DNA of 64,000 nucleotides. Source: Acidimicrobiia bacterium (GTDB lineage Bacteria > Actinomycetota > Acidimicrobiia > Acidimicrobiales > VFJN01). The notes below the pieces were generated by a model, which saw only the letters and a list, made by a program, of their open reading frames with translations, was not told where the DNA came from and did not search any database. The stretch spans positions 1 to 64,000 of the forward strand of contig SHVB01000012.1 in assembly GCA_009694375.1 (NCBI GenBank). Reading direction: 5' to 3'. Below, one piece after another: positions 1 to 64,000 of the stretch. Positions within the stretch are counted from its first letter, which is position 1; every line of letters begins with the position of its first letter. Made by a program: the position numbers and the translations under genes.

Positions 1-528
1 GTCGAGGTACTTGGCGAACACCTCAACGTGGCGGGCTTCGTCCATCACCTGGGTAGAGGCGTAGTACTTGGCGTCGATCCACGGCACCGTCTCCACGATC
101 TTGGCCGTGCACACCAACGCACCCTGCTCACCGTGCATGAACTGGCTGATGGTCCAGTTCTGCGACTCGATCTTGAACTCGCTCCATTCCTTCTCACCCC
201 AATGATGAAGCGGGCCAGATGGAGCGGTGGCGGCCACGAAGACGGGGTCGGAGGCGAGATCTAGGGGGGCGTTGGCCGCCACCTGCTCGATGTCCACCTC
301 GAGGTGCCAGGGCAGGTCGGTCTCGCCGTTCCACTGCGAGTTCTTGGCCTTCTCGTAGAGCTTGTTGAGGGCTGGACGTTGACCCTTCTCGTAGTTCCAG
401 GTGAAGATCGCATCGGCGTTGTCCTTCACCGCATGAATGACCTCATGTTTGTCCTCGTTAGTAATCGAGAGGATTGCCTCTAGATCGTTTACCTCGGCCC
501 GTCCGAGCATCTCTTCGTTGGTGGTCAT
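1..528 (-). CDS. Ferritin-like/diiron protein, 3' end off the window
   Basis: The reverse strand reads open for 176 codons from an ATG at 528 to the window edge without a stop, so the C-terminus is missing. Two glutamate-containing helix motifs are visible, HGEQ (E134) and DEARH (E164 and H167). This spacing is typical of a four-helix diiron carboxylate protein of the ferritin-like/AurF type; with only one half of the second EXXH pair in view the exact family is open. The gene follows the TetR-type gene with an ATGA overlap, so the two are translationally coupled and the regulator may respond to the oxygenase substrate. Likely a cytoplasmic oxidoreductase; substrate unknown. Confidence 0.7.
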   Translation of the reverse strand, partial: MTTNEEMLGRAEVNDLEAILSITNEDKHEVIHAVKDNADAIFTWNYEKGQRPALNKLYEKAKNSQWNGETDLPWHLEVDIEQVAANAPLDLASDPVFVAATAPSGPLHHWGEKEWSEFKIESQNWTISQFMHGEQGALVCTAKIVETVPWIDAKYYASTQVMDEARHVEVFAKYLD

Positions 529-1193
529 GCACTTCCCTTTGGATTGGTGGTCGGAGTTGGTGGTCGGAGGTGGCGGTCGGAGGTGGCGGCGGGCGCAAGA
601 GCGGCCACGAGGCGTGCGATGAGGTCCTCCCATGGCCCGGCCGCGGGGAGGTCGAGTTCGACGGCCCGGAACAGCAAGAAACCCAGGCCCAGGGCGTGGC
701 AGAACCGCACCACCGCCTCGGTGTCCAAGCCAACGTCGATAGCGCCGGTGGCTTTGGCTTCGCTCACGAGGGCGGCCAAGCCATCGCTCCGGAGATCGAA
801 CAGGCCTTGCATCAGCAGCCGCACCTCAGGGTCGCGCCGAGAGGCCACCAAGGCTTCCAACAGCAGGGCGCTCTCGGGGTCGTCGTCGGTGACCAAGTGC
901 GAGCCCACGGTGGTGAGGATGTCGGTGACTGCGCCGTCGAAGCGATGCTCGTTGAACAACCGGTCCAACTCACTGTCGGACCTGGCCTCAATGGCGGCGA
1001 GGAGCAACTCGGCTTTTCCGGTGAAACGACCGTAGATCGCCCCGGTGGTGTACCCGGCTCGACGGGAGATCTCGGCTACCCCGGCACCCTCGTAGCCCTT
1101 CTCGGCGAATACCTCGGCCGCCGCGTCGATCAGCTTTTGGCGGATCAGATCGGTGCTACCGGTGTGGGGCAGGAGTTGTGTCGCTGTATCCAT
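525..1193 (-). CDS. TetR/AcrR-family transcriptional regulator
   Basis: A 222-residue regulator. The N-terminal helix-turn-helix is clear: RQKLIDAAAEVFAEKGYEG, then VAEISRRAGYTTGAIYGRF with the usual Y-x-x-F turn. The remainder is a helical ligand-binding domain ending in a Pro/Thr-rich tail encoded by short GGTGGTCGGAG-like repeats. I chose the ATG at 1193; an in-frame TTG lies 12 nt upstream. A TAATAC hexamer about 20 nt upstream on the reverse strand could be its -10, giving a very short leader. The stop overlaps the start of the downstream diiron gene (ATGA), which suggests the two are a regulator and target pair. The effector is unknown. Confidence 0.85.
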   Translation of the reverse strand: MDTATQLLPHTGSTDLIRQKLIDAAAEVFAEKGYEGAGVAEISRRAGYTTGAIYGRFTGKAELLLAAIEARSDSELDRLFNEHRFDGAVTDILTTVGSHLVTDDDPESALLLEALVASRRDPEVRLLMQGLFDLRSDGLAALVSEAKATGAIDVGLDTEAVVRFCHALGLGFLLFRAVELDLPAAGPWEDLIARLVAALAPAATSDRHLRPPTPTTNPKGSA

Positions 1194-1241
1194 ATTGGCC
1201 CACAATAACGAGTATTATCCGCACTGTCGAACACTCCGCCT

Positions 1242-2303
1242 TCAGCCCTCGGCGGCGCGCTCACGCTGAGATACCTCCACCAGGGCGGCGAGGGTGCCGG
1301 CGGCGGCTCCAGAGTCGATGGAGTGGCGAGCGAGATCGATCCCCTGTCCCAACTCCGAGGCCAGGCCCGCCGTCATCAAGGCGGCCCCCGCGTTGAGCAG
1401 AATAATGTCGCGGTGCGGACCGGACTCCCCCGCCAGCACCCGGCGCGCCAGCGCGGCGTTGAGGGTGGCATCGCCGCCCACCAATTCCTCGCGCTTGGCC
1501 GGGGCCAGTCCTAGTTCTGTGGGATCAACCGACCAAGTGTGGACGGCCCCGTCGCGTAACTCGACCACCGACGATGGACCGGTGGTGGTGAGTTCATCGA
1601 GCCCGTCGCCGCCGTGGACGATGAGCGCCCGTTCCGCCCCGTTGGCCCGCAGTACGCCGGCCATCCGCTCCGCCATGGTCACGTCGGCCACTCCGATGAG
1701 ATACCGACGCACTCGCCCGGGGTTCGAGAGCGGACCGAGAATGTTGAACGCGGTGGGGACCCCCAACTCGCGTCGGGTCGGGCCGGCGTGACGCATGGCG
1801 GGGTGATAGCGAGGAGCAAAACAGAAGCCCATTCCTGCCTCGGCCACACACGCCGCTACCCCCGCCGGACCGAGGTCGATGGCGACCCCGAGTGCATCGA
1901 GTAGGTCGGCGGCGCCACACGCCGAAGAGGCCGCCCGATTCCCGTGTTTACAAACCTTGGCCCCCCCGCCCGCCGCTACGAGTGCCGACAGGGTGGAGAC
2001 GTTGATGGTGTGCGACAGATCCCCGCCGGTGCCCACCACGTCGATCACGGCGCCCTCGGTGTCGATCTCCACCCTGGTGGAGGCGGCCAGCATCGCTTCC
2101 ACCATCCCGACCAACTCGTCGACGGTCTCGCCTTTCATCCTCAAGGCGACGATCAGCGCAGCGATCTGCGCGGAAGTGGCATCCCCCGCCAGGATCGCGG
2201 TCATGGCGGCGTGCGCCTCGACACGACTGAGTGAGTCGCCGCCGAGTAGCGATTGCAACGCCGGCGTTAGTCGTCCCGGACCGGCGGGTTCTGAGGTGTT
2301 CAT
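1242..2303 (-). CDS. trpD: Anthranilate phosphoribosyltransferase TrpD
   Basis: A 353-residue protein that transfers phosphoribosyl from PRPP to anthranilate in tryptophan biosynthesis. Family hallmarks are present: the GTGGD loop that binds PRPP/Mg, followed by INVSTLSALVAAGGG and KHGNRAASS, and the nucleoside phosphorylase-like N-terminal helices. Length matches the family (about 340-350). I chose the ATG at 2303 (MNTSEPAG); the frame stays open upstream to 2459, but that part overlaps the WhiB gene and looks nothing like TrpD. No other trp gene lies in the window, so it is separated from the rest of the pathway. The upstream gene on the same strand is WhiB. Confidence 0.95.
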   Translation of the reverse strand: MNTSEPAGPGRLTPALQSLLGGDSLSRVEAHAAMTAILAGDATSAQIAALIVALRMKGETVDELVGMVEAMLAASTRVEIDTEGAVIDVVGTGGDLSHTINVSTLSALVAAGGGAKVCKHGNRAASSACGAADLLDALGVAIDLGPAGVAACVAEAGMGFCFAPRYHPAMRHAGPTRRELGVPTAFNILGPLSNPGRVRRYLIGVADVTMAERMAGVLRANGAERALIVHGGDGLDELTTTGPSSVVELRDGAVHTWSVDPTELGLAPAKREELVGGDATLNAALARRVLAGESGPHRDIILLNAGAALMTAGLASELGQGIDLARHSIDSGAAAGTLAALVEVSQRERAAEG

Positions 2304-2326
2304 GCCGTAAAGATAGCGGGCGGAAG

Positions 2327-2557
2327 TTACGAGGCCCGGCGACGTTGCCGGAGCATGCGGCGCCGTTCCTTCTCCGTGGCACCGCCCCACACACCCTCTT
2401 TTTCCCGGCCGTGCAACGCAAATTCCAAACAGATCTCCCGGACTGAGCATTCGGTGCACACCAACTTGGCGACGGTGGCCTCCTCATCCGGGGCGGGATA
2501 GAAGATAGCCGGATCCAAACCGGAGCAGGCCGAGTGTCGACGCCAAGTGAGTTCCAT
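2327..2557 (-). CDS. WhiB-family iron-sulfur transcription factor
   Basis: A 76-residue WhiB-like protein, a family restricted to Actinobacteria and their phages. It has the four cluster-ligand cysteines (C11, then the CTEC pair and a C in REICLEFA), the GVWGG turn and a basic C-terminal tail (KERRRMLRQRRR). These proteins bind [4Fe-4S] and partner with the principal sigma factor. It lies 23 nt upstream of trpD on the same strand. Which WhiB paralogue (WhiB1, WhiB2 or other) cannot be settled from the sequence alone. Confidence 0.93.
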   Translation of the reverse strand: MELTWRRHSACSGLDPAIFYPAPDEEATVAKLVCTECSVREICLEFALHGREKEGVWGGATEKERRRMLRQRRRAS

Positions 2558-2658
2558 GGTTCCGGGGGGCTGCTCTTTAGGTCAAGGGGCAGGGACAGGT
2601 CGAAGTATCCGCGCCGGACCCCTGCGGAAGCAAAACGGGGCCCGGCCTGCGGCGCTCC

Positions 2659-3258
2659 TTACCCCTGAAGATCGATCAACAACTCGCCCACCGTAGCCAC
2701 ATCCAGGATGTGGCTGTGCTGGTAGGCGGAGTGATCCACCACCAGCGACACGGGCCCGCTCGCCACCAAGTCCACCTCGGCGGGGGTGAGTTCCCAGCGC
2801 ACGTAATGGACCGAGGCGGTGATCTCGTCGCGAGTGAGTTGTTCGGCATGCCCTTCGTCGGCGATGGCCCGCCGACGGGGAGCGTTATCACCCGCCCCTA
2901 GTTGCAACAGCAAGCACCCCTCGATTCCCACGAGATTCGGCAGCCACTCCCGCCACTCCTCCTCGCTCGTCAGTTCGATGAAAACAGTGGCGCAGAGTTC
3001 ACCGTTGGAGGGCACCAGTGGGTTGTAGGTGTCCAACTCGGCCTGAATCGCAGTATCAGTGGTGAGTTTCTCGACGCGCGCCATCTCTTGGATCTGAAAG
3101 CGAATGGTGTCGCGATTTTCGAACACGAGGGTAAGCACCGGTCCAACATGAACCCGGCGCCGCTTTTTTAGCTCGATGATCTGGGACCGAAATTCCTGAC
3201 GCTCGCGCTCGTAGGCACGTTGGTCGGCGATATCGGACAGAACGAGTTTGATGGTCAT
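2659..3258 (-). CDS. DUF3501 family protein
   Basis: A 199-residue soluble protein. It matches the DUF3501 pattern: a basic KKRRRVHVGP segment near residue 35, then VFENRDTIRFQIQEMARVE, and an acidic middle with ELTSEEEWREWLP. No catalytic motif is recognisable and the function is unknown. It is the last gene of a run with the Fe-S protein (8 nt upstream), rubrerythrin and Fur. From family knowledge, DUF3501 genes recur beside rubrerythrin and heterodisulfide-reductase-like Fe-S genes in many bacteria, which supports a role in peroxide or oxygen detoxification. That role is inference from context. Confidence 0.8.
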   Translation of the reverse strand: MTIKLVLSDIADQRAYERERQEFRSQIIELKKRRRVHVGPVLTLVFENRDTIRFQIQEMARVEKLTTDTAIQAELDTYNPLVPSNGELCATVFIELTSEEEWREWLPNLVGIEGCLLLQLGAGDNAPRRRAIADEGHAEQLTRDEITASVHYVRWELTPAEVDLVASGPVSLVVDHSAYQHSHILDVATVGELLIDLQG

Positions 3259-3266
3259 GGGGGGGG

Positions 3267-4586
3267 CTACTCCTTGGGGATTCCGTAGGCACGGGCAACG
3301 AATGAGATGGGGTGCACGGGCTGGCGCCCGGTTTCTTGGAGGATGCCGCCGTTGGCGAGATGGCAGTCGCCCGCCACGACCGCCCCGTCGGCTTTGGTGA
3401 TGGCGACCGCCATTTTCTTGGCCACCTGGCGGGCGCGGTCATAGTTTTGCGCTCGATAGCCCCAGGTCCCGTCGATCCCGGAACATTCCGCCACCACGGT
3501 GACCTTTGTGCCGGTGAGTCTCATCAGATCCCGTGATTTCAGACCGATGTTCTGGGCCCGAAGGTGACAGGGGGCGTGGTAAGTGACCGTCTCGGGTACC
3601 GAGCCGGTGAAGTCGGTATCGAGACGGGTTCCCTCGGCCTTGTGGATCCACATGAGATATTCGGCAGCGTCGTAGGTGTGGGAGGCCACCAGTTTGGCAT
3701 CGTCGCTCCCGAGGTAGTCCGTGTAATCGTTCTTCAGCACATAACTGCAGGTGGGCTGCGGCACCACCACGGCGGGTTCCTCCCCGCGGGCCAGCGCGTC
3801 ACGAATGGCCCCGGCCAACAAGGCCACGTTCTTGCGTCCGTGGCGGCGAAAACTTCCAACGTCGCCCGAATGCAACCACGGAGCGCCACAACAAATCTGC
3901 CCTTCCGGCACTGAGCACTCAACGCCATTGCGCTCCAGCACCCGCACCAGATCTCGGCCAACCTCCGGAGCCTGATATTCCACCATGCAGGTGGGAAAAA
4001 GGATGGCGCTGCCTTGCTTATCACGGAAACGCAGGGCCGACCGGCGCTTCCACCAGGTGGAGAACCGCACCCGGGTAAACGGCGGCAGGAGGCGCTGCGA
4101 GGCGATGCCGGCAACTTTCTCAATGACCTGCCGAGCCGCAGATCCCGGCGTGCCCAACGCCCAGTTGCTGAGCGGCGCCAACGCCGAACCGCCAATGCCA
4201 GCGAGGTCGGTACGACCGAGGGCCTGGTGGTGAGCCCGCTCGGTGATGGTGGGCTTGGTCCCCTTGAAGATCACTTGCTCCGCTCGAAGCATGAGGCGGG
4301 GGAAATCCAGCTCCCACTCGTGTTGGCCGGGGATGTACGGGCAATTCACATAACAGAGTTTGCAGTTGAAGCACTCGTCCACCACCTGGTCTTGCTCACC
4401 GTGGGTCAGGCGGGCGGAGTCTTGGTCATCGTGCTGGTCGATGGCTTCGAAAAGGGTGGGGAAGGCCGAGCAGTACTTGAAACAGAGGCGGCAGCCGTGA
4501 CAGAGGTCGTAGACCCTCGTCATCTCGGCTCGCAGGTCGATCTCGTCGAAATACTTTGGGTGAAATGGGTCGTAGGTGGTGGTCAT
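3267..4586 (-). CDS. Heterodisulfide reductase-related iron-sulfur protein (GlpC/HdrD type)
   Basis: A 439-residue soluble protein with two N-terminal ferredoxin-like motifs (CHGCRLCFKYC and CFNCKLCYVNCPY) for two [4Fe-4S] clusters. Two C-terminal cysteine-rich CCG-type domains follow (CCGAPWLHSGD, PCHLRAQNIG and CSGIDGTWG). This is the GlpC/HdrD/LutA electron-transfer architecture. I chose the ATG at 4586 (MTTTYDPFHPKYF); the open frame runs further upstream but crosses rubrerythrin. It sits between rubrerythrin and DUF3501 and most likely supplies electrons to rubrerythrin or an unknown partner. It is probably not the GlpC of glycerol metabolism, even though glpD lies nearby. Confidence 0.88.
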   Translation of the reverse strand: MTTTYDPFHPKYFDEIDLRAEMTRVYDLCHGCRLCFKYCSAFPTLFEAIDQHDDQDSARLTHGEQDQVVDECFNCKLCYVNCPYIPGQHEWELDFPRLMLRAEQVIFKGTKPTITERAHHQALGRTDLAGIGGSALAPLSNWALGTPGSAARQVIEKVAGIASQRLLPPFTRVRFSTWWKRRSALRFRDKQGSAILFPTCMVEYQAPEVGRDLVRVLERNGVECSVPEGQICCGAPWLHSGDVGSFRRHGRKNVALLAGAIRDALARGEEPAVVVPQPTCSYVLKNDYTDYLGSDDAKLVASHTYDAAEYLMWIHKAEGTRLDTDFTGSVPETVTYHAPCHLRAQNIGLKSRDLMRLTGTKVTVVAECSGIDGTWGYRAQNYDRARQVAKKMAVAITKADGAVVAGDCHLANGGILQETGRQPVHPISFVARAYGIPKE

Positions 4587-4641
4587 GATCAAATCCTGGG
4601 TGGGGAGATGCGATCCGCACCTCCCCACCCAGATCAACGTC

Positions 4642-5061
4642 TCAGGAGACGTCCTCCAACCCACGGGAGAATCGACCGGCGTGGCTCTTCTCAGCCCGGG
4701 CCAGTGTCTCCAGCCATTCGGCGATCTCCGAGAAGCCCTCATCGCGGGCGGTCTTGGCGAATCCCGGGTACATCTCGGTGTACTCGTAGATTTCGCTGGC
4801 GATCGCCGAGCGAAGGTTGTCTTCGGTGGCGCCGACTGGCTCACCGGTGGCGGGATCTCCCACCTCGGCGAGGAAGTCGAAGTGCCCGAACGCATGGCCG
4901 GTCTCGCCTTCGGCGACAGATCGGAACAGCGCAGCGGTATCGGGGTACCCCTCAATGTCGGCCTTCTGGGCGAAGTAGAGGTAACGGCGATTGGCTTGGC
5001 TCTCGCGCGCAAAAGCTTCTTTGAGGTTCTCTTCGGTTTTAGTGCCCTTGAGTTCAGGCAA
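4642..5061 (-). CDS. Rubrerythrin
   Basis: A 139-residue ferritin-like diiron protein that reduces peroxide. The iron ligand helices are visible: [22 protein letters not shown] (from about residue 8), [26 protein letters not shown] and [14 protein letters not shown]. The C-terminal rubredoxin domain is absent, as in the short rubrerythrin family, so electrons must come from a separate partner such as the downstream Fe-S protein. The start is a TTG at 5061 with a GGAG ribosome binding site six bases upstream; no ATG or GTG fits. It overlaps the end of the Fur gene by 8 nt, which indicates translational coupling. Confidence 0.92.
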
Positions 5062-5515
5062 GGGTGTCTCCTGGGTTGGGTTGTGGGTTGGAATTAGACG
5101 AGGTTCCGCAGTCGCGGCAATGACCACGGAACACGATCTCAGTGGCGGTGACCTCGAACCCGTCAGCGCCCTCCGCCGGGAGTGAAACACCGGGGAAGCA
5201 GGCGTGGAGGTCCTCGATGCGGCCGCAGGCGTTGCACACCAGATGATGGTGAGGCTGAAGATTCGGATCGAACCGGGTGGATCCGGTTCCAATGTCGAGC
5301 GTGCTCAACTCGCCCATCAAGGCAAGGTCGTTGAGCGTTTGGTAAACGGTGCGCAGGGAGATGGTGGGCATCTCGACGCTCACCGCGGCGTAGACCGCCT
5401 CGGCGTTGGGGTGGGCACTCGATACCGACAGCGCCCGGAAGATCGACTGGCGCTGGGGCGTGACCTTGCGCCCGTTGGCCCGAAACTCCTCGGTCAGTGC
5501 CTCCACGGACTTCAT
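5054..5515 (-). CDS. Fur/PerR-family transcriptional regulator
   Basis: A 153-residue metal-dependent repressor. An N-terminal winged helix (RANGRKVTPQRQSIFRAL through SLRTVYQTLNDLALMGE) is followed by a dimerisation domain with HHHLVC, CNAC and CRDC, giving the two CxxC pairs of a structural zinc site. I chose the ATG at 5515; an in-frame GTG lies 9 nt upstream. Its position at the head of a rubrerythrin operon argues for a peroxide-sensing PerR-like role rather than iron uptake control. Metal ligand choice cannot separate Fur from PerR here. An AT-rich partly palindromic site just upstream (5542-5562) is a candidate operator. Confidence 0.92.
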   Translation of the reverse strand: MKSVEALTEEFRANGRKVTPQRQSIFRALSVSSAHPNAEAVYAAVSVEMPTISLRTVYQTLNDLALMGELSTLDIGTGSTRFDPNLQPHHHLVCNACGRIEDLHACFPGVSLPAEGADGFEVTATEIVFRGHCRDCGTSSNSNPQPNPGDTLA

Positions 5516-5541
5516 GAGCAGCACCCTATCGGCAGATCTTG

Positions 5542-5562
5542 CTAATCGACAATTGTTGTTAG
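5542..5562. promoter_or_regulatory. Candidate Fur/PerR operator
   Basis: An AT-rich stretch of 21 bases starts CTAA, ends TTAG and is centred near CAATTG, within otherwise GC-rich DNA and 27 nt upstream of the Fur-family start. The symmetry is imperfect. Fur-family genes are commonly autoregulated from such a site. The assignment rests on position and composition. Confidence 0.4.
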
Positions 5563-5651
5563 GTATTTGTTGGTCGCCACGGTCCGCTTCGCTCCCGCAC
5601 CACCGAACGGGAGATGCGGCGACGAGCCCGCCCCGGGTAGCGTCACCGTCG

Positions 5652-5867
5652 ATGGCAATCTACGAGTACCGGTGCTGGCCCTGCGAGAGAACCTTTGAGC
5701 TCTCGCGCCCTATGGCCGAGGCCGACTTACCTGCTCAGTGTCCCCTCGGCCACCGCAGCACCAAACGCCTCCTGTCGGTATTCGCCTCCACCGGTGCTGC
5801 CGGAGCATCCGCCTCCCCGACCATGGCTAGCGGGGGGTGCTGCGGAGGCGCCTGTGGCTGCGGCTGA
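5652..5867 (+). CDS. FmdB-family zinc ribbon protein
   Basis: A 71-residue protein beginning MAIYEYRCWPCERTFE, the typical FmdB/CxxC zinc-ribbon start. A second cysteine region follows (QCPLGH) and the tail is glycine/cysteine-rich (GGCCGGACGCG). The second knuckle has C-x-x-x-H instead of C-x-x-C, so metal binding may differ from the family. The function of the family is only loosely defined as regulatory. The stop overlaps the glpD start as TGATG, so it is the first gene of the glycerol operon and translationally coupled to glpD. Confidence 0.8.
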   Translation: MAIYEYRCWPCERTFELSRPMAEADLPAQCPLGHRSTKRLLSVFASTGAAGASASPTMASGGCCGGACGCG

Positions 5868-7528
5868 TGTCCTCCGGCACCTTTGACCGCTCCGCCAACC
5901 TGAGGAACTTGGCCGACACCACCTTCGATGTGCTCGTGATCGGCGGCGGGATCACCGGCGCCGGGGTGGCCCTGGATGCCGCCTCGCGGGGCCTGCGCAC
6001 GGCGCTGGTTGAACGCGACGACTTCGCCAGCGGAACGTCGTCAAAAAGTTCGAAACTTGTCCACGGGGGCCTGCGTTATTTGCAGAACGGCGACATCCGC
6101 CTCGTGTACGAGGCCCTACGCGAGCGGCAACGACTCCGTCATAACGCGCCTCACCTTGTGCGCATGCTCCCGTTCCTCATCCCGATCTTCTCGAAGGACG
6201 GCCTGATCAACCCGAAGGTGGCCCGAGCACTCGGGAGCGCCATGTGGATGTACGACCTGACCGGTGGTGCGCGCATCGGAAAACTCCACCGGCGCTTGAG
6301 AAAAGCGGCGGCGGTGAAGCACATGCCCACCCTGCCGGTGGATCGGCTCGCCGGCGCCTATCTCTACTACGACGCCGCCGCCGATGACGCCCGTCTCACC
6401 CTGGCCCTGGCCCGCACCGCCGCCCTTGACCACGGCGCGGTGATCGCCAACCACACCAACGTCGTGGAGATTCTGCACACCGACGGTCGGGCGAGCGGGG
6501 CCATCGTGGAAGCCGACGGCACCCGCATCACCGTCCGGGCGCGGGCCGTGGTGAACGCAGCGGGCGTCTGGAGCGACGATGTGCGTGCTCTGGATGAAGG
6601 CGACCACCCCGACAGCATCCGACCGGCCAAGGGCATTCACATCACCGTGCCCTGGAGCAAAGTGCGCAACGACATCGCGGTGGTGATACCGGTGCCCAAG
6701 GACAAGCGCAGCGTGTTTGTCGTGCCCTGGCTGCCGAAGGACGACGGCGGGTTCCATCTCACCTACATCGGAACCACCGACACCGATTACGAGGGCACCC
6801 TCGACGAACCGCAATGCACCCCCGACGACGTGGCCTACCTACTCAGGGCCATCAATGCCGCCGTAACCGAACCGATCACCACCGTCGATGTCGTGGGCAC
6901 CTGGGCCGGGCTGCGCCCATTGGTGAAGGCGGCCGCCAGTAGCCGCACCGCCGACCTCTCCCGCCGCCACAAGGTGTCGGTCTCGGCCCAAGGCGTCGTC
7001 ACCATCACCGGCGGCAAACTCACCACCTATCGAGAGATGGCCGAAGACACCGTCGACGCCCTCCTGAAACATGAAACGGGCCTCCCTCGGGGCACCCGCC
7101 ACAGCCGCACCGCCAAGCTGAAACTGCGCGGCGCCATGGTGCCGAACGCCAAGATCACGGGCCGCCATCGCCACCTAGCCGAACGGTTCGGCTCCGAGGC
7201 CCCCTCGCTGCAGGCCCTCATCGACGAAGACCCTTCCCTCGGCGAACCACTCGTACCCGGCCTGCCGTACGTGAGGGCCGAAGCCATCTACGCCATCCGC
7301 CACGAAATGGCCACCACGGTGGACGACGTGCTCTCCCGGCGCACGCGTGCCCGCCTCCAGGCGCGCGATGAAACCGCCGCCGTGGCCGGTGCCGTCGCCG
7401 CCCTCATGGCCCCCGAACTCGGGTGGTCCGCCGCCGAGGTCGAGGCCCAGGCCGCAACCTATGTGGCCCTCGTCGTCGCCGAACGAACCGCCCCGGGGCT
7501 TCCCCTTATCGAGGTCAGTCTCCCGTGA
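5867..7528 (+). CDS. glpD: Glycerol-3-phosphate dehydrogenase (FAD, aerobic type)
   Basis: A 553-residue flavoenzyme oxidising glycerol 3-phosphate to dihydroxyacetone phosphate and feeding electrons to the quinone pool. The N-terminal Rossmann fingerprint VLVIGGGITGAGVALDAA is at about residues 22-39. The family signature GTSSKSSKLVHGGLRYL follows, and the C-terminal GlpD/GlpO helical domain holds the HEMATTVDDVLSRRTR motif. I chose the ATG at 5867 because it overlaps the preceding stop (TGATG) and places the fingerprint at the usual distance. It is followed by a flavin oxidase with a GTGA overlap and by glpK, forming a glycerol-use operon. Confidence 0.95.
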   Translation: MSSGTFDRSANLRNLADTTFDVLVIGGGITGAGVALDAASRGLRTALVERDDFASGTSSKSSKLVHGGLRYLQNGDIRLVYEALRERQRLRHNAPHLVRMLPFLIPIFSKDGLINPKVARALGSAMWMYDLTGGARIGKLHRRLRKAAAVKHMPTLPVDRLAGAYLYYDAAADDARLTLALARTAALDHGAVIANHTNVVEILHTDGRASGAIVEADGTRITVRARAVVNAAGVWSDDVRALDEGDHPDSIRPAKGIHITVPWSKVRNDIAVVIPVPKDKRSVFVVPWLPKDDGGFHLTYIGTTDTDYEGTLDEPQCTPDDVAYLLRAINAAVTEPITTVDVVGTWAGLRPLVKAAASSRTADLSRRHKVSVSAQGVVTITGGKLTTYREMAEDTVDALLKHETGLPRGTRHSRTAKLKLRGAMVPNAKITGRHRHLAERFGSEAPSLQALIDEDPSLGEPLVPGLPYVRAEAIYAIRHEMATTVDDVLSRRTRARLQARDETAAVAGAVAALMAPELGWSAAEVEAQAATYVALVVAERTAPGLPLIEVSLP

Positions 7529-9039
7529 GCGAGCCGTATCCCCTCCCCGAGCCCGGACCGGGCGCGCCGACGGCTCCCATTGCCTTGCGCGACGGAGCCG
7601 GGGCCGCCGCCGCCCACCTCGATGGTGCCTTCGTCCCCGTCCCGACCGAGATCGTGGACCAACTCGCCGCCATTGCCCCCACCACCATCGATGGTGATGT
7701 GGTGGGCGAGGCCAGCCGCGACTGGTGGCCCCAGGCCATGATCTGGGCGCTCGACGGCCAGGTGGCCGCCCGGGCCGCCGCCGTGGTGCAACCCCACCAC
7801 GCTGACCAGGTGGCGGCCATCCTGGCGCTGTGCAACGAGGCCCGTATTCCCGTTACCGCGGCCGCCGGGCGCAGTGGTGTGTGCGGCGCGTCGGTGCCGG
7901 TGCACGGTGGCGTGGTGCTCGATCTATGCGGGATCACCGGCATCGTGGAGGTAGACGAAACCTCGCTCGTGCTTGATGTCTTGCCCGGCACGTTCGGGGA
8001 TCACCTCGAGCACACCCTGCGTTCTGATTACGGCCTCACCCTCGGCCACTGGCCGCAATCGGTGGCACTGTCCACGGTGGGTGGGTGGCTGGCGTGCCGC
8101 TCGGCCGGCCAACTTTCGGGGCGGTACGGAAAAATCGAGGACATGGTATTGGGTCTGGACGTGACGCTGGCTGACGGGAGCCGTATCTCTACCGGTGGGG
8201 CACCCCGGGCGGCGGTTGGCCCGGATCTCAACCAGATGTTTGTGGGCTCGGAGGGCACCTTGGGCATCATCACCGGCGCCCGTCTCCGCCTCCATCCTGC
8301 CCCTGTGGCGGAGCGTCGGGCCGCCTACAGCTTCGCCAGTTTCGATGAGGGACTCGGCGCCATGCGCCAGATCATTCAGCGGGGCGCCCATCCGGCTGTG
8401 CTGCGCCTCTACGACCCCGCCGAAGCTGACCGCACCTACACGACGGGCGACCGGGCGTTGTTGCTCGTGCTCGACGAAGGCGACACCGCCCTGGTGGACA
8501 GCACCATGGGTGTTGTCGAGCACGGATGTGAAGGGGGGCGAGCGGACAACGTGGAGCATGTGGCCCATTGGCTCGAGCACCGCAATGACGTGGCCGCGCT
8601 GGAGGCACTCATCACCCGTGGCTATGTGCTCGACACGATGGAGGTGGTCGGCCGCTGGCGCGATCTCCCGGGCATCTACGCCGCCGTCATCGCGGCGCTG
8701 ACCGGCGTGGAGGGCACCGTATCGGCGTCGGCACATCAGTCGCACAGCTACCCCGATGGCGGCTGTTTGTATTTCACCTTCGCCGCCAAGGTCGAACCGC
8801 ACGACCGCGACCGCTACTACCGAGCCGCCTGGGACGCCGGCACGCAGGCGGTCCTCGACGGCGGCGGGGCCCTCTCGCACCACCACGGCGTGGGCCTCAA
8901 TCGCAGCCGCTTCGTGGCCCAGGCCCTGGGGCCGGCCTTCGCGGTGCTGGCGGCCACCAAAGCGGCGCTGGATCCCCGGGGCATTCTCAACCCGGGCAAG
9001 CTCGGACTCCCGTCTCCGTTCGGCCCCTCCGGCTACTGA
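7525..9039 (+). CDS. FAD-binding oxidase, alkyl-DHAP synthase/GlcD-like
   Basis: A 504-residue PCMH-type flavoprotein. The FAD-binding core is clear: VTAAAGRSGVCGASVP at about residue 113, VALSTVGGWLACRSAGQLSGRYG and FVGSEGTLGIITGARLRLHP. The C-terminus carries SHHHGVGLNRSRF and LDPRGILNPGKLG. A triple-histidine SHHHG motif is characteristic of alkyldihydroxyacetonephosphate synthases, which make ether lipids from acyl-DHAP; glycolate and D-lactate oxidases share the fold. The start is a GTG overlapping the glpD stop (GTGA). DHAP is the product of the upstream enzyme, so a DHAP-derived substrate is reasonable but unproven. Confidence 0.85.
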   Translation: MSEPYPLPEPGPGAPTAPIALRDGAGAAAAHLDGAFVPVPTEIVDQLAAIAPTTIDGDVVGEASRDWWPQAMIWALDGQVAARAAAVVQPHHADQVAAILALCNEARIPVTAAAGRSGVCGASVPVHGGVVLDLCGITGIVEVDETSLVLDVLPGTFGDHLEHTLRSDYGLTLGHWPQSVALSTVGGWLACRSAGQLSGRYGKIEDMVLGLDVTLADGSRISTGGAPRAAVGPDLNQMFVGSEGTLGIITGARLRLHPAPVAERRAAYSFASFDEGLGAMRQIIQRGAHPAVLRLYDPAEADRTYTTGDRALLLVLDEGDTALVDSTMGVVEHGCEGGRADNVEHVAHWLEHRNDVAALEALITRGYVLDTMEVVGRWRDLPGIYAAVIAALTGVEGTVSASAHQSHSYPDGGCLYFTFAAKVEPHDRDRYYRAAWDAGTQAVLDGGGALSHHHGVGLNRSRFVAQALGPAFAVLAATKAALDPRGILNPGKLGLPSPFGPSGY

Positions 9040-9064
9040 CGCACAGGCCCGGGAGAACGCCGCC

Positions 9065-10507
9065 ATGAGCATCCTCGTGATCGATGTGGGCACCAGCGGC
9101 CTCAGGGCAGCCGTGGTGCGCCCCGACGCCACCATCGCCGCTGAAGTTCATCGCCCGTTGCTCCCCTACTCCCCGGCTCCGGGCCTGGTGGAGTTCGACG
9201 CCAGCGCCATGGCGGCCGCCGCCGTGGAACTGGCCCGGGCGGTGCTGGCCGAAGCGGGCCCGGTGGATGCTGTGGGCATTGCCAACCAGCGCGCCTCCAC
9301 TATCGTATGGGACCGCGCCACCGGCGCGCCCGTGGGGCCGGGGGTGGGCTGGCAAGACCTGCGTACCGTGGGCACCTGCCTCACGTTGCAAGCCAACGGC
9401 ATCCGGGTACCGCCGAACGCCTCGGCCACCAAAGCGGCCTGGCTCCTCGACGAGGCCGATCCTGAACGCACCCGCGACCTCTGCGTCGGGACAGTGGATA
9501 CCTGGTTGGCCTGGCACCTCTCCGAGGGGGCGGTGCACGTCACCGATGCCTCTAACGCGGCCGTTACCGGCCTGCTCCGGCGTGACGCCACGGGATGGGA
9601 CCAAACGGTGCTCGAGACCTTGCGCATCCCTTCGGCCGCGATGGCCACCGTGGTGGATAGCGCCGGCGTGCTCGGCCGAGCAACGACTTTGGCGGGGGCT
9701 CCACCCATCGCCAGCCTGATCGGCGACCAACAAGCCAGCCTCATCGGCCAAGGCGGGGTGCGGCGCGGTCTCGCCAAGATCACCTTTGGTACCGGCGGCA
9801 TGCTCGACGTTCATCTCGGTGAGGAACGACCTCGGTTCGACCGGCAGGGACACCACGGCTGCTTCCCAATCGTGACCTGGCGCAAAGACGGCATCACCAC
9901 CTGGGGGGTGGAAGCGATGATGCTCTCGGCCGGGACCAACGTGGAGTGGTTGCGAGACGACCTCGGGATCATCACCACTGCGGCCGACAGCCACACGGTG
10001 GCCAGTGCCTGCGAGACCAGCGACGGCGTGGTCTACGTTCCCGCTCTGCTCGGGCTGGGCACGCCGCGCTGGGATTACGGTGCTCGCGGCGCGCTCTTGG
10101 GACTCACGCGCGGTAGCGGTCGGCCAGAGATCGTGCGGGCGGTGCTGGAAGGCGTCGCTCAGCGCGGCGCCGATCTGGTGGAAGCCGCCGAGCAGGACAG
10201 CGGCGTGACGATCCCGTCGTTGCGCGTTGACGGTGGGATGACGGAAAATCCCACGTTCCTCCAGGCGTTGGCCGACGCCGCCCAGCGCCCCGTGGAGGTC
10301 TCCCCCGTGAGGGAGGCCACCACCCTGGGGGCGGCGTTCCTCGCCGGGTTGGCCGTGGGTACCTGGGGAGGTTGGGACGACATCGCGTCCACGTGGTCGC
10401 CCAAGCAGGTCATCGCCCCGGGGGCCCCCACCGATCGTGACCGCTGGCGCGCCGCCTGCGAACGGGCGGCGGGCTGGATTCCTGAACTCTCCGGCCTGGA
10501 GTTCTGA
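9065..10507 (+). CDS. glpK: FGGY-family kinase, glycerol kinase-like
   Basis: A 480-residue sugar/polyol kinase of the FGGY family. The N-terminal phosphate loop is ILVIDVGTSGLRAAVV and the substrate region has GIANQRASTIVWDRATG. The second domain has ASLIGDQQASLIGQGG, KITFGTGGMLDV and LRVDGGMTENPTFLQALAD. A GGGAGAA ribosome binding site precedes the ATG. It is third in the operon after glpD and the flavin oxidase, which supports ATP-dependent glycerol phosphorylation. The sequence is more divergent than typical GlpK (for example GTSGLR instead of GTTSSR), so another polyol substrate remains possible. Confidence 0.85.
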   Translation: MSILVIDVGTSGLRAAVVRPDATIAAEVHRPLLPYSPAPGLVEFDASAMAAAAVELARAVLAEAGPVDAVGIANQRASTIVWDRATGAPVGPGVGWQDLRTVGTCLTLQANGIRVPPNASATKAAWLLDEADPERTRDLCVGTVDTWLAWHLSEGAVHVTDASNAAVTGLLRRDATGWDQTVLETLRIPSAAMATVVDSAGVLGRATTLAGAPPIASLIGDQQASLIGQGGVRRGLAKITFGTGGMLDVHLGEERPRFDRQGHHGCFPIVTWRKDGITTWGVEAMMLSAGTNVEWLRDDLGIITTAADSHTVASACETSDGVVYVPALLGLGTPRWDYGARGALLGLTRGSGRPEIVRAVLEGVAQRGADLVEAAEQDSGVTIPSLRVDGGMTENPTFLQALADAAQRPVEVSPVREATTLGAAFLAGLAVGTWGGWDDIASTWSPKQVIAPGAPTDRDRWRAACERAAGWIPELSGLEF

Positions 10508-10700
10508 CACCGTGTTCCCTGCTCGCAAGATGTGGCCCACCACCACCCTGGATGCTGCCCCCGGCTCGCGCGCCCCTGAACCCTCACCGACGGCCACGGC
10601 TTGTGCTCACCACCGCGAAACTGTCACCGTCGAGATGCCCCATACCGCCATGCCCACCGTCTCTTATTCCCATCCCACCCAAGCCCCAGGAGGCAGCGCC

Positions 10701-11453
10701 GTGCCGATCAGCGACCACGAACTCCGTCATCTCGCCCACGATGTCGACGACATGCACCACGAAGCCATGCGGAACTTCGCCCCCGAGGCGGCCGAGTTGC
10801 ATCTCGGAGCGCGGCGGTCCTTCCTCAAGAAGGCGGGGCTAGCGGGGCTGAGCGGCACCCTGCTGGTGGGGGGCGGTGGCGTTACCACGCTGTCCTACCT
10901 TGGCAGCGGGATGGCGGCCGCCCAAGAAGGCCTCACCGACACCACCATTGCGGGGTACGCCCAGGGCATCGAACTGGCGGCAGTGGCGGTCTACACCGCC
11001 GTGGCGCCAAAACTCTCCGGCGCGGTGCTCGAGGTAGCCACCTTGTTCGCCCGCCATCATCAGGACCACGCCGATGCCTTCGCCGCTCTGGCGGGCGACG
11101 ACGCCCAGCCCGAGGCCAACCCCAAACTGATGAAGGGCATCGCCCCGAGTCTCTCGTTGATCGCCGCCGGCCAACCCGGCGACGCGTTGACAACCCAGAT
11201 CCTCGGTTTTGGCCGGGTGATCGAGAACCAGGTGGCCTACACCTATGTGGGTGCTCTGGCCCTGCTCACCGATCCTTCCTACGCGGCCCGTACGTCCACG
11301 ATCCTGCCGATCGAAACACAACATGCCACGGTGATCTCACTGGCCCTGGGGGGCACGGCCGACATGCTGTTCCCCACCGGGGCCTTCGAGACCGCCAACC
11401 TGGGAGACGGCACCGACCCGTTGGCCGGATTCGACCCGATCCTGCTCTCCTGA
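10701..11453 (+). CDS. Exported ferritin-like domain protein with Tat-type signal
   Basis: A 250-residue protein. I chose the GTG at 10701 because AGGAGG lies 7 nt upstream; the frame is open further upstream but without a comparable site. A cytoplasmic lead of about 36 residues precedes a twin-arginine-like signal (ARRSFLKKAGLAGLSG, RR at 38-39) and a hydrophobic stretch. The mature part is helical with paired acidic/histidine motifs (GIELAAVAVYTAV, ARHHQDHADAF, ENQVAYTYVG and ETQHATVISLALG), as in ferritin-like domain proteins. It is followed by a similar protein, so the pair probably works together at the cell surface. The substrate is unknown. Confidence 0.8.
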   Translation: MPISDHELRHLAHDVDDMHHEAMRNFAPEAAELHLGARRSFLKKAGLAGLSGTLLVGGGGVTTLSYLGSGMAAAQEGLTDTTIAGYAQGIELAAVAVYTAVAPKLSGAVLEVATLFARHHQDHADAFAALAGDDAQPEANPKLMKGIAPSLSLIAAGQPGDALTTQILGFGRVIENQVAYTYVGALALLTDPSYAARTSTILPIETQHATVISLALGGTADMLFPTGAFETANLGDGTDPLAGFDPILLS

Positions 11454-11491
11454 GCACCGACGCACCCCCGATGGAAAGGAAGAACGATCAG

Positions 11492-12304
11492 ATGGATCTG
11501 AACCGTGACGAGATGCGTCGAACGCTGCAGGCGATCGACGCCGACAACCAGGCGGTTATGCCGAAGTGGTACGACGCCCTCGCCCGCATCCTGAGCGGTG
11601 GCAGCAACCTGTCGACCGACGAAAAAGCCGCCGTCCTCGGGGTACCCGCTCCGGGGCGGCGCCAGTTCTTTGCCTTCGGCGCCAGCGCCATTATGGGCGC
11701 GGCCGTGTTGGCTGCCTGCGGTAGCGACAGCGATAGCGGAGCCGGTGGGGGCAGCGCCGCGGAAACCACCACGACCGAACTGGCCGACAATCTCGATATC
11801 GCTCTCGCCCGCACGGCGGCGTCAATCGAAAAACTAGCGATCGACACGTACCAATCGGCTCTCGACAGTGGCCTGTTGACCACCCCGGCGATCGTCGACA
11901 CGGCCAAATTGTTCCAGAGCCATCACCAGGCCCACTTCGATGCCGTGAACAAAGTGGTGAAAGCGGTGGGTGGCAAGCCGGTGAGCGACGCCAACGAGGC
12001 CATCTTCAAAGCCCTGGTGGAGCCTGCCCTCAACGCCGCCACCACCGAAGCCGCTCTCGTAAAGATTGCGCTGGAGCTGGAGTTGGCGGCGGCCCAGACC
12101 TACGTCTACGCCGGAGGGGCCCTGTCTTCGATGCCCTACCGCTCCACCATCATGACCATCGGGGGGATCGAGGCTCGCCACGCCGCCGTGCTCATCGTGG
12201 CCGGCCAGAGCCTGCCGGCGCCCGCCGTGTTCCCGGATGATCGGGCCTTCTTCCCCGGTGAGAATCCTGTCGCGTCCATCCAGGGCGCAGTGCTCTCCGG
12301 CTGA
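11492..12304 (+). CDS. Ferritin-like Tat lipoprotein, paralogue of the preceding gene
   Basis: A 270-residue protein starting at an ATG with GGAAG nine bases upstream. After about 55 cytoplasmic residues it has a twin-arginine signal (GRRQFFAFGASAIMG) ending in a lipobox LAAC (C76), followed by a Gly/Ser/Thr linker. This suggests Tat export and lipid anchoring. The mature domain repeats the ferritin-like pattern of its neighbour: SIEKLAIDTYQSALDSG, FQSHHQAHFDAVNKV, ALELELAAAQTYVYAGG and GIEARHAAVLIVAGQ. The two genes are 38 nt apart and look like an ancient tandem duplication in which one copy became membrane-anchored. Confidence 0.82.
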   Translation: MDLNRDEMRRTLQAIDADNQAVMPKWYDALARILSGGSNLSTDEKAAVLGVPAPGRRQFFAFGASAIMGAAVLAACGSDSDSGAGGGSAAETTTTELADNLDIALARTAASIEKLAIDTYQSALDSGLLTTPAIVDTAKLFQSHHQAHFDAVNKVVKAVGGKPVSDANEAIFKALVEPALNAATTEAALVKIALELELAAAQTYVYAGGALSSMPYRSTIMTIGGIEARHAAVLIVAGQSLPAPAVFPDDRAFFPGENPVASIQGAVLSG

Positions 12305-12368
12305 GCGCGCCGCCGCCCCGGTGTCGCATTGTTGGCGGTGGAGGACCAACCGCGAGAGACTGGCCCCG

Positions 12369-12719
<351 letters not shown>

Positions 12720-12740
12720 CACCAACCCGCTGAACAGGGA

Positions 12741-13229
12741 TTATGTCCCGGCACCACCCGGAGTGGACACAGTTTGGACACGCGACGATCCGAGTACCGC
12801 GTCGATCGCGGCGCGTGTGGTGTCCTCTGAGTCGGGCCAGAGGTGCGCGTAGGTGTCCAACGTCTCGGCGGCGCTGGCGTGCCCTAGGCGGGCCTGTACG
12901 ACCTTCACGGACTCCCCGTGGCGGATCAGGAGACTGGCGTAGAAGTGGCCGAGAGCGTGGAACCTGGTGCCGGCTGGCATCCCCGAGTCTGAGACGGCTT
13001 GACGCCACACGTCCGAGAACGTGGTCCGCCTGATCGCTGTCCCGTCCGGGCCAGTGAAGATCAGGCCGTGTTCCCCCGCCGGGTGTACCTCGAGGTGGGC
13101 CGCGAGCGCCAGGCTGACGACCTTCGGCATGGGGACGGTACGAACCGATGCCGCGGTCTTTGGCATTCCGACCGCTTGCCGCACGGGGACAGCGCGGGTC
13201 GGACTTGGATGATCTCGGGGCGTCGACAC
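12741..13229 (-). pseudogene. Tyrosine recombinase (phage-type integrase), C-terminal remnant
   Basis: The reverse strand encodes the C-terminal catalytic domain of a tyrosine recombinase: KTAASVRTVPMPKVV, then FHALGHFYASLLIRHGESVK, LGHASAAETLDTYAHLWP and a final VQTVSTPGG tail. The arm-binding and core-binding domains and the first catalytic arginine are missing. Homology seems to begin near 13170; upstream sequence is unrelated. The usual H-x-L-R-H motif reads HALGH, so the second catalytic arginine is replaced by glycine. It cannot be an active enzyme. The 3' end contains one copy of a 21-bp direct repeat found again at 17554. Confidence 0.85.
12761..12781. repeat. 21-bp direct repeat, left copy
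   Basis: A perfect 21-base repeat (starts GAGTGGACAC, ends TTTGGACAC) within the 3' end of the integrase remnant, 42 nt past rnpB. The second copy is at 17554-17574 in the same orientation, and flanking bases differ on both sides. It may be an attachment-site duplication or a spread integrase-tail sequence. Confidence 0.85.
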
Positions 13230-13576
13230 GCGCCCGTGCCCGCCGCGCGGCCGGTGCTGCGCGGCGAACTCAACCTGACGGCCTCACTTCCGGCTAGGCA
13301 CGCCGATCGTTCGGCCGGGTCCCTCGTGATCGGTGCGGCCCACTGATCGGATCGAAGGGGTCGGCCGGGGTCCGTGCGCCGTGGCCCGAGAAGCGCGCGA
13401 ACGCGCCGACGGGCTCGCCGCGTCGACCGCATCCCCGCCGGGCGGCTCGATCAGGCCAAAGCGGTGGCCGAGCTCGTGGTTTGCACACGGAGCGAGACGC
13501 GTCTAGCCATGACGGCGGACACGACGTGGCAGGACGGGGCGGCGACGTCTCCTCTCGTGCGAACCTGGAGGTTCTT
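13230..13576. other. Gene-poor junction between integrase remnant and secreted protein
   Basis: No convincing gene is seen on either strand. Several frames are open only because of the high GC content. It probably represents recombined or decayed island DNA. It ends in a GGAGG ribosome binding site for the next gene. Confidence 0.4.
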
Positions 13577-14329
13577 GTGCGTTCTCGACATCTCCCCCGA
13601 CGGCTGAACCTCCGGCTCGCCGTTGCCCTACTCGTGGTCGGCACGGCCGTCGGCGGCATGGTCCTACCGGCGGAGGCTGTCCCCGGACCGGTGTCGGCGC
13701 CGGTCACCGGCACCTTTACGACCCCGACCGCCACGAGCAATCTGACAGACACGGTCTTCCAGGGGACGTGGGACCCGGACACGGGCGATCTGGTGGGCAA
13801 GTTCATCTTCCCGGTCACCACGTCCTTCGGCGAGAAACCCGTGCCGGCCACGGTCGGGCTGCAGCTCCAGCAGCCCGTGGACGGCACTGGAGTCGTGGAC
13901 CTCGTCACCAACGAGGCCACCTTCGACGCGGAGCTCGTGATTGCTTTTCTCACCCTCGATGCATTCGGCAGCGGCCCGGTCAGCGTCGCGCCCTGCAACT
14001 ACTCGATGCCTGCCCACATGACCGGGGCGTTCGATCCCGTCTCAGAGGTGCTCACTCTGTCGGCCGCCAACCTCGTGACCTCCGTGGTACCGGACCCCAA
14101 CCGATGCTTCTGGGCGGCCCTCGGCGTCAGCGTCGCCTCCACGATCGATCCGGCCATCCTCAACGCCGAGAACGCCTTCGCTGCCAGCTTCAACGTCGGG
14201 GTCACGGATGCAGAGCCCCCACCGCCACCGCCACCGCCACCGCCACCGCCACCGCCACCGCCCACCACCGTGCCCACCGCGCCTCCGGCGGCCGTTCCAG
14301 CCGCAGCGGTGCCCAGCTACACCGGCTGA
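13577..14329 (+). CDS. Secreted hypothetical protein with polyproline C-terminus
   Basis: A 250-residue protein of unknown function. I chose the GTG at 13577 because TGGAGG precedes it and it gives a clean signal peptide (RLNLRLAVALLVVGTAVGG, cleavage near PAEA-V). The mature part is Gly/Thr/Val-rich and probably beta-structured, with two cysteines (APCNYS and PNRCFWA) that could form a disulfide. The tail is a run of prolines encoded by CCACCG hexamers, then a Thr/Ala/Pro linker ending VPSYTG. There is no membrane anchor after that motif. It sits inside the repeat-bounded island next to another secreted protein. Confidence 0.65.
   Translation: MRSRHLPRRLNLRLAVALLVVGTAVGGMVLPAEAVPGPVSAPVTGTFTTPTATSNLTDTVFQGTWDPDTGDLVGKFIFPVTTSFGEKPVPATVGLQLQQPVDGTGVVDLVTNEATFDAELVIAFLTLDAFGSGPVSVAPCNYSMPAHMTGAFDPVSEVLTLSAANLVTSVVPDPNRCFWAALGVSVASTIDPAILNAENAFAASFNVGVTDAEPPPPPPPPPPPPPPPPTTVPTAPPAAVPAAAVPSYTG
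14216..14268 (+). repeat. CCACCG hexanucleotide tandem repeat (polyproline)
   Basis: About eight nearly perfect CCACCG units encode an uninterrupted proline tract in the secreted protein at 13577. Copy-number changes would lengthen or shorten the spacer by two prolines at a time without shifting the frame. Confidence 0.85.
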
Positions 14330-14964
14330 TCCCGCCGCCGACGGCTGCCGACTCCGGGGTCGCCCCACCCACCGTCGTGTGATCCCCAGCTCGCCCTGCC
14401 GTCTCCGCGTCTGGCCCGTTCGCCCCACGGCGCCCCGCCGGGCAACTTGCAGCCGAACAGCCTGAGACCAAGGCCGAGCGCTACCACCACCTCGGGGTGA
14501 TGCTGGAGTACACGCTCGACGGATGGTTGCCGTGCAGGCTCACGTCGTTCTCCGACCCGCCTCGCGGATGGCCAAGGTCAGCGTCGTATCGTCCAGTCGT
14601 CGCGGTTGTCCTGGGCGCGCACCAGCTCGTCGATCGCTCCCAGAGCACCAGCCACCCTGCACGGTGGCGTAGGTCGAGGTGGGCGACCTGGTGAACCCGG
14701 AGGACTGCCGGCACGCGACCTGCCGCACCGTCGAGCTTGGCTTGGTTGAGCTGGTCCGCTGAACTCCTCGTCGCACACATGGTGCCACTTGGGTCCGCGC
14801 GGGGAGACGTGTCGCGTCTCGCTCCCGCAGTTGTGTTCGGCCCTGGCACGCGTTTCCCTGGGTCCTGCCTACGGCGGCGGCCTCGGCCAGCGTTGATGTA
14901 GCGTTCCGCTGTTGTCGGCATGGGGTGCGGCCCCGGTCGGCGCGTGGGCTAGAATGTCGCTGGC
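14330..14964. other. Gene-poor island segment
   Basis: No gene is supported over about 630 bases. Short frames on both strands lack starts, ribosome binding sites and recognisable domains; a stretch near 14470-14540 reads ETKAERYHHLGVMLEYTL in one frame and could be an unidentified coding remnant. A TAGAAT hexamer at 14950-14955, nine bases before the next ATG, is a plausible -10 element for the following gene. Confidence 0.4.
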
Positions 14965-17331
14965 ATGGGAAGGTTCTTGAGAAGTCGTCGCGCGCCGCGG
15001 GATGGGACGGGAACGTTTGGTTGGCGTTGGGTCGTTGGTGCTGTGGTCATTGGGGCTGCGACGCTGAGCGGTGCGCCATCTGCCTATGCAGCGGTTCTCC
15101 ACCCGACGGTCAACGGCAATTACATCCCAATCGTTGGGGACTTCGACGGGAACGGCGTTGACGACATCACCTGGTACGCGCCAGGAACCATTGCTGACTC
15201 GACCTGGTTCTACGGGCCCGGCGGCACGCACACGACCCGCGGAACGTCCATCATCGGGACGTACTTCCCCGTCGTCGGTGACTTCAACGGAGATGCCTTC
15301 GACGACATCCTTTGGTACGCGCCGGGGACCGCGGCGGACTTCCTCTGGACCTACGGCGCGGGAGGCACCCACGTGAGTCGCGCCACCGGCATCAGCGGCA
15401 GGTACGTGCCGGTGGCTGGCAACTTCAACGGCGATGCCTTCGACGACATCCTTTGGTATGCGCCGGGGACCGGCGGCGACTACCTCTGGACCTATGGCCC
15501 TGGCGGCTCGCACACCAGCCGATCGACCTCGATCAACGGGACGTACACGCCGGTCGTCGGTGACTTCACCGGCAACGGGTACGACGACGTCCTCTGGTAC
15601 GCGCCCGGTACCGGGGCCGACTACCTCTGGACCTATTCGGCTGGCGGCGCCCATTCGAGCTACCCCAGATCGATCAACGGCGCCTACCGGCCAGTCGTCG
15701 GTGATTACAACGGCGACGCACGCGACGACATCATGCTGCACGCACCCGGCCTTCCGACTGACTACCTCTGGACCGCGACCAGCGCCGGCAACTTCTCATC
15801 GAAGCCAGGGAGTGTCCTCGGAACCACCTACCGGCCCTTCGCCGGCGATTTCAACGGTAACGGAACCTCAGACCTGTTCTGGTACGCACCAGGGACTGGT
15901 GTCGACTCCATCTGGACCGACGTCCCAGCGGACTTTGCGCCGCTCGCTGCCTGCGCGCTGCTGCTCACGGGCTGTTACGCCGACACGCTGCCGCCGCGCG
16001 AGGTCGGCTCGACGTCGGCGCGACTCATGGCGAAGGGCTATCCCGCCTGCCATCCCGGCGGCGTGGGACGCTTCGAGTACTCCACGAGCTTGGCGACGCT
16101 CGAGGCCGGGAGCGGCACCGTCGCGGGGTCGATCAACTTCCCCGCCATGTCCACGTCGTGCGGCGCGACGCCGACGAAGTACGAGTTCGAGGCGCGCGCG
16201 GCCGGCCTCGCGGCCAACTCCACCTACCAATACCGCGTGTGCGGCCAGTACGACGGTGTCACGGCGTGGTCGTGTTCCAACGTCACCACCTTCACCACGC
16301 TCCCGACGCCGGCGGATTTCGTCGGCATGCAGGGCTCGAGCTTCACGCTCAACGGCGTGCCGTTCCATCCCTACGGCGGCAACCACGAAGCGTTCGGCGT
16401 GAACGGGACGAGCACGTACCTGGAGACTCCGTCCAAGGGCCTCGAGGCGATCCGCCAGGACTTCACGGAGGTTCGGGCGATGGGCTTCAACGCCGCGCGC
16501 CTGCACCTCGAGCTCTTCCACTTCGTGCAGCGCGACGCCGCCGGCAAGGTCTCCATCCGACCGGCGACGCTCACGGCGTACACCAACCTCCTCGCGCTCG
16601 CGCAGGAGTTCGGGCTCAAGCTCGACGTGACCGGCAACCTCGTCTGGCTACCGGGCAGCGCGCCCGCCTGGTACGACGCGATGTCCAACCAGGCGCGGTG
16701 GGAGGTGCAGATGTTGTTCTGGCGCGAGCTCGCGCGCGTCGGTGCCAGCTCGCCGGCGATCATGTCGTACGAGCTCACCTCCGAGCCGGTCATCTCGGCC
16801 GACCCGAACCCCCCTTGGTACGGCGGGCTCTTCGGTGGCTACAACTTCGTCCAGGTGATCGCCAAGGGCGTGCCCGAAGCCTCGCAGGTCGGCGTGGTGC
16901 GCGACTGGGTGTCGCACCTCAGTGGGGCCATCCGCACCTACGACCGGCACCACCTCATCACGGTCGGGCAGCTGCCGATCAGCGACGGTCCGTTCGCGGC
17001 GAAGAACCTCGCGAGCAACCTCGACTTCATCACCGTGCACATGTACCCGAGCGGGAAGGACGGGGATGCGGCGTCGATCGCCGCGGACCGTGCGATGCTC
17101 GACTCGTTCAACCTGACCGGCAAGCCCCTGTTGCTCGGCGAGAACTCGTGGTTCACGGGTGGCCTCGAGACCAACGAGGCGATCCTGCGCTACCCAGGGA
17201 TCGACGGGGTGTTCTCGTTCTACGACGGGCGCACGATCGAGGAGGCCAAGGCCGTCGGCGACATCAAGTCGGCGATCTACTGGCTCAACCTGGAGCAGTT
17301 CCTGGCGCTGCGGGACGTGCTGCAGTCCTAG
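14965..17331 (+). CDS. Secreted FG-GAP-like repeat protein with GH5-like glycosidase domain
   Basis: A 788-residue exported protein. A signal peptide (about residues 1-42, ending APSAYA-A) is followed by six repeats of about 47 residues (53-322) built around GDFNGDAFDDILWYAPGT, a calcium-binding FG-GAP/VCBS-like motif. Next comes a fibronectin III-like region (about 330-435). The C-terminal part resembles family 5-type glycoside hydrolases: NGVPFHPYGGNHEAF, RLHLELFHF, SYELTSEP (E607, candidate acid/base) and LLLGENSWF (E726, candidate nucleophile). The usual NEP triplet reads SEP, so activity is uncertain. A TAGAAT at 14950 suggests a near-leaderless transcript. Likely a surface polysaccharide-acting or adhesion protein. 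Confidence 0.8.
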   Translation: MGRFLRSRRAPRDGTGTFGWRWVVGAVVIGAATLSGAPSAYAAVLHPTVNGNYIPIVGDFDGNGVDDITWYAPGTIADSTWFYGPGGTHTTRGTSIIGTYFPVVGDFNGDAFDDILWYAPGTAADFLWTYGAGGTHVSRATGISGRYVPVAGNFNGDAFDDILWYAPGTGGDYLWTYGPGGSHTSRSTSINGTYTPVVGDFTGNGYDDVLWYAPGTGADYLWTYSAGGAHSSYPRSINGAYRPVVGDYNGDARDDIMLHAPGLPTDYLWTATSAGNFSSKPGSVLGTTYRPFAGDFNGNGTSDLFWYAPGTGVDSIWTDVPADFAPLAACALLLTGCYADTLPPREVGSTSARLMAKGYPACHPGGVGRFEYSTSLATLEAGSGTVAGSINFPAMSTSCGATPTKYEFEARAAGLAANSTYQYRVCGQYDGVTAWSCSNVTTFTTLPTPADFVGMQGSSFTLNGVPFHPYGGNHEAFGVNGTSTYLETPSKGLEAIRQDFTEVRAMGFNAARLHLELFHFVQRDAAGKVSIRPATLTAYTNLLALAQEFGLKLDVTGNLVWLPGSAPAWYDAMSNQARWEVQMLFWRELARVGASSPAIMSYELTSEPVISADPNPPWYGGLFGGYNFVQVIAKGVPEASQVGVVRDWVSHLSGAIRTYDRHHLITVGQLPISDGPFAAKNLASNLDFITVHMYPSGKDGDAASIAADRAMLDSFNLTGKPLLLGENSWFTGGLETNEAILRYPGIDGVFSFYDGRTIEEAKAVGDIKSAIYWLNLEQFLALRDVLQS
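15121..15930 (+). repeat. Six tandem 141-bp coding repeats
   Basis: Six in-frame units of about 141 bp encode the 47-residue FG-GAP-like motif of the secreted glycosidase-like protein. Units 2 and 3 share long nearly identical DNA around GATGCCTTCGACGACATCCT, which suggests recent internal duplication. Unit 5 is degenerate (MLHAPGLPTDY). Confidence 0.85.
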
Positions 17332-17553
17332 GAGCTAGGCGCCGTGGGGATGAGCGCTCGGCGCTGCGCGAGGAACGCGGTCTCGAGCACGGAGAGCTTC
17401 GTCGCGATGCGTGCGTCGACCTCGCCCACGGGCGACACGAGCACCACGCCGCCGTGGTCCACGGTGTCGTCGGGCCGTCCCACTCTGCCGAGTATGCCGA
17501 ATCCTGCATAGGTGCGGTCGGCGGATGGCCCCGCCGCTCTGTCGCCTGACCGA
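17328..17553 (-). pseudogene. Possible C-terminal coding remnant
   Basis: The reverse strand reads GGVVLVSPVGEVDARIATKL and then a helical Leu/Ala/Arg-rich tail to a TAG at 17328. The EVDARIATK stretch recalls the C-terminal helix of type I restriction specificity subunits (HsdS), but this is a weak resemblance. Homology-like sequence stops at about the direct repeat (17554), and no start is visible. It overlaps the end of the glycosidase-like gene by 4 nt. It is either a truncated fragment or chance. Confidence 0.2.
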
Positions 17554-17574
17554 GAGTGGACACAGTTTGGACAC
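17554..17574. repeat. 21-bp direct repeat, right copy
   Basis: Identical to 12761-12781 over 21 bases and in the same orientation. Together the two copies bracket about 4.8 kb carrying the integrase remnant and both secreted proteins. An integrase N-terminus starts 117 nt further on. Confidence 0.85.
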
Positions 17575-17690
17575 AAGAGCAGTCGAAGACCGTAGATATC
17601 GGTAGATCCCTGTCTGGGCTGTTTCCCCTGGTCGGAGAATCGGCGGACCGTGTTCCCCGCTGGCGTGGCGCGCATCGAGCGGGAGGCCGG

Positions 17691-17801
17691 ATGGCCAGCA
17701 TCGAGCGACGACCCAATGGGCGGTGGCGGGCCTGGTACCGGCCTCCCAGGCCGATCACCAACCGGCGTCCGCCCAAGTCTCTCCGATCTGGGGCGCACTG
17801 A
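17691..17801 (+). pseudogene. Integrase N-terminal remnant
   Basis: An ATG with a GGGAGG ribosome binding site begins MASIERRPNGRWRAWYR, the typical N-terminus of actinobacterial phage-type integrases (arm-binding domain). After about 20 residues the sequence diverges and ends at a TGA, 36 residues in all. It lies on the opposite strand to the C-terminal remnant at 12741-13229. The two could be pieces of one rearranged integrase or of two elements. Confidence 0.5.
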
Positions 17802-18016
17802 CGGCAGGGATGCTGGCACCTTCAGAGAAGGGCAGCGAGGATCAGGAAGACAGCCCGCTCGACACTCACCCGGGTCGTGAGGCATGGGACCAGGCGGACC
17901 TTCTGGCCTAGTTGTCGCCGAGGTGGTGGAGGCCTTCTCGGGGGACGGGTGCTAGCACCCTCCAAGAGTGCACCCCTGTTGTGTTGAGATGATCCGGTGA
18001 CCTCGCTGGATCAGTC

Positions 18017-20325
18017 GTGAGCGCGACCTGGGCGCTCTCGCGCTCGATGCTGCGTCGCCAGGGCTTGGCGCTGCTCGTCGTGGCGATCCTCGGAGGGCTC
18101 GGTCTGGGGCTGGCGATGACGGCCGCGAACGGCGCTCGGCGGGCCGACACCGCGTACACCCGGTTGAGGCAGGCAACGCTCGCTCCCGATGTGTTGCTCG
18201 ACGGGACCGAGCTCGATGACGGAGACGTGCGGACGCTGGGGGCGATCCCGGAGGTGACCGGCGTAGCTCGGTTCACCTACACGCCGGTCACGCCTAGCTC
18301 GTTGAGACCAGGGGTGGACGGCGGGGCGTTCGTCGGTCTCGACCCCGACATCCTGGCTCGGGTGTATCGGCCCCTCGTCCTCAGCGGTCGACTCGCAGAT
18401 CCAGGAGCCAGCGACGAGGTCGTCGTCAACGAGGCCCTCGCCGAGGCAGCCGGCCTGCGGGCCGGCCAGCGGGTCGAGCTTGTCTCCGGCTTCGAGGAGT
18501 CGAGCCCGATCGGTGAGGCGACGGTCGTCGGTGTGGTGCGGGGCATCTTCGATGTGGGTGCCAACTCCGGGAACCCCTCGATGCTGCTCAGCAAGGCCTT
18601 CCTCGATGCGCGTGAAGAGCAGCTAGAGCTAGGTCCCCAGCCGTCGGTGCTCGTCCGCCTCGACGGGGGCGACGAGGAACTGCTGGCCTTCCTTCGCGCG
18701 GCGAGCACGGCGCTGGGTCGCAACGTGGTTGCACAGGCCTCCGGCGACGAGGAGGCCACCAGCACGGAGCGGACCCTCGCGGTGCAGACGATCGGGCTCG
18801 GCCTCCTCGCCGCCGTCGCCGGTCTCGCCACGTTGGCCGCCGTGGTGCAGGCCCTCAGCCGCCTCATCGATCGAGCGTTGATCGACCTGCCGGTCCTCGT
18901 GGCGATCGGTGTTCGGCCGCGCCAGCGGATCACGCTGGGTGGGGTCCTTGCCCTGCCGGTCGTCGCCGTCAGCGGCCTGGTTGCCGCCGGGTTGGCGTTC
19001 CTGGCCTCCCCGCTCATCCCCACAGGCTTTGCTCGCGCCGCCGATCCCATCAGGGGCCTTCATCTCGATGCCATCGTCGTTGCGGGCGCGGTCGCGCTCT
19101 GGGCGCTCGCCGTTGGCGGGGCGTGTGTCGCCTTGGCGTGGTGGCATCGCGACAAGGCCGACCGAGAACACCGAGCCGTGCGCACACGGCGGCTGCTCCG
19201 GTCGCTGCCGCCCCGCGTCCGCCTCGGCGGTGACGCGGCGCTCGTTCCGTTCAGCAGTCGCGGTGGGGTGGCCTCGCGATCCGCCTTGGTGGCCTGCGTG
19301 ATCAGCGTTGCGGGGGTGGTGGCGATCGCCACCTTCGGGGCCTCGCTGGCGCACCTGCTCGACACTGCCTCGTTGCAGGGCTGGAGCTTCGACGCCGTCA
19401 TCGACAGCGGCGATGCTGACCTCGACTCCTTCCGACGATCACTTGCGCCGCTGATGGAGGACGATGCGGTCGGCGAGGTTGCGTGGGTTGCGGTGGTCGA
19501 GATCGAGATCGACGGCCACGCGTTCGAGGCCTATGCGTTCGATCCCGACGGCGGACGTCTGCATCCGACGATGCGATCCGGTCGCCCTCCACTGGCCGAC
19601 GATGAGATCGCGCTGGGCGCGGACCTCCTGCGCGGAGGAGACCTCTCCCTCGGAGACACCGTCAGCGTGTCCGGTCCGCTCGGGAAGCAGACCTCGTGAT
19701 CGTCGGCTCAGCCACCTTCCCAGAGCTCGGGAACAATGCCGACATCGGTTCTGCAATGTCGATCACTCGGGCCACCGCCGAGCAGATCGGTGCACCTGAG
19801 TACGGCGCAGCAGCCCTGATCGACCTTGCCCCTGGAACGAGCCCAGCCGTGCTCGGCGACTACAGCCGGAGCGGTGAGCTCATCACACCGTTTCGGGTCG
19901 CCAGGGTCCGCAACCTCGAACAGGTCGGGATGCTGCCCTTCCTGCTCGCCGCCTTCGCCGCCTCAGTCGGGCTGCTCGCGGTCGGGCACGGCCTGTGGGT
20001 ATCCATCAACGCTCGCCGGCGCGATCTCGCGGTGCTCGCGACGCTCGGGTTTCGGCCCCAGGACATCCGGACCATGCTCCTCTGGCAGGCCACGTTCATC
20101 GCCATCGTGGGCACGCTCCTGGGAGTCACTGTCGGGATCATCCTCGGGACCAACGCCTGGTCTGCAGTCGCTTCCTCCACGGCCGTCATCGATCAGGCCG
20201 TGGTCCCAGGAGTCGCCCTGGTCCTCATCGTCGGTGGCACCTTCCTCGGCTGCAACCTCATCGCGCTCGTCGCCGCCCGCGGCACACGCCGGACCGGCAC
20301 CGCGCAGGCCCTCCAAGGCGAGTGA
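18017..20325 (+). pseudogene. FtsX-like ABC transporter permease, frameshifted
   Basis: Two adjoining reading frames together encode one FtsX/MacB-type permease of about 770 residues. The first (18017-19699) has an N-terminal membrane helix (GLALLVVAILGGLGLGLA), a large extracellular domain and central helices. The second (19696-20325) holds the rest of the second extracellular domain (IVGSATFPELGNNADIG) and the last three helices with the FtsX motif INARRRDLAVLATLGFRP. The switch at 19696 is a -1 frame change inside a domain that is normally continuous, so I read it as a frameshift. It also forms a GTGA overlap, so coupled translation of two parts is conceivable. No ATP-binding partner lies nearby. 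Confidence 0.72.
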
Positions 20326-20326
20326 C

Positions 20327-20593
20327 GTGAGCACCTGGACACGTGCAGACGTGAACGCGTTCTTGGACCCGGTTGGTGAAGTCGGGCTCGTCGGGCATGG
20401 CGCTGCTCATCGATTCCCGCCCGCGCGGACGAAGGACGTGCGCATTCACCTCTGGCTGACATTCCCCAGCGGCTCAAAGCCTCCGTGGCGCTTGGTCCTG
20501 CGATCGGGGACGCTCACGCCAGGGGCACTCCGGCAGCAACGCACGCCCGGAGGCGTGCCTCGGCTCATGAGAACCGCGGTGGATTGCTCGTGA
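20327..20593 (+). CDS. Small hypothetical protein
   Basis: An 88-residue frame starting at a GTG two bases after the permease stop. It begins STWTRADVNAFLDPVGEVGL and carries a HLWLTFPSGSKPPWRLVLR stretch. No family is recognised and there is no clear ribosome binding site. It could be a chance frame in the eroded island. Confidence 0.25.
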   Translation: MSTWTRADVNAFLDPVGEVGLVGHGAAHRFPPARTKDVRIHLWLTFPSGSKPPWRLVLRSGTLTPGALRQQRTPGGVPRLMRTAVDCS

Positions 20594-20755
20594 TCTCGTG
20601 CTCGGCTGGTCGGTAGCCTGGTTCGTCCTCCCTCTCATCTGCTCGTCGGTAGCGGACGTCTCAGTCGCGGGCGTACGAGTGGCCAGTCGCTCCAGCGTCG
20701 CCGCGGAAGCTGGCGGGGTGGCCACCTGGCAACCGCGCCTTCCGAGGCGACCCCT

Positions 20756-21613
20756 CTAGATGTCACCCAGCAGCAGGCGAGCGATCATCCGGTCGGCCTG
20801 CGCCTCGGTCTCGCCGTGTCCGGTCACCACCTGAAGGAACACGCGGCGATCGATGGCCCGCAAGACAAGCTCGGAGGTGGCCCGTACCGTGGCCTGGCGG
20901 GGAACGTCACGCAGAAGGGCAATCTCGCCGAAGCTCCCTCCGTGCCCGAGGAGTGCGCTGCGCTCCTCGGTGATCACCACCTCCGCTTCACCCGAGGCGA
21001 TCACGTAGAACCGATCGCCGCTGTCGCCGGCGTGGAACACCTCCTGACCCGCCGCAATCGTCACCACCTCGGAGCACCGCGCCAACCGCTCGATCCCCCG
21101 CTCGGGCAGCGGCGCGAACAGCGCCACCGAACGGATGAGCTCGAGGCCATCGGGGGCGAGGGCGACGCGATCGATGCGCCGTAGCGCTCCGAACGAGGCG
21201 ATCGCCACACTGCTCACGGAGGCCCCGAGGACGAGCAATCCGGGGCGTAGCCCGATGGTGTTGATCAGCAGCGGCATCGCCAGCGATCCCAGAGCCATCC
21301 CGGCGATGAGGGCGCTCTCGAGCGCGCCGAAGACTCGGCCCATCACCTCGTCCGATACCAGGCGTTGCATGATCGTGTAGGCGTTGATGTCGACGAGCGA
21401 GTTGCCCAGTCCCAGGATCGCCATGACGACGAGCACTGGGCCCAGCCGGGGCCACACCACGATGAGCAGCAGAGGCGCCGACCACAGCACTACGCCGACG
21501 CCGAAGTCAACGGCCAGCCGGCCCCGTGTGGCCAGCACCAGCGCTACGAACCCGCCGAGGAGAGCACCCACCCCCACCATGGCGTCAAGCACGCCGACGC
21601 TGGACTGGTCCAT
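20756..21613 (-). pseudogene. MFS transporter with C-terminal cyclic-nucleotide-binding domain, 5'-truncated
   Basis: The reverse strand encodes about five membrane helices of the second half of an MFS transporter (GVLDAMVGVGALLGGFVAL to LRPGLLVLGASVSSVAIASF). A complete cNMP-binding domain follows (EVFHAGDSGDRFYVIASGEA, then GSFGEIALLRDVPRQATVRA with the phosphate-binding cassette pattern). Known MFS-cNMP fusions have a full MFS module, so the first half is lost. Recognisable sequence stops just upstream of the ATG at 21613, where unrelated DNA begins. The remaining protein might still be made but would not transport. Confidence 0.72.
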
Positions 21614-21799
21614 GCCGATGCCCTTTCGGGTGCAGCGGTCAGGCCGGGTGAAGGCCGCTCTGCTTCTCCCTCGCTTATGAGGAGAGCGACGGAGAAGCAG
21701 AAGCGACGTGCGCTTATCTTCCTCGTTCAATTCCCCTGGCGCTAGGGCCTTTTGACCCAACTTTGACCCCGGAGGGACCAACCCCCGGGCGGGCGGGCC

Positions 21800-22582
21800 T
21801 CAGGGGGATGTGCGCACGGCAAACAGGTCACAGGCATGGAATAGCTCCGGAATCGGACCCGCGCCAAGCCCCTGTCCGGGTCGCTCAGCAATCGGGATGT
21901 GCATGTTCCCCTGGATGAGTTCCACTTCATTGAGACCAGCGTCAGCCAGCATCGAGCGGAAGACCCCGACGTCATAGGCCATCGACATGTTCTTCCTCCT
22001 GGGGAAGATCGTGTGCACCCCCGGAGAAATCTCCACGTAGGGCCGGGACCTGTTTTCCAGCGTCGGCTCACCCGGGTAGATCGCCACCAAGGTCAGCACC
22101 GCCAGACCGCCGGGACGCAGCACCCGAGCGATCTCATGCAGGTAGTTGGCGATCCCCTGAAGCGATACGTGCATAAACACCTCATACGCGCACGCCACAT
22201 CGAAGGAATCGTCGTCGTAGGGAAGGCGCACCGTTTCCGGACTCACCCCGGCGTCGGGACGGTATCGCTCGCTATGGACATCCAGCAGATCGAAACGGAA
22301 GCCGGGAAGCCGGGGCGCGTAATGGGTGTTCAACCAGTCGATGGGAACCGGCGCGATGTCGAGACCGGCATAAGTGGCATCGTCATCCAGGTACGACGCG
22401 CACTCATGGGCCAGTCTTCCGATCCCACAACCCACATCCAGAATGTCCGACGACGGCGTCATCCCAAAGTGTTGAAGCATGCGCAACTCATGGACGCCGC
22501 GTTCCAAATCAACATGCCCACCACTGCCGGTTGAATGGAGATCGGGCTCGGGTCGACGTAGGTCACCTCTTTTCCAACGCAT
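21800..22582 (-). CDS. SAM-dependent methyltransferase (class I)
   Basis: A 260-residue Rossmann-type methyltransferase. Motif I is ILDVGCGIGRLAHE (about residue 47), the acidic end of beta-2 is GLDIAP, and post-I motifs include DDSFDVACAYEVFMHVS and EIARVLRPGGLAVLT. This is the Methyltransf_11/25 pattern for small molecules or lipids; the substrate is not deducible. It lies at the boundary of the eroded island, followed downstream by nothing on its strand until the truncated transporter. The start is an ATG at 22582. Confidence 0.88.
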   Translation of the reverse strand: MRWKRGDLRRPEPDLHSTGSGGHVDLERGVHELRMLQHFGMTPSSDILDVGCGIGRLAHECASYLDDDATYAGLDIAPVPIDWLNTHYAPRLPGFRFDLLDVHSERYRPDAGVSPETVRLPYDDDSFDVACAYEVFMHVSLQGIANYLHEIARVLRPGGLAVLTLVAIYPGEPTLENRSRPYVEISPGVHTIFPRRKNMSMAYDVGVFRSMLADAGLNEVELIQGNMHIPIAERPGQGLGAGPIPELFHACDLFAVRTSP

Positions 22583-22637
22583 CCTCCATCATCGTACATT
22601 CCCGTCCGTTTCGTCGAAGGCTGGGCCCCTGCGCTGA

Positions 22638-23213
22638 TCAGTGACTTTCCAAATGGGCCGTATCGTTGAACCCCTGGAGCGACACTCGGGGCGAGGTGGC
22701 CACCCTCGTAATGGAGGCCGGAGCCACGAACGATCGCCACGCCACATCGTCGCCCACGCCCAGAGCCCAGGCCATGGCCGCCTTGATCGGCGATACGTGG
22801 GTGACCACCACCACATCCGAGCCCGCCGCCGACGCTGCGAGATCTTCCGCCGCCGCTCGCACCCGCACCCCCAGTTGGGCCAGGGACTCCCCTCCCCCGG
22901 GGCGAAAGTTGATGTCGGCCTGCCAGGTGGCCCATAGGGCCGGTGAAACCTCGGCGAGTGGGGTGCCATCGAGCGTGCCGTAATCCAACTCGATCCAGCG
23001 CTCATCGATCTCCACCGGAAGGCCAAAGACCGCCGCCGTCTCCTGCGCCCGTCGGAGGGGGCTCGCCACCACCCGGACCACGCCGGGAAGCGCCGCCGCC
23101 AGGGCCACCGCCTGGCGCTGCCCTAGGGCATCGAGGCCCGGATCGATCCGGCGCCCCTGCAAAAGCCCCGACGCGTTGGCCTCGGTGCGACCGTGACGAA
23201 GGATGATCAGCAT
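22638..23213 (-). CDS. Histidine phosphatase family protein
   Basis: A 191-residue phosphatase of the phosphoglycerate mutase superfamily. The RHG signature is at the very start (LIILRHGRTEANASGLLQGR, catalytic His about residue 7), SPLRRAQETA carries the second arginine, ELDYGTLDG the acid, and VVVVTHVSPIKA the second histidine. The ATG at 23213 has AAGGA upstream. The frame stays open further upstream, but the motif position fixes the start. It is in a minus-strand run with the membrane protein and zinc-ribbon genes. Possible substrates include alpha-ribazole phosphate or sugar phosphates; not resolved. Confidence 0.9.
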   Translation of the reverse strand: MLIILRHGRTEANASGLLQGRRIDPGLDALGQRQAVALAAALPGVVRVVASPLRRAQETAAVFGLPVEIDERWIELDYGTLDGTPLAEVSPALWATWQADINFRPGGGESLAQLGVRVRAAAEDLAASAAGSDVVVVTHVSPIKAAMAWALGVGDDVAWRSFVAPASITRVATSPRVSLQGFNDTAHLESH

Positions 23214-23220
23214 GGGTCCT

Positions 23221-23712
23221 TCACCACGGCGGAATGATGTCTCGGCCAACCTGACCGGAGCGCAGAAACACACGGCGGCGCGCCGGTTCCTCCAGACGGA
23301 ACCGGTGGTACCCCCAGCCACAGGCCGCCAACCCCACCAATTCAAACATCCCGTTCAGAGCCAACCCCCGCCCCCCCTCACCGAGGGAAGCAGTCGACCA
23401 CGCCGTGCCGAAGAACGGCCACCAGAACGCCTGCGTGTCGGCCCAGGCCCCGTCGAGCACCAGATGAAGCAGCATGCCAATCGGCAGACCCAACCAGCGC
23501 CGCTGCCGCCGACGCTGACCCCTGGCGCCCAGCATGACCACCGCCAACACGATGGCCGCCCCGCTCAGGCTATGGGCCAGGCGCGGCCCCCCCAGAGGAA
23601 CCTCGCCGAGGGGCACGATGCTGCCGAGGGCCACCAACCGATAGTCCACCGACGGGCTCCCAAAAACCGCCCACACAATGAGAATCGACGGGCCGACAAA
23701 CCAGAACAGCAC
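23221..23712 (-). CDS. Membrane protein, YdjM/DUF457-like putative metal-dependent hydrolase
   Basis: A protein of about 163 residues with four or five membrane helices. The sequence LLHLVLDGAWADTQAFWWPF carries an H-x3-D pair next to a WWPF motif, resembling the DUF457/YdjM membrane-bound hydrolase family. I prefer the GTG at 23712, which follows the preceding stop directly (TGACGTG); a longer form from an ATG at 23760 would overlap that gene by 47 nt. It sits between the zinc-ribbon and histidine phosphatase genes, 7 nt from the latter, so the three are likely co-transcribed. Function is inferred only from the motif. Confidence 0.65.
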   Translation of the reverse strand: MLFWFVGPSILIVWAVFGSPSVDYRLVALGSIVPLGEVPLGGPRLAHSLSGAAIVLAVVMLGARGQRRRQRRWLGLPIGMLLHLVLDGAWADTQAFWWPFFGTAWSTASLGEGGRGLALNGMFELVGLAACGWGYHRFRLEEPARRRVFLRSGQVGRDIIPPW

Positions 23713-23713
23713 G

Positions 23714-24427
23714 TCAGCGCGCCAAGAGGCGACCGCACTCCTCGCAGTGGGCCGTTTCATCAGGGGAAAGTTTCTTCAGGCGATCCACCTCTACCGCCGA
23801 TAGCCCGAGGTGACAACCGCCGCATGACCTCCCCACCAGTCGGGCGATCCCGATACCGCCACCTTGGGTGCGCAGCGTCTCGTATTCCGTGATCAACTCC
23901 GCATCCACCCCGCCGGATAGTTCAGCCCTCTCCGAGCGAAGCCGCCCCAGCTCACTGTCGATACTCACCTCGGCCTCAGCGATGCTGGCCCGCAACAACA
24001 CCGCCGCCTCATCGCCGGCCCCCTGCGCATCGGCGAGACGAACCAGATCAGCATCCAGCGGCTCGATCTGCTCCATGAGTTCGAGTTCCTGGTCCTCCAG
24101 TTGGCTGATCCGCCGCCGGAGCGCCGCTATCTCCTCCTGCATTGTCTGCAACTCACGGGGATTGGTGACCGATCCGCTGTAGAGCGCCTTGTCGTGCTGG
24201 GCAGCCTTGTCGACCAGCGTGGAGATTCCGTCCTCGAGGCGCTGCTGATCTCGGCCCAGGTCATGGCGGCGCCCCTCCACCTCCGCCGCCTCGCGCTCGA
24301 TGGTCCCCAACGCCACCATCACCTTGTCGAGTTCACCCCGGGCCGGCAGGGCCATTCGCCGGTGCACCGCCTGGTCGATCTGTGTGTCGTGCTCCTGCAC
24401 CGACAAGAGAATGTCCCAGCGACTCAT
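23714..24427 (-). CDS. Zinc ribbon domain protein with long coiled coil (CT398-like, DUF164)
   Basis: A 237-residue protein. Residues 1 to about 185 are a charged coiled coil (LDKVMVALGTIEREAAEVE, LQTMQEEIAALRRRISQLED). The C-terminus holds a C4 zinc ribbon formed by CGGCHLGLS and CEECGRLL. This is the domain order of the CT398/DUF164 family, proposed to act in nucleic acid or flagellar/secretion-linked processes. I chose the ATG at 24427 (MSRWDILLSVQEHD). It leads the short operon with the membrane protein and histidine phosphatase, an arrangement I recall near RNase HI/phosphatase genes in other actinobacteria. Confidence 0.85.
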   Translation of the reverse strand: MSRWDILLSVQEHDTQIDQAVHRRMALPARGELDKVMVALGTIEREAAEVEGRRHDLGRDQQRLEDGISTLVDKAAQHDKALYSGSVTNPRELQTMQEEIAALRRRISQLEDQELELMEQIEPLDADLVRLADAQGAGDEAAVLLRASIAEAEVSIDSELGRLRSERAELSGGVDAELITEYETLRTQGGGIGIARLVGRSCGGCHLGLSAVEVDRLKKLSPDETAHCEECGRLLAR

Positions 24428-24468
24428 CGGTGCGGCTCGTTCATCACACGCCATCCTCACACATGGCG

Positions 24469-26610
24469 CTACTCGATCTCTTCGGGGGGAGGCGGATCGG
24501 TCGTGGAGGGCGCAGGAGGGTCGTCGGGAGGGATGGTGCTCGAGGTAGTAGAGGTAGTCGGCTCGGTGGGGATCGCGGGCCGATCCGGGCGACTGGTAGG
24601 CGGGGATACCTCGCTGCGGTAGCCCCCGCCGCTGGAGTCGAACTGGCTATCCATCACCAGATAGCGGCTCGATCGATTGCTCGGGTCGGCGTCGACAAAA
24701 TCTTTCTCGGGGAGACCTTCATGCCAGGCCCGCATGTAGCGCCCCCAGATCTCGGCCGGATACGAACCCCCGGTGATACCCGTGCCCCCGATACGCACCT
24801 CGAAGTTGTCCGACGGCGAGCCGATCCACACCGCGGTGGCCATGTAGGGAGTGAACCCCACAAACCAGCCGTTACCCGCATTTTGGGCGGTGCCGGTTTT
24901 CCCCGCCGCGTGTTGGCCCGAGATGCGCGCTTTCGTGCCAGTGCCGCTCTGCACGTTTTTCTCCAGCACATCAGCGGCCAAGCGGGCCGTCTGAGCCGAG
25001 GAGGCCCTACGAGGATTAGGGGCGTGGGCCAACACCACCTTCCCTTCCGGATCCTCCACGCGCTCCACGAAGTACGGCGCGTTGTACATCCCATCGGCCG
25101 CGATGGCCGCTACCGCGGCCGCCATCTCAATCGGGTGCACCCCCTCGGTGCCCAGCGGCGTGGAGACGAAACCCTCGAGGGGGGTGGTGACGCCCATGCG
25201 GCGTGCCTGCTCAACCACGTTGTCGATCCCCACGATCTGACCCAGTCGAACAAAGGCACAGTTCGACGACCGCAGGGTTTGCGAAGTGATCGTGCCGCTA
25301 CCACCCCCGCTGTTGCCAAAGTTCTCCACCTTGTAGGGGTTGGGGACCATCCCGGGAATATCCGTGAAGGTGCAGGCCCCGCGGCCATTCACACTGTCGT
25401 TGAGGCTGTAGCCGCGTTCGAGAAGGGCCATCAGCACAAAAATCTTGAACGTTGAGCCGCCGGAGCGCAGCCCCTGAGTGGTCACGTTGAACTTGTACTG
25501 ATCAAACCCCGCGCCGCCCACCATGGCCCGCACCGCCCCCGTGCCGGGCTCCACCGATACCACCGCCGCGGTGGCATTACGCGCCGCGCCGGTTTCCGGA
25601 TTGGGGGCGAGCGGCACCAGCCCCGCTGGCGTACCAGCCGGGGCCGCCGCCGCGAGCACCTCGTTGCGGGCGTTCACCGCCAGCAACTGCGCTCGCGGCT
25701 CCAAGGTGGTGTAGATCCTCAACCCACCTCGGAATACCTGATACTCCCGCTCGGCGGGGGTAGTACCGAGTTGCGGGTCATCCAACAACTGCTGCTTGAC
25801 CTCCTCGGCGAAATAATCCTCGGTCGTCGGAAGCACCTGATTGATCACGGTAGGGAGCGGTGTGGCCCCCAAATAGATCTCGTCGACATCGGTCAAGCGG
25901 CCAACCTCCACCAAGCGACCCAGAGCAACCGACCGCCGGGCCTTGGCGTCCTCGGGATGGCGGAGCGGATCAAAGGCACTGGGATTAGCGATCATCCCCG
26001 CCAGGAGCGCTGACTGCCCGATGTCGAGGTCGGCGGCACCGATGCCGAAGTAGGTCTCCGCCCCCGCCTGCACCCCGTAGGCGCCGTTACCCAGATACAC
26101 CGTGTTGAGGTACCGCTCGAGAATCTCCGCCTTCGACATGACCTTCTCGAGCCGCCGAGCCAGTAAGGCCTCGCGCGCTTTGCGGCTGATGGTCTGCTCG
26201 TTGCCGTACTCCGCCTTGATCACCTGCTGGGTGATCGTCGAGCCACCCTGCACAACCCGGCCCGAGTCCACGTCCCGCACCAAAGCCCGCACCATGGCCC
26301 GCAGGTTCAGCCCTGTATGGCCGAAGAACCCGGCGTCTTCCACCGCGAGCACGGCCGCAATCGTGTCGGCTGGGATGGTGCTCAGCGCCACCGGCTGACG
26401 ATCCACTTCGGCCCGAAAGGTGGTGAGCACGGAACCGTCGGAGGCATAGACGTACGAACGCTGATCGAGGGGGCTGAGCACGATCTCCCCCGCCACCGAG
26501 GTGGAGGCGTAACGCAGGTAGTGGGCGACCGGTAGCAGCGCCACAGCAACGATGGCGAGGCCGAGGCCCGCCAGCGCGGTGATCAGAGTGAAGCGGAGGA
26601 AAGATCGCAC
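24469..26610 (-). CDS. Class A penicillin-binding protein (transglycosylase/transpeptidase)
   Basis: A bifunctional peptidoglycan synthase of about 713 residues. It has an N-terminal membrane helix (FTLITALAGLGLAIVAVALL) and a GT51 domain with the catalytic EDAGFFGHTGLN motif and GGSTITQQ. The transpeptidase domain has the S-x-x-K serine motif GSTFK, SSN and KTGT (GKTGTAQN). The C-terminal tail is rich in Thr/Pro/Ser and acidic residues, as in actinobacterial PonA-type proteins. The start is taken as the GTG at 26610; an in-frame ATG at 26658 would add 16 residues without changing the topology. It is divergent from the LLM gene. Confidence 0.93.
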   Translation of the reverse strand: MRSFLRFTLITALAGLGLAIVAVALLPVAHYLRYASTSVAGEIVLSPLDQRSYVYASDGSVLTTFRAEVDRQPVALSTIPADTIAAVLAVEDAGFFGHTGLNLRAMVRALVRDVDSGRVVQGGSTITQQVIKAEYGNEQTISRKAREALLARRLEKVMSKAEILERYLNTVYLGNGAYGVQAGAETYFGIGAADLDIGQSALLAGMIANPSAFDPLRHPEDAKARRSVALGRLVEVGRLTDVDEIYLGATPLPTVINQVLPTTEDYFAEEVKQQLLDDPQLGTTPAEREYQVFRGGLRIYTTLEPRAQLLAVNARNEVLAAAAPAGTPAGLVPLAPNPETGAARNATAAVVSVEPGTGAVRAMVGGAGFDQYKFNVTTQGLRSGGSTFKIFVLMALLERGYSLNDSVNGRGACTFTDIPGMVPNPYKVENFGNSGGGSGTITSQTLRSSNCAFVRLGQIVGIDNVVEQARRMGVTTPLEGFVSTPLGTEGVHPIEMAAAVAAIAADGMYNAPYFVERVEDPEGKVVLAHAPNPRRASSAQTARLAADVLEKNVQSGTGTKARISGQHAAGKTGTAQNAGNGWFVGFTPYMATAVWIGSPSDNFEVRIGGTGITGGSYPAEIWGRYMRAWHEGLPEKDFVDADPSNRSSRYLVMDSQFDSSGGGYRSEVSPPTSRPDRPAIPTEPTTSTTSSTIPPDDPPAPSTTDPPPPEEIE

Positions 26611-26762
26611 AATGAAAAGATGTTGACCATGGGCAGCCCACCCATCGTACCCATGCACCCTGGTCCATCCCCGTCACCACCGGGCATGGCCGGCGGTGAG
26701 CACCGCCAGGAACTCCTGGGCTGAACCGCCCTCGTTTCCCCCGCCCCCGGTATCGTGCCCCG

Positions 26763-27698
26763 GTGGCCCACGATCGACGATTCCGCTTCGGCATCCAACT
26801 CAGTACCGCCGCCTCGGGGAGCGAATGGGCTTCCGCCGCCCGGACGGCCGAGGACCTCGGGTACTCCACCCTGTTCATGCCCGATCACTTCGGCGACCAG
26901 CTGGCCCCGGTGCCTGCGTTGATGGCCGCCGCCGACGCCACCAGTGAACTTCGAATCGGTGCCTTGGTGTTCGACAACGACTACAAGCACCCGGTGGTGC
27001 TGGCGAAGGAACTCGCCACCATGGATGTGCTCTCGGACGGTCGCCTCGAAGTGGGCCTCGGGGCGGGCTGGATGAAAAGCGACTACGACCAGGCTGGCAT
27101 GACCTACGACGCCCCCGGTGTGCGGGTCTCGCGTATGGAGGAAGGCATCGCCGTGATCAGGGGCTGCTTTGCCCCCGGGCCCTTCTCTTTTCAGGGCGAG
27201 CACTACACGATCACCGACTACGACGCCTTCCCCAAGCCCACCCAGACCCCCCCGCCGCTGATCATCGGGGGTGGCGCCCGACGCGTGCTGTCCATCGCCG
27301 CTCGCGAAGCCCAGATCGTGGGGATCAACCCGTCGATCCACAGCGGCGCCGTAGACGCCGCCGCGGCCCAGAACGGCGCGTCGGACGAAACCGATAAGAA
27401 GATCGGCTGGGTGAGGGAAGCCGCCGGCGACCGTTACGCCGACCTCGAGATCAACCTCTTGCAGTTCGCGGCCATCGTCACCGACGACCGGGAAGGCACC
27501 GCCGAGATGATGGCGCCCCTCTTCGGCCTCCCCGTGTCGGAACTCCACACCTACCCCCATGCGTGCATTGGCACCATCGAGGAGATCGTGGAATCCCTCC
27601 AAGCCCGCCGGGACCGGTGGGACGCCTCCTACATCGTGTTCCAGGGCGACACGATGGAGACGATGGCCCCGGTCGTGGCCAAACTTCGCGGCACCTGA
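26763..27698 (+). CDS. LLM-class F420-dependent oxidoreductase
   Basis: A 311-residue bacterial luciferase-like TIM barrel. The start RFGIQLSTAASGSEWASAART, LGYSTLFMPDHFGDQLAPVP, IGALVFDNDYKHPVVLAKEL and GRLEVGLGAGWMKSDYDQAG are typical of the actinobacterial F420-dependent group (MSMEG_2516-like). Coenzyme F420 use is inferred from the subfamily; no F420 biosynthesis gene is in view. It starts at a GTG and is followed 8 nt later by a Gfo/Idh/MocA oxidoreductase, so the two likely share a transcript. Confidence 0.9.
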   Translation: MAHDRRFRFGIQLSTAASGSEWASAARTAEDLGYSTLFMPDHFGDQLAPVPALMAAADATSELRIGALVFDNDYKHPVVLAKELATMDVLSDGRLEVGLGAGWMKSDYDQAGMTYDAPGVRVSRMEEGIAVIRGCFAPGPFSFQGEHYTITDYDAFPKPTQTPPPLIIGGGARRVLSIAAREAQIVGINPSIHSGAVDAAAAQNGASDETDKKIGWVREAAGDRYADLEINLLQFAAIVTDDREGTAEMMAPLFGLPVSELHTYPHACIGTIEEIVESLQARRDRWDASYIVFQGDTMETMAPVVAKLRGT

Positions 27699-27706
27699 AC
27701 CGACCC

Positions 27707-28738
27707 ATGACCACCCCTGCCACCGTGGATCTCGCCTTCGCCGGTGCGGGGTGGATTGCCGCCGTCCACGGCTACGCGGCGAGCCACGTGCCGGGCCTAC
27801 AGATCACCAAGGTTGCGTCCCGCGACCCGGCCCGCGCGAGCGCGGCGGCTGAACGAATGGGGGCCGAGCCCTGCACCTACGCCGAGCTCCCCGCCGATGC
27901 TCACGGGGTGGTGGTGTGCACTCCTCCTGCCCTCCACCTCAACCACGCCCTGCACGCCATTGAGCGCGGGGCGGGAGTGCTCATCGAAAAACCGTTGTGC
28001 ACCACCCTGGCCGACGCCGATGCACTCGTGGCCGCCGCGGCCACCGGCGGTCAGATCGCCTACGGGGAAAACCTGCTCCATGCCCCCATCGTGCGCCTCG
28101 CCCTGACCCACACCGCCCAGTTGCAGGCCATCGATCTGGTGGAAGTGCGGGCCCTCCAAGGGCGCCCGTCCTGGGGCGATTTTCTCAACGAGGACTGGGG
28201 TGGCGGTGTGCTCTTCGACCTCGGCGTACACCCCCTCGCCGTGGCCCTGGTGCTGGCCGCCCCGGCGGTACCAGTGGAGGTACGAGCCACGCTCGTCGGC
28301 GCAGCAGACCACCCGGTAGACGAGCACGCCGAGGTGACGATCCACTTCGACACCGGCCTGCTCGCCCGGGTCACCGCTAGTTGGCGCCACGCCGATTCCC
28401 CCCTCTGGGATGCCCAGATATCAGCCCCTGATGGGGTGGTGCGGATGGAACTGCTCCCCCGCGCGCTCCTCGAACGCAACGGCGTGGAGGTGCCCCTCCC
28501 CGGCACCAGCCAGGGGGTACCGGCTCAACTCGAAGAATTCGGCTACCTCCAGCAGATCGAATCCTTCGCCCTCGACCTCCAAGAGCACCGAGCACCGACG
28601 CTTGGCCCCGCCTTCGGGCGCTCGGTCCTCGACCTTGTCTGTGCTGCCTACGCCTCCGCCGGTCAAGCCAGCGCTTGGGTGGACCTCCCCTTTCGCGGCT
28701 CACGCCACCAGACCCCGCTGCAACTCTGGCGAGGTTGA
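27707..28738 (+). CDS. Gfo/Idh/MocA-family NAD(P)-dependent oxidoreductase
   Basis: A 343-residue protein with an N-terminal Rossmann fold (DLAFAGAGWIAAVHGYAASH), the family EKP motif (VLIEKPLCTT, about residue 94) and a C-terminal alpha/beta domain with GGGVLFDLGVHPLAVAL, equivalent to the G-G-x3-D-x-G-x-H motif. These enzymes oxidise sugars, inositols or related polyols. The ATG at 27707 lies 8 nt after the LLM gene. The substrate is not deducible. Confidence 0.9.
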   Translation: MTTPATVDLAFAGAGWIAAVHGYAASHVPGLQITKVASRDPARASAAAERMGAEPCTYAELPADAHGVVVCTPPALHLNHALHAIERGAGVLIEKPLCTTLADADALVAAAATGGQIAYGENLLHAPIVRLALTHTAQLQAIDLVEVRALQGRPSWGDFLNEDWGGGVLFDLGVHPLAVALVLAAPAVPVEVRATLVGAADHPVDEHAEVTIHFDTGLLARVTASWRHADSPLWDAQISAPDGVVRMELLPRALLERNGVEVPLPGTSQGVPAQLEEFGYLQQIESFALDLQEHRAPTLGPAFGRSVLDLVCAAYASAGQASAWVDLPFRGSRHQTPLQLWRG

Positions 28739-28805
28739 GGATGCCCACCGCCCGCCTCGGCGGTCATGCGAGATTTGTAACACCATCCAGATAGGTTCAG
28801 AGGCC

Positions 28806-30566
28806 GTGACAACAGCCGATTCCAAGCCAGGGATGATGCGCCGTGGCGGTGCGCTCCTCTGGTTGTCTGTGCGAGCCCAGGCTGGCCCGTTCGCGCTCGC
28901 CATCGTGGGGGCCACATTGTTTGCCGTCATGGCGGTCGGCGGCACCGTGGTGATCGGCCGAATAACCGACAAGGTAATCATCCCGGCCTTCGAGGAGGGG
29001 GGCGTGTCGAACCGTGCCGTCGCCCTGGCTGCCGCCGCGGTGATCGCCGCCTCGCTCCTGCGGATCGTGGGCGTGGTACTGCGCCGCTACTTCGGCCAGA
29101 TGGCCCAGCGGCGCATGCAGATGCTGTGGTTCAAACGGGTAACGGACCGCTACCTCGCCGTGCCCCTCAGTTGGTTCGATGATCAGCCCACCGGCCAACT
29201 ACTCGCCCATGCCGACGCCGACTGCGAACGATCCACCATCGCCATGCAGCCGTTGCCGTTCTCCATCGGGGTGCTCATCATCATCATCATCTCGATGACC
29301 CTGCTGGCCTTCGTGGATCCCGTGCTGTTAGCGGTGGCGGTCGGCCTGTTTCCCGGCCTGGCCCTGATCAACAAGGCCTATACCAAGCGGGTGGAGGGCC
29401 CCGCCGCCGCCACCCAGGCCCGGGTGGGCGACGTGTCGGCCGTGGCCCATGAGAGCTTCGAAGGCACCCTGCTGGTAAAGACGCTCGGCCTCGAGGCCCG
29501 CGAAGTGGCTCGCCTCAAGGACAAAGCCGACCAACTCCGTCAGGAGCGGCTCATCGTAGGTCGTCTGCGAGCCGGGTTCGAACCGGGGCTCGACGCCTTG
29601 CCCAGCCTGGGGACGATCGCTCTGCTCTGGCTCGGGGCGGGACGACTCGCCAGTGGTGCCATCACCACCGGGCAACTTGTGCAGGCCATGGTGCTCTTTG
29701 GTATTTTGGCCTTTCCTTTTCGCATCGTGGGCTTCCTCCTCGAGGAGCTACCACGGGCAGTGGTGGCCAACGATCGGGTGCAGCAAGTGCTCGTCGCTCC
29801 CAAACGGTTGCTGCCCACCACCGTCGTGGCTCTCCCGGCCGGCCCGCTGGATGTGGTGCTCGATGCGGTGAGCTTTACCCACGGCCCCGACGCGGTGCTC
29901 CATGACGTCTCAGCCCGCGTCGCCCCCGGCGAGGTGGTGGCGCTGGTGGGCGCCACCGGTTCCGGCAAGAGCACGCTGTGCAGCCTCATCGCCCACCTGA
30001 TGGACCCCGATACCGGATCGGTCCTCATCGGCGGCGTACCTCTACCCGAAACCGACCCGGTCGAATTCCACCGCACCACCGCCTTGGTGTTCCAGGAGAG
30101 TTTCCTCTTCTCCGACTCGGTGCGAGAGAACCTCTCCCTCGGTGAGGACATCGACGACAACGTGATCTTCGCCGCCCTCGACATCGCCAAAGCCCGCAGC
30201 TTCGTGGAACGACTGCCCCATGGGCTCGACGAGAAACTCGGTGAACGGGGGGTCACCCTGTCGGGCGGCCAACGCCAGCGCCTTTCCCTGGCCCGCGCCT
30301 TGCTGCGGCAACCCCGCGTCCTCCTGCTCGATGATGCGACCTCGGCGGTAGACGCCACCGTGGAGCGGGCCATCCTTGACGGATTACGCCACTCGGTGGC
30401 CGCCACCACCGTCATCGTGGCCCATCGGATCTCCACCATCGCGCTGGCCGATCGCGTCCTCATGCTCGATGGCGGCCGCATCACTGCGGAGGGCACCCAC
30501 CACGAACTCCTGCACCAGCCCGCCTACGCCGCGTTGGTGCAGGCGTATGAACAGGCCCCGCTATGA
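28806..30566 (+). CDS. ABC exporter half-transporter, first subunit (degenerate Walker B)
   Basis: A 586-residue type IV (MsbA-like) half-transporter: six membrane helices (about 20-320) and an ATPase domain. Walker A is GATGSGKST (about residue 382), the signature LSGGQRQRLS is intact, Walker B reads LLLDDATSAVD and the H-loop VAHRIST. Aspartate replaces the catalytic glutamate after Walker B. The start is a GTG with AGAGG upstream. It overlaps the second subunit by ATGA. The pair forms a heterodimer in which this Walker site is the non-hydrolysing one. The cargo is unknown; lipids and drugs are usual for the family. Confidence 0.92.
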   Translation: MTTADSKPGMMRRGGALLWLSVRAQAGPFALAIVGATLFAVMAVGGTVVIGRITDKVIIPAFEEGGVSNRAVALAAAAVIAASLLRIVGVVLRRYFGQMAQRRMQMLWFKRVTDRYLAVPLSWFDDQPTGQLLAHADADCERSTIAMQPLPFSIGVLIIIIISMTLLAFVDPVLLAVAVGLFPGLALINKAYTKRVEGPAAATQARVGDVSAVAHESFEGTLLVKTLGLEAREVARLKDKADQLRQERLIVGRLRAGFEPGLDALPSLGTIALLWLGAGRLASGAITTGQLVQAMVLFGILAFPFRIVGFLLEELPRAVVANDRVQQVLVAPKRLLPTTVVALPAGPLDVVLDAVSFTHGPDAVLHDVSARVAPGEVVALVGATGSGKSTLCSLIAHLMDPDTGSVLIGGVPLPETDPVEFHRTTALVFQESFLFSDSVRENLSLGEDIDDNVIFAALDIAKARSFVERLPHGLDEKLGERGVTLSGGQRQRLSLARALLRQPRVLLLDDATSAVDATVERAILDGLRHSVAATTVIVAHRISTIALADRVLMLDGGRITAEGTHHELLHQPAYAALVQAYEQAPL

Positions 30567-32467
30567 GCCATCCCGAAGAGGACCTGGGGGAACTGGAGGA
30601 ACTCGACGCCATCGTGGATGTGCTCGTGGATTCGGCTCCCCCCGGAAGCCACGACCAGGAACGCCGTCACAGCATCACCAGCAACGAGGAGGACGCACTT
30701 AGTGCTGCGGGCGCCATCGCGGTACTCCGGCGTGGGTTGGCCGCTACCCCCGAACTGCGCCAAGGGGTGGCCCTCACCCTCGCGCTGGCGGTGGCCACCG
30801 CCATCGGCAAACTCGCTGTACCCATTCTCATCCAGCAGATCCTCGATCGCGGGGTGTTCGGAGAAGATGGATACCGCCCGGGCTTTGTGGCCGCGGCTTG
30901 CTGCGGCGCGGCGGTGGGCATCATCGCGCTCTACTTCATCAGCCGGGCCACCTTCCTGCGACTGGTGCGTTCAGCGGAGGCAAGCCTGCTCGGTCTGCGG
31001 GTACGTACCTTCCACCACATCCAGCGGCTTTCCCTGGCCGACCACGTAGAACAGCGGCGCGGCGCCCTGGTAGCCCGGGTAACCAGCGACATCGAAACCT
31101 TGGCCCAGTTCACCGAATGGGGCGCAGTCGCCTGGATCGTGGACACCGTGCTCATTGTCACCACCGTCGCGGTGATGTTCGTCTACTCACCCCCCCTCGC
31201 CGCGGTGGCGGTCGCCGTGTTTCTGCCACTTCTCCCCGCCCTGGGGTATCTGCAGCGCCGCCAACTGGCGGCCTACGACGAACTGCGTACCGCCGTAGGG
31301 GGCACACTGTCGGAGGTATCCGAACTCGTGACCGGCGCCTCAGTGGTGCAGGCCTACGGGTTGCAGCGTCGTACGCGCCGGCGTCTCGATCGGGCGGCCC
31401 GAACGCAGTACAAGGCCCAAATGGGGGCGGCGAAATGGTTCGCCATCATGTTCCCGCTGTCGGACTTCTTCGGTGCCCTGGCCCTGGCGACGGTCATCTC
31501 CGTGGGCGCCCTCAACGGACCCGCCTGGGGGCTCGACCTGGGCAAACTCGTGGCCTTTGTGTTCCTCGTGAACCTGCTGCTCGCCCCCATCGCCGAACTG
31601 AGCGAGATCCTTGACCAAACCCAAACCGCTATTGCGGGTTGGCGGAAGATTCTTGGGGTCCTCGCCACGCCGATCGACGTCACGGAACCGGAGAACGGCA
31701 TCACCCTGCCCACCGGTCCCCTGGCGGTGGATTTCGAAGACCTTCGGTTCACCTACCGGACCGGCGACGAAGTGCTTCGGGGCATCAACCTGCACCTCCC
31801 GGCGGGGGCCTATGTGGCGGTGGTGGGCGAAACCGGTTCGGGCAAGACGACCATCGCCAAACTCCTCTGCCGTCTAGCCGACCCCACCGCCGGTACCCTG
31901 CGGGTCGGGGGCACCCACCTCCGCCAGGTGGCCCCGGAGTCGCGTCGATCGGCGATTCGCATGGTGCCGCAAGACGGCTTTCTCTTCGATACGACCATTG
32001 CGGAAAATGTGCGGGTCGGCACGCCCGAGACGAGCGACGAGGCAATCCAGTCCGCCTTCGACTCCCTCGGGCTCGGCGGCTGGCTGGAGGACGTCCCCGG
32101 TGGGCTCCACGCGCCAGTGGGCGAACGCGGCGGCAGCCTGTCGATGGGCGAGCGCCAACTGGTAGCCCTCGCCCGGGCGCAACTCGGAAACCCCGGCCTG
32201 CTGGTACTCGACGAAGCCACCTCGTCGGTGGACCCAAAGACTGAACAAGCCCTTGCCGAGGCGCTCGAGCGGTTGACGGCCGGACGCACGGTGGTGAACA
32301 TCGCCCATCGCCTCTCCTCCGCCGAACGAGCGGACCTGGTGGTGGTGGTGGACAACGGCAACGTGGTGGAAACCGGCACCCATGCCGAATTGGTCGCCGC
32401 CGGCGGCACCTACGCGGCGCTCTACTCGAGTTGGCTCGGAAACACGAGGGTGCTGCGCGACGGCTGA
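30563..32467 (+). CDS. ABC exporter half-transporter, second subunit (degenerate signature)
   Basis: A 634-residue partner of the preceding gene. An acidic N-terminal extension of about 50 residues is followed by six membrane helices and an ATPase domain. Walker A (GETGSGKTT) and Walker B with catalytic glutamate (LLVLDEATSSVD) are intact, but the signature is LSMGERQLV rather than LSGGQ. In the dimer this weak signature faces the weak Walker B of subunit one, so both defects fall in one composite site. The ATGA overlap with the first gene supports fixed stoichiometry. Confidence 0.92.
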   Translation: MSHPEEDLGELEELDAIVDVLVDSAPPGSHDQERRHSITSNEEDALSAAGAIAVLRRGLAATPELRQGVALTLALAVATAIGKLAVPILIQQILDRGVFGEDGYRPGFVAAACCGAAVGIIALYFISRATFLRLVRSAEASLLGLRVRTFHHIQRLSLADHVEQRRGALVARVTSDIETLAQFTEWGAVAWIVDTVLIVTTVAVMFVYSPPLAAVAVAVFLPLLPALGYLQRRQLAAYDELRTAVGGTLSEVSELVTGASVVQAYGLQRRTRRRLDRAARTQYKAQMGAAKWFAIMFPLSDFFGALALATVISVGALNGPAWGLDLGKLVAFVFLVNLLLAPIAELSEILDQTQTAIAGWRKILGVLATPIDVTEPENGITLPTGPLAVDFEDLRFTYRTGDEVLRGINLHLPAGAYVAVVGETGSGKTTIAKLLCRLADPTAGTLRVGGTHLRQVAPESRRSAIRMVPQDGFLFDTTIAENVRVGTPETSDEAIQSAFDSLGLGGWLEDVPGGLHAPVGERGGSLSMGERQLVALARAQLGNPGLLVLDEATSSVDPKTEQALAEALERLTAGRTVVNIAHRLSSAERADLVVVVDNGNVVETGTHAELVAAGGTYAALYSSWLGNTRVLRDG

Positions 32468-32484
32468 AGTGGCAGGCTCACTAG

Positions 32485-33132
32485 ATGTCCGACATCGATG
32501 TCTCCGCCGCCGACCATCTCCTCAAGACCACCAAGCAGGTTCGCCAGCGCCTCGACCTCACCCGGCCGGTTCCCGCCGAACTGATCCTGGAGTGCATCGA
32601 TGTGGCGAGCCACGCCCCGATGGGCGGCAACCAGGAACGCAACCGTTGGTTGGTGATCGACGATCCCGATCTGAAGGCAGCCATCGCCGAGCCCTACCAG
32701 GCCGTGGGCCGGCCCTACCTCGCCGCCGGAGCCGATAGCACCGCTACGGCCCGTCAGCAGCGGGTGGTCGACTCGGCGTCGTACCTCGTTGAACATATCG
32801 CGGAGGTTCCCACCATGGTGATCGCCCTGCGACTCGATCGCCTTCCCGAGACAGCCCAAAACTTTGAGGTGGCTGGCTATCACGGATCGGTCGCGCCGGG
32901 CGTCTGGAGCTTCCAACTGGCGGCCCGGGCCCGCGGTCTCGGATCGGCATGGACCACGTTCCACCTCGTCCACGAACAACAAGTGGCCGAGTTGTTGGGC
33001 ATCCCCGACACCGTCACTCAGATCGCGCTGCTGCCGGTGGCGTATTACACCGGCGATACCTTCTCACCGGCCCCGCGCCGCCCGGCGGAGGAGATCACCT
33101 ACTTCAACCGGTGGAAGAGCCCCCGCTCCTAG
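32485..33132 (+). CDS. Nitroreductase family protein
   Basis: A 215-residue flavin oxidoreductase of the nitroreductase fold. The N-terminal RQRLDLTRPVPAELILECID and ASHAPMGGNQERNRWLVIDD supply the FMN phosphate contacts, and a central SFQLAARARGLGSAWTTFH is the usual helix over the flavin. It probably reduces nitroaromatics, quinones or enones with NAD(P)H. It is 17 nt after the ABC genes and may be co-transcribed. It faces the convergent alpha/beta hydrolase. Confidence 0.88.
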   Translation: MSDIDVSAADHLLKTTKQVRQRLDLTRPVPAELILECIDVASHAPMGGNQERNRWLVIDDPDLKAAIAEPYQAVGRPYLAAGADSTATARQQRVVDSASYLVEHIAEVPTMVIALRLDRLPETAQNFEVAGYHGSVAPGVWSFQLAARARGLGSAWTTFHLVHEQQVAELLGIPDTVTQIALLPVAYYTGDTFSPAPRRPAEEITYFNRWKSPRS

Positions 33133-33162
33133 CCCCCGTCGGCCACCCCCGGGGCCGCGGCC

Positions 33163-33834
33163 TCAGTGGGCCCCGCTCAGCCGCTCCCGGATCCAACGCC
33201 CCGTATGGGCCCGGAGTTGCTCCCCCGCCTCGGACAGCAGATGTCCGGCGCCTTCGCACACCACCACTTCGGCGGGCCCACCTACCAACTCCGCCACCAC
33301 TTCGCTGGCGGCCCGCGGAATGATCTCATCACGATCCCCGTGGAAGGCGAGCAACGGAGCCGTCATTCCCCCCGCCTGTTCACAGCCCGCCGACTGTGTG
33401 GCGAAGGTGACTACCCCTTTCGTCCACTCCCCCATCGCCAGGGCCGCCCGCACCGCGATCGCCCCGCCAAAACTGTGCCCGCCGGTCACAAATCGCTGCG
33501 CACCGCCCCGAGCCGCCAAATCGGCCACCGCCAGCAGATCGAGCGTACAAAGGTCGATGTCGTTCGGACGCCGCCACCCAACGCGCAAGACCCCGATCCC
33601 ACTGCCCGCCGGCGCCAACTCCTCGCCGAGCCAGTGATACAAACCATCGGCCGGTCCCAACAGCCCCCCCATGGCCCCGCCACCGAGGACGACCGCGGCG
33701 GCGGCATCGGGGTCGCCGTGCCACAACACGGTGAGCAGTCCCCGCATCGTGAACACCTCGAGATGACGCAAGGTAGGGGTGATCACCAACTCTTGACGGG
33801 CCAACGCCTCCAGGAGAGCGAGTGGAGAGGCCAT
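33163..33834 (-). CDS. Alpha/beta hydrolase (dienelactone hydrolase-like)
   Basis: A 223-residue alpha/beta hydrolase. The nucleophile elbow is GHSFGG (Ser about 119), the acid lies in LLAFHGDRDEIIP and the histidine in CEGAGHLLS, giving a complete triad. The oxyanion region GGGAMGGLLG follows the first strand. Substrate unknown. It lies 5 nt downstream of a RidA gene on the same strand and is likely co-transcribed. Confidence 0.87.
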   Translation of the reverse strand: MASPLALLEALARQELVITPTLRHLEVFTMRGLLTVLWHGDPDAAAAVVLGGGAMGGLLGPADGLYHWLGEELAPAGSGIGVLRVGWRRPNDIDLCTLDLLAVADLAARGGAQRFVTGGHSFGGAIAVRAALAMGEWTKGVVTFATQSAGCEQAGGMTAPLLAFHGDRDEIIPRAASEVVAELVGGPAEVVVCEGAGHLLSEAGEQLRAHTGRWIRERLSGAH

Positions 33835-33839
33835 GAGGG

Positions 33840-34241
33840 CTAGGGCGCCGTCGGGGCGGGCGCCACGATGGCATCGACCTCGATCTCCACCTTCCAGCGG
33901 GGATCGAGGAGAGCCGCCACCACCACCGTGGTGTTGGCCGGGCGCACGTCGCCGAACACCTGGCCGTGTACCGCCGAGATCGGGTCGAAGTCTGCGGCAT
34001 CCACCAGGAACACCCGGGTGCTCACCACATCGGCCAGTGAGGCCGCCGCTTCCTCCAACGCCCCACCAATGATCTCAAAGCATCTTCGGGCCTGCGCTCC
34101 CGGGTCGGGGTCGACATTGCCATCGGGCCATTGCGGCGCCGTACCTGACACCATCACCTGGTCCCCCACCCGCAGCGCCCGGCTGTACCCAACCGTCTGC
34201 TCATAGGGCGACCCTGAGGAAATGCGCTGCCGATCGCTCAT
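33840..34241 (-). CDS. RidA family protein
   Basis: A 133-residue RidA/YjgF/UK114 protein. Typical features are SSGSPYEQTVGYSRALRVGD, VMVSGTAPQWPDG, the strand FLVDAADFDPISAVHGQVFG, and the arginine of VRPANTTVVVAALLDPRWKVEIE that binds the imine or carboxylate substrate. The family removes reactive enamines/imines from PLP enzymes, though many members are specialised. It is upstream of the alpha/beta hydrolase and divergent from the acetyltransferase. Confidence 0.92.
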   Translation of the reverse strand: MSDRQRISSGSPYEQTVGYSRALRVGDQVMVSGTAPQWPDGNVDPDPGAQARRCFEIIGGALEEAAASLADVVSTRVFLVDAADFDPISAVHGQVFGDVRPANTTVVVAALLDPRWKVEIEVDAIVAPAPTAP

Positions 34242-34293
34242 CTCACCAACCTACCGCTGGCCTGCAACCTCCCTCGTCGGCCATCCTGGGGGG

Positions 34294-34944
34294 GTGACGT
34301 TGTCTGCCCGAGCCCGTGATGTGGCCGCCGCCATGACCCACCGCGGCTGGCGAGCCCTGGTGTGGGCGGGCACAGTGGGCCCCCATGACCGGGTGGCTCG
34401 ACGCTATGGGGAGTTCGGATCCGGTGCCTTCATGGCGTTCCCCCCGGGAGACATCTTCGGGGAGGAGCACATCGCCCTCGGACCGGGATGCCTGATCGGG
34501 GCCGAGGTGAGTCTGTCGGTGGGGATGGCCCCAGGACTGCCGCTTCCCGAAGGGGTCACCACTCCGGTGTTACGCATCGGCGCCCGCACCTCGATCGGCA
34601 GGGGTAGCCACGTGGTGGCCCACCGGTCGATCGTGATCGGCGACGATGTGATGACCGGACCACGCTGCTACATCACCGACCAGAATCACGTGTACACCGA
34701 CCCCACCATCCCCATTGGCCAGCAATGGCCTGCCAACGATCCGGTGGTGGTGGGCGACGGCTCCTGGCTCGGCGTGGGCAGCGTGGTGCTGCCCGGCACC
34801 CACCTCGGCCGCCACACCGTGGTGGCGGCGGGAGCGGTGGTACGCGGCCACTTTCCGGACCACGCCGTCCTGGGGGGCGTACCCGCCCGACTGATCCGGT
34901 GTTATGACCCCGACAGCGGGTGGCAGCCCAAGCGGTCTCGCTAA
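34294..34944 (+). CDS. Left-handed beta-helix (hexapeptide) acyltransferase
   Basis: A 216-residue LbH acyltransferase. Hexapeptide turns are visible: VLRIGARTSIGRGSHVVAH, IVIGDDVMTGPRCYITDQNH, VVVGDGSWLGVGSVVLPG and LGRHTVVAAGAVVRGHFPDH, ending in VLGGVPARLIRCYD as in maltose/galactoside O-acetyltransferases. The start is a GTG at 34294 behind a poly-G stretch. It likely acetylates a sugar of the envelope, acceptor unknown. It is divergent from RidA by 52 nt. Confidence 0.85.
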   Translation: MTLSARARDVAAAMTHRGWRALVWAGTVGPHDRVARRYGEFGSGAFMAFPPGDIFGEEHIALGPGCLIGAEVSLSVGMAPGLPLPEGVTTPVLRIGARTSIGRGSHVVAHRSIVIGDDVMTGPRCYITDQNHVYTDPTIPIGQQWPANDPVVVGDGSWLGVGSVVLPGTHLGRHTVVAAGAVVRGHFPDHAVLGGVPARLIRCYDPDSGWQPKRSR

Positions 34945-35013
34945 TCCATCAACCACGTTTCGCACAACCCCGTCGATCCCATCCCACACCGGTGGTCGCC
35001 ATAAGGTGCATTA

Positions 35014-35733
35014 ATGCACCCCGCTGAAGCCATCATTGCGCTCGTGGTGATGTCGGGGGCGTGTGCCCTGCAGGGCTCACTCGGCTTCGGTGCCAATCTC
35101 GTCGCGGCCCCGATACTCGTGTTGCTCCACGGAAGTTTCGTGCCCGGGCCCATCATTGTGGCCACCGCCGTACTCAACCTCCTCGTGATGCGCCGCGAGG
35201 GTCCCCAACGGGTGGACAACACCATCAACTCCGCGATCGCTGGTCAGATCCTGGGCATTCTTTCCGCCGGCCTCGCGCTGAAACTACTGGCCCAGAAACC
35301 AGTCTCTTTGCTCTTTGCGGGCCTGATTCTGCTGGCCGTGGCCCTGAGTGCATCCGGATGGCATCTGACCAAGACCCCCGCCAACCTGACGGCAGTAGGT
35401 CTGCTGTCGGGCTTCATGGGCACCGTGTCGGGGGTGGGCGGCCCGCCGATTGCCCTGGCGTACCACGAGGCCGAAGCCCCTATCCTGCGCCCCACCCTCG
35501 CCCGCTTCTTCACCGTCGGGAACCTGGTGGCCATCGCCGCTCTCATCGTGCTGGGGCGACTCGGTGCGTCCGACCTGCCCGCTATCGGGATACTCGTGCC
35601 GGGCGCGCTGATCGGATACCTCCTATCGAACCGGCTGGCCCATCGCCTCGATGATCACACCATTCGACCACTGATCCTTGGCTTGTCCACCCTGGCGGCC
35701 GTCGCCGTGATCGTACGCGCCATCCTCACCTAG
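35014..35733 (+). CDS. TauE/SafE-family membrane transporter
   Basis: A 239-residue integral membrane protein with seven or eight helices. The N-terminal helix carries GSLGFGANLVAAPIL, and the internal repeat has GFMGTVSGVGGPPIALAYH, the two signature loops of the TauE/SafE sulfite or sulfonate exporter family. Substrate may be sulfite, sulfoacetate or another organic anion. It lies between the acetyltransferase and the 2OG oxygenase on the same strand. Confidence 0.9.
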   Translation: MHPAEAIIALVVMSGACALQGSLGFGANLVAAPILVLLHGSFVPGPIIVATAVLNLLVMRREGPQRVDNTINSAIAGQILGILSAGLALKLLAQKPVSLLFAGLILLAVALSASGWHLTKTPANLTAVGLLSGFMGTVSGVGGPPIALAYHEAEAPILRPTLARFFTVGNLVAIAALIVLGRLGASDLPAIGILVPGALIGYLLSNRLAHRLDDHTIRPLILGLSTLAAVAVIVRAILT

Positions 35734-35773
35734 CCGCCCCGCCGTTGGGTCGAAGACCCATAACCTGCTTGCC

Positions 35774-36760
35774 ATGGTTGAACTGCCCATCATCGACGTC
35801 ACCGCCCTGGTCACCGGAGTGGGTGATGCGACCTCGGTGGCGGAGGCCCTCGACCGGGCCTGTCGAGGACCCGGGTTCTTTTATGTGTCGGGCCACGGTG
35901 TCTCCCCCGACCTGCAAGCCCGTCTCGAGCGTGAGGCCCGCGCCTTCTTCGCCCTTCCCGAGGCCAGCAAAGCAGCGGTGTCGATGGCCAGCGGCGGCCG
36001 GGCCTGGCGGGGCTGGTTCCCTTTCGAAGGAGAACTCACCTCGGGCACGCCCGACCGAAAGGAGGGCCTCTATTTTGGAGCCGAGTTGAGCCCCGATGAT
36101 CCGCGCGTGCAGGCGGGCACACCGCTGCACGGCCCCAACCTCTTTCCCCCAGAACTGCCGAACCTTCGCGCCGCGGTGCTCGCGTACCTCCACGCCCTGA
36201 CCACCTTGGGCCACGCCTTGCTGCAGGGGCTGGCGCTGGGTCTAGGCCTGCAGGCCAGCTGGTTCGACGATCACCTCACGGCCGATCCGCTCACCCTCTT
36301 TCGCATCTTCCGCTATCCCCCCGAGGTTGGTCGGCCCCACCCCCACTGGGGGGTAGCCGAGCACACCGACTACGGGCTGCTCACCATTCTGGGCCAGGAC
36401 GCCGGCGGCGGTCTGCAGGTACACACCCCCGATGGCTGGATCGATGCCCCTGCCCTTCCTCACACCTTCGTGTGCAATCTCGGTGACATGCTGGAACGCA
36501 TGACCAGCGGCCGATACCGCTCCACCCCCCATCGTGTGCGTAACACCGGCCCGAGCGATCGGCTCTCCTTTCCCTTCTTCTTCGACCCGTCCTGGGACGC
36601 CGAGGTACGGCCCATACCCGTGGATGACGAAACACCCAGACAGGCCCGCACCCGCTGGGACGGGGAAGATGTGCACGCCATCACCGGCACCTACGGCGAG
36701 TACCTCTGGGCCAAGGTGGGGCGCGTCTTCCCTGATCTGCGGGCCGACACCGCTCCCTAG
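35774..36760 (+). CDS. 2-oxoglutarate/Fe(II) oxygenase, isopenicillin N synthase-like
   Basis: A 328-residue non-haem iron oxygenase. It has the N-terminal DIOX_N domain (PIIDVTALV and GPGFFYVSGHGVSPDLQ), the metal H-x-D pair in AEHTDYGLLTIL, the distal histidine in STPHRVRN and the cosubstrate R-x-S in DRLSFPFFFDP. All facial-triad residues are present. Members hydroxylate, desaturate or cyclise small molecules; substrate unknown here. Its stop overlaps that of the convergent hydroxylase-like gene. Confidence 0.9.
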   Translation: MVELPIIDVTALVTGVGDATSVAEALDRACRGPGFFYVSGHGVSPDLQARLEREARAFFALPEASKAAVSMASGGRAWRGWFPFEGELTSGTPDRKEGLYFGAELSPDDPRVQAGTPLHGPNLFPPELPNLRAAVLAYLHALTTLGHALLQGLALGLGLQASWFDDHLTADPLTLFRIFRYPPEVGRPHPHWGVAEHTDYGLLTILGQDAGGGLQVHTPDGWIDAPALPHTFVCNLGDMLERMTSGRYRSTPHRVRNTGPSDRLSFPFFFDPSWDAEVRPIPVDDETPRQARTRWDGEDVHAITGTYGEYLWAKVGRVFPDLRADTAP

Positions 36761-37869
36761 TTGCGCTCCGCGCTGGCTCGGGCTCGCTCTGCGTGGCGTT
36801 GGTAGGCCCAGCCGGGGCCACGCAGCACAAAGGACCAGCGCTGCTTCCAAGTCGTACTGGCGCTCACATCGCGCACAATGTCGCGGTACTCGTGGGTAGA
36901 AATGACCACCGGGTTATCGGTCTTGATGTTCTTGGTGAGGCCGTAGACCACCGGCTCCACCTCCCGCTGAAAGGTGCCAAAGATCCGGTCCCAGATGATG
37001 AGGATGCTGCCGTGGTTGCGGTCGAGATAGGCGGGGTTGCTGCCGTGGTGCACCCGGTGGTGCGACGGGGTATTCAGCACCGCCTCGCCGGCACCGACGG
37101 TTCGAATCATGTCGGTGTGAATCCAGAACTGATAGATCAGGTTGATCGCTCGGGCTTGGACAACGAGCCTGGGCCGCACACCCAGCCAGGCCAGGATGCC
37201 GTAGGGGAGGTACACGCCGGCGACATCGGCCACGGGCTGACGCAGGGCCGTGGAGAGGTTGTAGTGCTCACTGGAGTGGTGGGGCACATGGATCGCCCAC
37301 ATACCCCGGACCTCATGCATGAGGCGATGGTTCCAGTAGTAGATGAAGTCCCACCCGGCCACGGCGACCGCCCACCCCAGGGGGCCCTCGCCCAGATCGC
37401 GATCCCGACCCCCGCGCTCCCATAGCCGCGCCACGCTCGTGTGATGACTCACCCAGGTAGCCGTGGCTGCTATCGCGGTGCTCACCGCCACCGGGCCGCT
37501 CACCCGCCGCACCCGCCGAGCCCTCCGCTGCCGGTCCGACAGTTCCTCGTCGGTCGCATCATCAACCGGTCCGGCCAACCGGTCGGCCACGGTGGTCACC
37601 GCCACCGCCCCCAGCGCCGTGGCCACCAGCACTCGCCCGTACTTGCCCTGCCCGGGCACGATTTTGGCCACCAATCGCGACGCCACCAGCGGAGCCAGCA
37701 ACGAGGCCAGCCCCATCGTCAGGCTGGCCTGGGTATCCCCACGGATGTAATCCGCCGGGCTGGCTCCGTGCAGCTCGGCCCGCCGTTGGAGTTGGCGTCG
37801 CTCCCACTCGATGGATCCGACATAGAACGGAATCGCCACCACGGTGAGGTCAGTACCCATCGATTCCAT
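36757..37869 (-). CDS. Sterol desaturase/fatty acid hydroxylase superfamily membrane protein
   Basis: A 370-residue membrane protein. The diiron histidine motifs of the FA_hydroxylase family are all present: HRLMH (about residue 178), HVPHHSSEHYN, and HRVHHGSN, with WIHTDMIR between them. An extra N-terminal region with two or more membrane helices precedes the catalytic domain. Likely a lipid hydroxylase or desaturase acting in the membrane. The start is an ATG at 37869 or 37860. It is convergent with the 2OG oxygenase gene. Confidence 0.9.
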   Translation of the reverse strand: MESMGTDLTVVAIPFYVGSIEWERRQLQRRAELHGASPADYIRGDTQASLTMGLASLLAPLVASRLVAKIVPGQGKYGRVLVATALGAVAVTTVADRLAGPVDDATDEELSDRQRRARRVRRVSGPVAVSTAIAATATWVSHHTSVARLWERGGRDRDLGEGPLGWAVAVAGWDFIYYWNHRLMHEVRGMWAIHVPHHSSEHYNLSTALRQPVADVAGVYLPYGILAWLGVRPRLVVQARAINLIYQFWIHTDMIRTVGAGEAVLNTPSHHRVHHGSNPAYLDRNHGSILIIWDRIFGTFQREVEPVVYGLTKNIKTDNPVVISTHEYRDIVRDVSASTTWKQRWSFVLRGPGWAYQRHAERARASAERN

Positions 37870-38407
37870 CGTGCCACCTCCGCGCTCCAGAAGCCAGATC
37901 CGACGAGGGCCAGCGGCGCGGAATTTCCCTTGACTGAACGCGCCCGGGGCGCGATGTTCACGATAGGAGTCCGAGAGGAAGGGGGTTACCCACTCCGCTC
38001 GGTCCTCCTCGAACCAGGCGCCGAAAGGAGGTCCTGAGGATGCGTGTCGGATCTCAGACCATGGAGCGTTCTCCGCCCGCTCAGTAACTCGCTGGCGTCG
38101 GTGTCGACGTACCTGGCGGACCCGCCCACTGCATGCAGCACGCTACGTCGGCTGCCTCCGCGGGACTCGCGAATGGCCTCGACCGTCACCGATGCTGGCC
38201 GATGAGGCCGGGCCTCGGCAGCGCGGCGGATCTCTCCAGATCCGCGCCCGCTGCCGGGGCCTCGTCGCGTGGGGTCGTAGTCTCAGCTGTGGAGTGACCG
38301 GCGAGTGACCTCGAGACTGACCCCACCGGTTGTGCATGGTGTGCGGCGTTTCGATGCGAGGTCTCGATCAGCGCGCTTGGATCCCATCATTGCGGGAGCA
38401 TGTCCGT
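37870..38407. other. Gene-free segment at the edge of a disturbed region
   Basis: No gene is supported over about 540 bases. A perfect 8-bp hairpin (GCGGATCT/AGATCCGC, 38226-38245) lies in it without a T run. It separates the fatty acid hydroxylase gene from a broken acetyltransferase and may be part of an old insertion. Confidence 0.4.
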
Positions 38408-38912
38408 TCATTGAATCGGAGTCGTCGACCCTGCGTCAGAGATGTTCTGCTCCATTTCGATCTCGCCCGGCCAGCCGCATCGGGAGGTAACCGGCGACCG
38501 GTCGGGGCGAATCCGTTGCGCTTGTACAGGGATGGGCGGCGTCGTTGAAGTCGTACACCTGGACCCTGGCGATAAGGGCGCCGCCCGTTCGACACCAGGA
38601 CAGCAGGGCCTGCACGAGGGAGTCGCCGACCCCGGATCCGCAGACCGACGGGGATACCCACATAGCGGCGAGCTGTCTCACATCCGGCTCGTCCTCGACC
38701 CGGATGACAGCCACCATGCCGACCGTGTCCCCAAGTGTGATCTCGAAGCAGAAGGTCGCGCCCGGAGAAAACCACGCCCGCCACTCCACTGGTGTTCGCG
38801 CCTCGTTCTTCTCGTAGTCAGCCGAAAACGCATCCGGCACATCCTTCAACGCCCGCAGGCGGACGGCCCGCAGTTCGATCTCGTCCCCAAACCCAGCTCT
38901 TCGGACACCCAC
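38408..38912 (-). pseudogene. GNAT acetyltransferase, multiply frameshifted
   Basis: The reverse strand from a GTG at 38912 encodes a GNAT acetyltransferase: VRRAGFGDEIELRAVRLRA, then VRQLAAMWVSPSVCGSGVGD with the acetyl-CoA loop (the usual R/Q-G-x-G-x-G/A is weakened) and ARVQVYDFNDAA. At about 38535 the conserved LYKRNGFAPTGRR continues in another frame. Near 38470 a third frame gives GEIEMEQNIS, a normal ending for this family, with a stop at 38408. Two frame changes in one domain mean it is not functional unless the sequence is wrong. Confidence 0.7.
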
Positions 38913-39018
38913 CCCCTGATCGTAAGTATTTCCATTGACGCACACGGGGGACAGCGTCGGATGAGACCGAGCAGTTCGTCGACCGCGTGGACATCTGATC
39001 GATCTTTCGGAACGGCAG

Positions 39019-39042
39019 GAGGCTCCCGTTGCCGGGAGCCTC
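39019..39042. terminator. Hairpin, possible terminator
   Basis: A perfect 10-bp stem (GAGGCTCCCG with CGGGAGCCTC) and a 4-base loop, followed on the plus strand by TCCGCGTTTTGG. It resembles an intrinsic terminator, but no plus-strand gene now lies upstream, so it may be a leftover from deleted sequence. Confidence 0.5.
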
Positions 39043-39109
39043 TCCGCGTTTTGGTCTGTGGCTGGGTTCAGGACTCTGCAAAAACCGGGGTCAGAACCAC
39101 GCCGATTCG

Positions 39110-39164
39110 CATCAGCTGTGAAAGTGCAGGAAAAGTCCGGGAAAAGTGCATCTGTGACACCGGG
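39110..39164 (+). repeat. Left inverted arm flanking the phosphotransferase gene
   Basis: Contains CAGCTGTGAAAGTGCA (39113-39128) and AAGTGCATCTGTGACACC (from 39144). The reverse complement of 40388-40486 holds closely related versions in the same order (CAGCTGATGTGAAAGTGCA and AAGTGCACTTGTGACACC). The arms are inverted with respect to each other and enclose one gene. Confidence 0.6.
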
Positions 39165-39234
39165 TCCCTGCTGGCGGCCCGAGCTGTGAACTCGGTGCTG
39201 TGCGACGGCGTGTTCACAGGGCACTATTGGCAAC

Positions 39235-40251
39235 GTGACCGACAGCCACGCATCTCTCGGTCCACCCGGCCAAGCACCTTGGGCAATGCTCGCCCACGCT
39301 GCGATGAGCCAGTACCCGGGAGGTGCCGGCGGAGCGCACCTGGCCGCCGAGTCGTTCAACACCATCGTTCAGGTTGACCAAGGGCACGGCGCAGCCCGAG
39401 CGCTCCGGATCTCTCCCGAGACCCGGATCCACTTCGCGGGCACCGAGGACATCGAGGCCACCTGGCTCGACGAGCTCCGTGCTGACACCGCCATCGACGT
39501 CCCCAGCGTGTACCGCAACGTGCGGGGCGAGGCCGTCACCCACGCCTCGGCTCCGACCATCGCAGGTGTGCGGACGTGCGTCCTCTTCAGCTGGGTGCCA
39601 GGAGTGCCGCTGCGGCAACTGGCCAGCGGCGACAACATGCGTCGAGCCGGAGGGCTCCTTGCCGAGCTCCACGACCAGGCCGCGGGCCGTGGCGACCGCA
39701 CGCCGCCCCGAGGGGTGGCCGAGGCCCGCAGCGTGCTGCAGTTCCAGATCGACGACCGCCTGGTGGAGTGCCGTCAGCGCTACGGCGCCTTGCTCGACGA
39801 CGCTCGCCAGGTAGCTCAGGAAGCGCTCGATGAGCTGTGGGCCGATCCGCCGCACCACCCGCACCTGCTGCACGGAGACTTCTCCTGGGACAACGTCCTC
39901 GTCAGCGAAGCGGGGCAACTGGCCGCCCTCGACTTCCAGGACCTGCAGTTCGGATTCGCAACCCTCGACCTCGTCAACGCCGTCTATCCACTCGAACATG
40001 TGGCAGAAGGGCCAGCCCTCGGCGACGCTTTCCGAGCCGGGTACACGGACGTCCGCTCCTGGCCTCTCGATGACCCCGAGCTCTTCGCCGCGTTGATCGG
40101 GGCTCGACGAGTGATGCAGGTCAACCTCTCGCTCACCCTTCGCAAGCCAGGCCTCGACGAGCACATCGCCCGGCACGCTCGCCTGCTCGAACGATGGCTC
40201 GAGCACGGCCCAGACCCGGAGATCCACTCCCGGTTCACACGATGGTGCTGA
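39235..40251 (+). CDS. Aminoglycoside phosphotransferase (APH)-like kinase
   Basis: A 338-residue protein of the APH/choline kinase superfamily. The catalytic Brenner motif is LLHGDFSWDNVLV (D about 219, N about 224) and the metal-binding aspartate is in ALDFQDLQFG. The N-lobe is divergent. A family at large phosphorylates antibiotics, sugars or amino acids, so resistance cannot be claimed. It starts at a GTG. The gene stands alone between two inverted repeat arms and is followed by hairpins at 40261-40277 and 40343-40370, which gives it the look of a mobile cassette. Confidence 0.85.
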   Translation: MTDSHASLGPPGQAPWAMLAHAAMSQYPGGAGGAHLAAESFNTIVQVDQGHGAARALRISPETRIHFAGTEDIEATWLDELRADTAIDVPSVYRNVRGEAVTHASAPTIAGVRTCVLFSWVPGVPLRQLASGDNMRRAGGLLAELHDQAAGRGDRTPPRGVAEARSVLQFQIDDRLVECRQRYGALLDDARQVAQEALDELWADPPHHPHLLHGDFSWDNVLVSEAGQLAALDFQDLQFGFATLDLVNAVYPLEHVAEGPALGDAFRAGYTDVRSWPLDDPELFAALIGARRVMQVNLSLTLRKPGLDEHIARHARLLERWLEHGPDPEIHSRFTRWC

Positions 40252-40342
40252 ACCGGGGTTGGGACTGCGGCAGTCCCGACGCCACGGCGATTCTCGGAGC
40301 GATTGCGGTGCCCAAGGACTCGGAGAGCTGAGGGTACGCCGA

Positions 40343-40370
40343 AGGGCCCGCGGCACCCGCCGCGGGCCCT
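40343..40370 (+). terminator. Strong GC-rich hairpin after the phosphotransferase gene
   Basis: A perfect 12-bp stem (AGGGCCCGCGGC with GCCGCGGGCCCT) and a 4-base loop, 92 nt after the stop. There is no T run, as is common for actinobacterial terminators. A smaller hairpin (GGGACTG/CAGTCCC) lies at 40261-40277. Confidence 0.65.
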
Positions 40371-40387
40371 CTCAAAGACGTGCTCAC

Positions 40388-40486
40388 CTCGGTGTCACAA
40401 GTGCACTTTCGGGTGTCACTCGTGCAAAATCCTGTGACAAATCGTGCACAAACGCAGTGACAACCCGTGCACTTTCACATCAGCTG
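40388..40486 (-). repeat. Right inverted arm with four-unit GTG(T/A)CA...GTGCA array
   Basis: Four related units start at 40392, 40413, 40434 and 40457: GTGTCACAAGTGCACTTTC, GTGTCACTCGTGCA, GTGACAAATCGTGCAC and GTGACAACCCGTGCAC. They are spaced 21, 21 and 23 bases apart, that is, on one face of the helix. The outer end (CAGCTG at 40481-40486) matches the outer end of the left arm. The array abuts and includes the nrdJ stop codon (40480-40482). Confidence 0.6.
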
Positions 40487-43395
40487 CAGCCGCTGGTACT
40501 CCCGCAACTTGGGCAGGCATGACAAGAACCGGCCCGCTGCATTTGGACACCACATTGCATGCAGTACGGGGCGTCCGAGTGGCTGACCGCGGCGCGCACG
40601 TTGGGGTTGGGTTGGGCCGGGGCGACCCCTTCACCGGTGACGCCCGCCCGTTCCAAGAGGCTGAGTTCCTTGGGAGCGTCGGAAGCCGATAGCAGCGGTG
40701 AGTTGGCATCCATGCTCGGCGGGTCGGCCGGGATGTCGGTGCCCTGACGGGTCTCGGTGACCGTCTCCTCCACTCCGGGGAGGGTGGGTTGGGTGCGCTC
40801 ACCGGTGGTGAGGATGTTGAGTTCGCTTCGCTCCTCAATCGAGAGGTAGTCCACCGCAAGCCGCCGGAAAATGTAATCAAGGATCGAACTGGCGATCCGC
40901 AGATCCGGGTCGTCGGTCATGCCGGCTGGCTCGAAGCGGGTGTTGGTGAGGGTTTCCACGTAGACCCGCAACGGCACCCCGTACTGCAGGCCGTAACTCA
41001 CCGAGATGGCAAAGGCATCCATGATGCCGGCGAGGGTGGAGCCCTGCTTGGAGATACGCAGGAAGATCTCGCCCGGACGGCCGTCGTCGAACTCACCCAC
41101 GGTGACGAAGCCCTTGCAGTCCGCTACCCGGAAATCAAACGTGCGCGAGGTGCGCCGTCGGGGCAACTTTTCCCGGGTGGGCACCTTGATGACCCTCTCC
41201 ACGATCTTCTCCACGATCTTCTCCACCACCACCGGCTCTACGCCGGTGGCGGCGAGGGCCTCGGTGAGAGGCTCGACGGCACTCTCCTTTTTAGCCGTGG
41301 ACAGCGGCTGACCGACCTTGCAGTTATCGCGGTAGATCGCAATGGCCTTGACCCCGAGCTTCCAGGCATCGATGTGGAGTTGCTCCACCTCGTCGATGGT
41401 GGCTTCCTGGGGAAGATTCACCGTCTTGGAAATGGCCCCCGAAATGAAGGGTTGCACCGCCGCCATCATCCGAACGTGGCCCGAGTGGTGGATCGTGTTG
41501 TCGCCCATCGAGCAGGCGAACACCGACACATGCTCCGGGGCCAGGTGGGGAGCACCCAGAATCGACTTGTTCTCGTCGATGTAGGCGATGATCGCCTCGT
41601 TCTCGGCGGCGGTGTAGCCGAGGCGGGCGAGCGCACGGGGGACGGTCTGGTTCACGATCTGCATCGTGCCGCCGCCCACCAACTTCTTGACCTTGCACAG
41701 GCCCAGGTCAGGCTCGATGCCGGTGGTGTCGCAGTCCATCATGAGCCCGATGGTGCCGGTAGGGGCCAGGACGCTGGCCTGGGCGTTGCGCACCCCAACC
41801 TCACGGGCCAATGCGGTGGCATCGTCCCAGCACTCCTGGGCGGCGCTCAACAGGTGCGGCGGCACGAGTTCTTCGTCGATGTGGGCGGCGGCCTCTTGGT
41901 GTTGACGCAACACGCGCAGCATGTGGTCCTCGTTGTCGGCGTAGCCGGCGAAGGCCCCCATCCGTGAGGCAGTACGGGCCGAGGTGGCGTAGGAGTGGCC
42001 GGTCATCAGCGAGGTGATGGCCCCGGCGTACGCCCGGCCCTCATCGCTGTCGTAGGGCAGGCCCAGGGCCATCAGCATGGCCCCCAGGTTGGCGTAACCG
42101 ATGCCTAGTTGGCGGAAGGCACGAGAGGTATCGCCGATGGACTGCGTGGGGTAGTCGGCCCGGCCCACCAGGATCTCCTGGCCGGTAAACATGACCTCCA
42201 CAGCGTGCTTGAACCCCTCTACGTCGAAGGTATCGGTGGTGCCGGTGCCGGTGTCGTCGGAGAGATCGAGGAACTTCAACAAGTTGAGGCTGGCCAGGTT
42301 GCAGGCGGAGTTGTCCAGGTGCATGTATTCGCTGCAGGGGTTCGACCCGTTGATGCGCCCGGTGTTGGCGGCGGTGTTCCAGTGGTTGATCGTGGTGTCG
42401 AACTGCATGCCGGGATCGGCACACTCCCAGGCGGCCGTGGAGATCTGGCGCATCAGGTCGCGGGCCTTCACCGTGCGCACGATGGCCCCATCGGTTACGG
42501 CCCGAAGGTGCCAATCGGTGTCGTCCACCACGGCCTGCATGAACTCGTCGGTGACCCGCACGGAGTTATTGGCGTTTTGGTACTGCACCGAGGCCATGTC
42601 TTTGCCGTCGAGGCTCATGTCGAACCCGGCCTCTTCGAGGACCCGAATCTTCTTCTCCTCGCGGGCCTTGACCCACACGAACTCCTCTACGTCGGGGTGC
42701 TCGACGTCAAGGATGACCATCTTGGCGGCGCGGCGGGTCTTGCCACCGGACTTGATGGTGCCGGCGGACGCATCGGCTCCCCGCATGAAACTGACCGGGC
42801 CGGAGGCGGTGCCGCCCCCCTTGAGTAGCTCCACCGACGAACGGATCTTCGACAAGTTGATACCCGAGCCCGAACCACCCTTGAAGATCGTGCCCTCCTC
42901 CACATACCAATTGAGGATGGAATCCATCTGGTCATCCACCGCCAGGATGAAGCAGGCCGAGGCCTGTTGCGGCACACCCGGGACGCCGATGTTGAACCAC
43001 ACCGGCGAGTTGAAGGCGGCCTTCTGGGTGACGAGAAGGTGCTTGAGTTCGAGGTTGAAGGCATCGGCTTCGTGCTCGTCAACGAAGTAGCCACCCTCAA
43101 GACCCCACTGCGTGATCGTGTCGGCGACACGATCGATGACCTGCCGCAACGACCACTCCCGCTCCGCCGTGTTCGGGGTACCCCGGAAGTACTTCTGCGC
43201 CACGATGTTGGTGGCATTCAACGACCACGACGTGGGGAACTCGACCCCGAGTTGCTCGAAGGCCACGGTGCCATCTCGGTAGTTCGTGATGCGCGCATCA
43301 CGTTCTTCCCAGTCCAGCTCGTCGTAGGGGTGCACCCCGTCGGTGGTGAAGTGTCGGCGGATGCCGATGCCAGCCTGCTCGGGTGCCATTGCCAT
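40480..43395 (-). CDS. nrdJ: Adenosylcobalamin-dependent ribonucleotide reductase (class II)
   Basis: A 971-residue class II RNR that makes deoxyribonucleotides with vitamin B12 and without oxygen. Diagnostic segments include NPCSEYMHLDNSACNLASLN (substrate loop and active-site Cys), FIINIGVPG-type start of the barrel (WFNIGVPGVPQQASACF), GLCKVKKLVGGGTMQIVNQ, and a C-terminal TSCPD domain with a zinc-like CMQC and CPSCG. The start is an ATG at 43395 or 43389. Candidate NrdR sites lie upstream and nrdR itself is 4.3 kb away. The last codons and the stop lie inside the right repeat arm, so the extreme C-terminus may have been altered by an insertion. Confidence 0.97.
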   Translation of the reverse strand: MAMAPEQAGIGIRRHFTTDGVHPYDELDWEERDARITNYRDGTVAFEQLGVEFPTSWSLNATNIVAQKYFRGTPNTAEREWSLRQVIDRVADTITQWGLEGGYFVDEHEADAFNLELKHLLVTQKAAFNSPVWFNIGVPGVPQQASACFILAVDDQMDSILNWYVEEGTIFKGGSGSGINLSKIRSSVELLKGGGTASGPVSFMRGADASAGTIKSGGKTRRAAKMVILDVEHPDVEEFVWVKAREEKKIRVLEEAGFDMSLDGKDMASVQYQNANNSVRVTDEFMQAVVDDTDWHLRAVTDGAIVRTVKARDLMRQISTAAWECADPGMQFDTTINHWNTAANTGRINGSNPCSEYMHLDNSACNLASLNLLKFLDLSDDTGTGTTDTFDVEGFKHAVEVMFTGQEILVGRADYPTQSIGDTSRAFRQLGIGYANLGAMLMALGLPYDSDEGRAYAGAITSLMTGHSYATSARTASRMGAFAGYADNEDHMLRVLRQHQEAAAHIDEELVPPHLLSAAQECWDDATALAREVGVRNAQASVLAPTGTIGLMMDCDTTGIEPDLGLCKVKKLVGGGTMQIVNQTVPRALARLGYTAAENEAIIAYIDENKSILGAPHLAPEHVSVFACSMGDNTIHHSGHVRMMAAVQPFISGAISKTVNLPQEATIDEVEQLHIDAWKLGVKAIAIYRDNCKVGQPLSTAKKESAVEPLTEALAATGVEPVVVEKIVEKIVERVIKVPTREKLPRRRTSRTFDFRVADCKGFVTVGEFDDGRPGEIFLRISKQGSTLAGIMDAFAISVSYGLQYGVPLRVYVETLTNTRFEPAGMTDDPDLRIASSILDYIFRRLAVDYLSIEERSELNILTTGERTQPTLPGVEETVTETRQGTDIPADPPSMDANSPLLSASDAPKELSLLERAGVTGEGVAPAQPNPNVRAAVSHSDAPYCMQCGVQMQRAGSCHACPSCGSTSGCS

Positions 43396-43492
43396 GGGGG
43401 TCCTTCGATCTTACGGAGAGTGAGTTGTGTGAGAGGGGGAAACGGGGCCAAACGGACCCGTAAGGATACCGGTGGCCACGGCTACGCCGTGA

Positions 43493-43550
43493 CCACTAGG
43501 TCTTGTGGCTACTGCACCGATCGGCACCCCCGAGCCACAAGATGTAGGGA
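43493..43550 (-). promoter_or_regulatory. Candidate NrdR boxes / inverted repeat upstream of nrdJ
   Basis: CCACTAGGTCTTGTGG (43493-43508) is a good imperfect palindrome close to known NrdR boxes (ACAC-WATAT-ish-GTGT type). A second related site, CCACAAGATGTAGGGA, lies at 43535-43550 with centres 42 bases apart, about four helical turns. The inner halves TCTTGTGGCT and AGCCACAAGA form a perfect 10-bp inverted repeat. NrdR typically binds two boxes in phase; the spacing here is longer than the usual three turns. Confidence 0.5.
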
Positions 43551-43740
43551 GAACTACACCACTGTAACTACGTGTCTGTCAACGATTTTCACCACAAATC
43601 TCAGAAATATCGTGCCAAAGCCGTGGCGTGACCCCAGGGAGGGCATTACTCGCCCAAGGAGCCGTGTAACCCACCACACCAAAAAACCGACTGCCACCAA
43701 TCCGGATTGGTCACACCACGGCCTCCGGCACGAAAACCGA

Positions 43741-43772
43741 CCCTAGAGAGGTCCACTTGTGGACCGCTAGGG
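43741..43772 (-). terminator. Hairpin terminator after the molybdopterin oxidoreductase gene
   Basis: Nested stem CCCTAG...GGTCCAC-TT-GTGGACC...CTAGGG lies 86 nt after the stop of the minus-strand oxidoreductase. No T run, but the stem is strong and the position fits transcription termination before nrdJ. Confidence 0.55.
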
Positions 43773-43857
43773 GAACATCCTGTGAATTTCCCCGGTACTT
43801 TTCCCCTTCCAATCCACAGATGGTCCAGCAGGCTGGGGACGACGGCACTGCTCATCC

Positions 43858-46134
43858 TCAGCGAACCGCCACTACCTCCACGGGGATGCCATTGAGCACC
43901 GCGTTACCCGAGATCGGATCGAAGAGCGTCTCGTCGCTGAGCAGGTTGCTGTTGACACCCGAGTGCTCCCGGGCCACGCCGAGTTGCACACCCTCCATGT
44001 CGTGGCCCCACCCGTGCGGAATGCTCACCACTCCCGGGCGGATGGCATCGGTTACCTCCACCGCCACGGTGACCTCGCCCACCCGTGAGCGCACCCGCGC
44101 CCACTCACCATCGGCGAGGCCCAGGCTGGCCGCGTCGTCGGGGTGCAGGTGCATCGTGCACTGGGACTTACCCTTTACGAGCACCTTGACGTTATGCATC
44201 CAGGAATTATTGGAGCGCAGGTTGCGTCTACCGACCAGCACAAACCGATGGTCGCGTCGTCGGGTCAGGCCCTCCTGTAGCCGAGCGACATCGGCCGCCA
44301 ACATCGCCGGGGCCAGCGCGATCATACCGTCGGGCGTGCGTAGCACATCAGGCAGACGCGTCTTCAGGGCGCCGTAGTCGATGCCGTGCGGGTGGGCGAG
44401 CAGGACGTCGAGGGAGACACCGTCGGGGTCGGCACCGAAGCCCTCGCCATAGGGCCCGGTGCGCAGGAGAAAGTCCACGATACGTTCAGGGCCCGAACGA
44501 GGGGCCAGTTCCTCGAGGATCTCCTCCGGCTCGCGACCAAAGATCGCGCTCGTCTCATCAGTCACGCTGCCCTGCACCATCGAGCTGATCATGAGGTCAT
44601 CCACGATGGCCGGATCGGCCTCGGGCCCCGCCCCCTGGAGCACGAGCGCCAGGCGGGCCAGCACCTCCCACTCGCTGAGCTCACCGTCCTCGAGCGGGAG
44701 CACCGGCTCGCTGTAGTTCGCCGTGTCCCGCAGGGCGAGCTGCAGCAAGGCGATGTCGTAGTGCCCTTTTTGCAGCGCCGAGGGCGAGGGCAGGATGACG
44801 TCGGCGTGGCGGGTGGTCTCATTCACGTAGATGTCCACCGACACCATCGCCTCCAACCCACCGAGTGCCGCATCAAGCCGGGCGGCGTTGGGGGTGGAGA
44901 GCACCGGGTTCCCGGCCACCGTCAGCAGCGCCTTCACCTGGCCCGGGCCCGGGGTGTCGATCTCCTCCGCCAAGGCCACGGCTGGCAACTCGCCCATGGT
45001 CTCGGGCAGCCCACGCACCCGGCTGGTGCGACGATGCAACCGGATCTCGCGACCGAATCGCCGCTTGCCGCGGGTGTTGGAGGCCCCGGCGGCGGCCGTC
45101 GTGAACATGGCGCCGCCGGGCCGGTCGAGGTTTCCGGTGAGCACGTTGAGCACGTCGACGAGCCACGACGTCAACGTGCCGAACTCGACGGTGGTGGTAC
45201 CGATGCGGCCATAAACACATGCCGTCGGGGCGGCGGCGAGTTCACGAGCCATCCGACGGATCGTGTGGGCCTCCAAGCCGGTGACGTCGGCCACCACCTC
45301 CGGCGTGAAGGGGGCGCTGAGGGCCTCCACCTCATCGAGGCCCGTTACCAGCTCCGCTAGCGGTCCGAGGTCTAATAAACCCTCGGCGAAGAGCACCTGC
45401 ACCATCGCCATCAACAGGTAGCCGTCGGCCCCGGGACGGATCGCCACCCACTCTGAGGCCGCCTCGGCGGTGCGGGAACGCCGCGGATCCACCACCACGA
45501 GCTTCCCGCCGCGCCCGGTGAGCCGCTCGATCCGTCCGGGCCAGTCCGGAGCGGTGGCGAGGCTGCCGTTGGAGGCATACGGATTGGCCCCCAGCATGAG
45601 GAGATGACCGGTGCGGTCCACATCCGGTACCGGCACGTTGAGGCCACCGCCGAACATCAGGGCCGACGAGATCTCCTTCGGCCGCTGATCCACCGTGGAG
45701 GCGGAGAAGATGTTGGTGGACCCAAGCGCCCGCAGCACCGCCTTGTTGTAGAGCATGCCCGCGAGGTTGTGGGCGTTGGGGTTTCCCACGTAGACGGCGC
45801 AGGCATCGCGGCCATCGCGCTCGAGGATGGGCAGCAGCAGCCGTTCGACCTCCTCGAAGGCCTCGGTCCAGGTGACCGCCACGAAGACCCCATCACGCTT
45901 GATCAGCGGCGTGCGCACACGGTCAGGGTCTTCGTGGAGCTGTTTGAGCGTGGAGCCCTTGGGGCAGATGTAGCCCTGGCTGAACACATCCTCCCGGTCG
46001 CCCCGGATCCGGAGGACCTCCTCAGGGCCGGCGGCGGTGCGTTTGAGCGTGATCTCCAAACCGCAACTCGCCTCGCAGAGCGGGCACGTACGAAACACCG
46101 TGCGATTCGCAGGCCTTGCATCCGTGACGCTCAT
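43858..46134 (-). CDS. Molybdopterin-dependent oxidoreductase (formate dehydrogenase/BisC-like)
   Basis: A 758-residue bis-MGD enzyme. An N-terminal [4Fe-4S] domain (CPLCEASCGLEI and YICPKGS) leads into the molybdopterin domains (VDQRPKEISSALMF, LMLGANPYASNGS, VVVDPRRSRTAEAAS). The C-terminal dinucleotide-binding domain has RRNLRSNNSWMHN, HPDDAASLGLADGEWARV and IPHGWGHDMEG. No Cys or Sec ligand typical of formate dehydrogenase is obvious, and no partner subunit is adjacent, so the substrate is open. Cytoplasmic: no signal peptide is seen. Confidence 0.9.
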   Translation of the reverse strand: MSVTDARPANRTVFRTCPLCEASCGLEITLKRTAAGPEEVLRIRGDREDVFSQGYICPKGSTLKQLHEDPDRVRTPLIKRDGVFVAVTWTEAFEEVERLLLPILERDGRDACAVYVGNPNAHNLAGMLYNKAVLRALGSTNIFSASTVDQRPKEISSALMFGGGLNVPVPDVDRTGHLLMLGANPYASNGSLATAPDWPGRIERLTGRGGKLVVVDPRRSRTAEAASEWVAIRPGADGYLLMAMVQVLFAEGLLDLGPLAELVTGLDEVEALSAPFTPEVVADVTGLEAHTIRRMARELAAAPTACVYGRIGTTTVEFGTLTSWLVDVLNVLTGNLDRPGGAMFTTAAAGASNTRGKRRFGREIRLHRRTSRVRGLPETMGELPAVALAEEIDTPGPGQVKALLTVAGNPVLSTPNAARLDAALGGLEAMVSVDIYVNETTRHADVILPSPSALQKGHYDIALLQLALRDTANYSEPVLPLEDGELSEWEVLARLALVLQGAGPEADPAIVDDLMISSMVQGSVTDETSAIFGREPEEILEELAPRSGPERIVDFLLRTGPYGEGFGADPDGVSLDVLLAHPHGIDYGALKTRLPDVLRTPDGMIALAPAMLAADVARLQEGLTRRRDHRFVLVGRRNLRSNNSWMHNVKVLVKGKSQCTMHLHPDDAASLGLADGEWARVRSRVGEVTVAVEVTDAIRPGVVSIPHGWGHDMEGVQLGVAREHSGVNSNLLSDETLFDPISGNAVLNGIPVEVVAVR

Positions 46135-46176
46135 GGCGGGCTCCTAGGTTGACGAGGGACGCCATCATGCCCTCTC

Positions 46177-46917
46177 TTAGCCGAAGGTTGCGTTGGTGAG
46201 TCGGCCCACCGCCATGGTGACCGCCATCGCCAGGCTTCCACCCACCGCCACTCGCACCATCGCATTGAGCCGGGGGGCGCCGCCGAGGGCCGCCGCCAAC
46301 ACCCCTAAGGCGGCCAGGACCACCAACGCCACCGCGATGGTCACCGCCGATCGACCCGCTGCGGGGGCGAGCACATAGGCACTCAGGGGCAGGGCCGCCC
46401 CGAGGGAAAAGGCCACCGCCGAGGTGGCGGCGGCCTGCACCGGCCGAGCCGTGGTCACTTCGCTGAGGCCGAGTTCGTCCCGGGCATGAGCCACCAGAGC
46501 GCCAGCCTCGGTGAGTTGGCGGGCCACCTCCGACGCCAGTTCGGGCTCCAGCCCCCGCTGACGCCAGATCGTGGCCAGTTCCTCCAACTCGGCTCGCGGG
46601 TGGTCACGCAACGCCTGTTCTTCCATACGGAGATCGGCTTGTTCGATGTCGCGCTGGGAGGCCACCGAGACGTACTCCCCTGTTCCCATGGACAGCGCCC
46701 CGGCCACCAGGCCAGCGAGGCCGGCAATGCGCACGTCACCCGTGGAGGCCCCACTGCTCGCCACGCCCACGATCAACGCCGCGGTAGACACCACCCCGTC
46801 GTTGGCCCCCAGGACGGCCGCCCGTAGCCACCCCGACCGGTGTGAACGATGCGACTCCGTGTGGTGGTGATGATCCGGCGGCAACCCCGCAGTGGGAACA
46901 TCATTTGTCTTGCGCAT
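46177..46917 (-). CDS. VIT1/CCC1-family iron/manganese transporter
   Basis: A 246-residue membrane protein. The start has a His-rich stretch (DHHHHTESHRSHRS), then WLRAAVLGANDGVVSTAALIVG, the signature first helix of VIT1/CCC1 transporters. SMGTGEYVSVASQRDIEQADL follows with metal-binding glutamates in a cytosolic helical domain, and three more helices complete it. Likely effluxes Fe2+ or Mn2+. It is divergent from the reductase gene at 46950. Confidence 0.92.
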   Translation of the reverse strand: MRKTNDVPTAGLPPDHHHHTESHRSHRSGWLRAAVLGANDGVVSTAALIVGVASSGASTGDVRIAGLAGLVAGALSMGTGEYVSVASQRDIEQADLRMEEQALRDHPRAELEELATIWRQRGLEPELASEVARQLTEAGALVAHARDELGLSEVTTARPVQAAATSAVAFSLGAALPLSAYVLAPAAGRSAVTIAVALVVLAALGVLAAALGGAPRLNAMVRVAVGGSLAMAVTMAVGRLTNATFG

Positions 46918-46949
46918 CCCAACAGCCTGCCACCACTAGCGTCACTTCC

Positions 46950-47690
46950 ATGCGACGGTTGTGGCCTCATCCAGGCGAGGTCGAAGACATTGCCCCCTTG
47001 GTGGCCGCCGAGGCCCGCCCACCGTGGCCCACGCGCCCGTGGCTCCTGGTGAACATGATCACCTCCCTCGACGGCGCTATCGCCATAAATGGCCGCTCCG
47101 GTGGCCTGGGCGGGCCCGCCGACGCCGCGTTGTTCGCCGCCTTACGGGGCATCGCCGATGTGATCCTCGTGGGTGCCGGAACAGCACGAGCCGAGCACTA
47201 TGGGCCCCCCCGGCCTTCCGCCGCCACCCGCCGCGCCCGCCAGGACCGGGGGCAAGCACCGGCCCCGCGCATCGCGGTGGTTACCCGGTCTCTCAACCTC
47301 GACCTGGCGGCCCCGCTGTTCACCGAGGCGGAGCAACGGCCCTTGATCATCGCTCCCGCGGCCGCCGACCCCGCTCGACTAGCGGAGGTGGCGGCAGTCG
47401 CGGAACTGGTGCTCACCGGCGGGGCCGAGGTTGATCTCACTGCCGCCCTGGCGCAGTTGCGCCGGGGCGGCGTGGCGGTCGTCACCGCCGAAGGCGGGCC
47501 CATCCTCAACGCAAACCTGGCGGCGGCGGATCTCATCGACGAGTGGGCCCTGTCGGTCGCCCCGCGGCTGGTGGGCGGGGATGCCGCTCGCGCCGTGACG
47601 GGCGCACCGCCGGTGGACCACCGTTACCGCCTGGAGCGCCTGCTGGAAGGCGACGACATCCTTCTGAGCCGATGGGTCCGCCAGCGCTGA
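46950..47690 (+). CDS. RibD C-terminal domain-type reductase
   Basis: A 246-residue dihydrofolate reductase-like protein of the RibD_C group. PWLLVNMITSLDGAIAINGRSGGLGGPAD and IADVILVGAGTARAEHYGPP are the NADPH and substrate loops, and the C-terminus has VAVVTAEGGPILNANLAAADLIDEWAL. It lacks the RibD deaminase domain. It may reduce the riboflavin precursor pyrimidine or another pterin-like substrate. I chose the ATG at 46950. It is convergent with nrdR, 6 nt apart. Confidence 0.9.
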   Translation: MRRLWPHPGEVEDIAPLVAAEARPPWPTRPWLLVNMITSLDGAIAINGRSGGLGGPADAALFAALRGIADVILVGAGTARAEHYGPPRPSAATRRARQDRGQAPAPRIAVVTRSLNLDLAAPLFTEAEQRPLIIAPAAADPARLAEVAAVAELVLTGGAEVDLTAALAQLRRGGVAVVTAEGGPILNANLAAADLIDEWALSVAPRLVGGDAARAVTGAPPVDHRYRLERLLEGDDILLSRWVRQR

Positions 47691-47696
47691 GGCCGC

Positions 47697-48185
47697 CTAG
47701 CGACGCTTGGGTTCCGTGCGTTTGGACAGCATCGTCACCTCGCGCTCAAAGTCGCTGAGATCATCGAAGCCGAGGTAGACGCTGGCGAAGCGAACGGCGG
47801 CCACCGGGTCGACCTCCCGCAACTGCTCCAGCACCGCCTTACCCACCACGTCCGAGGGGATCTCGGGCCCACCCTCCAGCCGGAGGGCATCTTCGATCGT
47901 CGTGATCAGCGCATCGAGCGACCCGCCTCCATCCGCGTCGATCGGCCGCCCCTTGGCGGCCAAGCGGATTCCCATCGCCACCTTCTCTCGCTCGAAGGGC
48001 TCACGCTCGCCAGAGCGCTTCACCACCACCAACGACGATTCCTCCAGCCGTTCGAAGGTGGTGAAACGATGTTCGCACTGCACACAGGCTCGGCGCCTAC
48101 GGATGGCCGACCCATCGTCGGCCTGCCGGGAGTCCACCACCTTGTCGTCGAAGGAACCACACCCGGGGCATCGCACCCCTTGCAC
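47697..48185 (-). CDS. nrdR: Transcriptional repressor NrdR
   Basis: A 162-residue ATP/dATP-sensing repressor of ribonucleotide reductase genes. The zinc ribbon has C6, C9, C34 and C37 (RCPGCG and CVQC), and KVVDSRQADDGSAIRRRRAC contacts DNA. The ATP-cone domain follows (VVKRSGEREPFEREKVAMGI). The annotated start is a GTG; the GTG three codons later gives the more usual MRCPGCG start. It is downstream of the LysM gene, the common nrdR-LysM-lexA layout of actinobacteria. Its obvious target here is nrdJ. Confidence 0.96.
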   Translation of the reverse strand: MQGVRCPGCGSFDDKVVDSRQADDGSAIRRRRACVQCEHRFTTFERLEESSLVVVKRSGEREPFEREKVAMGIRLAAKGRPIDADGGGSLDALITTIEDALRLEGGPEIPSDVVGKAVLEQLREVDPVAAVRFASVYLGFDDLSDFEREVTMLSKRTEPKRR

Positions 48186-48203
48186 GTTAGTGGGGTGCTG
48201 CCC

Positions 48204-48653
48204 TCAGGTGACCGGCAGCTCCAACTCCTGGCCGACCACGATCTGCTCGCCACCGTTGCGGGCCACGATCTCATCGATGGTGGCCCGTATATCGGCGGTG
48301 GGTGCCGCCGTGGCGGCAATCGACCAGAGCGTGTCACCGGTTTGGACCACCACGGTGCGAGCAGCCACCCCAGGCGTGCCAGTGGCCGCGCCCAGGGTGG
48401 GCGAAAGTTCGCCGGCGGCGGGAGAGGGGATACCGCCGGCGATCCTGGCCAGGGCAGTGATGGCCAGGAGAGTGAGCGCTACCACCACGGCGAGCGCCAC
48501 CAGAGCGGCCCCCACCCGGCGGCGGCGGAAGGTGGCCTGGGCGGCGAGGCGAGCCGGGGCACGGCCGCCTTCGAGCACCCGAAGGGCCGGACGAGCAGGC
48601 GCTGCCGGACGATCCGGAAGGGCGGCGGGTTGGAAGGCAAGGGCGGAGGACAT
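48204..48653 (-). CDS. LysM domain membrane protein
   Basis: A 149-residue protein: about 45 cytoplasmic residues rich in Ala/Pro/Arg, one membrane helix (VGAALVALAVVVALTLLAITAL), a linker, and a C-terminal LysM domain (VQTGDTLWSIAATAAP to VVGQELELPV) that binds peptidoglycan. It is the protein commonly found between lexA and nrdR in actinobacteria; function unknown, possibly linked to division during the SOS response. The promoter region shared with lexA contains LexA boxes. Confidence 0.88.
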   Translation of the reverse strand: MSSALAFQPAALPDRPAAPARPALRVLEGGRAPARLAAQATFRRRRVGAALVALAVVVALTLLAITALARIAGGIPSPAAGELSPTLGAATGTPGVAARTVVVQTGDTLWSIAATAAPTADIRATIDEIVARNGGEQIVVGQELELPVT

Positions 48654-48700
48654 GGGGCTAAGTCTCCTCAGGGGGTGTGACAGGCCGGGATGGGCACTAC

Positions 48701-48750
48701 GGGAACACTCGTTCGCTCCCCTTCACCATACCCCCGAACACCCGTTCGAA
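48701..48750. promoter_or_regulatory. Two LexA boxes between the LysM gene and lexA
   Basis: GAACACTCGTTC at 48703-48714 and GAACACCCGTTC at 48736-48747 are perfect GAAC-N4-GTTC actinobacterial LexA boxes, 33 bases apart. They lie closest to the LysM start (48653), so that gene and nrdR may be SOS-controlled. Confidence 0.85.
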
Positions 48751-48781
48751 GTCAAGCGGCAAGATCGCACAGCCGTTCGAC

Positions 48782-48837
48782 GAACGAGTGTTCTTGCCAT
48801 CACCCGCCCTCGGTCGTAGGCTCCCGAACGTCCGTAC
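48782..48837 (+). promoter_or_regulatory. lexA promoter with LexA boxes
   Basis: GAACGAGTGTTC (48782-48793) is a third perfect LexA box, abutting a TTGCCA -35 (48794-48799). A TAGGCT -10 follows at 48817-48822 with a 17-base spacer, and an imperfect box GAACGTCCGTAC (48826-48837) covers the expected transcription start. This is a consistent autoregulatory promoter. Confidence 0.75.
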
Positions 48838-48857
48838 GCTTCCGGAGGATCCCCACC

Positions 48858-49490
48858 ATGGCTGATGTCACCCTCACTCCTCGCCAACGCGAGGTCCTCG
48901 AGGTCATCGAGAAGTTCCAGCGTGAGCGCGGCTTCCCGCCCTCGGTGCGTGAAATCGGTCTGGCGGTGGGCCTCACCTCCCCCTCCACCGTCCATGCGCA
49001 CCTCTCTACGCTCCAAAAACTTGGCTTCCTTCGCCGCGACCCGTCTAAGCCGCGAGCCATCGAAGTGCGCTTCGATGCCACCTCCGGCGCACCGGTAGAA
49101 CGCCGCCCGGTGCGCCACGTGCCCCTCGTGGGCGATGTGGCCGCCGGCACCGATGTGCTCGCTCAGGAGAACATCGAAGAGACCCTCCCCCTCCCGGCCG
49201 ATTTCACCGGCGAAGGCGACCTGTTCATGCTGCGGGTGCGCGGCGATTCGATGGTGGACGCCGCCATCGTGGACGGGGACTACATCGTGTGTCATGCCCA
49301 GTCCACCGCCGACAACGGCGACATCGTGGTGGCGGGTATCCCCGGCGACGAAGCCACCGTGAAGACCTACACCCGCAAAGGTCGCAAAGTGATCCTCCTC
49401 CCCGCCAACGCCCGCCTCTCCCCCATGGAATTCGATGCCGACGAGGTCGCCGTGTTCGGCCGGGTCGTCACCGTCCTGCGCCGCCTCTAA
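48858..49490 (+). CDS. lexA: SOS repressor LexA
   Basis: A 210-residue repressor. The N-terminal winged helix has LTPRQREVLEVIEKFQRERG and SPSTVHAHLSTLQKLGFLRR. The Ala-Gly self-cleavage site is in GDVAAGTDV, the catalytic serine in RGDSMVDAAI and the lysine in EATVKTYTRKG. The ATG at 48858 has GGAGG upstream (GGAGGATCCCCACC). Several LexA boxes upstream show autoregulation, and recA at 61 kb has a matching box. It is divergent from the LysM-nrdR pair. Confidence 0.97.
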   Translation: MADVTLTPRQREVLEVIEKFQRERGFPPSVREIGLAVGLTSPSTVHAHLSTLQKLGFLRRDPSKPRAIEVRFDATSGAPVERRPVRHVPLVGDVAAGTDVLAQENIEETLPLPADFTGEGDLFMLRVRGDSMVDAAIVDGDYIVCHAQSTADNGDIVVAGIPGDEATVKTYTRKGRKVILLPANARLSPMEFDADEVAVFGRVVTVLRRL

Positions 49491-49528
49491 CCACCCCCGA
49501 CTACCGCTATCGGCCTCACTGACTCACA

Positions 49529-50791
49529 ATGGAGCCAATGACGGTCATTCGCCGCTGGGCGCTCTCGTTGCTGGCGGTTGGCCTGGGGGTGGCGTGGGCC
49601 GGTCCTTCGGCGCAGGCTGTATCCACCCCCGTCGATGATCCGATCTTCACCCAGGGCCTCCAGTGGGGTTTGGAGCAGATCCACGCACCGGGAGGGTGGG
49701 GCACCGCCACCGGCGAGGGCATCACCATCGCCATCATTGATTCGGGAGTCGACCTCACCCATGAGGACCTCCGCAGCAAACTGACCGCCCAGGCCAACTG
49801 CGTGGGTTCCAAGGGGGATTCTGCCCGGTGCACCGGATCAGCGCAGGACGATCACGGCCACGGCACTCACGTGGCCGGCATCGCCCTGGCCTCCACCAAC
49901 AACGGCGTGGGGATGGCTGGGGTGGCCCCCAACGCCCAACTGATGGCCGTACGAGTCCTCTCCAACCAGTGCGAAGACACTACCCCCGCTTGTGACGCCA
50001 CCGGCACCTCCGAGGACGTGTCGGCCGGGATTCGCTGGGCCACCGATCACGGCGCCGACATCATCAACCTCGCGCTCGGGGGCGGGGCGCAACAATCCGA
50101 CTTGGGCTGCTCGTTCTGCGAGGCCATCGACTACGCCTGGAGCAAGGACGTCATCGTGGTGCTCGCGGCGGGCAACGACTCCGTCCTGCCAGAAACCTTC
50201 GCCTCCAAACCGGCGGTCATCGTGAGCGCCACCAATCGCGCCGATACCCCCGCGTCCTACTCCAGTGCTCGCCAGGAGTTCCTCCGCTCAGCCCGTTGGG
50301 CGGTGGCCGCTCCTGGTGGCGAGGGCGATGCTCCCGGGCCAACGGACTGTTCCACCGGCGGAAATCCCCAGGGCATCATCTCCACGTACTGGGTGCCAGA
50401 GGAATCCAACCGCTACGCCTGTCTGGCCGGTACCTCGATGGCCAGCGCCCACACTGCGGGCGCCCTCGCCGTACTCCTCAGCACCGGTCTCACCCCCGAG
50501 GCCGCCATCGGCCGCCTCCTGGCCACCGCCGACGATCTCGGAGCACCCGGCCGTGACGACGACTACGGCGTGGGCCGTATCAACCTCGCCGCCGCCGTAG
50601 ATCCCGCCGTATCCGGCGTGGCTGACCCCGGCCCGAGGAGCCGGGAGGAGGCCGTGGCGTTCGTCGACACCTCCACCGGCGCCAACCACCTCACTACCGC
50701 GGAGATAAGGGCCATCCTGGCGATCCTGCTCGCCACCGCCGGCGCCACCGCGCTCGGGGCCTCGCAACTGGTCAAACGCCAACACTCCTGA
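49529..50791 (+). CDS. Secreted subtilisin-like serine protease (S8) with C-terminal anchor
   Basis: A 420-residue exported protease. A signal peptide (ALSLLAVGLGVAWAGPSAQA) is followed by a subtilase domain with the full triad: IIDSGVDLTHED (Asp), DDHGHGTHVAGIA (His) and LAGTSMASAHTAG (Ser), plus the oxyanion Asn in AAGNDS. Several cysteine pairs suggest disulfides. A C-terminal hydrophobic segment (ILAILLATAGATALGAS) and a basic tail fit membrane anchoring, as in mycosins, but no type VII secretion genes are nearby. Starts at 49529 or 49538. Confidence 0.9.
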   Translation: MEPMTVIRRWALSLLAVGLGVAWAGPSAQAVSTPVDDPIFTQGLQWGLEQIHAPGGWGTATGEGITIAIIDSGVDLTHEDLRSKLTAQANCVGSKGDSARCTGSAQDDHGHGTHVAGIALASTNNGVGMAGVAPNAQLMAVRVLSNQCEDTTPACDATGTSEDVSAGIRWATDHGADIINLALGGGAQQSDLGCSFCEAIDYAWSKDVIVVLAAGNDSVLPETFASKPAVIVSATNRADTPASYSSARQEFLRSARWAVAAPGGEGDAPGPTDCSTGGNPQGIISTYWVPEESNRYACLAGTSMASAHTAGALAVLLSTGLTPEAAIGRLLATADDLGAPGRDDDYGVGRINLAAAVDPAVSGVADPGPRSREEAVAFVDTSTGANHLTTAEIRAILAILLATAGATALGASQLVKRQHS

Positions 50792-50830
50792 GGTGGCACC
50801 GCCACCGCACGCGAGCCGGACGAAGCGGGT

Positions 50831-51907
50831 CTAGCCCACCAACGGGGTGGTCAAGACAGCCGCCAAGACCGCATAGGACCGCTCGAGCGAAGCCCGATCA
50901 ACCCGCTCGTCGGCGCGGTGAGCCAGGACGGCATCACCCGGACCGAGGTTGCAGGCCGGGATGCCCGCCGCCGCAAACCGCGCCACGTCGGTCCACCCCA
51001 ACTTGGCCTGTACCGCGAGGTGGTGGTCCTCCACCAGAGAACGCAGGACCGGGTGATCCAGACCGGGCAGGGCTCCCGCGGCCACCTCGATGAGGTCCAC
51101 CTCGTCGCCGTCGTCCAGAACGGGGGCCAGCAGGGCCCGCACCTCCGCCTCGGCCTGCTCGGGGCTGCGATCGGGGGCGAACCGCCGGTTGATCACCACG
51201 ACCGCCTCATCGGGGACCACGTTGCTGGCAACTCCCCCTGTCACCGACACGGCTTGCAGTGCCTCACGGAACTCGCACCCCTGAATCACCGGGGCCCGCT
51301 CCTCGAAGGCCTCCACCGCCTGGAGCACGGCACCGAGGCGGTGGATGGCATTACGGCCCATCCACGGTCGTGCGGTGTGGGCGCGCTCGCCACGCACCGT
51401 CACCTGCATCCGCAGTGTGCCCTGGCACCCAGCCTCCACCTCACCGCCGGTGGGCTCGCCGAGGATCGCCACATCCCCCGCCAGTAAATCGGGACGATCC
51501 GCCATGAGATGGGCGAGCCCGTTGTGCACCGCCGCCACCTCCTCGCCGGCGTAGAACACGAAGGTCACCTCCACCGCGGGATTCGGGATGGCCTCGGCCA
51601 ACGCCAACATCACCGCCAAGCCCCCCTTCATGTCCGATGCCCCGAGGCCCCAGAGCACATCGCCCTCGATCCGAGCGACGGCATTTCCGCTAGCCGGCAC
51701 CGTGTCGGTGTGACCGGCCAAGATGACCCGGTGCCCGTGCCCACCCTCGGTGCGGGCCACGAGGTTGGCCCCCACCCGCTCTACCACGAGGTGAGGAAGA
51801 GCCCGCAGACGAGCTTCGAGATAGGCCGTGAGGGCCGCCTCGTGGTGACTCTCGGAGGGAATGTCGACCAACGAGGCGGTGAGGGCCAGCAAATCGACGG
51901 AGGGCAT
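50831..51907 (-). CDS. dapE: Succinyl-diaminopimelate desuccinylase
   Basis: A 358-residue M20-family dizinc amidohydrolase of lysine/DAP biosynthesis. Metal and catalytic motifs: ILAGHTDTVPASGN (His, Asp), WGLGASDMKGGLAVML (bridging Asp), FVFYAGEEVAAVHNG (catalytic Glu pair) and the C-terminal His in AVLAHRADE. The dimerisation domain has GERAHTARPWMGRNAIHR. It is divergent from dapD by 48 nt, and dapC and dapF follow, which fixes the substrate as N-succinyl-DAP rather than another acylated amino acid. Confidence 0.95.
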   Translation of the reverse strand: MPSVDLLALTASLVDIPSESHHEAALTAYLEARLRALPHLVVERVGANLVARTEGGHGHRVILAGHTDTVPASGNAVARIEGDVLWGLGASDMKGGLAVMLALAEAIPNPAVEVTFVFYAGEEVAAVHNGLAHLMADRPDLLAGDVAILGEPTGGEVEAGCQGTLRMQVTVRGERAHTARPWMGRNAIHRLGAVLQAVEAFEERAPVIQGCEFREALQAVSVTGGVASNVVPDEAVVVINRRFAPDRSPEQAEAEVRALLAPVLDDGDEVDLIEVAAGALPGLDHPVLRSLVEDHHLAVQAKLGWTDVARFAAAGIPACNLGPGDAVLAHRADERVDRASLERSYAVLAAVLTTPLVG

Positions 51908-51955
51908 CCCTCCAGGTTACGAGGTACGACCCCTCCACCGATACGGTTAGGTCGG

Positions 51956-52942
51956 ATGAGTACAACCGACCTCGCCTCTGGTGGCGCCCGCGCCGTTGGG
52001 CTAGCCACCCACACCCCCCACGGCGGGGTGCTTGACACCTGGTTCCCGCACCCTGAGCGCACCGAAAGCGAAAACACGGCCGGCACCGAGGTGCTCACCG
52101 CCGACGCCGCAATCGCCGCTCTGGGCGAGGCCGCCGGTGACGCCCTCGGCCCCGATGCCGGTCGCAACGTGAAGATCGTGGCCGTGCACACCACCATCGC
52201 GGCGCTGTCGGATCCGCCGGTGGACACCCACGATGTCTACCTCCGTCTCCACCTTCTCTCCCACCGACTGGTGCGCCCGAACAGCATCAACCTCACCGGC
52301 ATCTTCGCGCTGCTACCGACAGTGGCCTGGACTCAACTCGGCCCAGTGGCGATCGACGAACTCGCCGCTGCCCAACTCCGGGCCCGAGCGTCGGGCACGG
52401 CGTTGTACATACATTCCCTCGACAAGTTTCCGCCGATGGCCAACTACGTAACTCCCGCCGGGGTGCGCGTGGCGGACGCATCCCGGGTGCGCCTCGGGGC
52501 CCACCTCGCCGAGGGCACCACCGTGATGCATGAGGGTTACGTGAACTTCAACGCCGGAACCCTGGGCACGGCCATGGTGGAAGGCCGCATCAGCCAGGGG
52601 GTGGTGGTGGGCGACCAGTCCGACATCGGCGGCGGTGCCTCCATCATGGGCACCCTCTCCGGGGGCGGTACCGAGGTGGTGCAGATCGGCGAACGCTGTC
52701 TACTCGGGGCCAACAGCGGCATCGGTATCTCGCTGGGTGACGAGTGCATCGTGGAGGCCGGCCTCTACATCACCGCCGGCACCCGCGTCACCCTTCCCGA
52801 TGGTCAGGTGGTGAAAGCCCGCCAGTTGAGCGGGCGCTCCGGACTGCTGTTCATTCGCAACAGTGTCAGCGGTAGCGTGGAAGCCCGAGCCCGCTCAGGA
52901 GGGCCAATCCCTCTCAACATGGATTTGCATGGCCACAACTGA
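51956..52942 (+). CDS. dapD: Tetrahydrodipicolinate N-succinyltransferase
   Basis: A 328-residue hexapeptide acyltransferase of the actinobacterial DapD type. The N-terminal domain contains LRLHLLSHRLVRPNSINL and the beta-helix runs through VRVADASRVRLGAHLAEGTT, GYVNFNAGTLGTAMVEGRI (typical DapD core), DIGGGASIMGTLSGGGTEVV and GANSGIGISLGDECIVEAG. The ATG is at 51956; the frame stays open upstream but that overlaps dapE. Divergent from dapE, so the two share a short control region. Confidence 0.95.
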   Translation: MSTTDLASGGARAVGLATHTPHGGVLDTWFPHPERTESENTAGTEVLTADAAIAALGEAAGDALGPDAGRNVKIVAVHTTIAALSDPPVDTHDVYLRLHLLSHRLVRPNSINLTGIFALLPTVAWTQLGPVAIDELAAAQLRARASGTALYIHSLDKFPPMANYVTPAGVRVADASRVRLGAHLAEGTTVMHEGYVNFNAGTLGTAMVEGRISQGVVVGDQSDIGGGASIMGTLSGGGTEVVQIGERCLLGANSGIGISLGDECIVEAGLYITAGTRVTLPDGQVVKARQLSGRSGLLFIRNSVSGSVEARARSGGPIPLNMDLHGHN

Positions 52943-52964
52943 AAACCCACTAGATTTTGGCGCA

Positions 52965-54014
52965 ATGGACGACCCGAACTCGCGGCGCGATGGCGCCACC
53001 CAGGCCGCGCTCCTGGGCTTCAGTCGCCAATTCGACACCGTATCCAGTTCCATGGCGGCCATCGCCGTGGGTCAGCGCGAACTCCTCGGGCGGATGGCGG
53101 AAGCGGAAACAAAACGCCGTCAGGACGCGTTGGAGTTGGGCCGTCGCCTGGAGGCCGTCGAACGTCTGCGCCTCGATCTCGGTCTGGCCGACCGCCTCGA
53201 CGACCTCCTCGCCGCCCACCAGGAGCACCAGGCCACCCTGCAACATCTCAGCGAGAGCACTGCCGTGCTCACGGCGATGCTGGGTGAGTTGGTGGAGCGC
53301 CCCGGCGCCCCCAGCCCGGTGCCTTCCCCGGCGGGCGCGTTCCCCGAAGTGATCGTGCCCGACGGGGTTACCCTGCCCCGTAACATTGACGCCGACCTGG
53401 CCCCCTTGCGCGGCCAACTGTTGGACCTCGCGGTCACCGCTGCTCATCAACGAGACGACCTTGCCCGGGTGGCCGATGCGGTGGCCACCCTCGGAGCCCG
53501 CCCGGCCGACATCACGGCCATGGGTCCGGTCATCGCCCGGGTCAACGACTTGACCAGTGCCGTGCAATCCATCAGTGGTCAGCTCCCCCAACTGGGTGAC
53601 AACGTTACTCACCGCCTTACCGAGCACACCGATACGGCCCTGGCGGGGGTGCTGCGCCTCCTCGACGGCCGTCTCGCCGCCCTTCGCCGGGCTCTGGCCG
53701 ACGCCGGGTCACCGAGCACCTCCCCCACCGGCGAGACCACCCTCGATGCCGAAACCGTGATGGGGATGGCCCAGGCCAGTTGGAATCATCTGGAACAACG
53801 GATCGACACGGAGTTCGACGACCTCGGCCGACAGCTTCAGGCGATGGCCGCCTTGATCGAGGCGGTGGTCGTCTCCAATGAAGATTTGGCCAACCGACCC
53901 ATCGTGACGGGGGAACAGTTCCGCCGAGCCGCCACGTCGGTCAAAGAGACCGTGGTGACCGCCAACCGAAACCGACGCCAGCGCCGGGGTGGACCCAAAA
54001 GTCTCGAGTCCTAG
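52965..54014 (+). CDS. Hypothetical coiled-coil protein downstream of dapD
   Basis: A 349-residue soluble protein of unknown family. It is almost entirely helical with long heptad-like segments (LGRRLEAVERLRLDLGLADR, DDLARVADAVATLGARP, VIARVNDLTSAVQSISGQL), a Pro-rich break near residues 110-130 and a basic tail (VTANRNRRQRRGGPKSLES). There is no signal peptide. The preferred ATG is 52965; an upstream ATG at 52929 would overlap dapD by 14 nt. It is likely co-transcribed with dapD and converges on dapC with a 4-nt overlap. It might be structural or partition-related; no function is claimed. Confidence 0.7.
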   Translation: MDDPNSRRDGATQAALLGFSRQFDTVSSSMAAIAVGQRELLGRMAEAETKRRQDALELGRRLEAVERLRLDLGLADRLDDLLAAHQEHQATLQHLSESTAVLTAMLGELVERPGAPSPVPSPAGAFPEVIVPDGVTLPRNIDADLAPLRGQLLDLAVTAAHQRDDLARVADAVATLGARPADITAMGPVIARVNDLTSAVQSISGQLPQLGDNVTHRLTEHTDTALAGVLRLLDGRLAALRRALADAGSPSTSPTGETTLDAETVMGMAQASWNHLEQRIDTEFDDLGRQLQAMAALIEAVVVSNEDLANRPIVTGEQFRRAATSVKETVVTANRNRRQRRGGPKSLES

Positions 54015-55105
54015 CGGAGATGCCCTAGACGCTCGACCACGCGAGCGATCTGCTCATCGGACTGCACCGCCGCCAAACGGATAAAGGTGGCGCCATCGGG
54101 ACCATAGAACTCTCCCGGCGATACCAGCACGCCCCCGCGGTCGGCGAGGAGGCGAGCCAGGGCCCAGGCATCCCCATCGGGGGCAGGGCTCCACAGGTAA
54201 AACGCCCCGGCGGGCAGGGGCGTTTCGATGCCGATGGACCCAAGAGCGGCGGCGAGTTGTTCGAGCCGGCCCCAGTAGCGGCGCCGCTGATCATCCACAT
54301 GAACGTCATCGGCCCACGCTGCCACCGCCGCCGCCTGCACCGGGCCGGGCACCATAAACCCCGCGTGTTTGCGGAGTTCGGAGAGATAGCGCACCAGGTC
54401 GGCGTCGCCCACGTAGAACCCGGCGCGCACCCCGGCCAGGTTCGACCGTTTCGACAGCGAGTGCACCGCCAAGACCCCTTCGGCACCGTGCTCGAGAATG
54501 GTGCGGGGCGGCCCTTCCCAGGTGAACTCTATGTAGCACTCGTCGGACAGCACCGGCACATTCCGGTGGCGACCCCACGCCGCCGCCGCCCCCAGATCGA
54601 CGAGTTCCCCGGTGGGGTTGGCAGGCCCATTGACCCAAAGGCACAGCGCTCGATCGGCGTCGGCCGGGCTGATGTCGGCCAGGCTGCGATACGGCACGGC
54701 GCGACACCCCGCCAGGGTGGCCCCCATGGCATAGGTGGGATAACTGATCGCCGGATACAAGACAGTGTCGCGATCGGGGCGACGGAGACGGAGCCACTGG
54801 GGCAGACCCGCCACCAGTTCCTTGCTGCCCACACAAGCCGCCACCCCCGACGGGTCCACCTCCACGCCCAGGCGACGCGCCATCCATCCCGCCGCCGCGG
54901 TGCGGTAAGCCAGCGTACCGATGGACGGCGGATAGCCCCGCTCCGCCCCGGACCGGGCGAGCGCTTCGATCACCGAGGCCACCGGGGGATCACCCGGGGT
55001 GCCGATCGACAGGTCGATGAGACCACCGTCGTGGTGGGCGGCGTACCCCTTCAGTTCGTCGAGCCGGTCGTAGGGATACGGCGGGGGAAGAAACGGCTCG
55101 GTCAT
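54011..55105 (-). CDS. dapC: Succinyldiaminopimelate transaminase
   Basis: A 364-residue fold-type I PLP aminotransferase. The PLP lysine is in VHSLSKRSNLAGVRAG, the ring-stacking and phosphate contacts in LWVNGPANPTGELVDL and LSDECYIEFTW, and the C-terminal arginine in ATFIRLA. The subgroup and the surrounding dap genes indicate conversion of N-succinyl-2-amino-6-ketopimelate to N-succinyl-DAP. Its ATG overlaps the hflX stop (ATGA), so it is translationally coupled to hflX. Confidence 0.93.
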   Translation of the reverse strand: MTEPFLPPPYPYDRLDELKGYAAHHDGGLIDLSIGTPGDPPVASVIEALARSGAERGYPPSIGTLAYRTAAAGWMARRLGVEVDPSGVAACVGSKELVAGLPQWLRLRRPDRDTVLYPAISYPTYAMGATLAGCRAVPYRSLADISPADADRALCLWVNGPANPTGELVDLGAAAAWGRHRNVPVLSDECYIEFTWEGPPRTILEHGAEGVLAVHSLSKRSNLAGVRAGFYVGDADLVRYLSELRKHAGFMVPGPVQAAAVAAWADDVHVDDQRRRYWGRLEQLAAALGSIGIETPLPAGAFYLWSPAPDGDAWALARLLADRGGVLVSPGEFYGPDGATFIRLAAVQSDEQIARVVERLGHLR

Positions 55106-56388
55106 GAGCGCACCAAAAAGGCCGAAAAGTGACCGAGGGAGGCATCGTCGAAACGCACCCGGAGACGCATCGCGTCATCATCGGCGGCTTCGCTCAGGAC
55201 CTCCCCTTCCCGGTGGACCTTGGCCAGCACGTCGCCGCGGTCGTAGGGGATGAGCAACTCCACCACGTTGGTCAGCGCCCGCAACCGGGCGGCCATGGTG
55301 AGGAGCAAACCTTCCACGCCCTCGCCGGTGGTGGCACTAAAGGCCACCGCACCCTCGTGGGCCGCCGCGAGGCGAGCGGCATCGGCCGGGGCCCGGTCGG
55401 CCTTGTTGAAGGCGTAGAGCACCGGCACCTCATCGGCCTCGATCTCGCGAAGGACAGTGCGCACCGCCCTGATGTTGCCGTCGATGTCCAGCGCCGAGGC
55501 ATCGACCACGTGGACGAGGAGATCGGCATCGGCGGCCACCGAAAGGGTGGACGTGAAGGCCTGCACCAACTGATGGGGCAGGTTGCGAATGAAACCCACG
55601 GTGTCGGTGAGCAACACCTTCTCTCCCCCGGGCAGGTCGAGCCGGCGCGTCGTGGCATCCAGGGTGGCGAAGAGGCGGTCCTCCACCAGTACCCCGGCAT
55701 CGGTGAGTTGATTCAACAGAGTGGACTTACCGGCGTTGGTGTAGCCCACGATGGCCACCCGCTGGGTGCGGCTGCGGTGCTGCGACTTCCGCTGCGTGGC
55801 CCGGTGCTTATCCAGTTCCCGCAACTCGGCTTCGAGCTTGTGAATGCGCCGTTGGATCCGACGCCGATCCACCTCCAGCTGGGTCTCCCCCGGGCCGCGC
55901 GTGCCGATCCGGGCACCGCCCGCCGACGCGCCACCCCCTTGCTGGGACAGCGCCAATCCCTTGCCCCGAATGCGTGGCAGTCGATATCGCAGCAGGGCCA
56001 GTTCCACCTGCGCCTTGCCTTCCTGGCTGTGCGCGTTCTGGGCGAAGATGTCGAGAATCACCGCAGTGCGGTCGATGGCGGTGCGCCCGAGGAGCTTTTC
56101 GAGATTCCGCTGCTGGGCGGGGGTCAGTTCGTTGTCGAAGACCACGGTGTCGCAGTCTGTTTCGAGAGCGATCTCCCGGAGTTCCTCCACCTTGCCCTTG
56201 CCGATGTAGGTGGGCGGATCGGGAGCGGACCGGCGCTGCAGGAGGCGAGCCACCTCATCAGCCCCGGCGGTGTCCACGAGTTGAGAGAGTTCGTCGAGAC
56301 CGGCTTCGGTGTCCTCCACTCGTCGTGGTGGCAGGGTGACCCCCACCAGGACGATCTTCTCCCGAAAGGCGCGTTCAATCAGCGACAC
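55102..56388 (-). CDS. hflX: Ribosome-associated GTPase HflX
   Basis: A 428-residue GTPase that rescues stalled ribosomes. The N-terminal domain carries YIGKGKVEELRE, VVFDNELTPAQQRNLE and the RGPGETQLEVDRRRI helix. The G domain has GYTNAGKST (G1), DTVGFIRNLPHQLV (G3) and NKADRAP (G4). I chose the GTG at 56388 with GAGG eight bases upstream; it follows dapF by about 20 nt. The frame is open further upstream but inside dapF. Downstream is dapC (ATGA overlap). Confidence 0.93.
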   Translation of the reverse strand: MSLIERAFREKIVLVGVTLPPRRVEDTEAGLDELSQLVDTAGADEVARLLQRRSAPDPPTYIGKGKVEELREIALETDCDTVVFDNELTPAQQRNLEKLLGRTAIDRTAVILDIFAQNAHSQEGKAQVELALLRYRLPRIRGKGLALSQQGGGASAGGARIGTRGPGETQLEVDRRRIQRRIHKLEAELRELDKHRATQRKSQHRSRTQRVAIVGYTNAGKSTLLNQLTDAGVLVEDRLFATLDATTRRLDLPGGEKVLLTDTVGFIRNLPHQLVQAFTSTLSVAADADLLVHVVDASALDIDGNIRAVRTVLREIEADEVPVLYAFNKADRAPADAARLAAAHEGAVAFSATTGEGVEGLLLTMAARLRALTNVVELLIPYDRGDVLAKVHREGEVLSEAADDDAMRLRVRFDDASLGHFSAFLVRS

Positions 56389-56407
56389 GAGCAGGCCTCG
56401 CAGTTCG

Positions 56408-57202
56408 TCACGGCCACGGGGTTTCGATGGTGGCGACCGAGCGGGTGTCGCCGGTGAGCAAGACGGGCTCGCCGAGGGTGATCTCCAGGGCACCGCCGGG
56501 CATATGTACGGAGGTGTGCGCCCCGGTGATGCCCCACTGCTGGGCCGCCGCGGCCACGGCGCAGGATCCGGTGCCGCAAGACAAGGTGGGGCCCACCCCT
56601 CGCTCGTACACCACTGCGGCGAGCCCGTCAGCCCGGGGCCGGAAGATCTCCACGTTGGCTCCGCCGGGCGTGGAGTGATCGATGGGGGACCCCAGGGTGA
56701 TCAACTCATCACGATCGGGTAGTTCGGTGCCGCCCCACAGCAGCACGATGTGCGGGTTCCCCAGCTCCACGCGAACGGCGCGAAGCACCTGGCCCTCCAC
56801 CCACTCGGGGGTTTCCTCCCCCACCTGAGCCAACCCCATCTCCACGCTCATCCGGTGGAGGTCGGGATCGGAATGAGACAGGACCCGCACGGTGCGCACT
56901 CCCGCATCGGTGGCCACCTTCACAACCGGCGGCGCCACCAAACCAGCCTGAAACACCGCCTGCGCCAAACAGCGGATGCCGTTACCGCTCATCTCGGCCG
57001 ATGAACCGTCGGCATTCAGTAAGCGCATGGTCACATCGGCATCGCCATGACCGTCGGTGACCCACAGCAACCCATCGGCCCCGATGCCGGTGCGCCGGTC
57101 GCACAGCGCGATCGCCATTTCCGGCCCCACCGGGTGCGCGGCGGCGAGGTCGATCACGACCAGAAAGTCGTTACCCAGCCCGTGGTGCTTGGTGAGTTGC
57201 AT
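56408..57202 (-). CDS. dapF: Diaminopimelate epimerase DapF with Ser in place of first catalytic Cys
   Basis: A 264-residue epimerase converting LL-DAP to meso-DAP for lysine and peptidoglycan. The fold markers are there: KHHGLGNDFLVV, TGIGADGLL, NADGS and the second catalytic cysteine in PTLSCGTGSCA. The first motif, normally MCGNGIRC, reads MSGNGIRC (S72, codon AGC at 56989-56987). In characterised enzymes this cysteine is one of the two acid/base residues. Serine here would be expected to lower activity unless this lineage has adapted. The rest of the protein is intact and the operon context (miaA before, hflX after) is normal. Confidence 0.93.
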   Translation of the reverse strand: MQLTKHHGLGNDFLVVIDLAAAHPVGPEMAIALCDRRTGIGADGLLWVTDGHGDADVTMRLLNADGSSAEMSGNGIRCLAQAVFQAGLVAPPVVKVATDAGVRTVRVLSHSDPDLHRMSVEMGLAQVGEETPEWVEGQVLRAVRVELGNPHIVLLWGGTELPDRDELITLGSPIDHSTPGGANVEIFRPRADGLAAVVYERGVGPTLSCGTGSCAVAAAAQQWGITGAHTSVHMPGGALEITLGEPVLLTGDTRSVATIETPWP

Positions 57203-57206
57203 GCCG

Positions 57207-58121
57207 TCAGCAGCCTAGGTGCGCGGCCAGGTCGTCTACGAGCAGGTTGGCCTCACCGGGGGCGTCAAGCCAGGAAATGCGCGGGTCTCGTCCGAACCAC
57301 GCTCGTTGCCGACGGGCGAAGCGGGTGGTGCGGGCCACTGCTTGATCAACGGCGTCAGACAGGCTCACCTCACCCGCCTGGAAAGCAGCCAACTCCAGGT
57401 AGCCGAGGGCCTGCCGAGCGGTGGGAGACATCGGGCGCGGCGCCGCCATCAGACCGGCCACCTCGGCCAGGAACCCGCGCGCCAATTGCTCGTCGTAACG
57501 CTCCCGTATCCGTACCCGCAGGGTCTCGGGATCTCGCCGGATTCCCACCATGGTGAAGGGCGCGGGCGGGTGCGCTTCCATGCCCGGACCGAAACTGGAG
57601 AAAGGACGACCACTACCCACGGTCACCTCGAGCGCCCGTACGATCCGCCGTCGATTCCCCGGATCGATACGAGACGCCCCCAGTGGGTCCTGGCTCTGGA
57701 GTTGGGCAAAGAGCGCCGCCGTGGCGGGGTTGGCCTCGATGGTGGCGCGGGCGGCTGGGAACTGACCCGGGATGTCCAGATCATCCACGATGGCCTGCAC
57801 ATACAGCCCGGTGCCCCCCACCAGCAGGGCCCGTCGACCGCGAGAGGTGATATCGGCGAGCACCGCCATCACCTCTCGCTGAAACCATGCCACCGAACTG
57901 CTCTCCCACGGATCGAGACGGTCGATCATGTGGTGGGGCACCTCGGCCTGCTCGGCCAGGGTGGGTTTGGCCGTACCGATGTCCATCCCTCGGTAGACCT
58001 GCATCGAATCCACCGACACCAGCTCCCACGACGGATCCCGGCGCGCCAGCGCCATGGCCAGGGCCGACTTGCCCGATGCGGTCGCCCCCACCAGCACCGC
58101 ATGGGGCGACGAGGAGCTCAC
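57207..58121 (-). CDS. miaA: tRNA dimethylallyltransferase
   Basis: A 304-residue enzyme that adds dimethylallyl to A37 of tRNAs reading UNN codons. The P-loop is VLVGATASGKSALAMALARR, followed by the substrate-binding ELVSVDSMQVYRGMDIGTAKP and LVGGTGLYVQAIVDDLD, and near the end TTRFARRQRAWFGRDPRI. The start is a GTG at 58121 overlapping the GNAT stop (GTGA); the open frame continues upstream without MiaA similarity. MiaB, which methylthiolates the same base, is two genes upstream. Confidence 0.95.
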   Translation of the reverse strand: MSSSSPHAVLVGATASGKSALAMALARRDPSWELVSVDSMQVYRGMDIGTAKPTLAEQAEVPHHMIDRLDPWESSSVAWFQREVMAVLADITSRGRRALLVGGTGLYVQAIVDDLDIPGQFPAARATIEANPATAALFAQLQSQDPLGASRIDPGNRRRIVRALEVTVGSGRPFSSFGPGMEAHPPAPFTMVGIRRDPETLRVRIRERYDEQLARGFLAEVAGLMAAPRPMSPTARQALGYLELAAFQAGEVSLSDAVDQAVARTTRFARRQRAWFGRDPRISWLDAPGEANLLVDDLAAHLGC

Positions 58122-58630
58122 GCGGGGCGGAGATCCTTGGCGAAGCAGACCGAATCGGGATCGTCCTGATAGCGACCGTAGAGCGCGATGCGATGCCACC
58201 CGTGCGACGCATACAGCGCCAGCGCCTCGGGCTGTGCGGTGCCGGTCTCCAGCTGCAGCGTGCGGTAGCCCAGCGCGGCGGCGACGGCCTCCAGGCGGCT
58301 GAGCACGGCTCGGCTCACCCCCCGTCGGCGGGCGACCGGCGCGGTGTACATCCGCTTCACCTCGGCCACGCCTGAGCCAGCGTCGAGGGGCTTGAGGGCT
58401 CCGCACCCGGCTGGTTCGCCATCCAGCCAGGCGACCACGAAGGTGCCGTGGGGGTGCGCCACCAGATCAGGCGAGATCTCCGCCAAGTAGCCGGCATGGT
58501 CCTCCTCGTGCTGATCGGGAGTCATGTCCACCATCGCATAGGCGTAGCGGTGCTCGATGTCCGTGTGGAGGGCCGCCACCAGGGCCACCGCCACCGCGTC
58601 GTCGTAGGGCACCTCGGTGATCTCGATCAA
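58118..58630 (-). CDS. GNAT family N-acetyltransferase
   Basis: A 170-residue acetyltransferase. Core motifs are VAWLDGEPAGCGALKPLD, VAEVKRMYTAPVARRRGVSR (acetyl-CoA loop R-R-x-G-x-S) and LQLETGTAQPEALALYASHGW. The substrate is unknown. The start is TTG (58630) overlapping the miaB stop as TTGA, and the end overlaps miaA as GTGA, so it is tightly embedded between the two tRNA modification genes. Confidence 0.88.
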   Translation of the reverse strand: MIEITEVPYDDAVAVALVAALHTDIEHRYAYAMVDMTPDQHEEDHAGYLAEISPDLVAHPHGTFVVAWLDGEPAGCGALKPLDAGSGVAEVKRMYTAPVARRRGVSRAVLSRLEAVAAALGYRTLQLETGTAQPEALALYASHGWHRIALYGRYQDDPDSVCFAKDLRPA

Positions 58631-60048
58631 GGCACCAGGAGCGGGAGGCGCGTCTTGTGGGTGGGCGCGGCGGTGACCTCGACCAACTCGCCCCGGAGAT
58701 GATGGGGAGCCGCTCCGGTCACCCGTACCGTGGCGTAGCTCCCCGGTCGAATCGGCTCAGAGGAAAAATGGAGAAGTTTGTTCTGGCCGGTGCGGCTCGA
58801 CAGCACGGCGGGGTCCTTGCGCGACGGGCCCTCCACCAGCACTTCCTCGATGTGGCCAATGCGGGCCTCGTGACGGGCCAAGCCGCTTCGTTCCACCACG
58901 ATATGGAGGCGTTCGAAACGTTCCGCCACCACCTCGGCCGCCACAAACAAGTCGGTCCGCTCGGCGGCTTCGGTGCCGGGCCGAGGGCTGTAGATGAAGG
59001 TGTAGGCACTGTCGTAGGCCGCCTCTGCCACCACTTCGAGGGTGCGTTCAAAGTCGTCGTCGGTTTCGCCGGGGAACCCCACGATCACATCGGTTGTGAC
59101 CGCGAGGCCCGGCATGGCCTGCCGGGCCGCAGTGAGTCGTTCGAGATAGCGATCGGCCGTGTAGCCCCGGTGCATGGCCGCCAGCACCCGATCGCTCCCC
59201 GACTGCAGGGGGAGGTGCAAGTGCTCACACACCGCCGGGGTTTCAGCCATGGCGGCGATCGTCTCCGGGCTGAGGTCCTTGGGGTGGGGGCTGGTGTAAC
59301 GCACCCGGCGAATGCCCTCCAGGGCCCCAATCTCTCGCAGCAGTCGGTCGAACTGCGGCCGCACCCGTCCGGCGCCGCCCAACTGCCGTTCGGCCAGGGC
59401 GAGATCGCGACCATAGCTATTCACATTTTGGCCGAGAAGCGTGACCTCGGTGACCCCCTCCGTCGCCGCCGTGCGCACCTCGTTGATGATGTCGTTGAAG
59501 GGTCGGCTTATCTCTTTCCCGCGCACCGATGGGACGATGCAAAACGCGCAACTGTTGTCGCAGCCAATCTGGATCGTGACCCATCCCGCCCACGGAACCT
59601 GGCGGCGCACCGGAAGGGCGGACGGGAAAGCATCGAGATCAGCGGCGACCGTCTCCTCGAGGATCTCCACGATCGACTGCCCCGCCGCCCGAGACTCATG
59701 CAACAGATCGGCGGCTCGGTGCACATTATGGGTGCCGAGCACCACGTCCACGTAGGGGGCCTTGGTGGTGACCGTGTCGCGGTCCTTCTGGGCCAGGCAA
59801 CCCGCCACCATGATCTGCATGCCGGGCTTGCGGTCCTTCACCGATTTCAGGTGACCCAGAGTGCCGTAGAGCTTGTTGTCGGCGTTCTCCCGAATGCAGC
59901 AGGTGTTGAGCACCACCACATCGGCATCCTCGGCTCGACTGGTCTCCACCAAGCCGTCGGCCTGGAGTAGGCCGGCGATGCGTTCGGAATCGTGTTCATT
60001 CATCTGACACCCGAAGGTGCGGAGGAAGAAACGGCGGGGCTCGGTCAC
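58627..60048 (-). CDS. miaB: tRNA-2-methylthio-N6-dimethylallyladenosine synthase
   Basis: A 473-residue radical SAM methylthiotransferase. The N-terminal auxiliary cluster cysteines are in RTFGCQMNEHDSER, NTCCIREN and MVAGCLAQ. The radical SAM motif is IGCDNSCAFCIVPSVRG, and the TRAM domain at the end binds tRNA. I chose the GTG at 60048, 35 nt after the recA stop; the frame runs on into recA but without similarity. It acts after MiaA. Confidence 0.95.
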   Translation of the reverse strand: MTEPRRFFLRTFGCQMNEHDSERIAGLLQADGLVETSRAEDADVVVLNTCCIRENADNKLYGTLGHLKSVKDRKPGMQIMVAGCLAQKDRDTVTTKAPYVDVVLGTHNVHRAADLLHESRAAGQSIVEILEETVAADLDAFPSALPVRRQVPWAGWVTIQIGCDNSCAFCIVPSVRGKEISRPFNDIINEVRTAATEGVTEVTLLGQNVNSYGRDLALAERQLGGAGRVRPQFDRLLREIGALEGIRRVRYTSPHPKDLSPETIAAMAETPAVCEHLHLPLQSGSDRVLAAMHRGYTADRYLERLTAARQAMPGLAVTTDVIVGFPGETDDDFERTLEVVAEAAYDSAYTFIYSPRPGTEAAERTDLFVAAEVVAERFERLHIVVERSGLARHEARIGHIEEVLVEGPSRKDPAVLSSRTGQNKLLHFSSEPIRPGSYATVRVTGAAPHHLRGELVEVTAAPTHKTRLPLLVP

Positions 60049-60082
60049 GGCCGTCAGGTTATCGACGACCGTGACCGAGACC

Positions 60083-61153
60083 TCAGTCGTCGAGGCTGAT
60101 GGGCTGATCGTCGGGGTGGACCGCACCCGCGGCCGCCTCGGCTTCGGCGTCGAGATCGACACCGATACCCATCTGTACCCGGATGCGCTCGGAGATCTCG
60201 ATCATGATCTCCGGGTTGTCGTGGAGGAACTGCTTGGCGTTCTCCCGACCCTGGCCGAGTTGCTCGCCTTCGTAGGTGTACCAAGCGCCCGACTTCTTCA
60301 CGATGTCGTTGTCCACTCCGATATCGAGCACGCCACCCTCACGGCTCACACCCTTGCCGTACATGATGTCGAACTCTGCCTGACGGAACGGCGGGGCGCA
60401 TTTGTTCTTCACGACCTTCACCCGGGTGCGGTTGCCCACCACCTCGACGCCATCTTTGATGGACTCGATACGCCGAATGTCCAGCCGGACCGAGCTGTAG
60501 AACTTCAGGGCCCGACCGCCCGGCGTGGTCTCGGGACTGCCGAACATCACGCCGATCTTCTCACGAAGCTGATTGATGAAGATGAGGATCGTGTCGGTCT
60601 TGTTGAGGTTGGCCGTGAGCTTGCGGAGGGCCTGGGACATGAGCCGGGCTTGGAGGCCCATGTGGCTATCACCCATATCGCCTTCGATCTCGGCCCGAGG
60701 AGTGAGCGCCGCCACCGAGTCGATCACGACAACATCGATGGCCCCGGAACGCACGAGCATGTCGGTGATCTCGAGGGCTTGCTCACCCGTGTCGGGCTGG
60801 GAGATGAGCAGCTCGTCGACATCCACCCCGATGGCCCGGGCGTAGATCGGATCCATAGCGTGCTCGGCATCCACGTAGGCGCAGATGCCGCCCAGCCGTT
60901 GCGCCTCGGCCACCACATGCATGGCGAGGGTGGACTTGCCGGAGGACTCCGGGCCGTAGATCTCGGTAACCCGGCCGCGCGGTAGGCCACCGATGCCCAA
61001 GGCGAGGTCGAGGGCCAACGCCCCGGTGGGCACCGTGCCGATCACCATCGAGCCCTTCTCGCCCATCTTCATCACGGCACCCTTGCCGTACTGCTTTTCG
61101 ATACTGGCAAGACTTAGCTCCAGCGCCTTCTGCTTGTCCTTGTTCTGTTCCAC
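60083..61153 (-). CDS. recA: Recombinase RecA
   Basis: A 356-residue recombinase and LexA co-protease. Walker A is GPESSGKST, the L1/L2 region includes [20 protein letters not shown] and [22 protein letters not shown], and the C-terminal domain is acidic. The start is a GTG at 61153 with AGGAG eight bases upstream. A dedicated promoter with a LexA box lies at 61252-61280, giving a leader of about 90 nt. No RecX gene follows; miaB is next. Confidence 0.97.
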
Positions 61154-61251
61154 CTGGCGTCTCCTCTTGCGTGCGGGTTGAGTCTTGATCTGGGGGATGC
61201 CGTCGAACCTACGCAGGGGGTGTGACAGCCCTGCCAAGCTCGAACGACACG

Positions 61252-61280
61252 AGTGTAGTTACGAACAGCCGTTCGATCAA
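61252..61280 (-). promoter_or_regulatory. recA promoter with LexA box in the spacer
   Basis: On the reverse strand a TTGATC -35 (61280-61275), a 17-base spacer and a TACACT -10 (61257-61252) form a textbook promoter. The spacer contains GAACGGCTGTTC (61263-61274), a perfect GAAC-N4-GTTC LexA box, so bound LexA would block the polymerase. Confidence 0.85.
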
Positions 61281-61399
61281 GGATGCGGGCGCCCCGGCCC
61301 TCCCCCGGCACCGGCCACCCCCGCCGCGGTCGCTGATCGACGTGGGGAGGCGCGCCGTGGTCGACCTCTCGCTGACCGTGGGTGAGGGGGATGGCCGGG

Positions 61400-62032
61400 T
61401 CAGATGTCGAACCGCGGGCGCCCGCGCAATGACCGTTTCAGTTCGCTGAAGTGAGGGTTGTGGCCGAGGACCACCACGGCGTCCCACAGATCCAACGCCT
61501 CCTGACCCTGGGGGGCCTCATTGATAATCGGACCAAAGAAACTGGGCCCATCGGGGGGTCCAAAGGTGAGCACAGGGGTCCCAATGTTACCGCCACAGCG
61601 GTCGAGGGCGACCTGTGTCTCCCGCGCGATGAGGGCATCGTGTTCGGTGCTGGTGGCGGTAGCCCCCAGGCCCACCGGGTACCCCAGTGCCTCCAGGATG
61701 TCCGCCACCCCCGCCGGGGTATCGAAGCGGGCCGCATCCCCCTCATGGTGAAGCGCCTCGCCGAAGGCGGTGAACAGTGGCAGCACCGCCGCCTCCCCCA
61801 ACTCGATCCGCACGCCCGCCGCCACCCGCAGCAACTCGAGGCCCCGGGTGTGGCGACGTTCGTGCCCGGGGGCGAAATCCGTCGCGTAATCCCGTTCTCC
61901 ATTGACCATGCGCAGAGAAATAAACCGCCAGTGCACCTCGATAGGTCGCTCCTCCATCACATTGAGCACCCAGCGCGACGTAAGCCACGCCCACGGGCAA
62001 ACGGGGTCCCAAAAGAAATCCACTTCAGTCAT
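61400..62032 (-). CDS. DsbA-like oxidoreductase of the Rv2466c (mycothiol nitroreductase) type
   Basis: A 210-residue thioredoxin-fold protein with a large helical insertion. The start VDFFWDPVCPWAWLTSRWVL corresponds to the CPWC active site of the mycobacterial mycothiol-dependent reductase Rv2466c, but here it is CPWA, with only the first cysteine. Other features match the family (FFGPIINEAPQG, LWDAVV, HNPHFSELKRSLRGRPRFDI). A monothiol mechanism with mycothiol is possible. It lies between cinA and recA on the same strand, upstream of the recA promoter. Confidence 0.85.
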   Translation of the reverse strand: MTEVDFFWDPVCPWAWLTSRWVLNVMEERPIEVHWRFISLRMVNGERDYATDFAPGHERRHTRGLELLRVAAGVRIELGEAAVLPLFTAFGEALHHEGDAARFDTPAGVADILEALGYPVGLGATATSTEHDALIARETQVALDRCGGNIGTPVLTFGPPDGPSFFGPIINEAPQGQEALDLWDAVVVLGHNPHFSELKRSLRGRPRFDI

Positions 62033-62095
62033 GACCCGGTTCTACTTCACCGCCCAGCCCAACCGGGGGAGAGAAGCGAGAAGGTCACCATCAGG

Positions 62096-63328
62096 TCAGC
62101 GCAACAATCGCCGCCGGAGGCGATCCATGGCGGAAATCACCGCCATCTGGCGGACACGATCACGATCGCCGGGGAGTTGAATGCGGATCGCGGTGCACTC
62201 ATCGGGGCCGGCGATCCCGATCCACACCACGCCCGGTGGCTCACCATCTTGCTCGGCCGGCCCGGCCACGCCGGTGGTGGAAAGACCAATGTCGGCCCCC
62301 AGTAGCCGCCGCACGCCCGTGGCCATGGCGAGCGCCGCGGCTTCGGAGACCACCGGACCCTCCGGGACGTCGAGCAGATCGGTCTTTACATCGCTGGCGT
62401 AGGAGACGACGCCGCCCCGGAACCATTCGCTGGCTCCGGGTACCGCCACCACCCGCGAGGCCAGCAGGCCCCCGGTGAGCGACTCGGCTACCGCCAGGGT
62501 GAGGCCCCGGGCCACCAGCAATCTTCCCACCTCGGCTTCCATCGGAAGGTCCTCATTGGTGAACACGTGATCCCCCAGCACGGCTCGCACCTCGGCCTCT
62601 TCGGCATCGAGGAGGGCATCGGCCTCCGCACGAGTGGCCGAGCGTGCGGTCAGGCGCACCTTGATGCCCTCGATGCCGCTGGCCAGGAAGGCGATGGTGG
62701 GGTTGCCGGCGAGGTCGAGGGCCACCAGCCGCGGGTCGAGCAGCTCAGAGATCCGCGACTCGCTCTCCCCCCAGGTGCGCAGCACCCGGCTCACAAAGAC
62801 CTGCGGCGCCCCCGACCGGCGGACCAGGTCCGGGAGCACGGCCCGCTCGATCATCTCCTTCATCTCATAAGGCACCCCGGGCACCGCGTAGATGACCTTG
62901 TCGCCCACCGGGCAGATCAGCCCGGGGGCCGTGCCCGTGCGCTGCTCGATGATGGTGGCACCCTCCGGCACGTCCGCCTGCCGCAGGTTGTTCTCCGCCA
63001 TCGCCCGCCCGCGCGACTCGAAGAGCCCTCGGATGACCTCGCCGATCTCGGGGTGGCGCACCAGCGGCACGCCCATCACCTGGGCGATGGCCTCGCGAGT
63101 GATGTCGTCCTGGGTGGGGCCGAGCCCGCCGCAGAGGATGACCGCATCGGCCCGCCCGAGCGCCTCGTTGATGCAACCGACGATGCGGTCGAGGTTGTCG
63201 CCCACCTTCGTCTGCCGCAGGTGCTCGATGCCGGCGATGGCCAACTGCTCACCCATCCACGACGAGTTCGTGTCGATGATCTGCCCGAGTAACAACTCGG
63301 TGCCGATGGCCACGATCTCGCATCGCAT
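62096..63328 (-). CDS. cinA: CinA family protein (competence/damage-inducible, NMN deamidase domain)
   Basis: A 410-residue two-domain protein. The N-terminal MoCF-like domain has EIVAIGTELLLGQIIDTNS, ILCGGLGPTQDDITREAIA and IIEQRTGTAPGL. The C-terminal CinA domain has LTLAVAESLTGGLLASRVVAVPGASEWF and STTGVAGPAEQDGEPPG, linked to NMN deamidation in the pyridine nucleotide cycle. It lies between pgsA and recA, as in many Gram-positives and actinobacteria, where co-transcription with recA is known. Confidence 0.95.
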   Translation of the reverse strand: MRCEIVAIGTELLLGQIIDTNSSWMGEQLAIAGIEHLRQTKVGDNLDRIVGCINEALGRADAVILCGGLGPTQDDITREAIAQVMGVPLVRHPEIGEVIRGLFESRGRAMAENNLRQADVPEGATIIEQRTGTAPGLICPVGDKVIYAVPGVPYEMKEMIERAVLPDLVRRSGAPQVFVSRVLRTWGESESRISELLDPRLVALDLAGNPTIAFLASGIEGIKVRLTARSATRAEADALLDAEEAEVRAVLGDHVFTNEDLPMEAEVGRLLVARGLTLAVAESLTGGLLASRVVAVPGASEWFRGGVVSYASDVKTDLLDVPEGPVVSEAAALAMATGVRRLLGADIGLSTTGVAGPAEQDGEPPGVVWIGIAGPDECTAIRIQLPGDRDRVRQMAVISAMDRLRRRLLR

Positions 63329-63331
63329 GGG

Positions 63332-63895
63332 CTAGCGAGACCCCAACACGGTGACGGCGCGACGACCCTCCGCCAGATATTGCGCCCCGCTCCATAACGT
63401 CAGTACCAGCGCCGCCGCCAACATCGCGTTGGCCACCCAGGGGAAGTCAACGGCGGTGAGCGGGAGCAACCCAAAGCCCACCGCTACCTCCTGCACCACT
63501 GTCTTGGTCTTGGCCATGCCAGTAGCGGGCACCGCCAAACCTCGCCGACCCCAATAAGAACGAAGCCCTTGGATACCTATCTCGCGCGCCGTGATGATGG
63601 CCACGGGCACCCACCAGAACGTGCCGTTAGCCACCAAGGCAAACATCACGCCGAGCACCAGCACCTTGTCGGCCAAGGGATCGAGGAAGGCACCGGAGCG
63701 GGTGGTGCCCTGACGACGAGCGATCAGCCCGTCGATGCCGTCGGTCACACACAGGGCGATCCAGAGCACCAGCGCCACCCACGAGTCGCCCGAGTGGACC
63801 ACGATGGCAATGAGCGGCAGCGTGAGGATCAGACGACCCACCGTGACCAGATTGGCCGGCGTGGCGAGGGCCGAGGGCCCGAACTGCCCGGTCAT
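63332..63895 (-). CDS. pgsA: CDP-diacylglycerol-glycerol-3-phosphate 3-phosphatidyltransferase
   Basis: A 187-residue membrane enzyme of phosphatidylglycerol synthesis. The CDP-alcohol phosphotransferase motif D-G-x2-A-R-x8-G-x3-D-x3-D is complete in DGIDGLIARR...GAFLDPLADK. Four or more hydrophobic helices surround it. Its ATG overlaps the rimO stop (ATGA), and cinA follows 3 nt later. Confidence 0.95.
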   Translation of the reverse strand: MTGQFGPSALATPANLVTVGRLILTLPLIAIVVHSGDSWVALVLWIALCVTDGIDGLIARRQGTTRSGAFLDPLADKVLVLGVMFALVANGTFWWVPVAIITAREIGIQGLRSYWGRRGLAVPATGMAKTKTVVQEVAVGFGLLPLTAVDFPWVANAMLAAALVLTLWSGAQYLAEGRRAVTVLGSR

Positions 63896-64000
63896 TGCGG
63901 CCGCGCCAACGCCATCGGCTGACCGTAGAGATCGGGGCCCTCGGCACCGGTGATGCGCACCGCGCTGATCTCGCCCACCACCAGGCTCGTCGGCACCGTG
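63892..64000 (-). CDS. rimO: RimO-like methylthiotransferase, C-terminal end only
   Basis: The last 35 codons are visible, read from the window edge to a TGA at 63892. The sequence (LVVGEISAVRITGAEGPDLY) matches the end of the C-terminal TRAM domain of RimO, which methylthiolates ribosomal protein S12. The rimO-pgsA-cinA-recA order supports this. The radical SAM part is off the window. Confidence 0.75.
   Translation of the reverse strand, partial: TVPTSLVVGEISAVRITGAEGPDLYGQPMALARPQ

Follow-up and report, generated by a model that had tools for sequence, protein, structure and literature searches.

The 64,000-nucleotide stretch of Acidimicrobiia DNA analysed here (the window) carries one diaminopimelate (DAP) epimerase gene, dapF, whose product has a serine in place of the first of the two catalytic cysteines. 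This gene is very probably a true dapF, the only one detected in its genome, and its product a working DAP epimerase with an unequal Ser72/Cys209 pair. Sequence, orthology, conservation, single copy, pathway context and predicted fold were computed here, and it is from these that activity, the roles of Ser72 and Cys209, the relative rate and the direction are proposed. DapF serves as a model for amino-acid epimerisation without a cofactor; its cysteine pair is regarded both as the machinery of the reaction and as what aziridine inhibitors target. Every DapF read in the order to which the window belongs lacks the cysteine of the L side, though the same mutation nearly kills the enzymes that have been studied, and what an active site needs in order to work with serine thereby becomes directly testable. 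The Ser/Cys DapF of the window is a real, clade-wide and probably functional variant of a known enzyme. If it does function, nature makes exceptions to the rule on which TIGR00652 annotation, the PROSITE signature and inhibitor design are built.

The dapF gene, its product and its neighbours

The dapF ORF encodes 264 aa in an intact reading frame, and its translation reads ...NADGSSAEMSGNGIRCLAQ... The features of this part of the window are as follows.

56408-57202, minus strand: dapF, DAP epimerase orthologue with a Ser72/Cys209 pair (TIGR00652, PF01678, AlphaFold2 model)
56987-56989, minus strand: codon AGC of Ser72, at the position of the first catalytic cysteine (codon reading and alignment)
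56576-56578, minus strand: codon TGC of Cys209, the second catalytic cysteine, which is kept (codon reading and alignment)
57207-58406, minus strand: miaA, directly upstream of dapF (TIGR00174, 239.3 bits; synteny)
55102-56493, minus strand: hflX, downstream; the ORFs as listed overlap at the 3' end of dapF (TIGR03156, 433.9 bits)
54011-55105, minus strand: dapC, succinyl-DAP aminotransferase of the actinobacterial type (TIGR03539, 358.6 bits, cut-off 355.65)
51509-52942, plus strand: dapD, tetrahydrodipicolinate N-succinyltransferase (TIGR03535, 455.8 bits, cut-off 441.5)
50831-51907, minus strand: dapE, succinyl-DAP desuccinylase (TIGR01900, 441.3 bits, cut-off 304.2)

Ser72 lies in the motif E-M-S-G-N-G and Cys209 in TLSCGTG. 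The plus-strand triplets GCT (56987-56989), CAT (56990-56992) and CTC (56993-56995) stand for Ser72, Met71 and Glu70, and the interval 56987-56995, where the sequence-only reading had noted an MSGNG motif with Ser72 replacing the first catalytic cysteine, is exactly Glu70-Met71-Ser72; the AGC codon bears this replacement out. The same reading held the rest of the protein to be intact, and indeed Cys209 and the substrate-binding residues that were checked are all present. Ser72 aligns opposite the catalytic cysteine of the DapF enzymes from Anabaena (Cys75; 9mro, E 2.6e-38) and C. glutamicum (Cys83; 5h2g). Its equivalent in H. influenzae DapF is presumably Cys73, the title of PDB entry 2q9h naming a C73S mutant.

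Against TIGR00652 the protein reaches 190.2 bits (cut-off 114.65), and against PF01678 it reaches 127.5 bits (cut-off 34.7), the latter being its sole Pfam family at E up to 0.001; in that search it had no match to PF05544, the proline racemase superfamily. An AlphaFold2 model built from a 56-sequence alignment has a mean pLDDT of 96.6 and the two-domain DapF fold, with the catalytic-site helices predicted to begin at residues 73 and 210. The nearest solved structure to this model is the closed form of Anabaena DapF (9mro; Z 35.5, rmsd 1.9 over 253 residues). Asn11, Asn63, Asn149, Asn183, Glu200 and Arg201, which are taken to be DAP-binding residues, are all present, and they are conserved at 97-100% in the Ser/Cys clade described below. 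Part of these role assignments comes from the available portion of PMC8225329, which also quotes the PROSITE signature of DapF as N-x-[DN]-[GS]-[SENGFT]-x(4)-C-[GI]-N-[GA]-x-R. The window protein departs from this signature and from the rule of two catalytic cysteines, with Ser72 instead of Cys at the first position and Cys209 present at the second. Its descent, fold, binding site and context make it a DapF; because it lacks one of the two cysteines, it is filed as a variant orthologue and not as a canonical DapF.

The genes dapC, dapD and dapE of the actinobacterial succinylase route lie together with dapF inside 6.4 kb. The product of dapE, and of this route, is LL-DAP, the substrate of DapF. 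The miaA ORF as listed probably begins too early, its profile match starting at residue 104. Likewise, the listed dapD ORF overlaps dapE on the opposite strand, and its match from residue 160 places the true start probably downstream. An ORF of 383 aa beside dapD (52863-54014, plus strand) falls into none of the NCBIfam families at E up to 0.001, and its Pfam matches, to a coiled-coil domain and to a helical one, all stay below threshold. Also adjoining the dap genes, the ORF at 49529-50791 (plus strand) encodes a subtilase resembling the mycosin of type VII secretion (159 bits against a cut-off of 279), and further away the ORF at 61400-62032 (minus strand) belongs to the mycothiol-dependent nitroreductase family resembling Rv2466c (PF22234).

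Among loci that are partly redundant and have flanks of unequal length, miaA stands beside dapF in 166 of 192 Ser/Cys, 57 of 69 Cys/Cys, 9 of 9 Cys/Ser and 19 of 30 Ser/Ser loci, whereas hflX is found near dapF in 175 of 192 Ser/Cys loci and only 8 of 69 Cys/Cys loci. Only the miaA side is common to Ser/Cys and Cys/Cys loci, and hflX is mostly a feature of the Ser/Cys clade. On synteny and profile scores together, the Ser-type genes are read here as dapF orthologues and not as a new paralogue.

The genome of the window is a draft of 2.58 Mb in 36 contigs, estimated at 96% completeness. It has a single DapF, a LysA over cut-off (446 bits) and a MurE over cut-off whose motif DNPR we take to mark the DAP-adding type. 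Within this 96% complete assembly, neither a second DapF nor a match to meso-DAP dehydrogenase (Ddh) was found, and no proline-racemase-superfamily protein (PF05544) was detected in three genomes of the genus, the window's own included.

Distribution and history of the serine

How often related DapF proteins carry this serine was the check proposed from the sequence, and the result is uniform. Of 30 sampled relatives, 29 yielded a readable DapF, in every case with Ser; no locus was obtained from G026, and one of the two matches in G030 was read. At the level of the order, 36 of 37 genomes, the window's own included, were readable and all 36 have Ser: 34 were matched by a sequence pattern, and G087 and G103 were read by protein search, while neither pattern nor protein search found a DapF in G079. 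A separately named record, L130, encodes a 95%-identical protein with the same Ser. A sequence error, which had been named as what would overturn the observation, and an isolated mutation are both ruled out by the serine of the 29 relatives and 36 same-order genomes.

The wider class is mixed. It was sampled with 148 evenly drawn genomes, 103 of which were matched by a pattern admitting Cys, Ser or Thr. Among the 111 genomes outside the order, 69 were matched in DapF, with 32 Ser, 36 Cys and 1 Thr. Protein searches of 13 of the 42 pattern misses added ten with Cys at the first position, five of them from the reduced-genome family f33, together with one Ser (G170), one fragment lacking the site (G160) and one genome that gave nothing (G163); these class counts leave out 29 further f33 genomes. 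Two apparent extra Ser copies (G033:C103, and G219:C1:618100-620500; L218 and L248) proved to be chance pattern matches with no DapF homology. In a search of the phylum, Cys was by far the commonest residue among the matches listed.

A scan for AGY-coded serine, by construction blind to Cys forms, returned at least 119 stretches. Among the matches listed (80 rows) most are actinobacterial, and those of them with a name at a finer rank are Acidimicrobiia, Ilumatobacter or Acidimicrobiaceae; the others come from Methanophagales archaea, Chloroflexota, Acidobacteriota, Myxococcota and Lachnospiraceae. Two records of the collection carry titles at odds with their DapF active-site motif: that of L109, titled Bifidobacterium breve, matches Ilumatobacteraceae (L103), and that of L106, titled Candidatus Nitrosotalea, matches Methanophagales-like records. 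Judging by this motif resemblance only, the titles or contigs of these MAGs may be wrong.

Many DapF orthologues thus carry the serine. The sequence-only reading would have been overturned by many active enzymes of this kind, and none of the orthologues was found to have been assayed. That the serine is clade-wide, and that there are DapFs with neither cysteine, goes beyond what that reading had seen.

A DapF tree was computed by a quick method with the two catalytic columns masked; it is unrooted and supported by SH-aLRT only. It holds 150 rows, reduced from 302 good rows by removing near-duplicates, after the exclusion of fragments, of rows in which one of the catalytic sites was X or a gap, and of rows outside 225-330 aa. 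Its weak points are 59 of 147 inner branches below 80 SH-aLRT and three long rows. The Acidimicrobiia Ser/Cys DapFs fall into one clade of 61 rows, with one Thr/Cys row as the 62nd (SH-aLRT 98). A group of 17 Cys/Cys and four Cys/Ser rows from the same class is separate (support 93), and further Cys/Cys rows of the class lie elsewhere in the tree. Named records close to the window's DapF in this tree (L167) indicate Acidimicrobiales as the order to which the window belongs. The best tree has at least 13 changes of catalytic pair state over the 150 rows; those forced by starred branches are at least 5 for Ser/Cys, at least 2 for Cys/Ser and only 1 for Ser/Ser. Separate origins of Ser/Ser are nonetheless likely, though not forced by the tree.

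Within the clade, N63, G73, N74, G75, P150, H151, N183, E200, R201, C209 and G210 are invariant in all 61 Ser/Cys rows, and N11 and N149 are conserved at 97-98% (N11 at 98%). Both AGY and TCN serine codons occur, 25 and 9 respectively among the 34 same-order genomes matched by pattern; the two codon sets are not one base apart, which suggests that it is the serine residue that has been held by selection. The most economical history would be one Cys to Ser change near the base of the large Acidimicrobiia clade, then kept by selection, with the direction of change itself a supposition in an unrooted tree.

The clade also differs from Cys/Cys enzymes at other positions. Position 61 is Leu in 97% of its members, and at positions 3, 82 and 257, where Cys/Cys enzymes usually have an aromatic residue, most of them have lost it. 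An aromatic residue stands at position 61 in 38 of 61 Cys-state rows versus 1 of 88 Ser-state rows, a difference for which a tree-aware test offers only 4 independent pairs on starred branches, too few for significance. Among the columns listed, a scan of 260 columns found no compensating residue with statistical support, the independent pairs being too few.

Proposed mechanism and competing explanations

In the proposed mechanism, the two domains would close on LL-DAP and expel water, with Ser72 facing the L alpha-carbon and Cys209 placed across from it. One residue would take the alpha-proton and the other return one from the opposite side, giving meso-DAP, which would pass to LysA and, via the DAP-type MurE, to the cell wall. 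By its position Ser72 would be the L-side proton carrier, the role of the first cysteine in other DapFs, and Cys209 the D-side one. The N-terminal end of the central helix, where Ser72 sits, would assist it, and the helix dipole and the desolvation on closure are plausible aids. In Anabaena DapF, as described in the available text of PMC12039745, L,L-aziDAP alkylates Cys75, the first cysteine, and D,L-aziDAP alkylates Cys224, the second; the replaced residue would therefore face the L alpha-carbon and be the base for the biosynthetic direction, a role that asks much of a serine chemically.

A Ser/Cys enzyme draws support from the uniformity of the serine across a large clade, from the conservation of the rest of the site, from the miaA neighbour held in common with Cys/Cys relatives, and from there being one DapF in a genome that also has LysA. 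The sequence-only reading had offered two possibilities, that this lineage works with Ser/Cys or that another epimerase compensates; the former has gained this support, and for the latter nothing was found in the 96% complete genome among DapF, Ddh and PF05544. Among the points against a working Ser/Cys enzyme, LysA is over cut-off in only 12 of 15 Ser/Cys genomes, falling below it in G020 and G038 and missing in G061, and one Iamiaceae strain is given dd-DAP. Physiology in favour of such an enzyme comes from relatives, in which we infer the serine from the uniformity of the order. The Iamiaceae are a family within Acidimicrobiales, and of the six strains whose isomer is stated in the available part of the Actinospongicola paper, five have meso-DAP and the sixth 'dd-DAP', a seventh being unspecified (PMC12263773); the text names Actinomarinicola for dd-DAP, and the table apparently has it for a different strain. 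Four Acidimicrobiia strains are described as growing on bicarbonate as sole carbon source without vitamins (PMC11697166, as far as available) and must therefore make lysine.

The canonical DapF (TIGR00652; H. influenzae, E. coli, C. glutamicum, Anabaena and Arabidopsis) resembles the window protein in family, fold, substrate-binding residues and second cysteine, and the DapF genes of Cys/Cys relatives share its miaA neighbour, but the canonical enzyme has its first catalytic cysteine where the window DapF has Ser. The C. glutamicum enzyme has an active-site disulphide (PMC5296763, in the part available), which the window DapF is unable to form because its first Cys is Ser. The same change at the same position is found in H. 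influenzae DapF C73S (PDB 2q9h; Z 29.5 to the window model), but that is a laboratory mutant of a catalytically hindered kind and the window DapF is natural. According to the text available for each source, a PddB Cys to Ser mutant has less than 0.1% of wild-type activity, 'as reported in' Mt-DapF (PMC8225329), turnover is much lower in HisR mutants (PMC11602996), and Cys to Ser mutants of DapF-type enzymes are used to aid crystallisation, as catalysis is hindered (PMC12039745, PMC11602996). By analogy with these nearly dead engineered mutants, a serine by itself would be insufficient. No report of a natural Ser-type DapF was found in the open-access literature searched, and the available text of PMC5885031 mentions none.

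A close natural parallel in pair type lies outside the family. A 4-hydroxyproline 2-epimerase, B9JQV3 by its figure legend, is reported to epimerise with Ser93 and a Cys, the Ser being assigned to the trans to cis and the Cys to the cis to trans direction (PMC4113996, in the available portion, where text and legend differ in the accession and in the Cys number). It has a related fold that places Ser and Cys on opposite faces, as proposed for the window DapF, but belongs to PF05544 and acts on another substrate; judging from residue order, its Ser may correspond to the first DapF cysteine. Given this enzyme, the uniform loss of the L-side cysteine in the sampled order is less surprising than it would otherwise be. 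The same source proposes that in Ser-type enzymes of the proline racemase superfamily an Asn three residues after the Ser positions it. DapF lacks this Asn, with Gly75 at that place in the window protein and S-G-N-G in all 233 Ser rows. In other racemases, natural replacement of Cys by Thr is accompanied by one-way activity or by dehydration, as the accessible part of PMC8142540 describes: EcL-DER, a Cys/Thr Asp/Glu racemase, is irreversible, and MMP0739 is only predicted to be one-way. Like the window DapF, these cofactor-independent two-base racemases have naturally lost one thiol, but they belong to a different family and carry Thr rather than Ser.

Could the Ser protein be a weak or one-way epimerase that is enough because demand for meso-DAP is low, for example for lysine only in cells with an LL-DAP wall? 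This appears unlikely. Ilumatobacter has LL-DAP cell walls, which counts for it; such walls were not found in the open-access literature searched. The irreversibility of EcL-DER as a natural Thr/Cys enzyme (PMC8142540) and the slowness of Ser mutants of other enzymes (PMC8225329, PMC11602996), so far as these sources were available, speak for it too, but the meso-DAP of five of the six Iamiaceae strains and a perfectly conserved site with no sign of drift speak against it. Moreover, it is the L-side residue that has been replaced, and by analogy a one-way enzyme left with the other cysteine as its sole base would work the wrong way round.

A shift of the protein to a different substrate or to elimination chemistry, with an unknown enzyme epimerising DAP, is very improbable. 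Enzymes of the same fold with changed pairs do include dehydratases (PMC8142540, PMC4113996, in the parts available), and DapF-like proteins include racemases of histidine, 2,4-diaminobutyrate and O-ureidoserine. The gene nonetheless keeps its orthologous position next to miaA, with dap genes nearby, its DAP-binding residues including Glu200 and Arg201 are intact, it has no second copy in a genome that contains LysA and gives no Ddh match, and the three genomes of the genus that were searched have no match to the proline racemase superfamily. A sequencing error, a pseudogene or a mis-assembly, for which the draft state of a genome in 36 contigs might be cited, has next to no probability given the intact frame and the identical residue in the L130 protein. 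A working Ser/Cys epimerase accordingly remains the preferred explanation.

Other catalytic pairs in DapF

Both sites were read in 259 DapF ORFs, a redundant set enriched for Ser by the AGY-serine scan: 187 are Ser/Cys, 38 Cys/Cys, 17 Ser/Ser, 4 Cys/Ser, 1 Thr/Cys and 1 Ser/Asn, and 11 have one or both positions missing. PF01678 hits each half of DapF, and of 43 genomes searched with it 41 have two adjacent matches, that is one DapF, and 2 have four, that is two DapFs. Ser/Ser orthologues occur in Chloroflexota (L068, L077, L088, L105, L117, L159, L162, L178), Acidobacteriota (L079, L148) and the actinomycetotal families f88 and f91 (L239-L243). In L077 (Chloroflexota) the Ser/Ser gene is followed by one for LL-DAP aminotransferase (592.9 bits, PRK09276 subfamily), and the model of its product (pLDDT 93.6) again best matches closed Anabaena DapF (TM 0.90).

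Fourteen genomes have a Ser/Ser DapF as their single one (G305, G266, G324, G285, G256, G344, G396-G399 and G401-G404; the reading of G324 covers just the first position). Thirteen of them have a LysA over cut-off, while that of G404 is below it; Ddh is over cut-off in none, with weak partial matches in G266, G285 and G324. Nor is Ddh over cut-off in any of the 15 Ser/Cys genomes, where G002, G017, G020 and G065 have weak partial matches, or in the 5 Cys/Ser genomes, where LysA is over cut-off in 4 (none in G124). It is tentatively suggested, at somewhat less than even odds, that the thiol pair is not obligatory, that one or both of its cysteines have been replaced repeatedly, and that the Ser/Ser DapFs of Chloroflexota, Acidobacteriota and two actinobacterial families are sole DAP epimerases, in which case epimerisation would proceed with neither a cofactor nor a catalytic thiol. 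These enzymes are a bolder and more surprising lead than the Ser/Cys ones.

Among 41 genomes, Ddh is over cut-off only in two Lachnospiraceae (G405, G406); seven more give weak partial matches that stay under it. The single DapF of G405 is Ser/Asn, and G406 has a Ser/Ser copy beside a Cys/Cys copy; this contrast, in two genomes only, is as expected if Ddh relieves DapF while other lineages rely on theirs. The Ser/Asn protein (L112), in a genome with a strong Ddh, also has Ile for the Arg after GNG and S-R-G for E-R-G, and it is probably losing its role. A Cys/Cys copy besides the Ser/Ser one is likewise found in a myxococcotal genome (G400). The mirror image of the window enzyme, Cys/Ser, occurs in L227, L228, L230 and L269 (same class, family f35) and in L257, and one DapF inside the Ser/Cys clade, L213 of G092, is Thr/Cys with the codon ACC. 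TIGR00652 scores over its cut-off for every pair type tried, namely Ser/Cys, Ser/Ser, Cys/Ser, Thr/Cys and Ser/Asn.
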